A stretch of DNA of 64,000 bases from Pseudoxanthomonas sp. NC8 (GTDB taxonomy: Bacteria > Pseudomonadota > Gammaproteobacteria > Xanthomonadales > Xanthomonadaceae), in assembly GCA_025232375.1 (NCBI GenBank), contig CP060419.1, positions 2,107,001 through 2,171,000 on the forward strand. Reading direction: 5' to 3'. Made by a program: the position numbers and the translations under genes. Positions 1 through 64,000 of the stretch are shown here, one piece after another. The notes below the pieces were generated by a model that saw only the letters and a list, made by a program, of their open reading frames with translations, was not told the origin of the DNA and ran no database searches. How positions within the stretch are numbered: position 1 is the stretch's first letter; every line of letters starts with the position of its first letter.

Positions 1-158
1 TCCGGCGCCGTAGCCGGAAACCGGTCGTCCGCGCATCCGCGCAGCCGGCGTGCACCGCTGCGGGAGCGCGGGTCGCCACGGGTCGCCAACCGCGGGAATC
101 AGTTTCCCGTGGTACGCCTGCCAACAGCAGCGGCCGATGCCGGTACACTCCGGCCCCT

Positions 159-1290
159 ATGTCCCCGGCCCCGACCCACGAATTCATCCCGCCCGGCAGC
201 CGTTTCCACGCGCTGCGGTCGCCGTTCCCGATGAAGCGCGGCGGCGCGCTGCTCGACGCCCGCATCGCCTACGAAACCCAGGGCACGCTCGACGCGCAGC
301 GTGGCAACGCGGTGCTGATCGTCACCGGCCTGTCGCCTGACGCGCACGCCGCCGCCAACGACGCCGATCCCGTGCCCGGCTGGTGGGAAGGCATGCTGGG
401 CCCGGGCAAGCCGATCGACAGCGACCGCTGGTTCGTGGTCTGCGTCAACTCGCTGGGCAGCTGCAAGGGCTCCACCGGGCCGGCTTCGATCGACCCGGCT
501 ACCGGCGCGCCCTACCGCCTGTCGTTCCCGGAGCTGTCGATCGAGGACATCGCCGATGCGGCGGCCGAAGTCGTGCGCGGCCTGGGCATCGAACAGCTGG
601 CCTGCGTGATCGGCAACTCGATGGGTGGCATGACCGCGCTGGCGCTGCTGGCGCGCCATCCCGGGATCGCCCGCTCGCACATCAACATCTCCGGCAGCGC
701 GCGCGCCATGCCGTTCTCCATCGCCGTGCGCTCGCTGCAGCGCGAGGCGATCCGGCTCGACCCGAACTGGAACGGTGGCGGATACGACGACGACACCTAT
801 CCGGAATCGGGCATGCGCATCGCGCGCAAACTCGGCGTGATCACCTACCGTTCGGCGCTGGAATGGGACGGCCGCTTCGGCCGCGTGCGCCTGGACGAGC
901 AGGTGGTGCCGGGCGAAGATCCGTTCGGACTGGAGTTTAGGTCGAAAGCTACCCTGGAAGGCCACGCCCGCCGCTTCGTCCGCCGCTACGACCCGAACTG
1001 CTACCTGTACCTGAGCCGGTCGATGGACTGGTTCGACCTTAGCCGAAGCCGGAGGTGGCGACGTGCTCGCCGGGCTGGCGCGGATCAGGGTCGAACGCGC
1101 CCTGGCCATCGGCGCCAACACCGACATCCTGTTTCCGGTGCAGCAGCAGCAGGAGGTGGCCGAGGGCCTGGCCCGCGGCGGCGCGCAGGTGGACTTCCTC
1201 GGCATGGATTCGCCGCAGGGCCACGATGCATTTATGGTCGACCTGGAACGCTTCGGCCCGGCGGTGCGGGATTTCCTCCACGGGCTCTGA
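159..1290 (+). CDS. metX: MetX-family acyltransferase (probable serine O-succinyltransferase)
   Basis: Alpha/beta-hydrolase-fold acyltransferase of the MetX family, about 375 residues. Seen: the nucleophile elbow GNSMGGM, the Asp region IGANTDILFP and the catalytic His in QGHDAF, in the order expected for the triad. In xanthomonads many MetX homologues are known to succinylate L-serine for cysteine synthesis rather than to acetylate homoserine; the cysteine dioxygenase gene just downstream fits that, but substrate is inferred. A +1 shift at 1037-1044 (CCTTAGCC where CCTGGCC is expected) joins the two halves. A second, compensated pair of indels near 936-954 scrambles five residues (RSKAT where EVESY would fit). 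The start ATG at 159 gives the usual N-terminus. Confidence 0.85.
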
Positions 1291-1366
1291 TACGGTTGCA
1301 CTGGAAACATTCTGCTAACGGACCATGCCCTAGCCTGCATGCCGGACCAAGCGGACCGCCGCCACC

Positions 1367-1950
1367 GTGCATTTCCCCGGCAAGGACCGGCTGATCGCAG
1401 CGCTCGACGCGGCCGTCAGCCTGAATGATGAAAACGCCGTCACCGCCGCGCTGCGCCGGGCCTGGTGACGCTGTTCGCCGACCGCGAGGTCGGCCTGCCG
1501 CTCGCCGTGCTGCAGCCTATCGGCGACCACTACGCGCGCCGCGAACTGCACGTCAGCGCCGAGCTCGGCTACAGCGTGATCGCAATGATGGGGGCCCGGC
1601 CAGGCACCCATATCCATGACCATGACGGCGCCTGGTGCGTCGAAGGCGTCTGGCGCGGCCGCCTCGCCATCACCCAGTACGAGCCGCGCGAACGCGACGG
1701 CGACCGCACGCGCTGGCGCTTCACCCGCATGGGCGACATCGAGGCCGGCCCCGGCACCGCCGGCAGCCTGATCCCGCCGCACGAATACCACGCCATCCGC
1801 AACCCCAGCAGCGGCGACATCGCCGTCTCGCTGCACGTCTACCAGCGCCCGCCGCTGCGCTGCCACGTATTCGTGCCCGAGGAGCCTTCCGCCAGCGACG
1901 GCTGGTTGCGCCGCGAGGAGCGCGTGCTGGCCACCGACGCCGGTGGATAG
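1367..1950 (+). CDS. Cysteine dioxygenase family cupin
   Basis: Cupin-fold iron enzyme of the cysteine dioxygenase type, which oxidises cysteine to cysteine sulfinate. Seen: the metal-binding HIHDH motif, a CVEGVWRG strand, and the second-half histidine in PPHEYHAIRN. Length is near 194 residues, normal for the bacterial family. A start at GTG 1367 is chosen because reading on from it reaches the conserved region after restoring one base near 1459-1463, where GGGCCTGG stands for an expected GGGCCCTGG; uncorrected, this start runs into a TGA at once. The ATG nearby is in another frame. It follows the MetX gene by 76 bases, suggesting joint sulfur amino acid metabolism. Confidence 0.75.
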
Positions 1951-1987
1951 CCGCCCACCGGCCACGGCCGCTATACTGCCGGCCCGC

Positions 1988-2073
1988 GCCGAAGTGGCGG
2001 AATGGTAGACGCAGCGGACTCAAAATCCGCCGGCCTTAAAACCGTGTGGGTTCGAGTCCCACCTTCGGCACCA
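1988..2073 (+). tRNA. tRNA-Leu (anticodon CAA)
   Basis: Class II tRNA of 86 bases. The acceptor arms GCCGAAG and CTTCGGC pair fully, the anticodon stem GCGGA/TCCGC holds a seven-base loop with CAA, a long variable arm follows, and the T arm contains GGTTCGAGTCC. CCA is encoded at 2071-2073. Confidence 0.95.
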
Positions 2074-2080
2074 GCACGGA

Positions 2081-2108
2081 AAAGGGCAGGCCTCACCGCC
2101 TGCCCTTT
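2081..2108. terminator. Bidirectional intrinsic terminator between tRNA-Leu and fabI
   Basis: An 11-bp perfect inverted repeat (2081-2091 with 2098-2108, loop CTCACC) of GC core flanked by AAA/TTT. It lies between the plus-strand tRNA and the convergent fabI operon and can end both. Confidence 0.75.
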
Positions 2109-2190
2109 GTCGTACACGGCCCGCCACGGGCTCACGTGCCGCAAGGCAGGGCTGCCATGGCCCTGCCCGGCTGGCGAACGCGGTCCCAGG

Positions 2191-2973
2191 TCAGGCCATG
2201 ATGTTCACCCCGCCGTCGACATACAGGGTCTCGCCGGACAGGCGGCGGGCGTAGGGCGAGGCCAGATACGCGCAGGTGTAGCCGACGTCGAGGATGTCGA
2301 CCAGTTCGCCCAGTGGCGCCCGCTGCACCGCTTCGTTGAGCAGGATGTCGAAATCCTTGAGCCCCGACGCCGCTCGCGTCTTCAACGGCCCGGGCGAAAT
2401 CGCGTGCACGCGGATGCCCTTCGGTCCCAGCTCGTAGGCCAGGTAGCGGCAGCAGGCTTCGAGCGCCGCCTTGACCGGCCCCATCAGGCTGTAGTTCGGC
2501 ACCACCTTGTTGGCACCGTAGTAGCTCATCGCGAACATCGTGCCGCCTTCGGCCATCAGCGGCGCCGCCAGGCGCGCCATGCGGACGAAGGAGTGGCACG
2601 ACACGTCCATCGCCTGCGCGAAACCGTCGGCAGACGAGTCCAGCAGTCCTCCCTGCAGGTCCTCCTTCGGCGCCCACGCGATCGAATGCACGAGGATGTC
2701 CAGCCGCCCCCACTTCCCGCGGATCGCATCGAACACCGCTTCGAGTTCGCCCGGCCTAGCGACATCCAGCGGCGCGTAGATCTGCGCACCCAGTTCCCGG
2801 GCCAGCGGCTCGGTGAAGCCGCGGGTCTTTTCGTTGAGGTAGGTGACCGCCAGGTCGGCGCCCGATTCGGCGAACGCTTTGGCGCAGCCGTAGGCGATCG
2901 AACTGTCGTTGGCGATGCCGACCACGAGCGCCTTGGCGCCCGTGAGCAGCGGACGGGGACTGTCCACGGCCAT
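2191..2973 (-). CDS. fabI: Enoyl-ACP reductase FabI
   Basis: NADH-dependent enoyl-ACP reductase of fatty acid elongation, an atypical short-chain dehydrogenase. Intact at 260 residues, the usual size. Seen: the N-terminal cofactor motif VVGIANDSSIAYG, and the Tyr-x6-Lys catalytic pair in YSLMGPVK near residues 157-164, preceded by the SYYGANK segment typical of FabI; the C-terminal SGETLYVDGGVNIMA is also characteristic. The start at 2973 is supported by AAGGAG just upstream, which lies inside the end of the acetate kinase gene, three bases away, so the two are translationally coupled. It closes a minus-strand operon with pta and ackA. Confidence 0.96.
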   Translation of the reverse strand: MAVDSPRPLLTGAKALVVGIANDSSIAYGCAKAFAESGADLAVTYLNEKTRGFTEPLARELGAQIYAPLDVARPGELEAVFDAIRGKWGRLDILVHSIAWAPKEDLQGGLLDSSADGFAQAMDVSCHSFVRMARLAAPLMAEGGTMFAMSYYGANKVVPNYSLMGPVKAALEACCRYLAYELGPKGIRVHAISPGPLKTRAASGLKDFDILLNEAVQRAPLGELVDILDVGYTCAYLASPYARRLSGETLYVDGGVNIMA

Positions 2974-2976
2974 GCC

Positions 2977-4173
2977 TTACTCCTTCGCGTCCGGTGCCGC
3001 GATAAGGCGCCGGGTGTGGCGCGCGATCATCAGCTCCTCGTTGGTGGGAATGACCCAGGCGGAAACCCGGCTGGCCGCCGTGCTGATGCGCGCCCCGCCC
3101 TCCCCGTTCGCACCGGCGTCGAACTCCGGGCCCAGCCGTAAGTCGCGTCGCGGCAGACGCGCTCGCGGATTGCGGCCGCGTGCTCGCCGATCCCCCGTGA
3201 ACACCGGGGCATCGATGCCATCCATCGCTGCGGCCAGCGAGCCGAGTTCGCGCCGGATGCGATAGACGAACAGGTCCACGGCCTCGCGCGCACCCGGTGC
3301 ATCGCTCGCAAGCAGCGTGCGCATGTCGCTGGAAATCCCCGATACGCCGAGCAGCCCGGACTCCTTGTAGATGAGGTTCTCGATCGCGCGCGCGTCCATC
3401 GACAGCTCGTCCATCAGGTAGAGCAGCACGCCGGGATCCAGCGTGCCGCTGCGCGTGCCCATCGGCAGCCCATCCACCGCGGTGAGGCCGGTCGTGGCGG
3501 CGACGCTCCTGCCCCCGGCGATGGCGCACATGCTTGCGCCGTTGCCCAGGTGGGCGACCACGACCCGGCCGGCGGCCGCGCGCGGATCAAGTGCCGGCAG
3601 CGCGCTGGCGATGAACTCGTAGGACAGGCCGTGGAATCCGTAGCGGCGCACGCCGCGCCGGGTGATCTCGGCCGGCAGGGCGAAGGCCTGGGCGAGCTCG
3701 GGCTGGCTGCGATGGAACGCGGTGTCGAAGCACGCGACCTGCGGCAACTCCGGCGCCTGCTCCAGCAGCGCGCGGACCGGCGCGAGGTTGTGCGGCTGGT
3801 GCAGCGGCGCCAGCGGCGTCAGCGCCTCCAGTGCCGCGACGACGCCCGCGTCGATGCGGACCGGGGCCGAATACGCGAGCCCGCCATGGACGATCCGGTG
3901 CCCGGCCGCGCACAGCCGGTAGCGGTCGCGATAGCCGCGCAGGAACCCGACCAGGTGCGCGACCGCGCCGCCGTGGCCGATCGACGTGCCCTCCGGCCAA
4001 CGCCGCTCGTCGATCGACGTTCCGGCCGGATCCCTGGCGACGAAGCGCGGCGCGGTGTGGAGGCCTTCGACCTTGCCGCCCAGCAGCGGTTCGGGCGTAT
4101 CCGACCCGGCCGAGAACAGCGAGAACTTGATGCTGGACGAACCGGCGTTGAGCGCGAGGATGACATCGAGCAT
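2977..4173 (-). CDS. ackA: Acetate/propionate kinase
   Basis: Acetokinase interconverting acetate plus ATP and acetyl phosphate. About 398 residues. Seen: N-terminal phosphate loop NAGSSSIKF, the RRYGFHGLSY segment with the catalytic His, HLGNGAS and the GTRSGTLDPG loop. A pair of compensating frame changes lies between about 3125 and 3190: the conserved VFTGGIGEH reads as VFTGD because one G is missing from a run (GATCCCCC on the plus strand), and the original frame returns near GLGPEFDAG. The start ATG 4173 lies 11 bases after the phosphotransacetylase stop. Gene order pta-ackA-fabI suggests overflow or acetate assimilation linked to lipid synthesis. Confidence 0.9.
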   Translation of the reverse strand: MLDVILALNAGSSSIKFSLFSAGSDTPEPLLGGKVEGLHTAPRFVARDPAGTSIDERRWPEGTSIGHGGAVAHLVGFLRGYRDRYRLCAAGHRIVHGGLAYSAPVRIDAGVVAALEALTPLAPLHQPHNLAPVRALLEQAPELPQVACFDTAFHRSQPELAQAFALPAEITRRGVRRYGFHGLSYEFIASALPALDPRAAAGRVVVAHLGNGASMCAIAGGRSVAATTGLTAVDGLPMGTRSGTLDPGVLLYLMDELSMDARAIENLIYKESGLLGVSGISSDMRTLLASDAPGAREAVDLFVYRIRRELGSLAAAMDGIDAPVFTGDRRARGRNPRARLPRRDLRLGPEFDAGANGEGGARISTAASRVSAWVIPTNEELMIARHTRRLIAAPDAKE

Positions 4174-4184
4174 GTGCACCTCCG

Positions 4185-5135
4185 TCAGCCCGCGGCCTTG
4201 TTGCCGTCCGCGCGCCGGGCCCGGGCAACGAGGGCCGCAACGGCACAGGAGGCAAGCCGCGTCATCACCGAGTCGGCACGGCTGGTCAGGATGATCGGCA
4301 CGCGGGCGCCCAGCACGATGCCCGCGGCGTCCGCGCCGGCGAGGAAGGTGAGGCTCTTGGCGAGCATGTTCCCGGCCTCCAGGTCCGGCGCGACCAGAAC
4401 CTGCGCGCGCCCGGCGACGGGTGAATCGATCTTCTTGATCTGCGCGGCCTCGAGGTTGATCGCGTTGTCGAGCGCGAGCGGGCCGTCGAGGATCGCGCCG
4501 GTGATCTGGTGGCGGTCGGCCATCTTGCACAGCGCGGCCGCTTCGATCGTCGAGGGCACCGCCGGGTTGACCGTCTCCATCGCCGACAGGATCGCCACGC
4601 GCACCTCCCCGGGCGCGTCCACCTGCAGGGCATGGGCCAGGTCGATCGCGTTCTGGACGATGTCGAGCTTTTCCGCGAGCCCCGGGGCGATGTTGATCGC
4701 CGCGTCGGTGATGATCAGCGCGTCGTCGTGGCCGGGCACGTCCATCAGGAAGCAATGGCTGATCCGCCGTGCGGTCCGCAGGCCGGTCTCGCGGCGGACC
4801 ACCGCGGCCATCACCTCGTCGGTATGCAGGCTGCCCTTCATCAGCGCCTCGGCCCGGCCCTCGCGCACCAGCGCGACGGCGCGCTCGGCCGAGTCGTGGC
4901 TGTGCGCGGCATCTTCCAGCGGGAGGCCGTCGATCGCGATCCCGTGCTTCGCCGCGACCCCCTCGATCCTCGCCCGCGGGCCGACCAGGACCGGCTGGAT
5001 CAGGCCGAGCGCGGCGGCATCCACCGCGCCACGCAGCGAACTCTCGTCGCAGGGGTGCACGATGGCGGTGGGCATCGGCGGCAGCGTGCGGCAGAAGTCG
5101 ATCAGGCGCTGGTACTTTTCGTGGCGTGGGCTCAT
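4185..5135 (-). CDS. Phosphate acetyl/butyryltransferase
   Basis: Phosphotransacylase of the Pta/Ptb family, moving an acyl group between CoA and phosphate, paired with the acetate kinase that follows 11 bases later. Intact, 316 residues, which matches the short single-domain form without the N-terminal P-loop domain of E. coli Pta. Seen: the family segments EALMKGSLHTDEVMAAV, PGHDDALIITDAAINIAP and ILDGPLALDNAIN. The acyl chain length it prefers cannot be read from sequence; short-chain forms in PHA-producing bacteria are often annotated as phosphate butyryltransferase. Confidence 0.9.
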   Translation of the reverse strand: MSPRHEKYQRLIDFCRTLPPMPTAIVHPCDESSLRGAVDAAALGLIQPVLVGPRARIEGVAAKHGIAIDGLPLEDAAHSHDSAERAVALVREGRAEALMKGSLHTDEVMAAVVRRETGLRTARRISHCFLMDVPGHDDALIITDAAINIAPGLAEKLDIVQNAIDLAHALQVDAPGEVRVAILSAMETVNPAVPSTIEAAALCKMADRHQITGAILDGPLALDNAINLEAAQIKKIDSPVAGRAQVLVAPDLEAGNMLAKSLTFLAGADAAGIVLGARVPIILTSRADSVMTRLASCAVAALVARARRADGNKAAG

Positions 5136-5162
5136 CGCGTGCTCCGTTGGCGCCTTGCGTGC

Positions 5163-7472
5163 TCAGGATTTCCTGCGTTTAGTGGTCGGCCGCTGCGTGG
5201 GCTTGCGGCCAAGAAGGTCGCGGATCCGCTCCAGCATCGCGGCCTGCGCGGCTGATGGCTCGGTCCGCTGGACCCGCTCGTCGGCAAGCAGGCGCTCGAA
5301 CAGCCGCACGAAGCGATCGCGGTCCTGACCGGCGGCCAGCAACCGCGGCAGGGTCTGCAGCGCCTGCTCGCGCGCGTAGCGGACGATGATTTCCTGCTCA
5401 CCGCGTACCCGGCGCCATTCCTCGAGGGTCAGCTCCGGCAGCAGTTCCCGGTAGTCGCGCGCGATGTCCGCCCGCAGCACCAGTCTGGAAATCGGCACGT
5501 CGCCATGCGTCGCCAGCAGCGCACAGGCACGCGCGAACGCCTCCGCATATCCGCCCTCGGCGACCGCGGCCACGGCCTCCTGCACGAAAGGCAACCCGCG
5601 CGCGTCGCCGGACGGGTCGGCACTGGCAGCATCGGCAGGATCGGCGCTGCCGACGGAAAACAGGCTGCCGTAGATGCCGAAGAACGCCGCTTCGCTGGCC
5701 GCGTCGCGGATGCCGCGGTAGTAGTCGAGCGATGCGCTGACCACTTCCGCGAACAGGGCCTCGCCCCGGCGCGTGGGCGCATCGGGCGGAACCGCCACGC
5801 GCTGCCGCTTCACCGCATCGGCGGCGACGTCGAGCCAGCCAAGTAAGGGATTGCGATCCGACAGCCCCCAACGCTGCATGCGCAGCGGATGGAGCTCGCG
5901 CGCAAGGTGCGCCGTGTAGTCGTTCGAGATCGACTGGACCAGTAGGCGAGCGAACAGTTCGTACGCCCGCTGGTTGAACTCCGACACCTGCGCCACGGTC
6001 TCGAACGGCCGCTCGTCGGCACGCTCGAAACGGTTGAAGCGGCGAATAAGGTCCTCGAGGCGACGCTCGTGGAACGTGACCTCGTACGCGGGCTTTCCGT
6101 CCTCTCCGCGGGCCTCGGTGATCTCCATGGCATAGAGCCCGGGCGCCAGCAGCTCGACCGACTTGAGCACCGAGACGATCTGCGCGTGTTCCTTCCTCGC
6201 CACGCGGCCGGAGACGAATATGCCCAGGTGGCCGATGTCCCATGGTGCAGGAGGCCGACGATGACCTGGCCGCGCGCCTTGATCTCGTCGGTGCTGCCGT
6301 AGACGTCGGCCACCCAGTTGAAGGCCTGCTGCGGCGGGGTGATGTTGTCGCCCATCGAGGCGAACAGGACGATCGGCACCTTGATGTCGCGCAGGTCGAA
6401 CGACTTGCCGTTGCCCCCGCGCGTCTCGCCGGACCACAGCTTGTTGCCGATGAACAGGTTCCGCGTGATCCATTCGATCTCCTCGCGGTTCATCAGGTAG
6501 AACCCGCCCCACCAGCGTTCGAACTCCAGGAAGCGCGGCGGCTCGGTGTCGGCATTGGCGAACAGGTGGTAGTACTTGTCCCAGAAGGTGTTGGCCGGGT
6601 TGAGGTTCTCGAAGTTCTGGACCAGTAAGGCGCCGTCGAAGGTGCCGTTGCCGAGGTCGGCGGTGAGCGATGCGAGCCAGCTGCCGCCCAGCAGCCCGCC
6701 GGCATAGCGCATCGGGTTGTCGCCCTCGCCGTCTGTAAGGCCCCGCCCCAGTACGACATCGGTGCGCCGTTGATCACGATCGGGCCGGTGTCGTCGGGAT
6801 CGGAAGCCGCCATCATCATCGCCGCCCAGCCCCTTGGCAGTTGCCGACGATCGCCGGCTTCGGGCTGTCCGGGTGCAGTTCGCGCAGCTTGCGCACGAAG
6901 CGCTGTTCGGCTGCGCATACGTCCAGCAGCGTCTGCCCCGGCTCCGGCTCGCGGAAGAACACCAGGAAGTACACGGGGTGCCCGGCATCCAGTGCGACGC
7001 CGACCTGCGAATCGTCCTTGAACCCGCCGATGCCCGGGCCGTGCCCGGCCCGCGGGTCGATGATCAGGTACGGGCGCCGGCCTGCATCGACGACCACGCC
7101 CGCGGGCGGAACGATGCGCACGAGTGCGTAGTTGACCGGTCTTTCGAAGCCGCGGCCGTCGAGCACGGTCTCGTAGTCGAAGTGCAGCACCGGCGGCTGG
7201 CCGCGCTGCACGTGCTCGATGTAATTGTTGCCGCTGGCTGGCGGAGCGTGTCCCAGAACAGCACGGACCGCTGGCCGAAGTCGATCGCGTAGGCCGGCCA
7301 TCCGGACCACGCGTCCCAGGCCGCCATGGGCGTGGCCGCGGCCGCGTCGACATGCGTGCTCCATGCGCGCTGGAGCCGTTCCCCGAGCTGCCGTTCCGCG
7401 TTCGCCACGCGCTTTTCGAACAGGCGTGCGACCTTGCCGGCGACGTCCGGCTACGTGCAAGCGATCCGACAT
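5163..7472 (-). CDS. DUF3141 protein (PhaC-like alpha/beta hydrolase)
   Basis: Large DUF3141 family protein of roughly 760 residues, distantly related to PHA synthases. The N-terminal stretch has the family hallmark FGQRSVLFWDTLRQ, then RPYLIIDPRAGHGPGIGGFK and a nucleophile-elbow region IVGNCQGA, followed by PIVLFASMGDNITPP (probable acid residue) and the GHLGIFVSGRVARKEH segment with the likely catalytic His. It is split by at least five frameshifts (about 6240, 6735, 6825, 7240 and 7430). The start is uncertain: ATG 7472 or 7484, with a frame change before the conserved VARLFEKRVANAERQL. It heads the pta-ackA-fabI operon (27-base gap), so a role in acyl or PHA metabolism is inferred. Confidence 0.75.
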
Positions 7473-7827
7473 CCATACCGACACCCCTTCGCGGTGCTGG
7501 TGGAGGAAGCCTGGAGGTCGGTCGCCTGCCGGTGCGCCGGACGCGTCCGATTCCAGTTTCCGGGGTGGACCTCATCGTGCCTGGCCGCAATCCACGGGCA
7601 GGCCATGCGGGTCCGATTGTAGGAGAACTCTGGCGGGCCGTGACGAACCCGGGCAGGGATCGCTGATGACGCCTGCAGCGCCGCGGACAGCCTGGCGGAA
7701 TGACGCCCCCTCCCCTCCACCGGCCGCCACGCACCCCCGGCCGATCCGGATTCCCGGCATGCGGCCGTCACGGCGCACTCGCGACCGGCCGCGCATCCTC
7801 CGCGTGACCGGATTGCGGAGTGGCGAT
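7473..7827. other. Intergenic region without a supported gene
   Basis: Divergent spacer between the DUF3141 operon and the DUF3247 gene. Open frames here on both strands lack family features or a credible ribosome binding site. It presumably holds the two promoters, but no clear -35/-10 pair was recognised. Confidence 0.4.
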
Positions 7828-8115
7828 ATGAACGAGCGACCCGAGCGCCTGCTGACCGGGGGACCGGGGCATCGCGCGGCTCAACGCGATGATCCACGCG
7901 CTGGATGACGAGGAGCAAGTCCGCCTGACCTGGACGATGGCCGGGTGCTGTCCGGCGTGGTCGCCGCGCGTCCCTCGCTGCAACTGTTCAGGCCGGAGCA
8001 CGGCGACCGGGGCTACAACGCGCTGCTGCGCCTGGAAGCGCTCCGGGGCGATGCGGCACCCCACTATCTCTGGCTGGACCGGATCATCGACGTGACCCGG
8101 CTCGGCAGCGCCTGA
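7828..8115 (+). CDS. DUF3247 family protein
   Basis: Small cytoplasmic protein of about 95 residues resembling the DUF3247 family, which I know mainly from Xanthomonadaceae. After joining frames the sequence runs MNERPERLLTG, IARLNAMIHALDDEEQVR, LDDGRVLSGVVAARPSLQLF, HYLWLDRIIDVTRLGSA. Two frame changes are needed: near 7862 (GGGACCGGGGC) and near 7930, where CTGACCTGG replaces an expected CTGACCCTGG. Function unknown; the family is predicted to form an Sm-like small beta barrel, which is family knowledge and not seen here. Start ATG 7828 fits the conserved N-terminus. Confidence 0.7.
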
Positions 8116-8196
8116 CCGGCGAGGCGAATCACGCCTCGCCTGGGGCCGCAGCGCGTCCGCGTCCGGGGTGCCGTGGCCATCACCGCGCGCCGCGCA

Positions 8197-8433
8197 TCAG
8201 GCGGCGGCAGCCGCGGCGTCATAGTGCCGCGTCACCAGGCCGGCGATGATTTCCTCGCACAGGCTTTCCAGCGCCATGATCCGCACCGTGCCATAGCGCG
8301 CCAGGCGGATGATGTGCTCGACGTAGATCTCTCGCCCGTATTCGACGGTTTCACGCATCGATTTGGTGAATCCGTGCGGGATGAAACCGCGGGTGCCATC
8401 CTTGCTGCCACCCACGTAAAGGACGATGCTCAT
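8197..8433 (-). CDS. Small conserved hypothetical protein
   Basis: Intact 78-residue protein beginning MSIVLYVGGSKDGTRGF and ending in a run of six alanines. The N-terminal VLYVGGSKDG and the later VRIMALESL recall short xanthomonad proteins of unknown function, but I cannot name a family. No signal peptide or membrane segment. It stands alone between convergent DUF3247 and an upstream 180-base spacer that shows nothing else. Confidence 0.6.
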   Translation of the reverse strand: MSIVLYVGGSKDGTRGFIPHGFTKSMRETVEYGREIYVEHIIRLARYGTVRIMALESLCEEIIAGLVTRHYDAAAAAA

Positions 8434-8615
8434 TCGGCCGTTTCCTCTTCTTCTGTTTTGCGTCCGGTCGACGCATGCAGTCTGCGCAGCGGGACGTTAC
8501 GATCCCGTGCACCAGAAGTTAGAGGGCGTATGTTTCGGGACGCTGACGCACACGTTGCCGTTCATGCGCCGACCACCCGCGATCCAACGCGACGAAACCA
8601 GGGCTATGAGCGCGA

Positions 8616-9092
8616 TCACCTGCGCATCGATGGCCACCAGCCGTGGCCGTGCATCGCGTAGTGGTCGGCGGCACGCTCGAACGGATTGCGCACCGAGATG
8701 CCACCGCAGAGGAAGTACACCGGCACGAACAACGGCCCGAGCAGCATGTACTGGTACACATGCGCGCGCTCGTGGTCGCCCAGCCGCACCGGCGGATGCG
8801 CGCAGCGCCCGGCGCGGTGTTCGTAGGTGCTGCAACGCACATCGAGATCCTCGCCGGTGGCCAGGATCACATTGCCTGGGGTCATCGCCCCACCCGGCCC
8901 CCATGGCCAGCGATGGAACACCAGCGCGCGCTCGCGGCGACTGAAATGCACCGACGCCCCGGCCGCCATTCCGGTAAGGCCGGCGATCGCACCGATCACG
9001 GTCCATGGCGAGGCCCATGCCACGCCGAACACGAAGCCGGCACCGCGCAGCCAGCCGGGCACGCGGGAAACGCGCGGTGGGCCGCCGCTCAC
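8616..9092 (-). CDS. Membrane-associated protein with HExxH motif
   Basis: 158-residue protein with a hydrophobic N-terminal segment (GAGFVFGVAWASPWTVIGAIAG, about residues 16-37) and a second one (MLLGPLFVPVYFL) after the motif DHERAHVYQ, in which H-E-R-A-H fits the zincin HExxH pattern. Proteins with HERxHVRQ followed by a G-P-x-F-x-P hydrophobic segment recur in proteobacteria without known function, so this is a plausible but unproven small metalloprotease. The GTG start at 9092 lies 13 bases after the PspC-domain gene, suggesting an operon. Alternative start codons downstream would remove the first membrane segment. Confidence 0.6.
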   Translation of the reverse strand: MSGGPPRVSRVPGWLRGAGFVFGVAWASPWTVIGAIAGLTGMAAGASVHFSRRERALVFHRWPWGPGGAMTPGNVILATGEDLDVRCSTYEHRAGRCAHPPVRLGDHERAHVYQYMLLGPLFVPVYFLCGGISVRNPFERAADHYAMHGHGWWPSMRR

Positions 9093-9105
9093 CCGGCCCG
9101 GCCCT

Positions 9106-9315
9106 TCAATCGGCTTCGTTCGGGATCAGCAGCCACAGCAGCAGGTAGACGAGGATGCCGGGGAATGCGGCCGAAAGCAGCGACGCCACCACGTAGAAGA
9201 CCCGCAGCCAGGTGGAACTCCAGCCGTAGCGGTGCGCGATGCCGCCCATCACGCCGGCGATCATGCGGTCGTTCAGCGAGCGTGACAGTCCGGGATTCAC
9301 ATTGCTGGCGTTCAT
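9106..9315 (-). CDS. PspC domain protein
   Basis: Short PspC-type membrane protein of 69 residues. Seen: the PspC signature LNDRMIAGVMGGIAHRYG followed by WLRVFYVVASLLSAAFPGILVYLLLWLLIP, a hydrophobic hairpin or helix, and a short polar tail. PspC modules sense or respond to envelope stress. The start ATG 9315 is chosen over the longer frame from 9402, whose added residues are Arg-rich and unlike the family. It lies in a minus-strand string with the DUF5329 gene before it and the HExxH protein after it. Confidence 0.85.
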   Translation of the reverse strand: MNASNVNPGLSRSLNDRMIAGVMGGIAHRYGWSSTWLRVFYVVASLLSAAFPGILVYLLLWLLIPNEAD

Positions 9316-9346
9316 GCGCTGGCTCCGTCGGGCTGGCGCGGCCAGT

Positions 9347-9775
9347 CTAGCGCGCCGGCGCGGCCGCGCGCAGGACGTGCAGCCGTTCCCGGAACCAGGC
9401 ACCGGCGTCCACTTCCGGCCGGCCCGGGCATGCCACCCGGTAGGCGCGTCCGCTGAAGCTGCTGCGGCTGGCGGCCTGCTCGATGAACGCCTCCGCGTCG
9501 CCCGCCATCTCGTGCTCGCGGGCCCATTCGTACTTGCGCTGCAGGTGCGCCTGCGCGGCAGCGGCGTCGTGCCAGCGACCGTTGCGCTGGAAGCGGCAGC
9601 CCGATTGGCCCAGCTGCGCGATCAGCGCGCCAATCTCCGCATCGGCGGCGGCCGGTGGCCTTGCATGCGCCTGCGGCGCGAGCGCCGCGACCAGCAGCCG
9701 GTAAGGCCGCGCCGATGCCGCCGCAGCGGCGAAGCCGCCGCTTGCGGCCCGTTCACACGCAGGCCTGCGCGCCAT
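9347..9775 (-). CDS. DUF5329-like secreted protein
   Basis: 142-residue protein with a hydrophobic stretch RLLVAALAPQAHA near residue 27 that looks like a displaced signal peptide, then a mature region matching the DUF5329 pattern: EIGALIAQLGQSGCRFQRNG, AQAHLQRKYEWA, AEAFIEQAASRSSFSGRAY and a terminal Cys-containing segment. Function unknown. The ATG 9775 sits next to the phaC stop (TGAgcATG), so it is coupled to the PHA synthase operon. The Ala/Gly-rich N-terminus may reflect an uncorrected frame change; the true signal peptide could begin further in. Confidence 0.65.
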   Translation of the reverse strand: MARRPACERAASGGFAAAAASARPYRLLVAALAPQAHARPPAAADAEIGALIAQLGQSGCRFQRNGRWHDAAAAQAHLQRKYEWAREHEMAGDAEAFIEQAASRSSFSGRAYRVACPGRPEVDAGAWFRERLHVLRAAAPAR

Positions 9776-9777
9776 GC

Positions 9778-10886
9778 TCACGTCCCGTGGCGCGCCGCCA
9801 GCCAGCGCTGGATCGCGGCCGGCACTTCGCGCTGGGCGCGGCTGGAAACGTAGATGCCGATGTGCCCGCCCTTGAACCCCAGCTCGGTGTAATCGCCACT
9901 GCCGACCAGCCCGGCCAGCGCGCGCGATGCATCCGGCGGCACCAGGTGGTCCTGTTCGGCGTAGATGTTCAGCACCGGCATGTCGACGAAACCCAGGTCC
10001 ACCTTCTGCCCGCCGATGCTGGCGGTGCCGTTGACGAAGGCATTGCCTATGGTAGAACTGCTTGATGAAGTCGCGGAAGGCTTCGCCGGCCTTGGTCGGG
10101 CGAGTCGAAGATCCACTTTTCCATGCGCAGGAAGTCCTCGACCGCCTTCGGGTTGTCGAGCGTGTCGACCAGGCCGACGTACTTCTGCAGGTTCAGCCGG
10201 AACGGCTTGAGCATCAGGTAGCTGGCGTTCATCAGGTCGGCCGGGATGTTGCCCAGCGCGTCGACGAACAGGTCCACGTCCAGTTCGCGCACCCAGCTGG
10301 ACAGCATGTTGTCCGGGGTCTGGAAGTCGACCGGGGTGACCATCGTCACCAGGTTGCGGACCTTTTCCGGATGCAGCGAGGAATAGCACAGCGAGAACGA
10401 ACCACCTTGGCACACGCCGAGCAGGTTGACCGGCCCGCCGCTGGCCTCGACCTAAGGTGGTCCACCGCGCCGTCGATGTAGCGGTTGATGTAGTCGTCCA
10501 GGGTCAGGTAGCGGTCGGAACGGTCCGGGTAGCCCCAGTCGATCACGTACACGTCCAGGCCCAGCGCGAGCAGGCCCTTCACCAGCGAGCGGTCGTGCTG
10601 CAGGTCGACCATGTACGGGCGGTTGACCAGCGCGTAGACGATCAGCAGCGGCGGACCTTTCGCGGGCCGCGCTCCGGCAGACTCCGCGCCGACGAAGCGG
10701 TACAGCACGGTCTTGCCGTCGCGCCAGACTTCCTCGCGCGCGGTGGCGCCGTACTCGACCTCGGCGACCTCGCCGAGCACGCGCACGCCGTCGGCCAGGT
10801 GCTTCTGGAATTCCCACGCCTCCTGGGCAAGGTCCAGCGCATTGAAATGCAGTGGACCGGTCGATCCTGGATGTGCTTTGGCTCAC
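9778..10886 (-). CDS. phaC: Class III PHA synthase subunit PhaC
   Basis: Catalytic subunit of the two-component class III polyhydroxyalkanoate synthase, polymerising 3-hydroxyacyl-CoA on granules; near 360 residues after frame repair. Seen: lipase-like box GVCQGG with the catalytic Cys, YAEQDHLVPP carrying the Asp, and FKGGHIGIYVSS carrying the His; the N-terminal segment FNALDLAQEAWEFQKHLADG is typical of class III. Frameshifts near 10850, at 10451-10457 (CCTTAGG on the minus strand for CCTGG) and near 10050. The start is taken as GTG 10886, overlapping the phaE stop as GTGA; a second GTG at 10893 is possible. Confidence 0.88.
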
Positions 10887-12392
10887 CGCTCACGTCCTCC
10901 GCGTCGGCTGGACTTGCCCTTGCCGGCCGCCGCCTTGCCATCGGCCAGGTTGCGGCTGACCCAGTCCTTCATCGACACCACTTTGGCCGTCGCCGGCGTA
11001 CGCGGGGCGGACGCCGCCTTTGTCGCGCGCGTGCCGTTGCGGACGCCGGGCTTGCGCGCGACGGCCGGGGTTGCCGCCGCAGGCTTGCCGGCCGCCGCCG
11101 CGGTCGCCGGGCGGGCGCGTCGGCCGGCAGGCGATTTCGCCGCAGCCGCGCGAGGGGCGGCTTTCGCGGTCGTTTTCGCCGGCCTGGCGACGGTCGCGCG
11201 CTGCACCGTGCCGGCGGCGCGGTCGGTCTTCCTGGCGTTCGCGCGGGCCGGTCCCTGCTTCGCATCGGCCGCAGCCGGCGTCGTCGCCCTGGCGACCGGA
11301 CGGACCGCCGCCGGCTGCGATGCGGCCTTGCCGGCCTTGCTGGCGGTCGCGGCCGCCGGCTTGCGCGCGGCGGGCCGCTTCGCCGGGACCTTGCCACCGG
11401 CGCCACGACGTACAGGCGTGCGGGTGTTCCTGCCTCGCGCCGCCGCCGACGCGGTCGACGCTTCCTCGACGACCGTTGCGTCGACCGGGGCGACCGCCGC
11501 GCTCGCGGCGACCGGTCGCGCACGCGGCGCCGGCGCCGTACGCACGGCCTGGTCCGGCTTGCCGCGCCGGACCGCATGCAACGTGCGCTCCAGGTCGGCA
11601 ACCTTGCGGTGCAGGGCGTCCAGTTCGCTGCGGCCGGGCAGGCCCAGCAGCGTGCCCAACTGCTCCACCTCGCGCTGCAGGCCCAGCCGCAGCCGCATCA
11701 GCGCGTTGGTCATCTGCGCATAGGCGTGCCGGTACTCGTCCGACAGCGCGATCTCCGCCCCAGGCATCCTCGGCCGCGTCGATCCACAGGTCGAACAGCG
11801 CACGCGCCGACTCCAGGCGCTTGCCGGGCGCATCGTGCTGGCCGAGCAGCTGTTCGAAGCGCGCGTGCGCGGCCTCGATGGCCTTGGCCAGCACCGCGTT
11901 GAAGGCCTCGTTGTGCTGCTCCCATTATGGAACGCCAGGGCCAGCGCCTGCAGGCGTTCCTTGGTGCTCGCGCGCCGGGCCGAAGGCCGGACGCTGCAGC
12001 CACTCGGCGCTCTGCTGGCGCAGCGGCCGCAGCAGCATGTCCAGCAGCGGCCGGACCTGCTCCAGTAAGGAGCCGCCGGCGAGGCCGCCGTGCATCGAGC
12101 GCAACAGCCCGCCGAAGGCGTCGGTGCCCTGCATGCCGAGCATGTCGCGCCAGGCGCGGGCGATGTCGGGCGCGCCGCCACCGCCGCTGAAGTCGGCCGC
12201 CAGGCGCTGTATGCGCTGGTACCAGTCGTAGGTTCCCGGGTCCATCCCGCCCAGTGCGGGCGGCAGGCCGCCTGGCAGTCCCCAGGCATCGAACGTGCCG
12301 CCGCGGCCGAGCAGCTCGTTCCAGGTGTTCCAGTACTGCCGCGCCAGCGATTCGAAATCGCCTGGAAATTGTCCGAACGGTACGTTGGCCAT
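10883..12392 (-). CDS. phaE: Class III PHA synthase subunit PhaE with basic tail
   Basis: Partner subunit of PhaC, about 500 residues after joining three frames (breaks near 11930-11985 and 11760). The first 280 residues show the PhaE pattern: FESLARQYWNTWNELLG, YDWYQRIQRLAADFSGGG, DIARAWRDMLGMQ and FDLWIDAAED, ending in a predicted coiled coil LQREVEQLGTLLGLPGRSE. The rest, roughly residues 285-500, is an Ala/Lys/Arg/Pro-rich low-complexity tail (for example KRPAARKPAAATASKAGKAA) ending in KSSRRGGRER. Such tails resemble histone H1-like or AlgP sequences and could tether granules to DNA; that is inference. The gene overlaps phaC by four bases. Confidence 0.85.
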
Positions 12393-12443
12393 GGATCCTC
12401 CGGTACGCCCCGATTCTAGCAGCGCCCGCAGGAGGTCCCGGTA

Positions 12444-13057
12444 TCAAGGTTTGGGTATGTGCAGAGTCTTGCTGATCATCAACGAACCGGACACGGCGAA
12501 CAGCAGCACCAGCGGGTGCAGCCGCCACGGCCCCAGCTGCCAGTAGCCCCACCACAGGTCCTCGCCGACCCGGCCTGGGGCGGCGGCGATCGCCAGCAGC
12601 ACGATAAGGCCAGGCTGGTCGGAATCGGCGTGCCCTCGAAGTACTTCACCTTGTCCTCGCCCTCGGACAGCGCCTCGGCGGTGACGTTGTAGCGGGTAAG
12701 GCGGCTGACCCCGCAGCCGACGAAGTACGACAGCACCAGCCAGTCCCAGCCGCCCTGCATGCCGCAGGCGTAGGCCAGCGCGGCCGGGGCCACGCCGAAC
12801 GAGATCACGTCGGCCAGCGAGTCCAGTTCGCGCCCCGGGGTCGAGGACGACTTGCGCCATCGGGCGATGCGGCCGTCGAGCGCATCGAAGACGAACGCCA
12901 GCGGGATCAGGGCCATGCCCAGCAGCAGGTCGCCGGTGCGGCCCTCCTGCAGGAAGCGCATCGCCGCGAACACCGCACCGGTGCCGCAGAAGGCGTTGGT
13001 AAGGGTGAACCAGTCGGCCAGCTGGAAGTCGCGCAGCATCGAGAAGTGGCGGGTCAT
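12444..13057 (-). CDS. pssA: CDP-diacylglycerol--serine O-phosphatidyltransferase
   Basis: Integral membrane enzyme making phosphatidylserine, precursor of phosphatidylethanolamine. About 204 residues. Seen: the CDP-alcohol phosphotransferase signature DG-x2-AR-x8-G-x3-D-x3-D within DALDGRIARW and STPGRELDSLADVISFG, and several hydrophobic helices. One base is missing near 12606-12610, where CCTTATCG stands for an expected CCCTGATCG, so the last membrane segment (WGYWQLGPWRLHPLVLLFAV) sits in another frame. Start ATG 13057 gives the standard N-terminus MTRHFSMLRDFQLADWFTL. It lies between phaE and the oligomer hydrolase. Confidence 0.9.
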
Positions 13058-13432
13058 GCGGGCGGCCGGGGCGGTAACGCGGCCAGCATACCCGGGGCCG
13101 GGTGTGGGCTGCGTGTGGCCAGTTGGCCCGGGGCGAGGCGGCCTGCGCGAAGTCCCCGGGCACGGGGTCCGCGGTCCTGGACGCCAGCGTGGCTTTCCCG
13201 TCCGCGGGTCCGGCCCCGTCCGGGGACCGGCGCACGCACCCCGATCGAAGACTGCCCCCAAGACTCCCGAGGACATCGTCCAATGGGCATGGCACACGTG
13301 GCACATGCAGGTGCCACGACCCGGCTGAGGACAGGATGTCCGCCGCGGGATGCGCGCCCCTCAGGCGGCGGCCTCGTTCCGAAGCCGACGCTTCCAGCCT
13401 CGGCAGGCAGGTCCCCGCCGCGGCACGCGGAC
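13058..13432. other. Intergenic region upstream of pssA with an inverted repeat
   Basis: No gene is supported in these 375 bases. The notable element is a perfect 8-bp inverted repeat CGTGGCAC/GTGCCACG with a 6-base spacer at 13297-13318, AT-poor and without a T run, about 240 bases upstream of pssA. It could be an operator or the end of the oligomer hydrolase transcript. Confidence 0.35.
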
Positions 13433-15286
13433 TCAAGGCATCGGCAGCTGCACCTTCTCCACCGCGCCGGTGCCACGCCCCCGTGCCTCGATCAGCACAT
13501 CGGCCGGCAGCGCGCCCTGCCCGTCCAGGTACCCGGCGACGCGGTCGAGCGCGGCGTACACATAGGGCAGCATCGGCGCATAGCGCGCGCCATAGGCCGG
13601 CAACGCGAGGAAGGCGTCGAAGTGCTCGCCGTTGCGCACCTGCCAGTAGCGCACCTGCGGGCGGCCTTCTGCTCGCGCGAGGGCCACGTACGGCGTGCTG
13701 GTGAATGCCGGCGGCACCAGCCCGTCGTCGGTGCCGTGCACCACCAGCACCGGCAGGCCGGCGCGCGGCAGCGCGGCACGGGTCGCGGCGACGCCGGCGC
13801 GCACGCGGTCGTTCGCCTTGGCCCTTCTCCACGTACAGGTCGCGCAGGCAACGCAGGCCAGCGAGGGTGAAATCCGGTGGCGCCAGCTTCGTGTCGACGA
13901 TGCCGACGCCATTGCCGGGCGGGATGCCGGCCGCATCGGACCACCACACGCCGCGCTCGGCACCGGTGGCGGCGCGCGGGCTGGAATCCGGATTCTGTGC
14001 CGAGAAGGCGAACCCGCACGGATGCGCATCGACGCCGAAGCGGCCATAGGCCGAGGCGTAGGTCACCGCGACCGAGCGCCAGAGGTCGAAGCCCACGCTC
14101 AGCGCGCCCGCCTGCAGCGCCTCGTCGGTCCAGCCGGTGGCGCGCATGCGTTCGTAGGCCGAGCGTGCCTGCGCGGCGGCATCCGCACCTTCGACCAGCC
14201 CCGCCGCGCGCAGCGTCGCGCAGCGTGCCTGCCACAGCGGCTCGACCTGGGCGCGCAGCGGCGGCTGCGGCAGTTGCGCGGCCGGCAGGTGCAGCAGGGC
14301 GCACGGCATCAGCAGCGCCGCTTCGGTAGCGAAGTCGTACAGCGGGCGACCGCCCGGCCGTCGACCAGCACGTTCGGCTCGCCGGCCACGACCGCGTCGA
14401 GCCAGTCGCCCTCCAGCTCGGCCGCGCGCAGGACCGCGCCGCCACCGTTGGAGATGCCGACCGCGATGACGCGGGTGTTGTCGAAGGTGAACGGCGCGGC
14501 CTGCGGGAACGCCCGGCCGAGTGCGGCGAGCGCGAACTCCGCCGCCTGCTTCACGTGGCGGCCCCAGTCGGCCTCGGGGTTGTCCTGCGAATGCGCATGC
14601 TTGATCGCGACGCCCTTCGCCCCGGCCGGGACTTCGGGCACGAATGCCAGATCGGCCGCCTCCCCGACCCTGCCCGGTGTGCCATCCAGGGCGCACGCCG
14701 ATGCCCGCATCCAGGTCGAAGTAATCGCTGCCGGCACCCTTGTCGGTGTACGCGACCGCGCAACCCTTCGGCAGCGCCCGGGGCCCGGCCACGGCGATCG
14801 CACCATAGACGCCGCGCGAACCGGACGCGGGTGCGACCACCACGCAGCGCCTGCGCGGGTCGAACGCGTCGGGCACCTGCACCAGCACGCGATGCGGATA
14901 CGTGGCGCCGGGCAGCGTGGCCAGCGCCGAATACTCGCGGCCGGGCACCGTGGCGACGTTGCCGTATACCGTGCCGTAGCCACCGTTCGGCGACAGGTCG
15001 GCGATGCTGCGCCAGTTGCTCCAGATCGCACGCCGGCGCAGCTCGGCCGCGGTCGGATGCGCGGCATCGGCGAATGCCGGTGGCGCCATCGCGCGCAGTC
15101 CCTCCAGGCCGAGGCCGGCGGTGAGCAGGTCGTCGCTGCCGCGATGTTCGGTGACGCGCTGCGGTTCGATCATGGCGGCTCCGGACCGGTGGGCGTCGCG
15201 TAGGGGGCGCTGCCGCAGGCGGCCAGCAGGCCGGCACCGAGGACGAGCAGCGGAAGCATCAGGCGTGGCGCAGCAGACTGGTGCAT
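13433..15286 (-). CDS. D-(-)-3-hydroxybutyrate oligomer hydrolase, lipoprotein
   Basis: Secreted esterase that cleaves 3-hydroxybutyrate oligomers from PHB breakdown, about 615 residues. Seen: a lipoprotein signal ending LLAACGS (lipobox cysteine about residue 26), the start of the mature domain SDDLLTAGLGLEGL, the nucleophile motif GISNGGGA, and a C-terminal PVLVVHGTDDGLVPP with the acid residue plus GEHFDAF with the His. Frameshifts near 15172 (signal peptide joined to the body), 14690, 14340 and 13822. Start ATG 15286 is preferred because it supplies the signal peptide. Placement beside phaCE and 3-hydroxybutyrate dehydrogenase supports a PHB mobilisation role. Confidence 0.85.
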
Positions 15287-15349
15287 GGCGTGGGTCGGCA
15301 CGAGGGATGCTCGCACGCTACCGGCGCCGGTCGCGCCCGTCATCGTACT

Positions 15350-15359
15350 TTGGTACCAA
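15350..15359. promoter_or_regulatory. Palindrome TTGGTACCAA upstream of the 3-hydroxybutyrate dehydrogenase gene
   Basis: Perfect 10-bp palindrome 61 bases before the dehydrogenase start, in the short divergent spacer to the oligomer hydrolase. Its position suggests an operator serving one or both PHB genes; the regulator is unknown. Confidence 0.3.
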
Positions 15360-15420
15360 GCCGCTGCCGGCAACGCTTGCTAAGCTGGCCACGAAGACCG
15401 CCACAGCCCCGGACACCCCC

Positions 15421-16180
15421 ATGCGCAGCATCCTCATCACCGGCGCGGCCAGCGGCATTGGCGCCGGCATCGGCCACGCGCTTGCCGCCGCAGGCCACCA
15501 CATCATCGTCAGCGACCTGGCCCTCGACGGCGCCGGGGCGGTGGCCGCGGAGATCCGCGCAGCAGGCGGCTCGGCCGAGGCGGTCGCGCTGGACGTGACG
15601 TCCGACGAAAGCGTCGCCGCCGCGCTGGCCGCGATCAGCCGCCCGGTCGAGGTGCTGGTCAACAACGCCGGCCTGCAGCATGTTTCGCCGCTGGAGGAGT
15701 TCCCGCTCGCCAAGTGGGATTTATAGTCCCATGATGATGCTGGTCGGCGTGGCCCGCCTGACCCGCGCGGTGCTGCCGGGAATGCGCGAGCGCGGCTTCG
15801 GCCGCATCGTCAACATCGGCAGCATCCATGCGCTGGTCGCCAGCCCGTACAAGAGCGCCTACGTGGCGGCCAAGCACGGCCTGGTCGGTTTCTCCAAGGT
15901 GATCGCGCTGGAGACCGCCGACACCGACGTCACCATCAACACGATCTGCCCCAGCTACGTGAAGACCCCGCTGGTCGACCGGCAGATCGCCGAAAAGGCC
16001 CGTACCCGCGGCATCTCCGAAGCCGACGTGGTCAGCCAGGTCATGCTCAAGCCGATGCCCAAGGGCGTGTTCATCGAGATGGACGAGCTGGCCGGCACCA
16101 CCGCGTTTATGGTCTCGCCGGCGGCACGCAACCTGACCGGACAGACCCTGGTGCTGGACGGCGGCTGGACGGTGCAGTAA
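15421..16180 (+). CDS. bdhA: 3-hydroxybutyrate dehydrogenase
   Basis: NAD-dependent short-chain dehydrogenase of about 255 residues converting 3-hydroxybutyrate to acetoacetate. Seen: TGAASGIGAGIG cofactor loop, NNAGLQHVSPLEEFP (LQHV-P-EF is typical of this enzyme), catalytic YVAAK, and PSYVKTPLVDRQI near the substrate lid. The frame changes near 15720, in GGATTTATAGTCCC, shortly after the NNAG motif. The gene starts at ATG 15421 and is 24 bases ahead of the response regulator, so both may share a promoter. It is divergent from the oligomer hydrolase, which would supply its substrate. Confidence 0.9.
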
Positions 16181-16204
16181 CCGCCCTGCCCGCCGCCGCC
16201 CGAT

Positions 16205-16875
16205 ATGCCGACCCTGCTGATCGCCGACGACCACCCGCTGTTCCGCGCCGCCCTGCGCGGCGCGGCGGCCGACGCCGTGGCCCAGCTGCAGGTGCTCGAG
16301 GCCGAGTCGCTGGATGGCGTGCTGGCCGCGCTGGAATCGCGCGCCGACATCGACCTATGGTCCTGCTCGACCTGCACATGCCCGGCAACCACGGCCTTGG
16401 CCGGGCTGGCAGCGATCCGCGCGCAGTTCCCCGCGGTGGCCGTGGTCGTGGTTTCGGCCAACGACGACCCGCGCGTGGTCCGGCGTGCGCTCGACCACGG
16501 CGCGGCCGGCTACCTGCCCAAGAGTTCGGGCCTGGACGAACTGCGCGAGGCGATCCGCAGCGTGCTGGCCTGCGAGCAGTGGCTGCCGGCCTCGCTGCGC
16601 GCGTCGGTTTCGCGGGCCCAGTCCTCGCACCGGGACACCGAGCTGGCCGCGCGCCTTGGCCAGCCTGTCGCCGCAGCAGTTCCGCGTGCTCAGCCTTGGT
16701 CGCGCAGGGCCTGCTCAACAAGCAGATCGCCGACCGCCTGGACGTGCAGGAACGCACGGTCAAGGCACATCTGTCCGCGATCTTCGAGCGGCTGGGCGTG
16801 CGCAACCGGACCCAGGCCGGGGTGGTCCTGCGCGAACTGGAACTGAGCGACCCGAGCCGACAGCTGGAACGCTGA
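16205..16875 (+). CDS. LuxR-type response regulator (ErdR/CrbR-like)
   Basis: Two-domain regulator of about 222 residues. Receiver: acidic pair IADDHPLF at residues 6-13, phosphoacceptor Asp in LLDLHMPG near residue 55, and a Lys in LPKSSG. C-terminal LuxR helix-turn-helix: LSPQQFRVLSL, GLLNKQIADRLDVQERTVKAHL. Four frame-changing sites, all at expected CCTGG: 16354-16360, 16395-16400, 16654-16659 and 16694-16699. With the symporter-fused hybrid kinase at 17.8-21.1 kb it resembles the CrbS/CrbR (MxtR/ErdR) pair known to switch on acetyl-CoA synthetase; the pairing here is inferred from neighbourhood. Confidence 0.85.
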
Positions 16876-16922
16876 GCCGGCGCGCGTGGAACCTTCCGCG
16901 CGCCACCGGCCCCTGTCACGGG

Positions 16923-17153
16923 CTGGTCATTTTTCCGCCAACCCTCTTGACGTGCCCGCCAGGCAAGGCGCTCACGCGGTTATCCACATCCTTCCCCGGC
17001 AACCATCCACACCCGGTGTGGAAAACCCCGGCATGCCCCTGCCATGCCCTGGTCAAATTTTCGCCACACATCTTGACAGCGTTGCCGTGCAAGGCGCCGC
17101 GAGGGTTATCCACATCGTTCTCCGGAAACCATCCACACCCGGTGTGGACAACC
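16923..17153. repeat. 126-bp tandem direct repeat with DnaA-box-like sites
   Basis: Two imperfect copies start at 16923 and 17049 (CTGGTCA...), period 126 bases. Each holds TTATCCACA, a perfect match to the DnaA-box consensus (16980-16988 and 17106-17114), and 26 bases on a perfect palindrome CCACACCCGGTGTGG (17007-17021 and 17133-17147) whose right side continues into TGTGGAAAA or TGTGGACAA, near-matches to an inverted DnaA box. It fills the 299-base gap between the response regulator and the Nudix gene. Confidence 0.75.
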
Positions 17154-17174
17154 GCGCGCGTCGTGGAACAACGC

Positions 17175-17665
17175 TCACAGGCGCGACCAGCTCCAGGATT
17201 GCATTTTCCCGTCGCGGTACGGCATGACCCCGTGGAAGGCGCGCGGATCGGCGTCGAACACCAGCGGCAGGAACTGGCGGTCGCCGTCCCACAGCGGCAG
17301 CTCCAGGATCCGCTCCACCTCCACCCACTCCAGCGTGCCTTCGGCATTGCTTTCCAGCGGCGTGCCGGTGTAGGCATCGATGACGAAGACGAAGCCCAGC
17401 CAGTCCTCGCCGTTCTTGCCGAAGCCGGGCCAGCTGATCGTCCCGCGCAGGCGCATGGCGGTGCAGTCGATCCCGGCTTCTTCGTGGATCTCCCGGCGCA
17501 TGCACGCCACCACGTCCTCGTCGCGCTCGATCTTGCCGCCCAGGCCGTTGTACTTGCCCCAGGTGCAGGTCGCCCGGGCGCGCGTTGCGGTGGATCATCA
17601 GTACCCGCCGGCGATCGGGCGAAAGCACGTAGCCCGGGGGTGGCGACGATGGGGGTATACGGCAT
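17175..17665 (-). CDS. Nudix hydrolase (MutT-type 8-oxo-dGTP diphosphatase)
   Basis: About 163 residues. The Nudix box G-x5-E-x7-REUxEExGU is complete in GKIERDEDVVACMRREI followed by HEEAGID. N-terminal MPYTPIVATPGYVLS matches MutT-like proteins of proteobacteria that hydrolyse oxidised or other nucleoside triphosphates. Two single-base changes occur near 17637 (CCCCGGGC for CCCCGGC) and 17567 (CCTGGGGC for CCTGGGC), so the first third lies in other frames. Start ATG 17665 gives the family N-terminus. It lies between the regulator and the kinase of the two-component system on the minus strand; no functional link to them is evident. Confidence 0.85.
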
Positions 17666-17745
17666 GGGGCGTTCCTTCGCGGGAAGCCGCCGATTCTACC
17701 GCCGCACGCGCGGCGAACCGGCCGCGGCGCCCGACCTGCCATTCG

Positions 17746-17771
17746 CGTAGAGCGGGACTTGCCCAGCCCTA
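17746..17771. repeat. REP-like palindrome half
   Basis: GTAGAGCGGGACTTGCCCAG closely matches the reverse complement of the right arm of the large inverted repeat at 25060-25119 (GTAGAGCGGGGCTTGCCCCG). It overlaps the stop codon of the hybrid kinase gene and may serve as its transcript end. Confidence 0.45.
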
Positions 17772-20700
17772 CACCCGCGTCGCGGCCAGCATCCGGTCCA
17801 GCACGGACTTCAGCGCCAGCGGCCGCACCGGCTTGGCCAGCAGCGCCAGCTCGGCCTCCTGCACCGCGGCGCGGGTCGCGTCGCCGCCATCGGCCGACAG
17901 GATGGGCACGGCGCCGCGCCATAGCGGCCGGCCGGCCAGGCGCGCGGCCAGCAGCACGCCGGTATCGCCGCGATCGAGGTGGTAGTCGAACAGCCACAGG
18001 TCCGCCGGTTGCCGCGCGACCGCCGCCGCCGCGCCCTCGCCATCGGCGGCGGTGGCCACCTCGCATCCCCAGCCGGCCAGCAGCTGCGCCAGCGCCGCCA
18101 ATGCGTCGGCATCGTTGTCGACCAGCAGCACGCGGCGGCCGGCCAGTCCACGCGCACCGCCGGACGCGCGCGCCGGTGCCGCGCCCTGCGGCGGCGACGC
18201 GCGCCCGACCTCCACTGCGAACACCGATCCGCATCCGGGCCGGCTGCGCAGGGTCAGCGGTGCGGGCAGCAGCCGCGCGATCCGGTCGGCGATGGACAGG
18301 CTGGGCCAGGCCCTGCCCCGGCGCGTCATCGCCACGCCGGAACTCCTCGAAGATCGCCTCGCGCGCCGACTCCGGCACGCCGGGGCCGGTGTCGTGCACT
18401 TCTATGCGCACGCGGCCATCGACGCGGCGTACGCCGAGCACGATCCGGCCACGGGCGGTGTAGCGAACCGCATTGGCGAGGAAGTTCTGCAGCACGCGGC
18501 GCAGCAGCTGCGGATCGCTGTGCACCCATGCCGTGGTCGGCCGATAGCCGAAGCGCAGGCCGCGCTCGCCGGCCATGGCGCGGAACTGTTCGGCCAGCGG
18601 CGCCAGCACCTCGTCCAGCGGGAACGCGCGCGGCGCCGGCACCAGGCCGCCGGCTTCCAGCCGCGACATGTCGAGCAGGCCGGTGAGCAGGTCGGTGGTC
18701 GAGTCCAGCGCGCCGCCGAGCTGGCGCAGCGTCTCCCGCGGCGGCGGCGCGCTCGCGGCCTGGGCGGTCGACAGCTGCTGCGACAGCGAATCGACGAACA
18801 GCTGCGCCGCGTGCAGCGGCTGCAACAGGTCGTGGCCGATCGCCGCGAGGAAGCGGCTCTTGGCGTCGTTGGCGTGCTCGGCCTCCTGCTTGGCGGTCTC
18901 CAGCAGCGCGGTGCGCTCGGCCACGCGCTGTTCGAGGGTTTCGTTGGCGCGGATGAGCCCGGCCTCGGCCTCGCGGAACTCGGTGACGTCGGTGAACGTG
19001 GCGACGAAGCCGCCGCCGGGCATCGGGTTGCCGCGGATCTCGACGATGCTGCCGTCCGGAAACACGCGCTCGGTCAGGTGCGGGCTGCCGTGGCGCATGA
19101 ACGCCGGCGCCGCTCCACCGCGCGTCCCACCTGGCGTTCGTCCAGCTCCACCGGCGCCTGCTGGCGCAGCGACCAGGCGGTCAGTTCGCCGATCGGCCGG
19201 CCGACCTGCAGCAGTTCGTCCGGATAACCGAACAGCTCGGCGTAGCGCCGGTTCCAGCCACGAGCCGCTGCTCGCGGTCGATCACGCTGATGCCCTGGCT
19301 CATGTTCTGCAGCGCCGCCTGCAGGACCTGCTGGTTGAAGCGCAGGTCCTGCGAGGCCTCGCCGACGATCGCCGCCACCGTGTCCAGATCGCCGCTCTCG
19401 CGCCGCGCGGCGTCGAGAAGGAGGCGCGCCGAGGCCGAGCCCAGGACCGCCGACAGTTCGCGCTCGACCTGGGCCTCGACCGGCGCCGGCACCGGGCCGT
19501 TGCGCGGCGCGCGCGCCAGCAGTTCGGCCACCTTCTCGCCGGACAGGAAGCGGCGGCCGGCGTCGCGCAGCGCTTCGGCGTCGAGGTTGCGGCTGGCGCG
19601 GTGTGGCGCCTCGCGCCGCCCAGGCCATCGCCAGCATCGTGGCCAGCGTGCCCATGAACAGGCTCGCGCCGACCGCACGCCCGAGCGGGCTCCAGCCGGT
19701 CAGGCCGAACAGGCCGTTCGGCGCGAGCCAGCGCTGTCCGCCCGGGCCCTGCTCCAGCCATTGCGCATCGAGCCCGCCGGCCGCGGCCGGGGTGGGCGCG
19801 AGCAGCACCAGGCTCAGGTCGCGAACGCGGCGACCACGCCGGCGATCGCCGCGCGCGGCGGCGTCTGCGGCCGCCACACGGCGAACGCCAGCACCGGCGC
19901 CAGCGTGGCCAAAGCCGAAAAGGACAGCGCGCCGACGTCGGCCAGCGCCTCGTTGCCGGCCACCAGCCGGCTGTAGGCCCACGCCAGCAGCATGATCGCG
20001 GCGATGCCGGCGCGGCGCAGGCGGATCAGGTCGCCGCGGCGGTCGCCGCCGTCGCCGCGCGCCCACGAACCGCGCAACAGGCCCGGCGCGAACCAGTGGT
20101 TGCCGATCATCAGGCTCAGGGTCAGCGTGCTGACCACGACCATGCCGGTGGCCGCGCTGAGCCCGCCCAGGAACGCGAACAGGGCCACGCCCTCGTGGCC
20201 CTGCGAGAACGGCAGCGCCAGCGCGTACATGTCCGACGGCACCGCATCGCCCAGCAGGGCTCGACCGGCATGGGCCAGCGGCAAGGTCGGCGCGGCGATC
20301 AGCAGCAGGTACAGGGGGAACAGCCAGCGCGCGGTGCGCACGTCGCGCTCGTCGCGGCACTCGACCACGCCGACGTGGAACTGGTGCGGCAGGATGAACA
20401 TGGTAAGGCCGCCGAGCAGGACCAGCGGCAGGAATCCGCCGGCCGGCGACGCCGGCGGCGGCGGCACATCGGCCGGCAGCGGGTCCAGGCCGAACCAGAC
20501 GAACGCGCCCAGCGCCAGCATCGCCGCCAGCTTGAACAGCGACTCGAACGCCATCGCCAGCACCAAGGCCGCGGTTGTGCTCGGCCGCGCTGGCCCGGCG
20601 GGTGCCGAACAGCATCGCGAACAGGGCCATGGCCAGGGCCACGTACAGCGCGCCGTCGCGCCAGAACGGGCCACCATCGGCCGCGCTGCGGGTCAGCGTG

Positions 20701-21126
20701 GCGAAGCTCATCGTCACCGCCTTCAGCTGCAGGGCGATGTACGGGATCAGGCCCAGCGCCGCGACCGCGGTGACCGTGGCCGCCAGCCACGCGTCCTTGC
20801 CCAGCCGCGTGGCGATCAGGTCGGCCAGCGAGGTGGCGTTGGTCTCGCGCGCCAGCCGTACCAGCCGCATCATGAAACCCATCGCCAGCGCATAGAACAG
20901 GATCGCGCCGACGAAGGTCGGCGGCAGCGGCCAGCCGTAGCGCGCGCGGCCGGGTGACGGTGCCGTAGAAGGTCCAGCTGGTGCAGTGCACGGCCAGCGA
21001 CAGCGCGTAGACGTGGCGCCAGCGACCGGCGAACAGCGCCGGATGACGCTCGCCGTACAGCGCCGTGCCAAACATCAGCGCCAGCCACAGCAGGCCGGTA
21101 AGGGCGACCAGCCACAGGCTCAGCAT
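17769..21126 (-). CDS. Symporter-fused PAS hybrid sensor histidine kinase (CrbS/MxtR-like)
   Basis: About 1,110 residues after joining frames. Residues 1-570: multi-helix sodium:solute symporter (SLC5) domain starting MLSLWLVALTGLLWLALMFG, with LARETNATSLADLIATRLGK and LGGLSAATGMVVVSTLTLSL. Then a coiled linker and PAS region (SVIDREQRLV, NRRYAELFGYP), a HisKA domain with the H-box FLAAIGHDLLQPLHAAQL, an HATPase domain (LANAVRYTARGRIVLGV, VHDTGPGVPE) and a C-terminal receiver with Asp in LWLFDYHLDRGDTGV. Frame breaks include about 18325, 19110, 19260, 19615, 19815, 20570 and 20950. This architecture is that of CrbS/MxtR kinases that sense acetate; the LuxR regulator lies 0.9 kb away. Confidence 0.85.
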
Positions 21127-21189
21127 GGCGCCTCGGTGTCCGGCAGCACGTTCTTCCCCGTCGGTTGTTTCAATCCCAGCATAACGCGA

Positions 21190-21215
21190 CGACGGCGGGC
21201 TGAAGCCCGCCGTCG
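21190..21215. repeat. GC-rich palindrome (REP-like) after the TonB receptor gene
   Basis: Perfect inverted repeat CGACGGCGGGCT/AGCCCGCCGTCG around a GA centre, 28 bases past the receptor stop codon. No T run follows on the minus strand, so it fits a REP-type element or a mRNA-stabilising hairpin better than a classic terminator. Confidence 0.6.
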
Positions 21216-21243
21216 CCCTCTCGCGCGGGGAGGGTTGCCGCGG

Positions 21244-23460
21244 TCAGAAGTCGTAGCGCGCCATCAGGCTGTACTGGCGCGGCGGGCCGTAGAACCCGGT
21301 CAGCACGCCGTAGGCGGCGATGTTGTAACCGGTGGTCCGGTACTCCTCGTCGGTAAGGTTGGTGCCCTGCAGCGACAGCGTCCAGGCGTCGTTGACGTTC
21401 CAGATCACGCCGGCGTTGACCAGCCCGTACCCGTCCTGCCTGATCACCGGGCTCAGGTCGGTCGTCGGCCACACCTCGCTCTGGTAGGCGTAGGTCACGC
21501 GCGCCGACAGGTCGCCACCGCCATCCAGGTCCGTGCGCCATTCGGCGTTGAGCGCGCCGGAGAACTCCGGGGCGTTGGTGAAGTACTGCGAATCGGCGAC
21601 GTTGACCCCGCTGGTGATGAACTCGTCGTACTCCGCGTCCAGCCAAGGTAAGGTTGCCGCTGATCAGCCAGTGTTCGGTCGGCAGGAACTGGTATTCCAC
21701 CTCCACGCCCTGCACGGTGCCCTTTGCCGGCGTTGGTGAAGTCGCCGAAGAAGCTCTGGCTGCCGTTGGGCAGGGTGTACGAGGTGAACACCGACAGCTG
21801 GATGTCCTCGTACTGGTTGTAGAAGTACGCCAGGTTGAGGAACATCCGCTGGTCCAGGAACGACATCTTGCTGCCGATCTCGTAGCTGTCGACCTGCTCG
21901 TCCTGGAACGGCTCGCCCGAGCGCGGCACCGCGGTGGTGTTGGCGCGGATGTTGTAGCCGCCGGACTTGAAGCCGCGGCTGAAGGACAGGTAGCCCATGA
22001 TGTCCGGCGTGAACTGGTAGTCCAGCGAGGCCTTGGGCGAGAAGTTCTCGAAGTTGACCGTCTTGTCGAAGTTGGCCGCCGTGCCGCAGGCGGTGGTGTA
22101 CTGCGGCGTGGTGTAGAACCGGTTGAGCGCGACGGCGTGCTTGTCCTCGTCGGTGTAGCGCGCGCCGACGTCCAGCTTCAGCTGCTCGGTGAGGTTGAAG
22201 GTCCAGTCGGCGTAGACGGCAATACTGCTGGTGTTGACGTAGCCTTGGGTGTCGCCGAACAGCGGGTTGGTCAGCGCCGGCGGCAGGAGGGGATTGGAGA
22301 AGTAGTTCAGCACCTGGCCGCCGGCATCGCCGTTGAACCAGTACAGGCCCATCACGCCGCGGGCGCGTCCGCCGCCGTCGAAATTGGCCTGCAGCTCGTT
22401 GCTGGCCTGTTCGTCGTAATAGAACGCCTCCACGTCCACCAGCTTCAGCGGCGTGGTGTCGAAGTCGATCATGGTGTGGGTGTCGGACTCGCGCTTGGCG
22501 GCGACGTACTTCAGCGCCCAGTCCTCGTTGAGGCGCCAGTTCACCGTCATCGACCCGCCCTTCATGGTGGTGTCGTTGACGTTGCCCATGCCGCTGCGGA
22601 TGTCGTAGCGGTCGTCCAGTGGCGGGTATGCGGGCGCCAGCGGGTTGGGCGCCAGCATCTTCGCCCCGCGCACGCCGGACTGGTCATCCATCCAGTCCAG
22701 CGAGAACTGCACGTCGAAGTCCTCGCTGGCGAACGCGCCGAACTGGGCGCGCACCGCGTTGATCTCCTTGTCGCTGACCGGCTGGCCGTTGGTCAGGTTC
22801 TCGCCGTAGCCGTCGCGGTTCATGCTGGCCACGGCCACCCGGCCGCGCAGCACGCCGTCGCCGATCGAGCCGCCGATGCCGGCCTTGGCGTCCAGCTGGC
22901 TGTAGTTGCCGACGGTCAGCGAGGCGAAGCCCTCGGTTTCCTCGCGCAGGCCGCGCGAAACGTACTTGATCGCGCCACCGATGGTGTTTTTCCCGTAAAG
23001 GGTCCCTTGCGGACCGCGCAGCACCTCGATCCGCTCGACGTCGAACACGTCCAGCAGCGCGCCCTGCGGACGGGCGATGTAGACGTCGTCCAGGTAGATG
23101 CCCACGCCCGGGTCCACGCCCCACAGCGGGTCGGCCTTGGCCGATGCCGCGGATGTAGGCGGTGACCGTGCTGGTGGAGCCGCGCGCGGCGTAGATGGTC
23201 AGGTTGGGCACCTGCGCATCCAGGTCGCCGAGATCCCTGATGTTGAGCGTGTCCAGCACCTCGGGCGTGAACGCGGTGACCGCCACCGGCACGTCCTGCA
23301 GGGTTTCCTCGCGCTTGCGCGCGGTGACGACCACCGCGTCCAGCTGCGTGGCCTTGACCTCCTTCTGCTGGCCGGCCGTCGTTCCTTCCTGCGACCATGC
23401 CGGCAATGCCGGCGCCAGCAGCACGACACCGATCGCCAGGCTCAGATACTTGCGCTTCAT
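21244..23460 (-). CDS. TonB-dependent outer-membrane receptor
   Basis: About 738 residues. Signal peptide MKRKYLSLAIGVVLLAPALP AWS-Q, TonB box-like LDAVVVTARKREE, plug domain (VPVAVTAF, VPNLTIYAARGSTSTVTAYI, VERIEVLRGPQGTLYGKNTI), then a 22-strand-type barrel ending in the aromatic YSLMARYDF. The plug and barrel style (RGIGQ, LGDLDAQVPNL) fits the receptors common in sphingomonads and xanthomonads for sugars, lignin-derived or steroid-like compounds; substrate cannot be told. Frame breaks near 23142, 21722 and 21643. Start ATG 23460, divergent from the GntP-type permease 168 bases away, which may move the same substrate across the inner membrane. Confidence 0.9.
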
Positions 23461-23628
23461 CAGCCCCCTCCTCCACGTACAGGATGTTCCGGCGGGCACA
23501 TGCCGCCGATGCTGCGCATGCTGGGGGAAGCGCCGCGGCGGCGGCATCGTCCGTTGGTACAGTGGGCCGCGCCGGAGACACTGCGGATACTGCGCCGCAT
23601 CCGCCATCGGAGGCGGCCGGGGTGGGCG

Positions 23629-25029
23629 ATGTCGTTGTTGATCGTGCTGGCGGCGCTGGCGTTCCTGATGGTGGTCGCCTACCGCGGCTACAGCGTGATC
23701 CTGTTCGCCCCGATCGCGGCGATGGGCGCGGTGCTGCTCACCGACCCGGGCCTTGGTCGCGCCGATGTTCACCGGCCTGTTCATGGAGAAGATGGTCGGC
23801 TTCCTGAAGCTGTATTTCCCCGTGTTCCTGCTGGGCGCGGTGTTCGGCAAGCTGATCGAGGTCTCGGGCTTCTCCAAGTCCATCGTCGCGGCGACGATCC
23901 GCGTGGTCGGTGCGCAACGGGCGATGCTGTCGATCGTACTGGTCTGCGCACTGCTCACCTACGGCGGCGTCTCGCTGTTCGTGGTGGTGTTCGCGGTCTA
24001 TCCGTTCGCCGCCGAGCTGTTCCGCCGGAACGACATCCCCAAGCGGCTGATCCCCGGCACGATCGCCCCAGGGGCGTTCACCTTCACCATGGACGCGCTG
24101 CCGGGCACGCCGCAGATCCAGAACATCATCCCGGCCGCCTTCTTCGGCACCACCTCATGGGCCGCACCGGTACTGGGCACGCTCGGTGGCGTGTTCATCC
24201 TGGCCTGGGCATGGCCTACCTGGAATGGCGCCGGCGGGTGGCGCTGCGCGCCGGCCACGGCTACGCCAGCGGCATCGACCTGCGCAACGAACCGGAACCG
24301 TTCCGCGGCGACCACCTCGCCCATCCGCTCGTCGCGATACTGCCGCTGCTGCTGGTCGGCGTGGCCAACTTCCTGCTCACCCGCTGGATACCGCAGTGGT
24401 ACGGGAGCTCGCACGAATTCCTGCCCTCGACCATCGGCAACCCGGCGCCGGTGGTGCAGGAGGTGGTAAGGGTCGCCGCGATCTGGGCGGTGGGGCGCGC
24501 TGCTGGTCGGCATCCTCAGCGTGCTCGCCTTCGCCTGGAAGCCGGTGGCCGCCAGCTTTGCCGAAGGCACCCGGAGCGCGGTCGGCGGCGCGATGCTGGC
24601 CTCGATGAACACCGCCTCCGAATACGGGTTTGGCGCGGTCATCGCCGCCCTGCCCGGCTTATGGTCGTCGCCGACGCACTGGGCGCCATTCCCGATCCGC
24701 TGGTCAATAAGGCCGTGTCGGTCACCGCGCTGGCGGGCATCACCGGTTCGGCGTCAGGTGGCCTGAGCATTGCCCTGGCGGCGATGGGCGACAGCTTCAT
24801 CGCCAATGCCCACGCCTACGGAATTCCGATGGACGTGCTGCACCGGGTCGCGGCGATGGCCTCCGGCGGCATGGACACGTTGCCGCACAACGGCGCGGTC
24901 ATCACCCTGCTGGCGGTGACCGGCCTGACCCACCGCCAGTCGTACCGCGACATCTTCGCGATCACCGTGATCAAGACGCTGGCGGTGTTCTTCGTGATCG
25001 CGGTGTTCTACGCGACCGGCTGGGTCTGA
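23629..25029 (+). CDS. GntP-family permease
   Basis: Inner-membrane transporter of about 465 residues with 12 or so hydrophobic helices. Family-like segments: APGAFTFTMDALPGTPQIQN, LPGLVVADALGAIPDPLVNK, and GITGSASGGLSIALAAMGD near the C-terminus with a re-entrant SGGMDTLPHNGAVITLL loop. GntP members carry gluconate, other sugar acids, or 3-hydroxybutyrate; the nearby PHB genes make the last attractive but unproven. Frame breaks at 23751-23756 (CCTTGG), near 24206, near 24495 and at 24658-24664 (CTTATGG), three of them at expected CCTGG. Start ATG 23629, with GGAGG upstream. Confidence 0.8.
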   Translation: MSLLIVLAALAFLMVVAYRGYSVILFAPIAAMGAVLLTDPGLGRADVHRPVHGEDGRLPEAVFPRVPAGRGVRQADRGLGLLQVHRRGDDPRGRCATGDAVDRTGLRTAHLRRRLAVRGGVRGLSVRRRAVPPERHPQAADPRHDRPRGVHLHHGRAAGHAADPEHHPGRLLRHHLMGRTGTGHARWRVHPGLGMAYLEWRRRVALRAGHGYASGIDLRNEPEPFRGDHLAHPLVAILPLLLVGVANFLLTRWIPQWYGSSHEFLPSTIGNPAPVVQEVVRVAAIWAVGRAAGRHPQRARLRLEAGGRQLCRRHPERGRRRDAGLDEHRLRIRVWRGHRRPARLMVVADALGAIPDPLVNKAVSVTALAGITGSASGGLSIALAAMGDSFIANAHAYGIPMDVLHRVAAMASGGMDTLPHNGAVITLLAVTGLTHRQSYRDIFAITVIKTLAVFFVIAVFYATGWV

Positions 25030-25059
25030 TCCGGCCGTAGTCGCGCACTCGCCTTCGGA

Positions 25060-25119
25060 GAGCGGCGCTTGCCCCGCTGCTCTAGTGCGCGGTCAACAGC
25101 AGCGGGGCAAGCCCCGCTC
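25060..25119. repeat. Large inverted repeat between convergent genes (REP-like)
   Basis: Arms 25060-25081 and 25098-25119 pair at 21 of 22 positions (GAGCGGCGCTTGCCCCGCTGCT against AGCAGCGGGGCAAGCCCCGC...), loop 16 bases. It sits between the permease and the converging L,D-transpeptidase gene. The core GCGGGGCAAGCCCCGC is itself palindromic. Likely a mobile REP-type element acting as a transcript end for both genes. Confidence 0.65.
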
Positions 25120-25148
25120 TACACGAGCGTCGCGTTCGAGCCCAGTCG

Positions 25149-25951
25149 TCAATGCGCGCTGGCAGGCGCGTTGGATGCGGAGTGCGCGGCCAGCGTGGGC
25201 GCGGCCGCGTTGCCGCAGTCACCACTGAGCAGCCGCGAGCGCTGCAGCCAGTCGCGATCCGGGTAGTAGGCGAAGACGAAGGTGCCGCCGCGGATCGCAT
25301 CGATCAGCGGCCGCGCCACCCCTGCCGGACGGCCGGGCAACCGAGGCTGCGACCCAGGCGCCCCTGCAGCTTCGCCGCGACCGGATTCACATATGGCGCG
25401 CCATGGATGACGATCGCGCGGTCGCGGGCATGGTCGTTGAAGCCCGGCTCGAGCCCGCGCAGGCGCAGTGAATAGCCGTTTCCGCCCATGTACGTTTCCT
25501 GCGCGGTGAAGCCGCCCGGGCTGGTCATGTAGCTGCCGTCGCGGTTGGAGAAACGGGTGGTCAGGTTCTCGCCGCTGTTGCGGCCGTGCGCGACCCACTC
25601 CTCGAACAGCAGCTTCCGCCGGGCCAGGTCGAATACCCACAGCCGCGGCTCGGTCGACGGCCGCGAATAGTCGATGATCCCCAGCCGTTGCGGATCGACG
25701 CCGAATTCGGGATGGCGCAGCGCGCACGACATCGCCCGCGCGGCCAGCTGCAGCACTTCCTGGCTGGCGCCGGGCGCGGCGCGCGCCAGCAACCCGGCCA
25801 GGTCGGGACCGGCCGCGGCCACGGCGGCTGGCAGGCCCGGAACCGCCGATGGCGGCGCCAGCGAACGGTTCGACGCGGGATTCGCGGCCACGGGCAGCAG
25901 CAGCGGCGACAGGGCCAGCCAGCGGGCGAAGGACAACGGGGACGACTTCAT
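25149..25951 (-). CDS. Murein L,D-transpeptidase catalytic domain family protein
   Basis: About 266 residues, exported: an N-terminal signal region KSSPLSFARWLALSPLLLPV-AA. The mature part matches the YkuD_2-like family (formerly a conserved secreted protein): IIDYSRPSTEPRLWVFDL, EEWVAHGRNSGENLTTRFSN, SYMTSPGGFTAQETYMGGNG, and the catalytic-type motif IVIHGAPYV ... LGRSLGCPAV with His and Cys. A frame change near 25320 separates SLGCPAVR from the remaining GVARPLIDAIRGGTFVFAYY. Probably modifies peptidoglycan cross-links in the periplasm. Start ATG 25951 supplies the signal peptide. It follows a second transpeptidase gene by 47 bases. Confidence 0.85.
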
Positions 25952-25998
25952 GCGACGCACTTCAGGGGCGACGGGATCCGGCACCTGCCGGACCATAC

Positions 25999-27102
25999 TC
26001 AGGAGTTTGGGCCTTCGGCGTCCGATTCCAAGACCGGCTGGGAAGGCTGTTCAGCGTCCAGCGGGCGGATCGCGGGCAGGTCGGTGACCAGCAGGGTCGT
26101 ACCCGGAACCAGCACGTCGTACAGGCGCCGGCCGAAGTCGGCCGGCAGCCGCACCGGCAGGCTCGGCCGTTCCAGCAGGTCCAGCGGCAGGGTACCGGCC
26201 GGCTGCGCTGCGGTGCCGTCGGCCGCCGGCCGGGCATCCTGCAGGATCGGATAGGCGGTCCAGCGGTGCCCGGGGCGCCCCGGATCGAGCACGCTGGCAT
26301 TGGCGCGGGTGCCCTCGCCCATCACGAACAGGGTGGTGCCGGCGGTGGGCAGGTCGCCCGGGAGAAGTTCAAGCGGCGCCTCGCCAATGGGCACGCCGGC
26401 GCGCAGCACGTGGATACGCCTGTCGCGCAGGCTGACCACGATACCGACCTGTCCCGGCGGCGCGGCCGTGTCGTCCCAGCTGTAACCCGGCCCACCCGCC
26501 TCCGGCGTGGCCAGCGGCAGGCCGCTGGCCGTGACCGGTGCCAGCACCGCCGGATAGACCAGCGTGGTCGGCGCGGCGCGGGCATCGGAGACCACCACCG
26601 TGTCGCCGTTGCGGGTGATGGCGAACAGCTTCTGGGCGAACGGATGCGGCAGGCGCACGCAGCCGTGCGAGGCCGGATAGCCGGGCAACGCGCCGCCATG
26701 CAGGGCGATGCCATCCCAGGTCAGCCGCTGCATGTAGGGCATCGGCGCATTGTTGTAGATGTTGGAGCGGTGGTCCTTGTTCTTCTGCAGGATCGTGAAC
26801 ACTCCGGTCGGCGTGTCCTTGCCCGGCTTGCCGGAGCTGATCGTCGACACGCCGATGGCGATGCCGTTGCGGTAGACGTAGGCACGCTGCTCGTCGAGGC
26901 TCACCACCAGCACCACCGGGCCGGACGGCGCGATCTCGGGGTGCCAGAGGAACTGGCCCGGCTTGAGGTCGAGCGGGCCACGCGGCGTATCCTGGGCCAG
27001 CGCGGCCGCGGCGGCGAGCAGCAACAGCAGCAGCGAAGCCAGCGCACGCAGGGGGCGACGCCTACGGACGGATTCGAGCCTGCAACCTGACGGTGGTGCC
27101 AT
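25999..27102 (-). CDS. L,D-transpeptidase (YkuD domain), secreted
   Basis: Intact, 367 residues. Signal peptide with Arg-rich n-region and LLLLLLAAAAALAQ core. YkuD domain about residues 60-175: VVLVVSLDEQRAYVYRNG, STISSGKPGKDTPTGVF, and the active-site motif HGGALPGYPASHGCVRLP with the catalytic Cys. The C-terminal 190 residues hold a second, motif-less region with a similar opening strand (VGIVVSLRDRRIHVLRAGVP), suggesting a degenerate duplication of the YkuD fold. It probably forms 3-3 cross-links or attaches proteins to peptidoglycan. Co-directional with the second transpeptidase downstream. Confidence 0.9.
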   Translation of the reverse strand: MAPPSGCRLESVRRRRPLRALASLLLLLLAAAAALAQDTPRGPLDLKPGQFLWHPEIAPSGPVVLVVSLDEQRAYVYRNGIAIGVSTISSGKPGKDTPTGVFTILQKNKDHRSNIYNNAPMPYMQRLTWDGIALHGGALPGYPASHGCVRLPHPFAQKLFAITRNGDTVVVSDARAAPTTLVYPAVLAPVTASGLPLATPEAGGPGYSWDDTAAPPGQVGIVVSLRDRRIHVLRAGVPIGEAPLELLPGDLPTAGTTLFVMGEGTRANASVLDPGRPGHRWTAYPILQDARPAADGTAAQPAGTLPLDLLERPSLPVRLPADFGRRLYDVLVPGTTLLVTDLPAIRPLDAEQPSQPVLESDAEGPNS

Positions 27103-27273
27103 GCGCGCTCCCGGAACGTGATGCCCGGCGCGGCCGGCACGACACTCGTGCCCGGCGGGACGCCCGGGGCTCCCGCCGATCCTAGTCGAGAGGCCGCGGG
27201 CGGGCCATGGGACCCGGGGATTCCCGCCCTGCCCGTCGCGTGCGCGGCGGGCACGTGTACCGGCCGGGCCGGC

Positions 27274-28565
27274 TCAGCCCAGCAGGTGCGCCTGCAGCGC
27301 GGCGTACTCCGGCGGCACCGGCGTGGCCTGCGCCGGCCGCGCCAGCAGCTCGGCCAGCGCCGGCGGCACCGCGACGGCATGGCCGACCAGCGGCTCGACC
27401 ACGGACTCGAACTTGGCCGGATGCGCGGTGGCCGCAACCGCCCAGTCGCCGTCGACGCCTTCGGCACGCAGCGTCTCCAGCACGCGCACGGCGGTGGCGG
27501 TGTGCGGGCAGAACACCTCGCCATGGCGCTCCCAGCGCTGGCGGATCGTGCCGCGGATGGTGTCGTCGTCCACCGACACGGCGGTAAAGGCCGCGCGCAG
27601 CGCCGCGTCGTCGCCGGCGTACAGCCAGCGCAGCCGCTCGAAATTGCTCGGCGCGCCCACGTCCATGGCATTGGTAAGGGTCGCGACGCTGGCACGCGGC
27701 GCGTACTCGTCGCCGGCGAAGTATTCCGGCAGCACCCGGTTGGCGTTGGTCGCCAGCACGATGCGCCCGATCGGCACGCCCTGCGCGCGGGCTAGGATCG
27801 CGGCCATCGCGTTGCCGAGGTTGCCGGTCGGGATGACGAAGTTCAGCTCGCGACCGGTGGCGGCACGATGGGCCAGTGCGGCGTGCGCGTAATAGCTCAT
27901 CTGCGGCAGCAGCCTGCCCAGAGCTGATGCTGTTGGCCGAGCTCAGCGGCACCTGCGCCTGCAGCTCGCCATCATTGAGCGCGCGCTTGACCAGCGCCTG
28001 GCAGTCATCGAACGAACCGGACACGCGCAGGGCGCTGACGTTGCCGCCGAAGCAGCCCAGCTGGTGCGCCTGCCGCGGCGACACGCGGCCGTCCGGATAC
28101 AGCACCACCACGCGCAGCCCCGGTTGCCCGTGGAAGGCGGCGGCCACCGCCGCGCCGGTGTCGCCCGAAGTGGCGACCAGGATGGTCAACGGCGTGGCTT
28201 CGCTGCGACGGATCCGCGCCAGGCAGGCGGCGAGGAAACGCGCGCCGACGTCCTTGAACGCCGCGGTCGGGCCATGGAACAGCTCGAGCACTTGGTCGCC
28301 CGGCGTGGCCAGCGGCTTGAGCGGCACCGGGAAGTCGAAGGCCTCGCGGCAGATCGCCGGCAGCTCGGGCGCCAGCGCATCACCGTCGAAGAACGGCGCC
28401 AGCAGCGCGGCGGTGGTGTCGGCCAAGGTCCGCGCCCACTTCGAGGTTGCGGCCGGCCGGCAGCTTTTCCGGCACGTACAGGCCGCCGTCGGGCGCAAGG
28501 CCGGCGGCGATGGCGTCACTGAGGTTGCTGGCGGGGGCGTTGTTGCGGGTGGAGATGAAGTTCAT
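27274..28565 (-). CDS. thrC: Threonine synthase
   Basis: Last enzyme of threonine synthesis, PLP-dependent conversion of O-phosphohomoserine. About 430 residues. Seen: N-terminal [23 protein letters not shown]-lysine segment [14 protein letters not shown], the [12 protein letters not shown] phosphate-binding turn and SSANSISSG. Frame changes near 28425 and near 27918 (GGCAGCAGCCTGCCCAG), the latter just after SISSGR. The start ATG 28565 follows the homoserine kinase stop by 93 bases. Third gene of the minus-strand thrA-thrB-thrC operon. Confidence 0.95.
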
Positions 28566-28658
28566 GGCGTTCCGTTTTCTTTGAAGACCCGGCAGGCGCG
28601 ACGGGCCGTACCTTGTTGGGGTGGAAGGCAGGAGGCGCAGCAGCAACCACAACAGCGG

Positions 28659-29598
28659 CTAGAGCAGTACAGCCCCCGGGCTGTCGATCGCCGAGACCCC
28701 TACGCAGCTCTCGAAACCGGCGGCGGCGAACGCGGCCTGCACCAGCGGTGCCGCCGCCTCGGCGCGCTCGCGTGATTCGAACCAGGCGAACACGCTCGGG
28801 CCGGCGCCGGAAATGCTCGCGCCCATCGCCCCGGCGTCGAGCGCGGCAGCCTTTGCCGCACCGAAGCCGACCACCAGCGGCGCGCGCCGCGGCTCGACCA
28901 GCACGTCGCGCAGGCCGGCGCGGACCAGCTGCGCGTCGCCGGCGTGGCAACCGGTAAGGACCAGCGCCAGGTTGGCGCTCTGCGCGACGAACTCTTTCAG
29001 CTCGTAGCTGCCGGCCAGCGCCTCGCGTGCACGGCGCGTCTCCAGCACCGCTTCCGGGTGCACCAGCAGGCTGTGCCATTCGCCGGGCACCGGGATCCGC
29101 ACGATCCGGTCGGCGGTGGCGAGCACGAGGCCGCCAAGCAGCATCGGCCCCATAGGTTGTCGCCATGGCGTCCGCCGCTGGCCACCGCCTCGCCCGCCAG
29201 CGCGAACGGGTACAGCGCCTGTCGCGACAGCGGCGCGTCGAGCAGCGCGTTGGCCGCCACCAGCGCGGCCACGCACGACGCGGCCGACCCGCCCATGCCC
29301 GAACCGGGGCGATGCCCTTCTCGATCTCGATCTCGAAGCCGAACGGCAGGGCCAGCGCCTCGCGCATCGCGATCAGCGCCGCGCCGGCGGTGTTGCGCTC
29401 CGCCTCCAGCGGCAGCGGGAACGGCGCACCGTGGATCGCCGCGATGCGTACTTCCGGCGCGTCGATGCGCCGCGCGGTGACCGTGTCGCCGACGCCGGCC
29501 AGCGTGTGGCCGAGGATGTCGAAGCCGACCGCGACGTTGCCGACCGAGGCCGGCGAGAACGCGGTGGCGTGCCGGTGCGTTCCAAGGCTGCCGCTCAC
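28659..29598 (-). CDS. thrB: Homoserine kinase
   Basis: GHMP-family kinase, about 312 residues, phosphorylating homoserine. Seen: [20 protein letters not shown] at the N-terminus, the ATP-binding [20 protein letters not shown], and the late motif [14 protein letters not shown]. Frame changes near 29305 and at 29150-29156, where the minus strand reads CCTATGG for an expected CCTGG. The start GTG 29598 overlaps the thrA stop as GTGA, giving translational coupling. Confidence 0.95.
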
Positions 29599-32119
29599 AG
29601 GCGCGCCCCGCGACCGGCGGCCACGCGCAACAGGTCGGCGAACACGCCGGCCGCCGTCACTTCCGGACCCGCACCCGGGCCCTGCACGATCAGCGGGTTC
29701 TCGCAGTAGCGGCGGGTGGTGAACTGGACGATGTTGTCGGTCAGGCGCAGGTTGGCAAAGGCGTGTGCCTTCGGCAGTTCGACCAGGCCGACGCTGGCGT
29801 GGCCCTCGGCGTCGAGCCGGGCCACGTAGCGCAACACCTTGCCGGCGGCATGGGCGGCCTGCAGCCGCGCCGCGGACGCCGCGTCGACTTCCGGCAGCCG
29901 CGCCATGAAGTCCTCGACGCTGGCCTTGGCGCAGCGATTCCGGCACCAGGCTCTCGACCTGCACGTCCTCCAGGCTCAGCGCGCGGCCGGCCTCGCGCGC
30001 CAGGATCACCAGCTTGCGCGCCACGTCGGTGCCGGACAGGTCGTCGCGCGGATCGGGCTCGGTATAGCCCAGCGCACGCGCCTCCGTGACCAGCTGCGAG
30101 AACGGCACGCTGCCGTCGTACCTGTTGAACAGCCAGGCCAGCGTGCCGGAGAAGATGCCCTCGATCGAAACGACCGCGTCGCCGGTATCGAGCAGGTCGC
30201 GCAGGGTCGAGATCACCGGCAGGCCCGCGCCGACCGTGGCCTCGTAGCGGAAACGCGCGCCACTGGCCGCGCTGGCCTCGCGGATCGCCGCGTAGCGCGC
30301 CAGCGGGCCGGCGCCGGCCTGCTTGTTCGGGGTGACCACGTGGATGCCGGCGGCCAGCCATTGCGGATAGCGGTCGGCGACCTCGGGACTGGCGCTGCAA
30401 TCGACGATGACCACGTGCGGCAGGTGCGAGTCGAGCAGGTGCGCGGCGAAGCGGTCCAGGTCGGCCGGCCCGGCCTCGGCCTCGAAGCGCTCGCGCCAGT
30501 CGCCCTCGATCCCGCGCGGGTCGAGCAGCTGGCGGCCGCGCGAGGCGATCGCACGCAGGCGCAGGTCGAGGTTGGCGCGCTCCAGCAGGCCGTCGCGCGC
30601 GGTCAGCATCTGGTCCAGCAGCGCCACGCCGACGTTGCCCGGGCCGATCACGCCGACCGCGAAGGTCTGCGGCGAGAGGTAGAAGCCGGCGTGCGCCGCA
30701 CGCAGCGCACGCGTGGCATGGTCGCTGTCGATCGCCACCGAGATGTTGCGCTCGGACGAACCCTGGGCGATGGCGCGGATGTTGACCTGTGCCCGGCCCA
30801 GCGATTCGAACAGGCGCGCGGCCACGCCCGGCTGCCCGGCCATGCCATCGCCGACCGCGGCCAGCACGCTGATCCCCGGCACCTGCTGCACGCGCGCTGC
30901 ACCTTACCAACGGTCAGTTCGTGCGCGAACGCGTTGACCAGGGTGGCCTGCGCGCGATCGGCGTCCTCCTGCTTGACCACGCAGCAGATCGAATGCTCCG
31001 AGGAGCCCTGCGAGATCATCACCACCGACACCTTGGCGTTGCGCAGTGCGGCGAACACGCGCTCGGCGGTGCCCGGCACGCCGATCAGGCCGGTGCCTTC
31101 GACGTTCACCGCGCTGCAGGTCGGGGCTCAGGGTCAGGCCCTTCACCGGGCCGCTGAAGTCACGCTCGGCGGTGATCCGCGTGCCCGGGTGGTCGGGGTG
31201 GAAGGTGTTGCGGATGATGATCGGCAGGCCACGCTCGATCGCTGGCGACATGGTCTGCGGATGCACGACCTTGGCGCCGAAGTAGGCCAGTTCGCAGGCC
31301 TCGTCGTAGCTCAGCGATTCCAGCTGCACCGCTTCGGGCACGACCCGCGGGTCGGCCGACAGCACGCCGTCGACGTCGGTCCAGATGTGCAGCTCGTCGG
31401 CATCGAACAGCGCGGCGAAGATCGCGCCGGAATAGTCGCTGCCGTTGCGGCTGGGGTGGTGATCCGGTCCTGCGCGTCGCGGGCGACGAAGCCGGTGACC
31501 ACGACGCGGCGCTGCGGGTTGGCCTGGCGCCAGCGGGCCAGGGCGCTGCGCGCTGGCGTCCCAGTCCACGTCCACGCCCAGCTCGCCATGGCTGACCACC
31601 AGCACATCGCGCGCGTCGAGAACGGCACAGTCCTCGCCGAGCGCGCGCAGGTGCTCGCCGAGCAGGCGGGCCGAATAGACCTCGCCCAGCCCCTGCACGC
31701 GCTGCAGCACTTCCTCGGGCAGGCCGCCGATGACGCTCAGCGCACCCAGCACCTGGGATAGTTCCTCGAAGCGCTGGTCGAGCCATTCGACCGCCACGCC
31801 GGCGTGTTCGCCCAGCAGCGCCACGGCCGCGCCGCGGTGGCGCGCGCGCAGCTCGTGCCAGCGCTCGCGCCACGGCGGGTCGAGGTTGTCGGTGGAGGTG
31901 TCCGCGGTAAGGCTGGGCCAGTTCGATCAGCGCGTCGGTCACGCCCTTCATGGCCGAAACCACGGTGACCTGGGTGCCCTCCTCCCGGGCCAGCAGCAGC
32001 TGGGCGACGTGGCGGTAGCGCTCGGCGTCGGCGACGGAGGTGCCGCCGAACTTGTGCACGATGGTGCGTGCAGCGGCGACGGCGGGGAGGACGTGTGCTT
32101 CTGCGGCGTGCAACGACAT
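29595..32119 (-). CDS. thrA: Bifunctional aspartokinase/homoserine dehydrogenase
   Basis: About 838 residues. Aspartokinase first: [52 protein letters not shown]; then two ACT regulatory repeats ([40 protein letters not shown]); then the dehydrogenase NAD fold [20 protein letters not shown] and the catalytic region [34 protein letters not shown] domains imply feedback control by threonine. Frame breaks near 31910, 31555, 31460, 31125, 30905 and 29930. Start ATG 32119 follows a structured leader and a Thr/Ile-rich leader peptide. Confidence 0.93.
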
Positions 32120-32138
32120 GAAGGACCTCGGTGGTGGA

Positions 32139-32194
32139 GGCCCCGCGCGCATCCGGTAGCGGGTCGCCCCGCTACCTGATCCAGGTGCGGGGCC
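32139..32194 (-). promoter_or_regulatory. Nested stem-loops in the thr operon leader
   Basis: Between the leader peptide and thrA lies a perfect 9-bp hairpin GGTAGCGGG/CCCGCTACC with a four-base loop (32155-32176), enclosed by an 8-bp outer stem GGCCCCGC/GCGGGGCC (32139-32146 with 32187-32194). No T run follows, so an alternative to classical attenuation is possible, such as ribosome-position-dependent folding near the thrA start. Confidence 0.6.
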
Positions 32195-32207
32195 GTGGTT
32201 TCGCGGG

Positions 32208-32351
32208 TTACACGAAGACGACGGACCGCACCGGGCTGGTAATGCCGGTGGCGGTGGTAATGATCGTAATGGCGATGCCGGTGGCCGACGCGCAGCCGCG
32301 CTTCCGCCGGGACGGCGGCAGGGTGCGATGGCTGGCGTTCACGTTCGACAT
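32208..32351 (-). CDS. thrL: thr operon leader peptide
   Basis: Small open frame of 47 codons ending 88 bases before thrA. Residues 24-38 read TGIAITIITTATGIT: six Thr and five Ile in fifteen positions, exactly the two amino acids made through this pathway, as in enterobacterial ThrL. This run of regulatory codons directly before a structured leader is the basis for the call. The ATG at 32351 lacks an obvious ribosome binding site, so translation may begin at an internal GTG; the Thr/Ile run and the stop TAA at 32208 hold either way. Confidence 0.7.
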   Translation of the reverse strand: MSNVNASHRTLPPSRRKRGCASATGIAITIITTATGITSPVRSVVFV

Positions 32352-32511
32352 GGTCGCCAACAAGACAGCATCGGCGGTGCGGCTGTCAAGTGTTGCGATG
32401 CGACATCAACGGAAACCTTTTCCGTTGCGAAAGAAACAGTTAGCGGCCGTGCACCGGCATATGCGCCTGGCTTTCGCACCGGGCACGCAGTCGCCGGCGT
32501 GGTGCGGAAGA

Positions 32512-32588
32512 TGGTGACCCCGGCGCGATTCGAACGCACGACCTGTCCCTTAGGAGGGGACCGCTCTATCCAGCTGAGCTACGGGGCC
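32512..32588 (-). tRNA. tRNA-Arg (anticodon CCT)
   Basis: 77 bases on the minus strand with encoded CCA (32512-32514). Acceptor GGCCCCG with CGGGGTC (one G-T pair), D arm GCTCAGCTGGATAGAGC, anticodon stem GTCCC/GGGAC with loop CTCCTAA, T arm GCGTTCGAATCGC. Confidence 0.95.
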
Positions 32589-32741
32589 ACGGACGGCGAT
32601 TGTCGCATGGCCTCCGGAAGCGGCCAATGCCGGCGGGCCATTGCAGGCGCTTTGCTAGACTCGGCACACGCATCGAGACGCCGCCGCCCCCACCTGCGGC
32701 GCGACTCCGGGCCCCGTGCCCGCACCCTTTCAGGAGACTCC

Positions 32742-34274
32742 ATGTCCGCATCCCTGCTCCGGGCCTGGGCCTGCGCGCCACCAATTCCGGCACCTACCTC
32801 GGCGATGGCCACTGGTCCGACGCCACCGGTGCCGGCGTGCTGCGCCCGGCCAATCCGACCACCGGCGAGGTCATCGCCGAGGTCCAGACCACCAGCGACG
32901 CCGACTACGAGGCGGTGGTCGCGCGTGCCCAGGCCGCGTTCAAGGCCTGGCGCAGCGTTCCGGCCCCGCGCCGCGGCGAAGCCATCCGCCTGTGCGGCGA
33001 AGCCCTGCGCCGGAACAAGGACGCGCTCGGCTCGCTGGTCGCGCTGGAGATGGGCAAGAGCAAGGCCGAAGGCGACGGCGAAGTGCAGGAGATGATCGAC
33101 ATCGCCGACTTCGCCGTGGGCCAGAGCCGCATGCTCTACGGCTACACCATGCATTCGGAGCGCCCGGGCCACCGGATGTACGAGCAGTACCAGCCGCTGG
33201 GCCTTGGTCGGCATCATCAGCGCGTTCAACTTCCCGGTCGCGGTGTGGGCGTGGAACTCGTTCCTCGCGGCGATCTGCGGCGACATCTGCCTCTGGAAGC
33301 CGTCGAACAAGACCCCGCTGACCGCGATCGCCTCGCTGAAGATCTGCAACGAGGCGCTGAAGGCCGGCGGCTTCCCGGACATCTTCTTATGGTCAACGAT
33401 GCCGGCACCGCACTGGCCGAGAAGTTCGTCGAAGACCGGCGCATCCCGCTGATCAGCTTCACCGGCTCGACCCAGGTCGGCCGCGAGGTCGGGGTCAAGG
33501 TCGCCCGGCGCATGGGCCGCTGCCTGCTCGAACTGGGTGGCAACAATGCGATCATCCTCGACGAGACGGCGGACCTGAAGCTGGCCATACCGGGCATCGT
33601 GTTCGGCGCGGTCGGCACCGCCGGCCAGCGCTGCACCACCACCCGCCGCCTGATCGTGCACGAATCGATCTACGACGCGGTGCTGGAAACGCTGGTCAGG
33701 GCCTACAGGCAGGTCGAAGGCAAGATCGGCGATCCGCTGGACACCGCCAACCTGATGGGCCCGCTCAACAGCCGCGGCGCGGTGGAGCAGTTCCCTGGCT
33801 GCGGTCGAACAGGCCAAGGCCGCCGGCGGCACGGTCGTGACCGGTGGCGCGGCGCTGGACCGCCCCGGCCACTTCGTCCTGCCGACGATCGTGACCGGGT
33901 TGAAGAACAGCGACGCGGTCGTGCAGCACGAGACCTTCGCCCCGATCCTGTACGTGATGAAGTACTCGGACCTGGACGAGGCGATCGAGATGCAGAACGG
34001 CGTGCCGCAGGGCCTGTCGTCGTCGATCTTCACCCAGAACCTGAAGGCCGCGGAGAAGTTCCTGTCGGCGGCCGGCAGCGACTGCGGCATCGCCAACGTC
34101 AACATCGGCACCTCCGGCGCGGAGATCGGCGGCGCGTTCGGCGGCGAGAAGGACACCGGCGGCGGCCGCGAGTCCGGCTCGGATGCGTGGAAGGTCTACA
34201 TGCGCCGGCAGACCAACACGATCAACTATTCGGACTCGCTGCCGCTGGCGCAGGGCATCAGGTTCGACCTCTGA
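32742..34274 (+). CDS. ALDH7-type aldehyde dehydrogenase (alpha-aminoadipic semialdehyde / piperidine-6-carboxylate dehydrogenase)
   Basis: About 510 residues. Seen: cofactor segment [34 protein letters not shown], catalytic Glu in [11 protein letters not shown] and catalytic Cys in [12 protein letters not shown], which is distinctive for the ALDH7 (antiquitin) group acting on aminoadipic semialdehyde from lysine breakdown. Start ATG 32742 follows AGGAG by five bases. Frame changes near 32765, at 33202-33207 (CCTTGG), 33386-33392 (CTTATGG) and near 33797. Single gene with its own spacer; the following methyltransferase begins 71 bases on. Confidence 0.9.
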
Positions 34275-34345
34275 GGCACCCGCCCCGGCCCCGCCACGCG
34301 GGGCCGGTGGTTGCGCCACGCCGCGGGCCTCGGGAGCACCGGCCC

Positions 34346-35129
34346 ATGAGCGACCTCGCGCCGACCGAACGCTTCACCGATCGCGTCGCGGACTACGTCC
34401 GCTACCGGCCCGGCTACCCGCCGGCCCTGGTCGAATGGCTGCGCGAGCGGCACGGCGTGTCGGCCTCGTGGCAGGTCGCCGACATCGGCGCCGGCACCGG
34501 CATCTCGTCGAAACTGTTCCTGGACGCCGGCCACCCGGTGACCGCGGTCGAGCCGAATGCGGCGATGCGCGAAGCGGCCGTCGCCTGGCTCGGCAACGGC
34601 CCGCGCTTCGCCGCGGTCGACGGCCGCGCCGAGGCGACCACGCTGGCCGATGCCAGCGTCGACCCTGGTCTCCGCCGCGCAGGCCTTCCACTGGTTCGAC
34701 CCGCAGGCGGTGAAGCCGGAATGGCGCCGCATCCTGCGCCAGCAGGCCGATGGAACGCCGGGGCTGGTCGCGGTCTACTGGAACTCGCGCCGGCTCACCG
34801 GCACCCCGTTCCTGGAAGGCTACGAGCGGCTGCTGCTCGACTACGGCCTGGACTACAGCAGCGTGTCCGAGCGTTACGGCGACGACGACGACATGCGCCG
34901 CTGGTTCGGCGCCGGACTGCGCGGCATGGCCTGTTTCGCGCACGGCCAGCACCTGGACTTCGACGCGCTGCGCGGACGGCTGCTGTCGTCCTCCTATGCA
35001 CCACGGCCGGGCCATCCGCAGCACCTGCCGATGCTGCAGGCGCTGGAGCGGCTGTTCGCCGATACCGCCCGCGACGGCTTCATCGACTTCGACTACGACA
35101 CCCGGATCTTCGTCGGCGTGCCGGACTGA
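34346..35129 (+). CDS. Class I SAM-dependent methyltransferase
   Basis: About 260 residues. Motif I VADIGAGTGISSK, an acidic motif II region VTAVEPNAAMREAA, and SAAQAFHWFDP, a sequence common in methyltransferases of the UbiE/trans-aconitate type (methyltransf_11). Substrate unknown. One inserted C at about 34663 (GACCCTGGTC for GACCTGGTC) shifts the frame in the middle. The start ATG at 34346 gives the usual MSDLAPTERFTDRVADYVRY opening. It precedes the phosphoesterase gene by 13 bases, likely one transcript. Confidence 0.85.
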
Positions 35130-35142
35130 GCGGACCGGGCCC

Positions 35143-35881
35143 GTGCGCATCGCCGCGATCTCCGACATCCACGGCAACCTGCCGGCGCTGGAAGCGGTGC
35201 TTGCCGACATCGCCGGACGCGGCTGCGACCTGGTGGTGAACCTTGGCGACATCGTCTCCGGCCCGCTGTGGCCGCGGGAAACGCTGGAAAGGCTGATCCC
35301 GCTGGAACTGCCGACCATCGCCGGCAACCACGAACGCCAGCTGCTCGGCGACCCGGCCCTGCTGGCCCCTCCGATGCGCACGCGCGGCAGGCGTCGACGC
35401 CGGCGCAGCTGGCCAGGTCCGCGCCTTGCCGCCACTGCTGCGGATCGACGATGTCCTGCTCTGCCATGGCACGCCGCACAGCGACGTCGACTACCTGCTC
35501 GACGACATCGTCGGCACCGACCTGCAGGCGGCCGACGCGGTGGCGGTGGCCTCGCGCCTGGCCCATCCGCTGGCCCGTGGTGCCGGCCTGGTGCTGTGCG
35601 GCCATTCGCATACCCCGCGGGCGATCCGGTTGGCCGACGGCCGGCTGGCCTGCAACCCCGGCAGCGTCGGCCTGCCCGCCTTCGCCACCGACCGTCCGGT
35701 GTGGCACCAGGCCACGACCGGGACTGCGGACGCGCGTTACGCGCTGCTGGAGCGGCGGGATGGCCGATGGCAGGCGCAACTGCGGGCGATCGCCTACCGC
35801 GACGCGGACTCCGCGGCTCGCGCCGCCGCGCTCGGCCGGCCGGACTGGGCCCATGCCCTGCGCCACGGCCGCATGCCGTGA
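35143..35881 (+). CDS. Metallophosphoesterase (calcineurin-like, YfcE/MJ0936 type)
   Basis: About 245 residues with all metal ligands of the family in order: [33 protein letters not shown] and CGHSHTPR. Single-domain bacterial enzymes of this type hydrolyse phosphodiesters of small molecules; substrate here is unknown. A compensated pair of frame changes near 35373 and 35415 lies between [16 protein letters not shown] and [17 protein letters not shown] start 35143 gives [19 protein letters not shown], the typical N-terminus. Confidence 0.85.
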
Positions 35882-35990
35882 CCTGCGCCGCACGCGGCGC
35901 AGGTCGTTTTCCGGGATAATCACTTGCCATGGAGTCGCGGCTTCCACGCGGCTGCCCCTTCCCCAGTCAACGGCCACCGCCCCCGACGGA

Positions 35991-36282
35991 ATGCCCGCCT
36001 TGAACCAGATCCGCCAGACCAGTTCCCTTGCCGTCACCAGCCTGGTTTCGGGCATCCTCGGCTGGACCGTGCTGCCCCTCCTCGGCACGATCGTGGCGAT
36101 CGTCACCGGGCACATGGCCCGCAGCGCCATCCGCCAGAGCAACGGCCAGCTCGACGGCGACGGCCTCGGCGGTCGCCGGGCTGGTGCTCGGCTGGGTATC
36201 GATCGCACTGGCACTGATGGCGCTCTTCGTCGTGTTCGCGTTATGGGCGGCCTCGCCTTGGCTCGTGGCCCTCAACGCCTGA
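35991..36282 (+). CDS. DUF4190 membrane protein
   Basis: About 97 residues with two hydrophobic segments, [27 protein letters not shown] and [20 protein letters not shown], separated by [18 protein letters not shown]. This layout with G-H-x-A-x-x-x-I-R matches the DUF4190 family of small two-helix membrane proteins of unknown role. A one-base insertion at about 36168 (CCTCGGCGGTC for CCTGGCGGTC) shifts the second helix. It stands 14 bases ahead of pyrD and may be cotranscribed. Confidence 0.8.
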
Positions 36283-36296
36283 GGAGTGCGACGACG

Positions 36297-37352
36297 ATGT
36301 ACTCCCTCGCCCGCCCGTTCCTGTTCTGCCTGGACCCCGAACGCGCCCACCGGATCAGCCTCAAGTCGATCGACCTTGCGTTCCACGCCGGCAGCATCGG
36401 CCTGCTGGCCCGCCCGCGTCCGCCGCTGCCGACCAAGCTGCTCGGACTGACCTTTCCCAACCCGGTCGGTATGGCCGCCGGCATGGACAAGAACGGCGAG
36501 CACATCGACGCACTGCTGGCGCTGGGCTTCGGTTTCATCGAGATCGGCACCGTGACCCCGCGGCCGCAGGCCGGCAACCCGAAGCCGCGCATGTTCCGCC
36601 TGCCCGGCGACGAAGCGGTGATCAACCGGCTCGGCTTCAACAACGGCGGCGTCGACGCGCTCGTGCGCAATGTCGAGCGTGCGCAGCGCAAGGGTGGCCT
36701 GCTCGGGATCAACATCGGCAAGAACAAGGACACGCCCAACGAAGACGCGGCCAGCGACTACCTGCATTGCTGGAACGCGTGTACCCGCTGGCCGACTACG
36801 TCACCGTCAACATCTCCTCGCCCAATACCGCCGGCCTGCGCGAACTGCAGGAGGAACAGGCGTTGCGCCGGCTGGTCGGCACCCTGCGCGACGCGCAGGA
36901 ACGGCTGGCCGCGCAGCACGGCAGGCGCGTGCCGGTGCTGGTCAAGGTCGCGCCCGACCTGAGCGACGACGACATCGACGCCGCCGCGCGCGTGCTCACC
37001 GACCTGGGCGTGGACGGCGTGGTGGCGACCAACACCACCATCGCCCGCACCGCGGTGCAGGGCCATCGCCATGCGCAGGAAACCGGCGGCCTGTCCGGCG
37101 CGCCGCTGCTGGGCCAGTCCACGCTGGTGCTGCGCCGCCTGCGCACGCGCCTGCCCGAATCGATCCCGCTGATCGGCGTGGGCGGGATCATGTCCGGTGC
37201 CGACGCGGTGGCCAAGATGGCCGCCGGCGCCAGCCTGGTGCAGTGCTACACCGGCCTTGGTCTATCGCGGCCCGGAACTGGTCGGCGAATGCGTCGACGC
37301 GATGCGCCGGCGCAAGGAATCCCCCAGCCGCGGTACGGCCGACCACGCATGA
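36297..37352 (+). CDS. pyrD: Dihydroorotate dehydrogenase (quinone), class 2
   Basis: Membrane-associated FMN enzyme of pyrimidine synthesis, about 352 residues. The N-terminal [19 protein letters not shown] is the quinone-site extension of class 2. Seen: [33 protein letters not shown], catalytic Ser in [22 protein letters not shown] and [12 protein letters not shown]. Frame changes at about 36771 (TGCTGG for TGCCTGG) and 37255-37260 (CCTTGG), both at expected CCTGG. GAGGAG precedes the ATG. The stop overlaps an ATGA, 41 bases before the murB start. Confidence 0.95.
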
Positions 37353-37392
37353 GCAGTCCGTCGCGACCCGCGCCGGCATCGGCCATGCCGGC

Positions 37393-38436
37393 ATGACCGC
37401 GTTGTTCCGCCTCCAGCGCGACGCCGACCTTTCCGCACGCAACACCTTCGGCGTCGCCGCCCGCGCGCCGTGGCTGCTGGAAGTCAACGACACCGGCACG
37501 CTGGCCGAAGCGCTGGACCTGACCCAGGTGCGCGACCTTCCGCTGCTCATGCTTGGCGGCGGCAGCAACCTGCTGTTCGCCGGCGACGCGACCGGCGTCG
37601 CCGTGGCGATCGGTGCGCGCGATGTCGCCATCGTCGATGACCGCGGCGACCGCGCCACGGTGCGCGCCGACGCCGGCGCCGGGTGGCACCGGCTGGTGTT
37701 GTGGAGCCCAGATGGGGCCTGTGCGGACTGGAGAACCTGGCCCTGATTCCCGGCAGCGTCGGCGCCGCGCCGATCCAGAACATCGGCGCCTACGGGGTGG
37801 AGGTCGGCGAACGCATCGTCGCCGTCGAGGCGTGGGACCGCGGCACGCGGCAATCCGTGCGCCTGGATCGCGCCGCCTGCGCCTTCGGCTATCGCGACAG
37901 TGCGTTCAAACGCGACCCCGAACGCTGGATCGTCACCGCGGTCGAGCTGGAACTGTCGCGCGATACTGCGCCGCGCCTGGACTACGCCGGCATCGGCGAG
38001 GAGCTGGCGGCGATGGGGATCGCCACGCCGTCCGCGTGCGACGTGGCCGAGGCGGTAATCCGCATCCGCCAACGCAAGCTGCCCGACCCGGCGGTGATCG
38101 GCAATGCCGGCAGCTTCTTCAAGAACCCGATCGTGCCCGCGACGCAGGCCTGGGCGCTGCACGGTGAACACCCGCGCCTGCATGGCGGTGTTTCCCGGCG
38201 ACGGCGAACACACGCGCAAGCTCTCTGCCGCTGGCTGATCGACGCCTGCGGCTGGAAAGGCACGCGCGAAGGTGATGCCGGCGTTTCCGCCGCGCACGCG
38301 CTGGTGCTGGTCAACCATGGCAACGCGACCGGCCTGCAGCTGCTCGACCTTAAGACGGCGCATCGCCGCCTCGGTGCACGAACGCTTTGGCGTTGCGCTC
38401 GAGCCCGAGCCACGCGTCATCGGCGCGGAGTGGTGA
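37393..38436 (+). CDS. murB: UDP-N-acetylmuramate dehydrogenase
   Basis: FAD enzyme completing UDP-MurNAc synthesis, about 348 residues, type I. Seen: [22 protein letters not shown]-binding [35 protein letters not shown], and the active-site [10 protein letters not shown] with the catalytic Ser. Frame changes near 37710, 38183, 38233 (GCCGCTGG for GCCGCCTGG) and 38350. The ATG at 37393 ([13 protein letters not shown]) is taken as start; the earlier ATG overlapping the pyrD stop is closed in its own frame after 15 codons. Confidence 0.93.
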
Positions 38437-38440
38437 ACGC

Positions 38441-39357
38441 ATGAACGCCGGCGCGCCCGCTGCCGTGCACTGGCGCGCGGCGCGGCTGATGCTCGGCAGC
38501 ACCCTGCTGTTCGGCATGATGGCGGTGGCGATCCGCCCGGCATCGGCCAGCCTGCATACGTTCGAAATCGCGTTCTTCCGCAACTTCTTCGGCCTGCTGG
38601 CCGCGCTGCCGCTGCTGTTGCGCCACGGCCCCGGCCTGATGCGCACCACCCAGTTCCCGCGCTACCTGTTCCGCTGCCTGATCGGAATCTGCTCGATGCT
38701 GGCCGGCTTCTGGGCGATCGGCCACCTGCCGCTGGCGCAGGCGGTGGCGATCTCGTACTCCACGCCGCTGTTCGCCACGATCGCCGCGGCCGCGCTGCTC
38801 GGCGAACAGGTGCGCGCACGCCGCTGGGCGGCGGTGGTGCTCGGCTTCATCGGCGTGCTGGTGGTGGTGCATCCCGGCAACGCGGAGTTCAGCGCCGGCA
38901 CGCTGGTGGCGCTGCTGGCGGCGTTGCTGTCGAGCATCGTCGCGATCCAGATCAAACAGCTGTCGGCCACCGAACCGGCCGACCGCATCGTCATCTACAC
39001 CACCCTGCTGTGGGTGCCGATGTCGCTGGTGCCCGCATGGGGCGTCTGGCAGTGGCCGCAGGGCATCGCCTGGGCGTGGGTGGTGGCTGCCGGCATATTC
39101 GGCACCGGCGGACACATGCTGTGGACGCGGGCGCTGAAGCTGGGCGAAGTTTCCGCGCTGACCCCGATCAGCTTCATGCAGCTGCCGGTCGTGGCCGTGT
39201 TCGGCTGGCTGCTGTTCGACGAAACCCGGACCGCTGGACGCTGGCGGGTGCGCTGGTGATCCTCGGTGCGAACGCGTATATCGCCCATCGCGAAGCGATC
39301 CCAGCCCGCCGCGCGGCGTCGGCGGCGTCCAGTTCGGCGGCCACGCCCGGCGAGTAG
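38441..39357 (+). CDS. EamA/DMT-family transporter
   Basis: About 305 residues with ten hydrophobic helices, the two-EamA layout of the drug/metabolite transporter superfamily (for example RLMLGSTLLFGMMAVAIRPA, FRNFFGLLAALPLLLRHG, SYSTPLFATIAAAALLGE and SFMQLPVVAVFGWLLFDE). Substrate unknown; relatives move S-adenosylmethionine or amino acids. One base changes the frame near 39228, before the last helix LAGALVILGANAYIAHRE. Start ATG 38441 is four bases after murB, so it is likely cotranscribed with it. Confidence 0.85.
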
Positions 39358-39473
39358 ACGTGGCGAGCGGCCATGTCCCGCGGCCCTTTTCCCCAAGGAT
39401 CAGCGGGAAACAGAAAAATTCAGCCATAAACCTTGCCGAAGCGGCGAGCGGCCAGTATCATTTGCCGCCTTGT

Positions 39474-39552
<79 letters not shown>

Positions 39553-39579
39553 GATCCATGCCACGCGGTGGCACAGCAG

Positions 39580-39600
39580 ACCGGCCTCGCGCCGGTTTTT
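39580..39600 (+). terminator. Intrinsic terminator after tRNA-Pro
   Basis: ACCGGC/GCCGGT stem with loop CTCGC, followed directly by a run of T (39596-39600), 30 bases beyond the tRNA end. Confidence 0.8.
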
Positions 39601-39659
39601 GCTTTTCTCGCGGCTCCGTCCGCCGTCCGCACCGCAAGGCCTGCAACCCGGCCATCGTA

Positions 39660-40961
39660 ATGACTCCTCGCACGCCTTCGCACGATGACGCCCGCCTGCC
39701 CGGCAGGATGCTCGTCCTCGCCGGCATCCCTGTCGTCGGCGTTCAACCTGCGCACCGCGGTCACCTCGCTGACGCCACTGCTGGACGTGCTCGGCGCGCA
39801 GTTCGGCTTCGGTGCGACCGTGGCCGGCGTGCTGGGCATGGTGCCTACCGCCGCCTTCGCCATCGCCGGCGTCGGCACGCCGCGGCTGGCGCACCGGCTC
39901 GGCTGGAACGCACCGCAGTGCTGTCGATGGCGCTTGCCACCGCGGGCCTGCTGTGGCGCTCGCTGGCCGGCGGCACCGGCGGCCTGCTCGGCGGCTCGGC
40001 GCTGGCGCTGGCCGGCATGGGCATCGGCAACGTGATCCTGCCGCCGCTGGTGAAACGCTATTTCCCCGACCGGATCGGCCCGCTCAGCAGCCTGTACATC
40101 ACCGTGCTGCAGCTCGGCACGATCCTGCCTGCCCTGCTGGCCGTACCTGTCGCCGACGCGGCCGGCTGGCGCATCTCGATGGGCATGTGGACCTGGTCGC
40201 CGCGGTGGCGATCCTGCCGTGGCTGGGCGTGCTGCGGATCGAGCGCCACGCCGGCAGCGCGCTGGCGCAGGTCCATGACCGGGCCGTCGCCGCCGGCGAC
40301 GAAGCCCCCGAGCTGGCCGCGCCGCCGGCGCGCGGGCAGGTCTGGCGCACCAGCCTGGGCTGGGGCCTGGCGCTGATGTTCGGCACCACCTCGCTGGTCA
40401 CCTACTCGATGTTCACCTGGCTGCCGAAGCTGCTGGTCGAAGCCGGCGCCAGCCCCGCGTACGGCGGCTACATGCTGGCGCTGTATTCGGCGCTGGGCAT
40501 GGTCGGTGCGCTGACCATGCCGTCGCTGGCCACGCGCATGCGCAATCCTTTTCCGCTGGCCCTGCTCTGCGCGGCCTGCCACCTGTCGGCGTTCGCCGGC
40601 CTGCTGTGGGCGCCGATGGCCGCACCGCTGCTGTGGGCGACGCTACTCGGACTGGGGCCGAGCACTTTCCCGCTCACCCTGACCTGGTCAACCTGCGCAC
40701 CCGCAGCCCGGCCGGCTCGGCCGCGCTGTCGGGCTTCATGCAGGGCGTGGGCTACGGCCTGAGCTGCCTGGGTCCGCTGCTGTTCGGCTGGCTGCACGAG
40801 CGCAGCCATGGCTGGGGATGCCGTTCGCGTTCCTGGCGCTGTGCGTGGGCGTGATGCTGGCCGGCGCCTGGCTGGCATGCCGGCCGGGCATCCTCGAGGA
40901 CCGCTGGATGGCGCGGCGCCCTGGCGATCAGAACGCGACCACCGACTCCAGCATCAGGTAG
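39660..40961 (+). CDS. MFS transporter, CynX/NimT type
   Basis: About 425-430 residues, 12 hydrophobic helices. Family-like: [18 protein letters not shown] at the first helix, [20 protein letters not shown] (motif typical of the cyanate/nitroimidazole transporter group), [24 protein letters not shown], and [23 protein letters not shown]. Substrate unknown. Frame breaks near 39730, 39915, 40195, 40685 and 40815. The C-terminal end is uncertain: the frame after the last helix runs into the converging outer-membrane gene by about 33 bases. Start ATG 39660 is in the spacer after the tRNA terminator. Confidence 0.8.
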
Positions 40962-41869
40962 CGGTAGCTGTAGTTGCCTGTGCCGGTGCTGGTCACCACC
41001 GGCGTGTCGGTATAGCCCGCATTGACCCGCAGCGAGCTGCGGCGCCAGCGCGGCGACTCGTAGCCGAGCTCGAACATCCGCGCGCGCTTCCAGCCTTCGT
41101 CCGCCGAGCGTTGGCGGCCGAACCCGGCCACCGCGCGCCAGGCGTGGCCGCCGACCACCCGCCGCAACGCCAGCACGCCCAGCGCTTCGCCGTACCACTC
41201 GGGGAGTAGTAGCCGCCAAGGTACGGGTCGCTGTTGCGGTAGTAGCGCCCGCGCAGCTGCAGGCTGATGCCCTGGGCAGGCAGCACCGCATAGACGAGGT
41301 TGCCGCGCAGGTGGGTGCGCAGGTTGCCGTCGTCGAAATCCTGCAATCCCGCCAGCGCGGTGCCGCTGGCGCGCTCGCCGAACGGATGGTCGATCGCGGC
41401 GCCGACAAGGTTGTACACCTGCCCGCGCTTCACCCCAGCTTCGGTTTCCAGCAGCTCGCGCTCGAAGAAGATCTCGCGCCGGCGCGGCCCGTCGGTATTG
41501 AGGGTGGCACCGCCCAGCAAAGTATGGCCGTTGCTGCCCACGCGTCCCTGCCAGCGCCAGCTGTCGTCCCCGGCCGGGGCCGGGCCGAACAGTCCCGCCC
41601 CGCGCACGTAGGCGCGCTGCTCGTCATGCGACCAGCCGTCTCCGGAGAAGCGCACGCCCTGCACTTCCACGCCGACCCAGTGCTCGCGATCGAGCCGCCA
41701 CGCATCCCAACCCAGCGACAGCTTGCGCGTGTCGTTGCCGTCGGCGTCGGTGGACACCGTCGCCTCCGGGCGCACGGCCTGAGTAGGCGGCCTCGGCTTC
41801 CGCGGCGAAAGCCGGAATGGACAGGCATGCCAGCGCCAGTCCGCCCATCAACACGGTGCACTTCTTCAC
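40928..41869 (-). CDS. Outer-membrane beta-barrel protein (YaiO-like)
   Basis: About 313 residues. Signal peptide LMGGLALACLSIPAFA, then alternating strand-like segments rich in aromatic residues (for example LSLGWDAWRLDREHWVGVEV, LRGNLVYAVLPAQGISLQLR, RYYRNSDPYLGGYYSP) and a C-terminal strand ending in Phe ([10 protein letters not shown]), the usual barrel signature. The style fits the YaiO family, often coded with polysaccharide synthases. Frame breaks near 41775 and 41207. The GTG start at 41869 overlaps the stop of the glycosyltransferase gene (GTGA), so the two are coupled and probably work on the same exported polymer. Confidence 0.75.
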
Positions 41870-43286
41870 TTGGTACCCCAGGTCTTGCGCAGGCGCAGCA
41901 GTTCGGCGGCGTAGCCCATCACGCACACCGGTTGCAGCAGCATGGTGTAGCCGACGGTATAGAACAGGAACCCGCCGACATTGCGCCGCACCCTCAGCTC
42001 CCGGTTCTTGAACATCTGCGCCTGCACGCGAAAGATGATTCCGTTCCAGACCGCAGCCAGCGGCAACACCGCCAGCGTCATCACGCCGGCGATCCAGTAG
42101 TGGCCGAACAGGGCCAACATAAGGCCCGGCAGGAACGCCAGGGTATAGAATAAGGTCCAGCGGCAGGAACAGCAGGTTCCACCAGATGAACAGCGTCGAC
42201 ATGCGCGGCTTGAACAGCAGGCTCCAGTGCTGCGCGAACGCCTCCATCAAGCCTCGCGACCAGCGCTGGCGCTGGCGCGAGAACTGGCGGACGGTGGTCG
42301 GCACATTGGTGAACAGGCAGGCCTCCTCGCAGTAGCCGATGCGCGCACCGGTCTTGAGCAGCGCCCGGGACAGGACGATGTCCTCGCCCACGCATTCCGG
42401 CCAGCCGCCGACCTGCTTCAACGAATCGCGGGTGTACAGCGAGAACGCACCCTGCGCGACCAGCGTGCCGTGATACATGCTCTGCATGCGCTTGACCGCG
42501 GCGATCCCGTGGAAATAGTCCCACTCCTGGGCGCGGGTCAGCAGGTTCAGCCGCGAATTGCGCACCAGCACGCAGCCGGCCACCGCGATCGTGCCCGGCG
42601 GGTCGGACAGGAAGCGCTCGACCAGCAGTCGCAGTGCGTCGGTGCGCAGGTAGGAGTCGCCGTCGACCGTCACCACCAGCGGCTCGTGCGTGGCCGCGAG
42701 GCCCGCGTTGAGCGCGCGGGACTTGCCGCCGTTGCGCGCCATCGGCATCACCGCCATGCGCATGCCCGGCCGTGAAAGGTTCGCTGCCGCGTCGCGCGCC
42801 AGCTGCAGGCTGCCATCGGTCGAACCGTCGTCGATCACCAGCACCCGCACCTGCCCGGCATAGTCCTGCCGGCCCAGGCTCTGCAGCGTGTCGGCGATGT
42901 TGTCGCGCTCGTTGTAGCTGGCGACCAGCACGCACACGTCGGGGTAGTCGTGGACCTCGCGCCGCGACGGCCGCCGGTCGGCTAAGGATCGAGCCGACCA
43001 TGAAGGCATTCATGAAGCCGGGCACGTAGGCGATGAACGCGATCACGAACAGCGCCATCCAGAAGCCGATCACCGCGGACAGACCATCGAGCCACGGCAG
43101 CGACAGATAGACGCTCATTGCCGCCCAGGCCAACGAGCACAGCAGCACGAGCGCGAACTTCGCCGGAACCGGCAGGTACAGGCGCCGGCGTGGCTCTTGC
43201 CGGACTACCGGCGCGGGGCTGGATTCAGCGCGCGGCGCAACGCCGTCACCCGCACAGTGTGGGGCGGCGGACAGATCGTCATACAT
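41866..43286 (-). CDS. Processive family 2 glycosyltransferase (PgaC/HmsR-like)
   Basis: About 473 residues. Two N-terminal helices (FALVLLCSLAWAAMSVYL, AVIGFWMALFVIAFIAYVPG), a GT2 domain with VCVLVASYNERDNI, VIDDGSTDGS, TVDGDSYL, GEDIVLSRALL and the QRQRWSRG (QxxRW) motif of processive synthases, then C-terminal helices. It should polymerise and export a beta-linked glycan, such as poly-N-acetylglucosamine or a related exopolysaccharide; the sugar is not determinable. Frame breaks at 42982-42989 (CCTTAGCC on the minus strand for CCTGGCC) and near 42130-42160. Followed by the coupled outer-membrane barrel gene; no deacetylase gene is present. Confidence 0.85.
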
Positions 43287-43461
43287 CGAAAAACCGTGAT
43301 GGAAGTCCCTATTCAGGGATTTTATACAAAAATCGTGCCAAATGGGATGCGCGCATTGCCACGGGCTTCCACACGCGGCTGCGCACGGGGGTGACGCGAA
43401 GCGTCACCCACCGCCGCAAAGAGACTTCCGATGCCGTGGCCCGGCCCGCCGGAACAGCTGC

Positions 43462-44731
43462 TCAGGCGCGACCGAGCAGGTCCGGGTGCCGCACCTGGCC
43501 CGCGCCGCGGACCACGAAGCGCTCCACGGTCAGCGCTTCCAGCCCCATCGGGCCATAGGAATGCAGGCGCGTGGTCGAGATGCCGATCTCCGCGCCAGGC
43601 CCAGCTCGCCGCCATCGGAGAAGCGCGAGGAGGCGTTGACCATCACCACCGCCGAGCGCAGCGCGTTGACGAAACGCTCGGCGTGGGCAGGATCCTCGGT
43701 GACGATCACCTCGGTGTGGTCGGAGGCGTAGCGCTGCACGTGGGCAATCGCCTGCTCCGGGTCGTCGACCACGCGCACGGTAAGGACGAGGTCCAGGTAC
43801 TCGGCCGCGTAGTCGTCCTCGGTCGCCTCGCCCATCCCGGCGACCAGCGCCCGGCTGCGTGCATCGCCACGCAGCTCCACGCCACGCGCCTGCAACGCCT
43901 TGCCGGCGGCCGGCAGGAACGCCCCGGCCACGTCGGCATGCACCAGCAGCGTCTCCAGCGAGTTGCACGCCGCCGGCCGCGAGACCTTGCCGTCGACCAG
44001 CAGGTCCAGCGCCAGGTCGAGGTTGGCCGGCGCATCCACGTACTGGTGGCACACGCCCTTGTAGTGCTTGATCACCGGCACCCGCGCGTGCTCGGCGACG
44101 AACCGGATCAGGCCTTCGCCGCCACGCGGGATCACCAGGTCGACGATCTCGTTGAGCTGGATCAGCTCCATGATCGTCTCCCGGCGCAGGTCCTCCACCA
44201 GCGTCACCACCGCTTCGGGGAGGCCGGCTCGCGCAGCGCCCGCTTCAGCGAACCGGCGATCGCGGTGTTGGAATGGATCGCCTCCGAGCCGCCACGCAGG
44301 ATCACCGCGTTGCCCGCCTTCAGGCACAGCGCCGCGGCGTCGGCAGTCACGTTCGGGCGCGCCTCGTAGATCATCGCGATCACGCCCAGCGGCACCCGCA
44401 CGCGCTCGACGTGGATGCCGTTGGGACGGTCGTACGCGCGCGTCACCTGCCCGACCGGGTCGGGCAGTGCCGCCACTTCGCGCAGGGCGTCGGCCACGCC
44501 ACGCAGGCGCTTGGCGTCCAGCTTCAGGCGGTCGAGCATCGCGCTGCCGACGCCCTTGGCCGAAGCCGCCTCGAGGTCGCGCGCGTTGGCGGCGAGGATC
44601 ACGTCGGCATCATCCTCCAGCGCCTGCGCCATCGCCCGCAGCAGCGCGTCCTTGGCCGCCGTCGGCAGCTGGGCGATAGCCTGCGAAGCCTCGCGCGCCT
44701 GCACTGCTGCCTGGGTCTTGATGTCGGTCAT
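43462..44731 (-). CDS. proA: Gamma-glutamyl phosphate reductase
   Basis: Proline synthesis step two, NADPH-dependent, about 423 residues. Seen: [48 protein letters not shown], the catalytic Cys in [11 protein letters not shown] and the C-terminal [19 protein letters not shown]. Frame changes near 44218 and 43600. It is the last gene of the long arginine/proline cluster, 55 bases after proB. Start ATG 44731 matches family length. Confidence 0.95.
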
Positions 44732-44786
44732 GGTCGGGCCTGCGTGTCGGGGACGGGAAATCGGGGATGGCGGAGGCCGCGCGCGG

Positions 44787-45936
44787 CTACAGCAGCACCA
44801 GGTCGTCGCGGTGGATCACGTTGCCGCCGTAGTTGTAGCCGAGCACCGCCTCGATCTCGCGCGAATGGCGGCGCGCGATGCGGCGCACGTCGACCGCCGA
44901 GTACTGGCTGATCCCGCGCGCGATGCGGCGCTCGCCGCCGGCGTCGCGCAGCACCACCTCGACCATGTCGCCACGGCGGAAATCGCCCTCTGCGGCGACG
45001 ACGCCACCGGGCAGCAGCGAGGCACCCTTGTCGGCCAGCGCGCCCGCCGCGCCGGCGTCGACCAGGATCGCGCCCGGCTCAACCGGTGCGTGCTTGAGCC
45101 AGTACTTGCGCGCCGCGATGCGGCTGCGCGCGGCGCGGATGCGGGTGCCTTCCAGATGGTCGTGGACCAGGCCCCGCAGCACCTCGGCGCGACGTCCGTT
45201 GAACAGCACCGTGTCGATTCCGGCAGCACCGGCCTTGGCCGCCGCCTCCAGCTTGGTGCGCATGCCGCCCGTGCCGACATCACTGCCGCTGCCGCCGGCC
45301 ATCGCGAACACCTCGGCCGTGAGTTCGGCGACTTCGGGCACCAGCACTTTTGGGGATTGGTGCGCGGATTGGCATCGAACAGGCCATCGATGTCGGTGGC
45401 GATGAACAGCACGTCGGCATCGATCAGCGCAGCAACGATTGCCGCGAGGTTGTCGTTGTCGCCGAGTTTGAGCTCGTCCACCGAGACCGTGTCGTTCTCG
45501 TTGACCACCGGCAGGGCGCCAAGCCGCAGCAACTCGTTGAGCGTGGCGCGTGCGTTGAGATAGCGCCGGCGGTTGCGCAGGTCGTCGTGGGTCAGCAGCA
45601 CCTGCGCGACCGGCCGCTCGAAGAAGCGCTGCCACAGCGCGATCAGCTGCGCCTGGCCGAGCGCGGCCAGCGCCTTGGCGCGCGGCCATCGCCGCCCCTG
45701 CCTCGTCGACCTTCGGCAGGATGGCCCGTCCGGCTGCCACCGCACCGGAGGACACGATCACCACTTCGCGACCGGCCGCCTGGCTGGCCGAAACGAACTG
45801 GGCTAAGGCCCAGCGCGAAGCGCGGCGACAGCCCGCCGCCATCGGCGGCCAGCAGGCTGCTGCCAACCTTGAGTACCGCCCGCCGCCATGACGGCAGTGA
45901 TTGCACGGTCTGCGTTGCGGCGGGATCGGCGTTCAT
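44787..45936 (-). CDS. proB: Glutamate 5-kinase with PUA domain
   Basis: First step of proline synthesis, about 383 residues. Amino acid kinase domain: [70 protein letters not shown]-terminal PUA domain [18 protein letters not shown]. Frame changes at 45803-45808 (CCTTAG on the minus strand for CCTGG), near 45682 and near 45356. Start ATG 45936, four bases after the YciI gene stop, consistent with cotranscription. Confidence 0.95.
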
Positions 45937-45940
45937 GTGC

Positions 45941-46223
45941 TCAACCTGCGCTCCAGTCGCGCGTATTCCATTCGTGGACCGTGAGGTCGGAACTGCCGGC
46001 GGTTGCCAGCGGGTCGGTGGCGACGATCGCCTGCGCCTGCTCGAGGCTGGCGATGTTTTCCAGCACGTAGGCGCCGCCGCTGCGATCGGCAAAGCCACCG
46101 GTCATGGCCAGCTGGCCCCGTGCGCGCAGGTCGTCGAGAAACGCCAAGGTGCGGCGCCACCGCCGCCTCGTCGAAATCCGGGCGACGCAACGCCAGCACG
46201 AGGTAGCGGGTGGTGGTGCTCAC
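45941..46223 (-). CDS. YciI family protein
   Basis: About 94 residues. YCII domain pattern: [58 protein letters not shown] and [11 protein letters not shown]. YciI proteins are small ferredoxin-like enzymes or dehalogenase-like folds with a conserved His/Asp; the role here is unknown. One extra base at 46144-46149 (CCTTGG on the minus strand for CCTGG) shifts the frame. The GTG start overlaps the argH stop (GTGA). Confidence 0.85.
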
Positions 46224-47513
46224 AACGCCTTCCAGCGTGTACGCAATTCATCCAGGCGCAGGTCGGCGGCCGAGCCCGGCGAGACGCGCGCGGCCAGGCT
46301 GCCCTCGGGCGTGCGCCCCTGCCCGGCCGAATCGGCCGACGCGGCGGCGGCTTTGTAGGCCTCGCGGAACGGCACGCCGGCAACCGCGGCCTCGACCGCC
46401 ACGTCGGTGGCGTACATCCCCGAGTCGATCGCCGCGCGCAGCCGGTCTTCGCGCCACTCGAGGTTGGCCAGCAGCGCCGGCAACAGCTCCAGCGCGGTAA
46501 GGCCGCGGCCGAAGCCGTGGAAGATCGCGCCCTTGGACGCCTGCAGGTCGCGGTGGTAGCCAGACGGCAGCGACAGCAGCTGTTCGATCTCGGTGCGCGC
46601 GGCGGCCACGCTGGCGTGGGTGGCGCGCATCAGCTCGATCACGTCCGGGTTGCGCTTGTTGGGCATGATCGAGCTGCCGGTGGTGTACTGCGCTGGCAAG
46701 GCGACGAAGCCGAACTCGGCGCTGGTGAACAGCGACAGGTCCCAGGCGATGCGGCGCAGGTCCAGTGTGGCGCTGCCGAGTGCCTCCAGCGCGGCCATCT
46801 CGAACTTGCCGCGCGACAGCTGCGCATAGATCGGCGAGACCTGCATCCGTGCGAACTCCAGCGCGGCGGTGGTGTGTTCGCGATCCAGCTTGAGGTTGAC
46901 GCCATAGCCGGCGGCGGTGCCCAGCGGATTGGCGTCGACCAGCTTCAGCGTATCGGTCGCGCGCACCGCATCGTCGATGAACGCCTCGGCCCAGCCGGCC
47001 CACCACATGCCCGCCGAGGACACCACGGCGCGCTGGATATGGGTGTAGCCGGGCACCGGCAGCGAGGCTTCGGCCTGCGCGCGATCCAGTGCGACCCTGG
47101 CGATCTCGCGGGACAGCGTGGCCACGCGCGCCAGCTTCTCCTTCAGCCACAGGCGCGTGGCGACCAAGGATCTGGTCGTTGCGGCTGCGGCCGGTGTGGA
47201 TCTTGCGGCCGGCGTCACCGAGGCGCTGGGTCAGCCGCGCCTCGATCGCCGAATGGCCGTCCTCGTAGGACTCGTCCAGGACGAAGGCGCCGGAGCGGAA
47301 GTCGTCGGTAAGGATCGCCAGCTCGCGCATAAGGCCATCCAGCTCGTCCTGCGAGAGGATGCCGATACGCTGCAGCCCTTCGGCGTGGGCCCTGCTGGCG
47401 GCGATGTCGTGCAGGAAGAACTCGCGGTCCAGGATCACGTCGTCGCCGGCGAGAAAACGCTGGATCTGCGCATCCACCGCCACGCCGGGCTTCTGCCACA
47501 GCAGGTCAGCCAT
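46220..47513 (-). CDS. argH: Argininosuccinate lyase
   Basis: Last step of arginine synthesis, about 430 residues, fumarase/aspartase fold. Seen: [28 protein letters not shown] and the signature [12 protein letters not shown] with the catalytic Ser loop. One extra base at 47164-47169 (CCTTGG on the minus strand for CCTGG) shifts the frame after NDQI. The start ATG 47513 overlaps the argC end by eight bases. Confidence 0.95.
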
Positions 47514-48477
47514 TGTTCTTCTCCTCGACCGGGATGGCGGTGAGCTCGGGCAGCCCCAGCGCGATGTTGATGTTCTGCATGGCGCATGGGTGGCCGCGCC
47601 CTTGAGCAGGTTGTCGATCGTCGCCACCACCACCAGCCGCTTGCCGCCGGGTGCGACGGTGAAACCGCCGATCTCCACGCCATGCCTGCCGGCGATCCGG
47701 CTCACCCACGGCGCCTGCTCGACCACGTCCACCAGCGGCTCGCCGGCGTAGCGCTGCTCGTAACGCGCGCGCACCCAGTCGGCCTTCACCGGCTCGGTCA
47801 GCCACAGGTTGGCGGTCAGGGTGATGCCGCGGAAATGCGGGGCCACGTGCGGCATGAATTCCACCGGCACGCGCAGCTGCGCGGACACCTCGCGCTCGTG
47901 CATGTGGTCGGCCAGCGCGTACGGCATCAGGTTGTCGCGCAGCAGCTCGACGTTGTTCTTGTCCGACGGCGTGGTGCCGGCGCCGGAATAACCCGACACG
48001 CCGAAGCACTGCGGCGGACCGGTAAGGTACTCGAGCATCGGCCAGATCGCCAGCTGCATCGCGGTGGCATAGCAGCCGGGGTTGCTGATCCGCTTCTGGC
48101 CCGCATAGCGGCCACGGGTGATCTCCGGCAGGCCGTAGTACTAAGGCCGGATCGAAGCGATGGTCGGCCGACAGGTCGACCACCAGCGTCTGCGGCGCGG
48201 CCGCGTCGATGCCGGCCACGATCTCGGCCGACTTGCCGTTGGGCAGTGCCAGCACCACCACGTCGGCTCCCTTGGTCGCGACCTGCTCGTGGCCCAGGTT
48301 CTCGAACCGCAGCTCGCCGCGGTAGGCGTCGTTGTGGTCCGCGACGCGCTGGCCGTCGAGCTCGCGCGAGGACACGAAGGCCAGTTCCAGCCCCGGATGC
48401 GCGGCGACCAGCCGGATCAGCTCGGCGCCGGTGTGCCCGCGGGCGCCGACGATGCCGATGGTGTGCGTGTTGCTCAT
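47506..48477 (-). CDS. argC: N-acetyl-gamma-glutamyl-phosphate reductase
   Basis: About 322 residues. NADP fold [19 protein letters not shown], catalytic Cys in [33 protein letters not shown], and HEREVSAQL with the general-base His region. Frame breaks near 48142 and near 47583. It starts at ATG 48477, overlapping the stop of the acetyltransferase gene, and its end overlaps argH. Confidence 0.93.
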
Positions 48478-49085
48478 GGGTTTGCTTCCAGGCGGAACTG
48501 CAGGTGGCTGCGCACCGCCGGCCATTCCGAATCGATGATGGAGAACACGACGGTGTCGCGCAGCGTCCCGTCGGCGTGTCGCTTGCAGTTGCGCAGCACC
48601 CCGTCCTGGCGCGCACCGAGCCGCTCGATCGCCGCCCGCGAGGCATGGTTGAACCGGCTTGTCTCGAAATACACGCCCGCACAGCCGAGCACGTCGAAGG
48701 CGTGGCCCAGCAACATCAGCTTGCATTCGGTGTTGACGCCGCTGCGCTGCACCGCCGGCGCGTACCAGGTGTAGCCGATGGCAAGCCGCGGCACCTCGGG
48801 TTCGAGCCCGTAGAAACGCGTGCTGCCGACGATCGCGCCGGTGGCGTCGCGGACAACGAATGGCAGCACCTTTCCCTGCGCCTGCGCCTCGAGCACTGCC
48901 TCGACATAGGCGTCCATCGCTTCCGGCGCCGGCACATTGGTGTACCAGAGCCGATCCAGGCCGCTCCCCTCGACCACCACGCGCAGGGCATCGACATGGC
49001 TGGCCTGCAGCGGCTCGAGCACGGCGTGTCGACCCGCCAGCAGGGGGACCTCGCGCCATGCCGCCAGAGGCGTCGCGCCGGCCAT
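48474..49085 (-). CDS. GNAT acetyltransferase, RimJ/RimL type
   Basis: Intact, 203 residues. Seen: [40 protein letters not shown], the acetyl-CoA region [18 protein letters not shown], and [19 protein letters not shown], which matches RimJ/RimL-like N-acyltransferases acting on proteins or small molecules. ATG 49085 is chosen because it begins just past the upstream argA-argB stop; longer frames begin in Arg-rich shadow sequence. Lies within the arginine operon with overlaps on the argC side, so arginine-linked regulation is likely, though its substrate is unknown. Confidence 0.85.
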
Positions 49086-49087
49086 GC

Positions 49088-50419
49088 TCAACCCCGCAGG
49101 GTCGGCTGGCGGGTGGCGCAATGGGCCACGCAGCGCTCGATCCGGTCGAAGCCACCGGCGCCGTCCAGCCCGTACCAGAACACCTTCCACTTCTCCTGCT
49201 TGATGCAGCCGTCGGACTCGGCGTAGTAGAAGATGTTGACCTGGTTGTTGTGCCGCGAGCGCCAGAACAGTTCCGGAGTCTCCTCGCGCATCACGTTCCA
49301 GACGGCACGGCCCAGGCCCTCGCCCTGCGCGTCATCGAGTACGGCGAACTTGTGTCCAGACGCCTTCGTCCGTGCCCAGCAGGATCACCGCGGCGCGATA
49401 GTTCTCGCTGACGTAGGCACGCAGCAGGACGGTGCGTTCGAAGTAGTCCGGCACCAGTTCACGACCGAAGCTCGATTCGATCAGCGCCTTCATCCGGCCC
49501 AGGTCCAGCTCCGACCACGTGGTCGCACGCAGCACCCTCTCGCCGCGCCGCACCAGCGTGCCCGATCCCTTGTGGGTGAACAGCTCCTTGGTAAGGTCCG
49601 CCGGGCGGGTGATCGACACCGAGGACGTCAGCGGCAGCCGGTCGAGCAGGCTCTTGATCTGCTCGATCTTGACCTTCATGCCGCCGTGGATCCACGGCTG
49701 CTCCATCAGGTGGTCGTACTCGGTGGACAGGTTGATCGAATCGATCACCTTGCCCTCGGCGTCGAGCAGGCCGCCGGTACCGGTGAGGAAGATGATCTTG
49801 TACGGCTGCAACACCTGCACCAGCTCATTGGCCGAGAAATCAGCGTTGACGTTGAGGATCTGGCCGCCCGCGGACTCGCCCAGGCTGGCGATCACCGGGA
49901 TCGAGCCGGCCTGCAGGCTGGCTTCGATCGGGGCCAGGTTCACCCCCTTCACCTCGCCGACCAGGCCGTAGGTATCGCGGTCCATGTATTCGGCCTCGAA
50001 CACGCCGCCGGTGATCGACGTGGCGCGCGCGCCCGCCTGCTGCAACGCCTCGATAAGGCGCAGGTTGGACGCCTGGAACACCTTGCGGACGATCGCCAGC
50101 GCCTCGGGCGTGGTCACGCGCAGGCCGTTGACCGTCTGCTTCTGGATGCCGGCGGCGGACAGCTCCTCGTCCAGCTGCGGACCGGCGCCGTGGACCACGA
50201 TCGGGGTCAGGCCCACTTCCTGAAGGAAGCCAGCGAGGAGGTCAGCGCATCCAGGTCGTCGCGCAACACCGCGCCGCCGACCTTGACCACGGCAAAGCGC
50301 GTGGCATCAAGCTGCGAGAAGCGCTTGAGGTACTGGCTGATTTCCTTCGCGCTGGCCATGCTCGAAAGCAGGCGCACGATGGTCTGGCGGGTCTGGATCT
50401 GGGTCGCGGGAACGTTCAC
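49088..50419 (-). CDS. argB: Fused N-acetylglutamate kinase/synthase (NAGS-K)
   Basis: About 443 residues with an amino acid kinase domain ([68 protein letters not shown]) followed by a C-terminal GNAT domain ([55 protein letters not shown]). This is the bifunctional form known from Xanthomonas and Maricaulis, catalysing both the acetylation of glutamate and its phosphorylation. Frame changes near 50218 and 49353. Start GTG 50419. Its presence explains the absence of a separate argA. Confidence 0.92.
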
Positions 50420-50470
50420 GTAGGTCGGGTCTGCAGGTAGGTGTAGCGGAAACCAGGGGGACGGCGCGTC

Positions 50471-51573
50471 TCAGCGGACGCCGTTGATGATCGTGTCGAC
50501 GGATTCCGCATAGCGCCGCAGCTGCTCCAGCGTCACGAATTCGTCGGCGGTGTGCGCCTGGGCGATGTCGCCCGGTCCGTAGACCATGGCGGTGTAGCCG
50601 CCGGCGGAGAACAGCGAGGCCTCGGTCCAGAAATCGACCGCATTGCCGATCGGCAGGCCCAGCGCGTCGGCGATGTCGCGCGCGGCGAGGCGGCGTTCTT
50701 CGGCACGGGCGACGTCTCCCGACGGCAAACTCGGCCCGCGGAAGGTTTCCTCGAAGTGCGCGGCGGCCGGCTCGGCGAAGGCGGAGAAGGTTGCCAGCAG
50801 TCCGTCGATGTCCATCGACGGCAGCGGACGGAAGCCGAAACGCAGTTCCGCCTCCGGCGCGATCATGTTGGCCTTGATCCCGCCCTCGATGCGGCCGATG
50901 TTGAAGCGCAGGCCGGTCAGTCCGCCGAAGCGCGCGTGCGCCAGCGACTGCACGTGGTCGAGGGCGCGATCGCCCCAGCGCACGGCCTGGTGCAGCGCGC
51001 TGGCAGCGGCATCCTGCTGGCCGGAGGCGTGGCCGGCACGGCCCTTGAACTTCATCAGCACCGAGGAGATGCCGCGATGCGCCAGCACCGCCTCGCCCAT
51101 GGTCGGCTCGGCGACGAGGATGGCTTCGTAGGGAACGCCACGGGGTAGGAACGCGGCGATGCAGCGCGGATCGTTGGCTTCCTCGTCGGAGGAAAACAGG
51201 AACGCGGCATCACCACCGCCGGCATTGGCCGCGGCGACCAGCGCGGCAGCCGCGCCCTTGATGTCGCACACGCCCAGGCCGACGACACGGTCGTCGAGCC
51301 GGCGCATCAGGTGCGGGTCGGCGCTCCAGTGCGGCGAATCGGGCACCGTGTCCAGGTGCACGTTGAACAGGTACTTCGGCGTGCCGCGCACCGCATACAG
51401 GCTGACCGCACCGGCGCCATGGTCGATCACCTGCACGTCGAAGCCGGGCAGCTGCGAGCGCAGGTAGCCGAAGATGCCGCCTTCGGCGGCGATGGCGCGC
51501 GGCGGATTGCGGGTGTCGAAGGACACCAGCTTTTCCATAAGTGCACGAGGGTGGATTCGAGCAGGTCGGTCAT
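50471..51573 (-). CDS. argE': N-acetyl-L-citrulline deacetylase (ArgE-like)
   Basis: M20 zinc amidohydrolase, about 366 residues. Metal and catalytic motifs: FNVHLDTVPDSPHW, LGVCDIKGAAAALV, FLFSSDEEANDP, LVAEPTMGEAV. In Xanthomonas the enzyme at this position deacetylates N-acetylcitrulline rather than N-acetylornithine; because an N-acetylornithine carbamoyltransferase is coded in the same operon, that specificity is inferred here. The start ATG 51573 gives MTDLLESTLVHLEKLVSFDT once a two-base insertion at 51535-51541 (CTTATGG on the minus strand for CCTGG) is removed. Confidence 0.9.
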
Positions 51574-51591
51574 CGGATCGGGAAAGCGCTG

Positions 51592-52036
51592 TCAGGGAGC
51601 CGCCGCAGCGGCCTGGTAGATGTCGGGACGCAGGATTTCCATCAGCGTCTGCGGCCGCGAAGGCGCATCGAAGCCGTACTGCGCATACAGGCCATGGGCA
51701 TCGCCCGTGGCCAGCATGAAGCGACGCAGGCCCTGCAGCTGCGGATGGGCCATGACCGCGTCCATCAGGGCCTTGCCGAAACCGCGCCCGCGCTGCGACG
51801 GCAGCACGAACACGTCGGCCAGGTAGCCGAAGGTCGCGCCATCGGTGGTGACCCGGGCGAAGGCGACCTGGCCGACGCCGTCCCAGGTAGCCGCCGAAGC
51901 ACAGCGAACCGGCGATCGCCCGCTCCACCGTCGCGCGCGGAATTCCACGGCTCCAGTACGCTTCCTCCGAAAGGAAGCGGTGGACGAGATCCACGTCCAG
52001 TTCGTCGCGTTCGGTGCTGATGCGCAGTGCGTCCAA
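51592..52036 (-). CDS. GNAT acetyltransferase
   Basis: About 148 residues. Opens with RISTERDELDVDLVHRFLSE, AYWSRGIPRATVERAI, then the acetyl-CoA core YLADVFVLPSQRGRGFGKAL (Q/R-x-x-G-x-G/A) and a C-terminal ATGDAHGLYAQYGFDAP. GNATs of this form are common and of unknown substrate. One frame change near 51887-51890 before WDGVGQVAF. The start is a TTG at 52036, three bases from the next gene end, so the two GNAT genes are coupled. Both lie between argG and argE'. Confidence 0.8.
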
Positions 52037-52038
52037 GC

Positions 52039-52503
52039 TCAGAGCTTCCTGGCGAATTCGACGAAATCCGTATCGCGCGCCCAGCCCTCGGCCGCGTAGA
52101 GCGACTGCGCCGGCACGTTGTCGACCGCGGTCGACAGCACCAGCTTCACCGCCCCGCGCGAACGCGCCGCGTCGCCGGCGCCGCGCAGCAGCGCGCGGGC
52201 CACGCCGCGGCCGCGCGCGTCGGCGGCGACGAACAGGTCGTTGAGGATCTCGATCGGCGCGGTGCCGACCGAGGTGAAGGACGGGTACAGCTGGACGAAG
52301 CCCAGCGCCACGCCCTGCGCGTCCTCGGCCAGCAGCAGGTGCGAGTCGCCCCGCTCCAGTCGCTCGCGCAGGAACGCACCGGCGCGCACCGGGTCCGAGG
52401 GCTGCCCGTAGAACACACGGTAGCCGTCGAACAGCGCGGCCAGCGCCGGCAGGTCGCCCAGGCCGGCACTGCGCACCGCGAAGCTGGAGCTGGTCTCGCT
52501 CAT
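52039..52503 (-). CDS. GNAT acetyltransferase
   Basis: Intact, 154 residues. Core VAADARGRGVARALLRGAGD with R-G-x-G-x-A for acetyl-CoA, preceded by HLLLAEDAQGVALGFVQLYP and APIEILNDLFV, followed by VPAQSLYAAEGWARDTDFVE. Such enzymes often acetylate amino groups of small molecules; placement after argG in the arginine operon invites a role with amino acids, but nothing in the sequence proves it. Its stop is three bases from the TTG of the next GNAT gene. Confidence 0.85.
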   Translation of the reverse strand: MSETSSSFAVRSAGLGDLPALAALFDGYRVFYGQPSDPVRAGAFLRERLERGDSHLLLAEDAQGVALGFVQLYPSFTSVGTAPIEILNDLFVAADARGRGVARALLRGAGDAARSRGAVKLVLSTAVDNVPAQSLYAAEGWARDTDFVEFARKL

Positions 52504-52515
52504 CGGCCCATCACC

Positions 52516-53720
52516 TCAGCGGTTGACCTCTGCCCACAGCGTGCTGCTCATGCCGAACAGCTTGATGAAGCCCTCGGCCTCCTCCACGCCCCAGTCGGCG
52601 GACTGCGCGTAGGTGGCGCCCTTGGCGTTGAGAATGTGCGGCGAGCGGATCGCCACCGCATCGACGCGGCCGCCGCGGGTCTCCAGCACCACCTCGCCGT
52701 TGACCTGCGACTGCGACGACTCAGGAACGCTTCCAGGTCGGTCTTCAGCGGGTCGTGGTAGAAGCCTTCGTACACCAGCTCCACCCACTTGCGCGCCACG
52801 TCCGGCTTGAAGCGGTTCTGCTGCTTGCTCAGCACCGCCTCCTCCAGCGCGCGGTGCGCGGCCAGCAGCGCGGTGATGCCCGGCGCCTCGAACACGATCC
52901 GGCCCTTCAGGCCGATCACGGTGTCGCCGGTGTACATGCCGCGGCCGACGCCGTACTGGGCGAACATGGTGTTGAGCTTGGTAAGGATCTTCGCGCCTTC
53001 CAGCGGCTTGCCGTCCAGCTCCACCGCCTCGCCCCGCACGAACTTCAGGGTCACGGTCAGCGGCTCGGCCGGCCAGGCCGCGCGCGGCGCGCACCAGCCG
53101 CGCGCGCCCTCGCCCGGGGCTTCCCACTTGTCGATCTCGCCGCCGGACATGGTCACGCCGAGCAGGTTCTCGTTGATCGTGTAGTTCTTCTGCTTGGCGC
53201 GCACCTCGAAGCCACGTTCCTCGAGGTACTTCTGCTCGTAGGCACGGGTCTGGGTGTGCTCCTTCTGGATTTCGCGGATCGGCGCGACGATGCGGTAGTC
53301 GCCCTGCGCCTTGACCGCCAGGTCGAAGCGCACCTGGTCGTTGCCCATGCCGGTGCAACCGTGGGCAATGGCGTTCGTACCCAGCTCGGTGGCGCGCGCC
53401 AGCGCGGCGTCGACGATCAGGTAACGGTCGGAAACCAGCAGCGGGTACTGGCCCCGGTAACCCTCGCCCGCGCGGACGAACGGCTTGACGAACCCGTTCC
53501 AGATCGCATCGCCGCCATCGACGGTGACGTGGCTGGCCACGCCCAGCTCGGCCGCGCGCGCCTCGATGAAGGCGCGCTCCTCGGCGTCCACGCCGCCGGT
53601 ATCGGCGAACACGGTGTGCACGTTCCAGCCCTGTTCCTTCAGGTAGGGGACGCAGAAGCTGGTGTCCAGGCCGCCGGAGAAAGCCAGGACGATGTCGCGG
53701 GATTGGTTCGGGTTGCTCAT
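52516..53720 (-). CDS. argG: Argininosuccinate synthase
   Basis: About 400 residues. ATP pyrophosphatase loop [30 protein letters not shown], and the long central [20 protein letters not shown]. One frame change near 52724 after LEAFL, then [20 protein letters not shown] continues to the stop at 52516. Start ATG 53720 gives the family N-terminus. Follows the carbamoyltransferase gene by 47 bases. Confidence 0.95.
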
Positions 53721-53767
53721 GTGCGGGGGTTCCGTGGGGAATGCTTGGGGATTGCGGGTATGCGGGC

Positions 53768-54778
53768 TCAGCGGACCAGCGCGGCCATGACCGCCTTCTG
53801 CACGTGCAGGCGGTTCTCGGCCTCGTCAATGGCAATACAGTTGGGCGAGTCCATCACCGCGTCGGTCGCTTTCACGTTCCGGCGCAGCGGCAGGCAGTGC
53901 GAGAACACGCCGTTGTTGGTCAGCGCCATCTTCGCCTCGTCGACGATGAAGTGCTTGTACTGGTCGCGGATCGGCTTCTCCGGCTCCCAGTTGCCGAAGT
54001 ACGGCAGCGCACCCCAGCTCTTGGCGTAGACCACGTCGGCACCGCTGTAAGCGGACTCGATGTCGTGGCTGACCCGGAACGAGCCGCCGCTCTCGGCGAC
54101 GTTGTCGTTGGCCCAGCCGATGTAGCGCTCGTCGAGGACGTACTCCGGGGTCGGGCACAGCAGGGTCACGTCCATGCCCATGCGGGTGGCGATCGTCAGC
54201 GCCGAGTTGGCCACCGCGGTGTTCAGCGGCTTGGGGTGGTAGGTCCCAGGTCAGCACGTACTTCTTGCCGCGCAGGTCGGAGGTACCGAAGTGTTCCTGC
54301 AGGGCAAGCGCGTGGGCCAGCTCCTTGGCACGGATGGGTGATCGTCTCCATGTTGATCACCGGCACCGTCGAATACTTCGCGAAGGCCTTGAGCACGTGG
54401 TCCTCGCGGTCGTAGCTCCAGTCCTTGAACTTCGGGAACGCACGCACGCCGATCAGGTCGACGTAGCGGGCCAGCACCCGCGCCACTTCGGCGATGTGCT
54501 CCTCGGTGTCGCCGTCCATCACCGTGCCCAGGTCGAACTCGATCGGCCACGCGTCCTTGCCCGGCTGCAGGACGATGGCGTGGCCGCCGAGCTGGAACGC
54601 ACCCAGCTCGAAGCTGGTGCGGGTGCGCATGGACGGGTTGAAGAACACCAGCGCGATCGACCTGCCCTTGAGTTCGCCGCCCAGCTTGTTGCGCTTGAAC
54701 AGCGCGGCCTGGGGTCAGCAGCGCATCCAGCTCCTGACGGCTCCAGTCCCAGGTGTTGAGGAAGTGCTTGAGCGACAT
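53768..54778 (-). CDS. argF': N-acetylornithine carbamoyltransferase
   Basis: About 336 residues, aspartate/ornithine carbamoyltransferase fold. The carbamoyl phosphate site is [20 protein letters not shown] rather than the STRTR of ordinary ornithine enzymes, and [20 protein letters not shown] is the diagnostic segment of the N-acetylornithine enzyme of Xanthomonas. Also ETITHPCQ, and [19 protein letters not shown] near the C-terminus. Frame breaks near 54712, 54340 and 54243 (CCTGGGACC for CCTGGACC on the minus strand). First gene of the arginine operon; a strong hairpin lies in its leader. Confidence 0.93.
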
Positions 54779-54882
54779 CGATCGTTCCCTTGCGTGTTGG
54801 CGGCCCGGTGCGGGCGAAGCGTGAAGCGGTGTTGTCTCAGGTTTTCTTTGCCGTTGAAACTTTCGCCCGGGCCAGAAACGAA

Positions 54883-54909
54883 AAAACCCAGCCTATAGGG
54901 CTGGGTTTT
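54883..54909 (-). terminator. Perfect hairpin with A/T flanks in the argF' leader
   Basis: AAAACCCAGCC and GGCTGGGTTTT form an 11-bp perfect stem (54883-54893 with 54899-54909, loop TATAG); on the minus strand it is followed by more T (54881-54886 are all A on plus). It lies 105 bases upstream of the argF' start on the operon's own strand, so it is either the end of an upstream minus-strand transcript or an attenuator of the arginine operon. Confidence 0.75.
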
Positions 54910-55106
54910 CCGAACGGACAGCACGACGCTCCGGTCACCCAGCGGAAATGTGGGATTCCGGTCGGCGCGCGCGCGAGGTCATCCCGGAGGCCATCCGGGC
55001 GGCGCTTGCGGCGTGCGGCTGCAGGTCGGTGTTCATGGGGCACGCATGGTCGCATGCGGGCGGACGCAGGCGCAAGCACCGGCGCGCCGGTGCAGGGGGC
55101 GCCCGC

Positions 55107-55642
55107 TCAGGGGGCCGACAGGGCCGGCGCTTCGGCTTCCCACGGCGTGACCGACACGCGGACACGCAGGCGGTTGCCCGGGTCCTCTGCCAGCCGCGAG
55201 CGGTACTTCGTGCCCTTGTAGACGTAGTCCACGTCGTAGGCGATCGGACGCTGGAACTGGCGGTCGACCTGCAGACCAGGTGGCAGTTCTCGCGCCTGGG
55301 CGGCGTCGCCACGGAGGGTGCCGGCGCCGGCTCGGCCGCTGCTTCGCTGGTGAACGCGCCCCTGATCGAATCCCACATGCGCGAGAGCGCGCCCGGTTCC
55401 GGTTTCTTCTCGGCCTGCTTCTGCGTCACGGGCGGCAGCGGCTCGCAGCGTTGCTCCGTGCGCGAGGCGCGCAGGGTCTGGTAGACGGGCTCCACGCGCA
55501 GCACCTGGGCGTAGTCGATCTTGATGTTCTCCGCCGGGACCACCCGGATCCGGCTTTCGGCTTGCCCTCCCTCCCAGGCCACTACCGGCTGCAATGCGCA
55601 GCAGCCTATGCCCAGCAGCGTGAGTTCCAGCAAGCGGCGCAT
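55107..55642 (-). CDS. Secreted hypothetical protein, glycine-zipper-family-like C-terminus
   Basis: About 178 residues. Signal peptide [23 protein letters not shown] with cysteines near the cleavage region (possible lipoprotein). Middle: [22 protein letters not shown], a Pro/Glu/Ala linker, then a C-terminal [31 protein letters not shown] that resembles the end of bacterial outer-membrane lipoproteins of the glycine-zipper type (DPG-x-R-L-x-V-x-V). No glycine zipper is present, so the fold link is tentative. A frame change near 55277 lies before [13 protein letters not shown]. Divergent from cysS, and likely its own unit. Confidence 0.65.
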
Positions 55643-55817
55643 CGGGACCGGTGTCGATCAGGGGTGGGATCACAGTTTAGGCGGGCCGCCTTGCAGCCCG
55701 CTGAACCGCCAACCGGAATGCGCTCCCCGCATCGCCCGGACCACTTCATGGCCGAAAACGGCCGACACCTGCGTTCGCCACGCTAGAATCGCGGGCAACC
55801 CACCTGCGCCTGCACCG

Positions 55818-57188
55818 ATGCCCCTGCGCCTGTACAACAGCCTGACCCGCCGGGTCGAGGCGTTCGCGCCGCTCGATCCCGCCTGCCCGACCATGTACCT
55901 GTGTGGACCGACCGTCTACAACTACGTGCACATCGGCAACGCACGTGGCCCGGTGGTGTTCGACGTGCTGGCGGCGCTGCTGCGCCGGCGCCACGGCGCC
56001 CTGAAGTACGCGCGCAACATCACCGACGTCGACGACAAGATCAATGCCGCCGCGGCCGCGCAGGGCGTGCCCATCTCGGCGGTCACCGACCGCTTCGCCG
56101 CCGCCTACCGCGAGGACATGGCCGCCTGGGCGTCACTCCGCAGGACATCCAGCCGGAAGCCACCACGCACGTTCCGCAGATGATCGCCATGATCGAGCGG
56201 CTGATCGGAAGCGGCCACGCCTACGCCGCCGAAGGCCACGTCCTGTTCTCGGTGGCCAGCTTTCCGGCGTACGGCCAGCTCTCCCGACGCGATCCGGAGG
56301 AAATGCTGGCCGGAGCGCGCGTCGAGGTCGCCCCCTACAAGCGCGACGCCGGCGACTTCGTGCTGTGGAAGCCCTCGACGCCCGACCTGCCCGGCTGGGA
56401 CTCGCCCCAGGGCCGCGGGCGCCCGGGCTGGCACATCGAATGCTCGGCCATGGCCGGCGCCCACCTGGGCGAGACCATCGACATCCACGCCGGCGGCATC
56501 GACCTGCAGTTCCCGCACCACGAGAACGAGATCGCGCAGAGCCAGTGCGCGCATGGCGGCAAGGTCTTCGCCCGCTTCTGGCTGCACAACGGCATGCTCA
56601 ACTTCGGCGGCGCCAAGATGAGCAAGTCGGTCGGCAACATCGAGCGCGTGCACGACCTGGTACGCAAACACCCGCCCGAAGCGCTGCGCTACGCCCTGCT
56701 CTCGGCCCAGTACCGGCAACCGCTGGACTGGTCGGACGCGCTGATCGAGCAGTCGGTGCGCACCTGGACCGGCTGTACGGCACGTTGCGCGACCTCGCCG
56801 GCATCGAAGCCGTACCTGCCATCCCGCGGGCGGTGGAGGATGCCCTGGAGGACGACCTCAACACTCCGCTGGCCCTGTCCGAGGTGGCCCGCATCGCCGG
56901 CGAGGCACGCAAGGCCACCGGCGCAGGCGACCGTGCCCGGCTGAAGGGCGAACTGCTCGGGGCCGGGCTGGCGCTGGGCGTGCTGCAGCAGGCACCGGAG
57001 GCCTGGTTCACCCGCGGCGCCTCCGGCGAGGACGACCACCGCATCCAGGCCTGGTGGAGGAACGCACCGCAGCCAAGAAGGCGCGCGATTTCGCCCGCGC
57101 CGATGCGATCCGCGACCAGCTGTCCGGCGAAGGCATCCTGCTGGAAGACACGCCGCAAGGCGTACGCTGGGTGCGGAAACGCGCCTGA
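55818..57188 (+). CDS. cysS: Cysteinyl-tRNA synthetase
   Basis: About 457 residues, class I. Seen: [20 protein letters not shown] with the HIGH-like HIGN, zinc-site regions [14 protein letters not shown] and [16 protein letters not shown], and [16 protein letters not shown]. The C-terminal helical domain ends [10 protein letters not shown]. Frame changes near 56130 (GCCTGGGCG for GCCCTGGGC), 56768 and 57053 (GCCTGG and ACCTGG contexts). Start ATG 55818 gives [20 protein letters not shown], typical. Confidence 0.95.
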
Positions 57189-57348
57189 CGCACGCCCTCG
57201 GCGTGCGTTGCGCCCGCCGACGCCCGGCCCACCCGGGCGATCCGGAGCGAAGGGGGTCCTGCGCCAGGGACGGCAACCGTCCTGCTGCCGGGACCTGCTC
57301 CCCCGACATGGCGATTTCCCGGCCCCATGCCCTATTCCGAGTAACGAC

Positions 57349-57788
57349 GTGACCGATACCACCTTCCCCTCGAACCCACCGCCGCGCTGGCGCAGGCCGC
57401 GATCAAGGAGGAGTTCGCCTTCTTCAGCGACTGGTCCGAACGCTACCAGTACCTGATCGACCTCGGTCGCAAGCTGCCGGCGTTCCCCGAAGAATGGAAG
57501 GCCGAGGAGCACCGGCTGCACGGCTGCCAGTCGCTGGTCTGGATCGTGCCGCAGGGCAACCGCGACAGGCTGCACTTCCAGGCGGTCAGCGACTCGGCGA
57601 TCGTCTCCGGACTGATCTTATGGCCCTGCGCGTCTATTCGGGCCGCTCCGCCGCGGAAATCCTTACCACCGAACCGGACTACATCGCCGACATCGGCCTT
57701 GGCCCGGCACCTTTCGCCGACACGCAGCAACGGCCTGGCCTCCCTGCTGGCCTTCATCCGCGACACCGCCCGCATCCAGCAGGCCTGA
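57349..57788 (+). CDS. sufE: SufE family cysteine desulfurase accessory protein
   Basis: About 145 residues. SufE accepts persulfide sulfur from a cysteine desulfurase for Fe-S assembly; the acceptor Cys is seen in [14 protein letters not shown]. Also [17 protein letters not shown] and [14 protein letters not shown]. Frame changes near 57370, at 57617-57623 (CTTATGG for CCTGG) and near 57703 and 57735. GTG 57349 is the probable start (MTDTTFP...). The MFS gene begins one base past its stop. No sufS or other suf genes are nearby. Confidence 0.88.
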
Positions 57789-57789
57789 G

Positions 57790-59035
57790 ATGGGCGAAGG
57801 ACAGGCCCTGGCCATTCCCTCGCCGCTGCGCGAGCCAGGCTATCGCGTCCTGCTGGGTTACCGGCTGTGCGCGATCCTGTCCTACCAGATCGTCGCGGTC
57901 ACCGTCGGCTGGCACGTCTACGAGCTGACCCGCAATCCGTTCGCGCTGGGCCTGATCGGCCTTGGCCGAGGTCCTGCCGTTCATCGGCATGGCGCTGTTC
58001 GCCGGCTATCTGGTCGACCACCTGCCCAAGCGCCGCCTGGGCGCGGCGGCCTGCACGGGCCTGGCCGCCACCGCGCTGCTGCTCACCCTCGTCTCCAGCG
58101 GCCGCCTCGCCCCCGGCGCGACCTTAGCCGATCTACGCGGCGATCGTGCTGACCGGGCTGGTCCGCTCGTTCCTGACTCCCGTCTACACCGCGCTGTTCG
58201 CCCAAGTGCTGCGCCGCGAGCAGTTCGCGCGCGGGGCAGGCATCGGCAGCATCGCCTTCCAGACCGCACTGGTCTGCGGTCCGGCGCTGGGCGGAGTAAT
58301 GGTCGGCTGGGCCGGCACGACCGCCGCCTACGCGCTGGCCGCGGCACTGGCCCTGGTCGCCGGCGCGGTGCTGCTGGCCCTGCGCGTGTCCGAGCCGCCC
58401 ACCACCGGGCCGCGCGCACCGGTGTTCGGCAGCATCCGCGAAGGCCTGCGCTTCGTCTTCAACACCCAGGTGATGCTCGCCGCGCAGGCACTGGACCTGT
58501 TCGCGGTGCTGTTCGGCGGCGCGATCTCGCTGGCGCCGGCCTTCATCACCGAGATCCTGCACTACGGTCCGGAAGGACTGGGCATCCTGCGCGGCGCACC
58601 GGCACTGGGCGCGGTGGCCGTCGGCATCCTGCTCGCCCGACACCCGCCGGGACGCCACGCCGGCCGCCTGCTGCTGTACGCGGTGGCCGGTTTCGGCCTG
58701 TGCATTATTGGCTTTGGCCTGTCGCGGCACTTCTGGCTGTCGGCGCTGTTCCTGCTGCTGTCGGGAATATGCGACGGCGTGTCGGTGGTGCTGCGCACGA
58801 CGATCATGCAGCTGGTCACCCCCGACGGCATGCGCGGGCGCGTGGCCTCGATCAACGGCATCTTCATCGGCTCGTCCAATGAACTGGGGGCGTTCTACGC
58901 CGGCTCGATGGCACGCCTGCTCGGCCTTGGTGCCGGCGGTGGTGCTCGGCGGCTTCGTCACCCCTGGGCGTGGTCGCCACCACTGCGGCCAAGGCGCCGC
59001 GACTGCGGCGGCTGGACCTGAAGGACCTGCAGTAG
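57790..59035 (+). CDS. MFS transporter
   Basis: About 415 residues, 12 hydrophobic helices. First half: YRVLLGYRLCAILSYQIVAV TVGWHVYELTRNPFALGLIG and an MFS motif A-like loop YLVDHLPKRRLGAA between helices 2 and 3; second half: FITEILHYGPEGLGILRGAP, GICDGVSVVLRTTIMQLVTP and RVASINGIFIGSSNELGAF. The pattern matches the group often annotated as enterobactin exporter-like (EntS/MFS_3). Substrate unknown. Frame breaks at 57960-57965 (CCTTGG), near 58130, at 58925-58930 (CCTTGG) and near 58962. Coupled to sufE. Confidence 0.85.
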
Positions 59036-59067
59036 CCATCTAGATCGACACAACGGAGCTTAGCCCG

Positions 59068-59726
59068 CTAGAACGCATCCAGAAGCACGGCGCACAGGTT
59101 GTGGCTTGCATGTGCCACGACGCATTCGCCCACTCCACGGCGGCGCGCTAGGAAGCACATCACCAGCGAGAACACGAAACTGGCATGCATGTGTGAGTAA
59201 TGCAGTAGAGCAAAGAGCAGTGAGACGAGTATCGCAGCCGCGCCACCGGTCCAACTGCCTTCGAAGACACAGGCAAAAGCCGCGCCCTGAAAATCGCCTC
59301 TTCCAATAGCGGCTGCACGAAGCCCGTGAGTAAGAGAGTGATCGTCAAATACGGATAGAAGCGTCCTGCAGGCAAGGCGGAACGCGCATCGTTGTTGGGG
59401 AACGTTCCATCCATGGCATACGTCACCGCTATCGAGCCTGCGAACAACACCACCCCGATCAACGAGGAAACGAACAATCCATGTCTTCGTGGCCGTCGCA
59501 TCGGAGCCACCATATTGCCGAGCCGCGACCTGTCGAATATCCAAGCGCCGAGAGCCAGCCCTATGGCGAGGATGATGGACGGTGTCACCTGCTTCAGCAG
59601 CCAGAACGCTTGAAGTTCCCGTATCGACTTCGATACTGGGACCATGGCTAGGCCGGTAAGCAGGATCACCCCGAAGAAATGGAGCAGGCTGAGTCCAAGA
59701 TCTAGAACCGCCCTTCTTTCAAGCAT
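59068..59726 (-). CDS. CPBP intramembrane protease (Abi/Rce1-like), frameshifted
   Basis: About 218 residues, strongly hydrophobic (for example LGLSLLHFFGVILLTGLAMV and ITLLLTGFVQPL). The three CPBP motifs are present in order: EEAIFR (residues 142-147), FALLH, and HASHN near the C-terminus, which in Rce1-type enzymes form the catalytic Glu/His site. One base is missing near 59283-59290 (CAGGGCG for an expected CAGGGGCG), splitting motif 1 from the rest. Start ATG 59726 has GGAG six bases upstream. It lies behind the double-glycine-leader peptide gene; in other bacteria such neighbours act in immunity to, or processing of, bacteriocins. Local G+C is low: 30 of 60 bases in 59161-59220. Confidence 0.8.
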
Positions 59727-59771
59727 GTAGCGCTCCAGAGTAGCCCAGCGTCCAGATGGATGCAGTTCCCT

Positions 59772-59801
59772 AAAACGCGCCGCCACATCCGCGGCGGCGC
59801 G
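59772..59801 (-). terminator. Intrinsic terminator between the leader-peptide gene and the CPBP gene
   Basis: Perfect 9-bp GC stem CGCGCCGCC/GGCGGCGCG (59776-59784 with 59793-59801, 8-base loop) followed on the minus strand by TTTT (59772-59775), 17 bases after the small gene's stop. It would end most transcripts of the peptide gene and let few reach the protease gene. Confidence 0.75.
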
Positions 59802-59817
59802 CAAGCGCTTCTTGCCG

Positions 59818-60018
59818 TCAGAAGAAGCTCTTGAACACGGCGATCGCGTTCTCGGCGAGCTGACCGACTCCGTTTGCGATGTCGTTTGCCATATTGCCCA
59901 ACGAACTCTGCGGGCAGTCAATGACATCGTACTCGCGGCTCGGGCCGCAGCCCTCGACCTTCGAAGCTTCCGCACCACCAGAAACGGCGACGAGCTCCAT
60001 CTCATTCAGGTTACGCAT
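59818..60018 (-). CDS. Double-glycine-leader peptide, bacteriocin-like precursor
   Basis: 66 residues. The first 15, MRNLNEMELVAVSGG, match the leader of class II bacteriocins and microcins (hydrophobic residues at set spacing, then Gly-Gly). The predicted core of 51 residues starts AEASKVEGCGPSREYDVIDC, holds two cysteines at 24 and 35 that could form a disulfide, and then a helix-prone stretch SLGNMANDIANGVGQLAENA ending IAVFKSFF. Start ATG 60018 is set by AAGGAG eight bases upstream (60027-60032); a longer frame from 60111 lacks support. No dedicated peptidase-containing ABC transporter is coded in this window. Killing activity is not shown by sequence; a signalling peptide is the alternative. 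Confidence 0.75.
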   Translation of the reverse strand: MRNLNEMELVAVSGGAEASKVEGCGPSREYDVIDCPQSSLGNMANDIANGVGQLAENAIAVFKSFF

Positions 60019-60026
60019 TGCTAACA

Positions 60027-60032
60027 CTCCTT
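60027..60032 (-). promoter_or_regulatory. Strong ribosome binding site of the bacteriocin-like gene
   Basis: AAGGAG, complementary to the 16S tail, eight bases before ATG 60018. It fixes the start within a longer open frame. Upstream, to 60194, no convincing promoter elements were recognised beyond a possible TTGACC. Confidence 0.75.
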
Positions 60033-60194
60033 GTTCAATGGCGCACACCCTGCGCTTGGGACGGGATCGGGTCAAGCGACCGAGCAAACCCGCATCACAT
60101 CTATCGCACACCGAATGATCGCGGGGGATAGCTCCAGACCTGAATTAACTGCCAGAAATTTCCGAACATGGGGAAGATGAGCGGCCGGAAACAG

Positions 60195-60216
60195 AAAACC
60201 CGCCGATTGCGGCGGG
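60195..60216 (-). terminator. Intrinsic terminator of dksA
   Basis: CCCGCCG/CGGCGGG stem (60199-60205 with 60210-60216, loop ATTG) followed on the minus strand by TTTT (60195-60198), 58 bases after the dksA stop. Confidence 0.85.
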
Positions 60217-60274
60217 CGTTCTGGCAGCCATGCGCATGTGCGCATAGCAAAAACATCCATCTGAAACCGTAGGC

Positions 60275-61349
60275 TTACTCGCCCTGCTGCTTCTGCATGT
60301 GCTCCCAGCGCTCCTGCGCGTCGAGGGTGCGCTCGGCAGTCAGGCGCGCGTCGAGGCGCTCCAGGCCGATCTCCTCGCCGGTATCGACGCAATAGCCGTA
60401 GTCGCCGGCTTCCAGCCGCTTGAGCGTGCTGTCGATCTTCCCGATCAGCTTGCGGTAGCGGTCGCGGGTGCGCAGTTCCAGCGAGTTCTCGGTCTCGCGG
60501 GTGGCACGCTCGGCTTCATCGCCGATGTCGCGCACTTCATCCTTGAGGTTCTCGATGGTCTGCTTGGACTCTTCGACTAAGGTCGGCGCGCCACTGCAGC
60601 AGGCGCTGGCGGAAGTACTCCTGCTGCAGCGGGCTCATGTACTCCTCGTCCGTCGAGGGCTTGTAGCCCTTCGGCAGCTGCGGACGACCGGTGGCGTCGT
60701 CGACCTTGTAGTCGACCACGCGGGCCGCGTTACGCGGCGAGGGAGCATCTGTCTTCTTCGATACCACGGCGACAGCTACCTTGCCCTTCGGCTTGGGCGC
60801 ATTCTGGGCCGCGGAAACGACCGCGGCGACGGGTTTGGCGGAATTCTTGGCGGGGGTTTTCGTTACGGGCACGGGCTTCGATATTGCTGGAGCAGCCGCC
60901 GGTACCGGCTTTGCCGGAGCGGGCTTTGCAGGAGCAGGCTTCACGGAAGCGGGCTTTGCAGGAGCAGACTTGGCAGGTACGGGCTTCGCAGGGGCGGATT
61001 TGACGGGAGCAGACTTCGCCGGAGCGGGCTTCGGCGCCGGCTTCGCAGCCGGCCTTAGTCACGGACTTGACGGGAACCTTCTTCGCCGGAGCCTTGGCCG
61101 CCGGAGCGGCCTTACCCCCTTCTGCGGGGCTTTCGCCGCGGGCTTGGAGGTGGACTTGGTCGCCTTGGCCGGGGCCTTGGCCACTTTCTTCGCCGCCGCC
61201 GGCCTGGCGGCAGGCTTGGCCTTGGCCGGAGCGGCCTTCTTCGCCGCGGGCTTGCCCGCGACGGCCTTCTTGGCGACGACCTTCTTGGCGGGAGCGGCGG
61301 GCTTCTTGGCCGGCTTTGCGGCCTTCTTCACGGGTTTCTTGACGGCCAC
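60275..61349 (-). CDS. dksA: DksA with long Lys/Pro/Ala N-terminal extension
   Basis: RNA polymerase secondary-channel regulator, about 357 residues, against 151 in E. coli. Residues 1-200 are low complexity: first KKAAKPAKKPAAPAKK-type, then about nine KPAPA-like pentapeptides coded by 15-bp repeats (60895-61035). The DksA core follows: YMSPLQQEYFRQRLLQWRAD, coiled-coil tip IGDEAERAT (Asp71 and Ala76 of E. coli kept, Asp74 replaced by Glu), SLELRTRDRYRKLIGKID and YGYCVDTGEEIGLERLDARL. Only one of the four zinc cysteines remains (C-x-x-T, T-x-x-A), as in zinc-independent DksA forms. Frame breaks near 61112, 61060 and 60577-60582 (CCTTAG for CCTGG). GTG start. Confidence 0.9.
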
Positions 61350-61454
61350 GTACGAAGGTTCCTCTCTGGTTTTCCCGGTTACCGGGAAAGCGCGCCTTTA
61401 TAGCTCACCCCACCCCACCCGGCAACCTTGTACGCCCCCGGGTATCATGGCCGG

Positions 61455-61716
61455 GTGATCGACCGCATGCTCATCCTGGTGCTGCGCGGCTACAAGCGCT
61501 TCGTCAGCCCGTTGCTCGGGCCACGCTGCCGTTTCGTGCCCAGCTGCTCGGAATACGCGATGCAGGCAATCGCGCTGCACGGGGCCGGACGCGGCGCCCT
61601 GGCTGGCCGCGCGCAGGCTGGCGCGCTGCCATCCCCTGCATCCGGGCGGCATCGATCCGGTGCCGCCACGACCCGGCCCCACTCCTCCCTGTTCCTGCCC
61701 TGGACACCATCGATGA
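61455..61716 (+). CDS. yidD: Membrane protein insertion efficiency factor YidD
   Basis: About 86 residues. Conserved core [29 protein letters not shown] and, after frame repair, [20 protein letters not shown], with the conserved cysteines of the family. It helps YidC-dependent membrane insertion. One extra C at 61596-61602 (GCCCTGG for GCCTGG) shifts the frame. GTG start 61455. The stop overlaps the pyrC start as ATGA. It is apart from its usual rpmH-rnpA-yidC setting. Confidence 0.88.
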
Positions 61717-63058
61717 GCACGCTGATCGTCAACGCCCGCCTGGTCAACGAAGGCCGCCAATTCGAAGGTGACCTCCGCATCAGGGACGGACGCATCGCCG
61801 CGGTCGGCAGCGGCCTGCAGGCGCGCGCCGGCGAGAAGGTGGTCGACGCCGGCGGGCGCTGGCTGCTGCCGGGGATGATCGACGACCAGGTCCATTTCCG
61901 CGAACCCGGCCTGACCCACAAGGGCGACATCGCCAGCGAATCGGCCGCGGCGGTCGCAGGCGGCCTGACCAGCTTCATGGACATGCCCAACACCAACCCG
62001 CCCACCCTCGACGCGGCGGCGCTGGAAGCCAAGTACGCGCTGGCCAAGGGCCGGGCCAGGGCAACCATGGCTTCTACCTCGGCGCCAGCAACGACAACCT
62101 CGAGGCCGTGCGCACGCTGGATCCGAAGTCGGCGCCGGGCATCAAGGTGTTCATGGGCGCCTCCACCGGCAACATGCTGGTCGACAACCCGGACACGCTC
62201 GACGGCATCTTCCGCGAGGCACCCACGCCGATCATCACCCACTGCGAGGACACGCCGACCATCGACCGTACCCTCGCCGAGTTCAAGGCGAAGTACGGCG
62301 AGGACGGCCTGATCCCGGGGATGCACCCCGACATCCGCTCGCGCGAGGCCTGCATCAAGTCGACCCGGCTGGCGCTGTCGCTGGCCCGCAAGCACGGCAC
62401 CCGCCTGCACGTGCTGCACATCTCCACCGCCGACGAACTGGCGCTGTTCCAGCGCGGCCCGCTGGTGCATGCGGATGGCGCGCGCAAGCGCATCACCGCC
62501 GAGACCTGCGTGCATTTCCTGCGCTTCGACCGCGCCGACTATGCGCGGCTGGGCAACTTCATCAAGTGCAATCCCGCGATCAAGGACGCTTCCGACCGCG
62601 AAGCGCTGATCCAGGCTCTGGTCGACGACGTGGTCGACGTGCTGGCCACCGACCACGCGCCGCACACGCTGGAAGAGAAGCAGAAGCCCTACCAGCAGGC
62701 GCCTTCGGGCCTGCCGCTGGTCCAGTACGCGCTGCTGGCCGCGATCGAACTGGTCCACGAGAAGCGGATGGACATCGCCCGCGTGGTCCAGAAGACCGCG
62801 CACGCCCCGGCGCAGCTGTTCGATGTCAAGGAACGCGGCTACCTGCGCGAGGGCTACTGGGCCGACCTGGTGCTGGTCGACGACGTGCCACTGACCGTGC
62901 GCCGCGAGGACGTGCTGTCCAAGTGCGGCTGGTCGCCGTTCGAGGGCACCACCTTCCGCTCCAGGATCGGCGCGACCTGGGTCAACGGCCGCATGGTCTG
63001 GAACGGCAGCGAGCTGATCGGCACGCCGGGCGGACGGCGCCTGGAATTCGACCGTTGA
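61713..63058 (+). CDS. pyrC: Dihydroorotase
   Basis: Pyrimidine synthesis amidohydrolase, about 449 residues, the long (AllB-like, class I) form. Seen: zinc ligands in [32 protein letters not shown], the carboxylated-Lys region [41 protein letters not shown], and [15 protein letters not shown] with the catalytic Asp. One C is missing near 62057 (GGGCCAGGGC for GGGCCCAGGG), between GRA and [13 protein letters not shown] 61713 overlaps yidD. The end overlaps the M23 gene by a TGATG. Confidence 0.95.
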
Positions 63059-63916
63059 TGCCGGCCATGCCTTGGCACCGGCGCCAGCCGGACGGGCACG
63101 CTGACACGCCTGCTGGCCCTGCTGCTGGCGGCGCTCGTTCCCGCCGCCAGCCTGGCCCAGTCCGATGACCGCGTGGCGTTCCCGCCCAGCGTGTCGCAGG
63201 GCGCGATGGTGCTGGGCAAGGTTCCGCCCGGCAGCCGCGTGGAATATGCCGGCCACACGCTGCGCACGACCGGCTACGGCACGGTGGTATTCGGCATCGG
63301 TCGCGACGAGACCGGTCCGGCCCGGGTGGTCGTGGTCCGTCCCGACGGAAGCAGGGTCGAGGCCAGCATCGCGGTGACCGCGCGCGACTGGCCCGTGCAG
63401 CGCGTCGATGGCGTGCCGCCGAAGACGGTCGACCCGCCGCCGGAGATCGCCGAACGGATCCGCCGTGAACAGGCCCAGGTCACCGCCGCGCGCGTGCGCG
63501 ACGACGACCGCGCCGATTTCGCCACGCCATTTGCGTGGCCGGTGCAGGGGCGGATCAGCGGCCGCTTCGGCAACCAGCGCGTCTACAACGGCAAGCCCGG
63601 CTCGCCGCATTCGGGCATGGACATCGCCGCGCCGAGCGGCACACCGGTGCTGGCACCCGCCGCCGGAATCGTCACCTTCGCCGCGCCGGACCTGTACCTC
63701 ACCGGCGGCACGCTGCTGCTGGACCACGGCTTCGGGATCAGCTCCAACTTCCTGCACCTGTCGCGGATCGACGTGAAGGTCGGCGACCGGATCGAGCAGG
63801 GCCAGGTGATCGGTGCAGTCGGTGCGACCGGGCGGGCGACCGGGCCGCACCTGCACTGGGGGATGAACTGGTTCGACGTGCGGATCGATCCGCTGCTCGT
63901 ACTGGATCGTCGCTGA
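63058..63916 (+). CDS. M23 family peptidase (LytM domain), secreted
   Basis: About 285 residues. Signal peptide LTRLLALLLAALVPAASLAQ, an N-terminal beta domain (LGKVPPGSRVEYAGHTLRTT, RVVVVRPDGSRVEASIAV), then the LytM zinc peptidase domain with HSGMDIAAPSGTPVLAPAAG (H-x3-D) and GPHLHWGMNWF (H-x-H). Both halves of the metal site are intact, so an active endopeptidase or an EnvC-like partner is possible. An extra G near 63105 (GACGGGCACG) shifts the frame before the signal sequence. Start: ATG 63058 or, more likely, the internal ATG 63067. The 84 bases after the stop show no further gene. Confidence 0.88.
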
Positions 63917-64000
63917 GGGACGCGCCAGCGGTTCATCCATGCAGCGCGCGGCGGGCTCCTCCACCTCGCGCCGTTCACCGCATCAGGGCGTGCCGCTGCC

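Follow-up and report, generated by a model that had tools for sequence, protein, structure and literature searches.

A candidate class-II-microcin-like peptide with a CPBP neighbour, inserted beside dksA in Pseudoxanthomonas

Introduction

Does a small gene pair in Pseudoxanthomonas sp. NC8 encode a secreted antibacterial peptide together with the protein that guards its producer? The pair lies in a 64-kb stretch of that genome (the window), in which the initial annotation had described a peptide with a double-glycine (GG) leader and a CPBP membrane protease, and had read the two as a bacteriocin or signal peptide with an immunity or maturation protein. It had asked for a search for both genes in relatives, for a C39 exporter elsewhere in the genome and for other GG leaders, and had made its reading depend on conservation of the peptide frame. 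The locus raises two questions. First, do the peptide and CPBP genes form a real unit, and how did it come to lie where it does? Second, what would the CPBP protein do for the peptide beside it?

Neighbourhoods of this kind have been described before. In 2010, Kjos and colleagues reportedly assigned Abi/CPBP immunity proteins to class II bacteriocins of lactic acid bacteria. According to PMC3316575, microcin S of E. coli G3/10 is specified by mcsS, mcsI, mcsA and mcsB, and mcsI, a gene of the CAAX protease family adjoining mcsS, protects an otherwise sensitive strain, which makes it a self-immunity gene. Validated class II microcins are few, ten and mostly from E. coli going by abstracts of 2022 and 2024, and PMC13174018 predicts class II microcin candidates in Xanthomonas, Pantoea and Erwinia genomes.

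Results

The peptide gene and its product

The peptide gene occupies 59818–60018 on the minus strand and encodes 66 residues, as the initial annotation had claimed; that annotation gave no strand, and the peptide and CPBP genes both lie on the minus strand. The precursor is composed of the leader MRNLNEMELVAVSGG, which ends in SGG, and a 51-residue core, AEASKVEGCGPSREYDVIDCPQSSLGNMANDIANGVGQLAENAIAVFKSFF. The two core cysteines already noticed are Cys24 and Cys35. A Shine-Dalgarno sequence, AAGGAG, was read directly at 60027–60032 (minus strand), eight bases 5′ of the ATG, just as described. A short precursor with a double-glycine leader is what would be expected of a class II microcin. The tail, described earlier as helix-prone, is an amphipathic C-terminal segment: with the tail picked by eye, its 18-residue moment was reached in 2 of 2000 shuffles, for the window peptide and for its relative from strain J31 (see below) alike. 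An AlphaFold2 model of the peptide based on two sequences was poor (mean pLDDT 49.4), with a helix predicted at residues 39–63. Judged from its sequence, such a segment would suit an action on membranes.

No Pfam or NCBIfam model, those for microcins and other bacteriocins included, matched the window peptide above its cut-off. The best curated match was TIGR03949 (lactobin A/cerein 7B), with 13.7 bits against a cut-off of 21.5 and an E value of 0.039, covering residues 3–16 only. The J31 peptide and ten further peptides were also scanned, and none exceeded the cut-off of any curated model. A looser leader pattern gave mainly noise, so a stricter detector was written that demands an ATG, a Shine-Dalgarno sequence and a GG-type leader; since it was written once the window and J31 peptides were known, it is not independent of the two. 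Applied to both strands of the 64 kb, it returned two matches, the window peptide and one with a poor leader.

The CPBP gene and the signals around the pair

The CPBP gene lies downstream of the peptide gene on the same strand and is split over two frames. The first, at about 59286–59726, runs from an ATG chosen by eye (MLERRAVL...) to EEAIFR and matches PF02517 with an E value of 0.0012, below the cut-off. The second, at 59068–59290, contains FALLH, HASHN and the stop codon and matches at 2.2e-6, above the cut-off; it was also recovered by the genome-wide search. The EExxxR, FxxxH and HxxxN motifs of the family are all found with the two pieces scored apart. Of the earlier description the three motifs stand, and the single gene frame does not, given that EEAIFR is read in another frame than FALLH and HASHN; the open frame with the latter two spans 59068–59544, and the shift falls directly past EEAIFR. 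In adjoining the peptide gene, the CPBP gene has the position expected of a class II microcin immunity gene, and it is a candidate for that role. The window genome has a second CPBP gene (C1, 21661–21952; loci L019, L021 and L022), which was matched as two adjoining pieces; no strict GG leader was found in L022.

Between the peptide and CPBP genes, a G+C-rich hairpin followed by UUUU is predicted at 59777–59800 (minus strand), the surrounding 56-base stretch folding at −28.6 kcal/mol with a z score of −2.9. It is possibly an attenuator or a weak terminator; the terminator scan, which demands five T, does not report this hairpin with its four U. That scan placed a terminator-like hairpin 3′ of dksA at 60198–60217 (minus strand), one of two such sites found against 1.2 expected. 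In view of this hairpin, the peptide gene may own a promoter within 60040–60197, a region in which the consensus scan detected nothing promoter-like.

The pair is an insertion

Pfam matches confirmed that the locus sits between an MFS gene (PF07690) and dksA (PF21157, PF01258). dksA was found in all 17 genomes of the genus, the window genome included, and the MFS gene adjoins it at 14 of the 16 congener loci (exceptions L146 and L149). The distance from the dksA stop to the end of the MFS match is 176–715 bases in 12 congener loci, a set that omits L135 for its transposase-like insert and L148, where the script did not locate the dksA end; it is about 1335 bases in the window genome. By tblastn, the peptide was beside dksA in 0 of the 16 congener loci, which extend 1.5 kb past dksA. 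The spot itself varies, since two congeners hold other genes, named by eye, in the same gap. At L135 (genome G013), a transposase-like gene, which we take to be IS1595-like, sits in the 1031-base gap at about 1850–2680 with dksA set to the plus strand, and at L136 (G001) the gap holds a deaminase-like gene.

The pair also stands out by composition, with a G+C content of 0.58 for the peptide gene and 0.57 for the CPBP gene against 0.70 for the whole window, and is the lowest stretch of the 64 kb. The value of about 50 percent given earlier was too low; the contrast with surroundings of roughly 70 percent held. The peptide/CPBP pair is an insertion. Its absence from the dksA region of the 16 congeners and its low G+C agree with the horizontal gain that had been suggested.

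Relatives of the peptide

A protein search of 60 genomes found the window peptide in two, its own and Pseudoxanthomonas sp. J31. Profile searches gave four of 395 family genomes, namely the same two, Lysobacter aestuarii JCM 31130 and a weak match in G080, and two of a draw of 348 order genomes, its own and one spurious match; absence from a genome is not firm in these counts, since at most 15–18 candidates per genome were scored after a loose first pass. The G080 match (L008; E 0.007) lies within a 1571-residue frame and was set aside. A weak profile match in G571 (L025) was looked into, and its frame list contains no GG-leader frame. No relative emerged when contigs were first scanned with the window peptide, and plasmids searched with the J31 peptide yielded a single match, at an E value of 0.4.

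The J31 peptide is 44% identical to the window peptide and retains both cysteines and the block GNxANDIxNG. Directly after its stop codon follows an open 231-residue CPBP frame (PF02517, E 1.1e-10) with EEVFFR, FALLH and HVAYN. Over 61 aligned codons, the two peptide genes differ at 29, 23 and 34 first, second and third positions, a mild third-position excess that makes a weak test of purifying selection, and 13 of the 27 identical residues are encoded by different codons. The peptide frame on whose conservation the initial annotation had staked its reading recurs in J31, where it shares its core and again adjoins a CPBP gene, and the search for the two genes together yielded this pair. The L. 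aestuarii peptide is cut short, ending after DVIDCAQSD. It lies directly behind an HlyD gene that is 62–70% identical, in pieces, to the HlyD of the window genome, and no ABC gene was seen beside it.

GG-peptide/CPBP pairs in the family

PF02517 was sought in 60 genomes, and 89 CPBP places were examined: the full 45 from the 16 congeners, 43 of 88 from genomes beyond the genus and one further. In 393 kb around these places, the strict detector gave 18 matches on the CPBP strand and one on the opposite strand, which is a plausible GG peptide of J31. A strict GG leader lies no more than 900 bp upstream of 11 of the 89 CPBP genes (9 of 45 in the genus and 2 of 44 elsewhere) and downstream of one, counts from which no rate can be drawn outside the genus, where the 43 places were hand-picked with short open frames preferred. 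When the genus CPBP frames were divided post hoc at 265 residues and a G+C of 0.66, none of the 32 at or above both values was linked to a strict leader, as against 9 of the remaining 13. Upstream frames were also read by eye at five loci. This disclosed partners at L085 and L084 (the latter with no usual start codon in view) and, at L077, a partner closer to the CPBP gene, all missed by the strict detector, and nothing at L096 or L097. Further GG-peptide/CPBP pairs thus exist in the family.

At eight of the CPBP loci read, the peptide belongs to a second GG-leader family, MRSLTVDEVEAVSGGELNCSAGFPSGVKCEGKLSDW..., in which six loci have two cysteines at a spacing of 9–12 residues (the window peptide has 10) and L084 and L085 lack the first. 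Of 390 genomes, 15 contain matches to a profile of this family, at 16 places in all; the window genome is not among them, and since the same limit of 15–18 scored candidates per genome applies, absence is again not firm. A linked-type CPBP gene stands beside 12 of the 16, or 5 of 9 for the independent part, the CPBP profile having been built from seven of these loci; it is absent at L159, L163, L164 and L165, the last three of which are weak matches. In G002 (L069, 2332–6562), genes for a second-family peptide, a CPBP protein, a C39 ABC transporter and HlyD stand in a row, and this run is the best candidate for experiments. In G147, the peptide and CPBP genes are followed by a C39 ABC gene cut short. 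Two stretches alike in translation, at about 991–1194 and 3300–3550 of L018, flank what is left of this peptide-CPBP-ABC run, suggesting that a duplication or insertion may have interrupted the ABC gene.

The CPBP proteins were compared by halves. For the second half of the window CPBP, the best matches among the 89 were L076 (41% over 61 residues), L081, L016, L077, L078, L084 and L069. All seven but L016, which lacks its 5′ side, have a GG peptide as partner, that of L084 having been recognised by eye. Linked CPBPs rank higher against this half (p 2e-4 by Mann-Whitney test for the 11 with strict leaders, the sequences being related and not independent). The first half gave weak matches only, headed by unlinked CPBPs, and was not matched by the linked-CPBP profile. 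By BLASTP, the window pieces hardly align with the J31 CPBP, one pair giving E values of 0.12 and 0.004.

The exporter

The window genome has the C39 exporter that had been asked for, and whose absence would have spoken against the initial reading, with three C39 places, one of which has an HlyD-type gene and lies about 260 kb from the locus. This is a nearly full-length C39 ABC and HlyD set read as several frame pieces, 55–85% (ABC) and 65–79% (HlyD) identical to J31; open homologues are present in J31 and G002. The C39 ABC exporter and HlyD adaptor that a class II microcin calls for are both available, in split frames and unlinked to the peptide. Of the 10 genomes checked for C39 places, 9 have at least one, and G005 has none. 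The surroundings of the window-genome exporter yielded no GG-leader gene (L012 gave one poor match on the other strand), where frame errors could hide one. Of the microcin-S-type operon, with peptide, CPBP, HlyD and C39 ABC genes together, the window has only the first two; G002 has all four, with a peptide of the second family.

Discussion

How the pair may work

We favour, with moderate confidence, the reading that the locus is a horizontally gained pair, specifying a peptide similar in kind to class II microcins and a CPBP protein that gives immunity to it. The peptide frame with its homologue, the CPBP linkage that the two share, the exporter genes and the insertion were all observed directly, and the J31 pair, the family pairs, the C39 places and the insertion support the initial idea of a bacteriocin or signal peptide with a CPBP partner. 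Taking leader, exporter and neighbour together, we propose that the leader of the 66-residue precursor would be recognised by a C39-peptidase ABC transporter and cut off after GG, and that export would proceed through the C39 ABC protein and HlyD-type adaptor encoded far from the locus. The product would probably have one disulfide, Cys24–Cys35, and an amphipathic helix, and might act on the envelope of related bacteria. The downstream CPBP membrane protein would then guard the producer, by analogy with McsI and microcin S.

Some of the results weigh against this reading. The CPBP frame is broken in the assembly, and the exporter is unlinked and itself split. The window and J31 CPBPs hardly align although the peptides do, and unlinked CPBPs lead the matches to the first CPBP half. 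Three of the 11 strictly linked CPBPs lack EExxxR. No curated bacteriocin model matched the peptide above its cut-off, the consensus scan showed no promoter-like site upstream of it, and the antibacterial action is a prediction from sequence.

Immunity, maturation or decay?

Might the CPBP protein instead be a protease that processes or matures a secreted signal peptide? In favour of this, the window CPBP retains the catalytic motifs, as do 8 of the 11 strictly linked CPBPs. SilX-SilCR of Streptococcus anginosus, likewise a CAAX/CPBP protease beside bacteriocin genes, would be the model: in PMC9298176, SilX is tied to signal-peptide processing and not to immunity, it is needed for bacteriocin activity, added SilCR restores that activity, and cells that have lost SilX are non-sensitive. 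However, C39 exporters already include a leader peptidase, and in microcin S, which has the same neighbour, immunity was demonstrated (PMC3316575). Moreover, the CPBPs pair with peptides of different cores and three of the 11 (L070, L082 and L086) lack EExxxR, which fits a protective role better than a single cleavage step. We consider maturation rather unlikely, and of the two roles judge immunity the distinctly more probable.

The interruption directly after EEAIFR could also mean that the pair has decayed and lost its function, the peptide gene surviving next to what has become a CPBP pseudogene. Apparent relics occur in relatives, namely L016 of G013, in which the 5′ half of the CPBP gene is missing, and the shortened L. 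aestuarii peptide. Nevertheless, the MFS gene and dksA (57800–61350) are each broken into several frames as well, the open dksA frame has 119 residues in the window versus 183–433 across the 16 congeners, and completeness of the genome is put at 57%. Because its neighbours are broken too and the completeness is so low, an assembly error is the simpler cause of the break in the CPBP gene; the broken frames likely reflect frame errors of assembly, which for the CPBP gene itself is unproven. The peptide frame, though short, is intact, and we regard decay as improbable. A chance pairing, in which a small frame with a look-alike GG leader happens to adjoin an unrelated CPBP gene, is very improbable, for although leader motifs are short and no curated model scored above its cut-off, this is contradicted by the conserved pair in J31, with its 44% identical peptide and the same kind of neighbour, and by the strand bias of the leader matches.

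Known systems and wider meaning

Likened by description, the locus shares with microcin S the GG leader, core cysteines, an adjacent CAAX/CPBP-family gene and a genome with HlyD and C39-type ABC genes. As given in PMC3316575, the MccS precursor has 120 residues and is glycine-rich, whereas the window peptide is much shorter and is not glycine-rich; that paper predicts no transmembrane helices for McsI, unlike the CPBP membrane protein here. The exporter is unlinked in the window, unlike that of microcin S, and linked in G002 for the second peptide family. With class II microcins such as microcin V, the window peptide has the GG leader and two cysteines in common, and candidates from the same bacterial family are already in print; it differs from them in having no microcin-model match and a CPBP gene as neighbour, CPBP going unmentioned in the accessible part of PMC13174018. 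The lactic acid bacteria class II bacteriocins share the combination of GG-leader peptide and CPBP neighbour; what sets the present case apart is the Gram-negative host, the HlyD-dependent export to be expected, and a TIGR03949 match that is sub-threshold and confined to the leader. Pseudoxanthomonas was absent among the literature matches listed; subscription papers were mostly outside the coverage, so earlier print is possible.

The kind of system is already known, and the recurrence of GG-peptide/CPBP cassettes in Lysobacteraceae may be the less expected part. It is conceivable, if somewhat doubtful, that this family holds a large uncatalogued set of GG peptides, many with two cysteines and falling into several core families, each with a co-diverging CPBP, in small cassettes of low G+C that depend on a few common C39/HlyD exporters, and that the CPBP protects by way of the peptide or its membrane receptor. 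If true, such pairs would make the mechanism of CPBP immunity testable in a Gram-negative bacterium, and the recurrent pair and the complete G002 gene run offer tractable candidates for telling proteolysis from another route of protection.

Further peptides of possible interest were seen in the genus. In a Pseudoxanthomonas sp., L017 has a sub-threshold match to MccV (PF17508, E 1.8e-4) at 4123–4401. In J31, five short GG-leader peptides, several of them proline-rich, stand in tandem at 5041–6155 of L070. They adjoin a pair of C39 ABC and HlyD genes, and a CPBP-like gene lies at 4167–4619.
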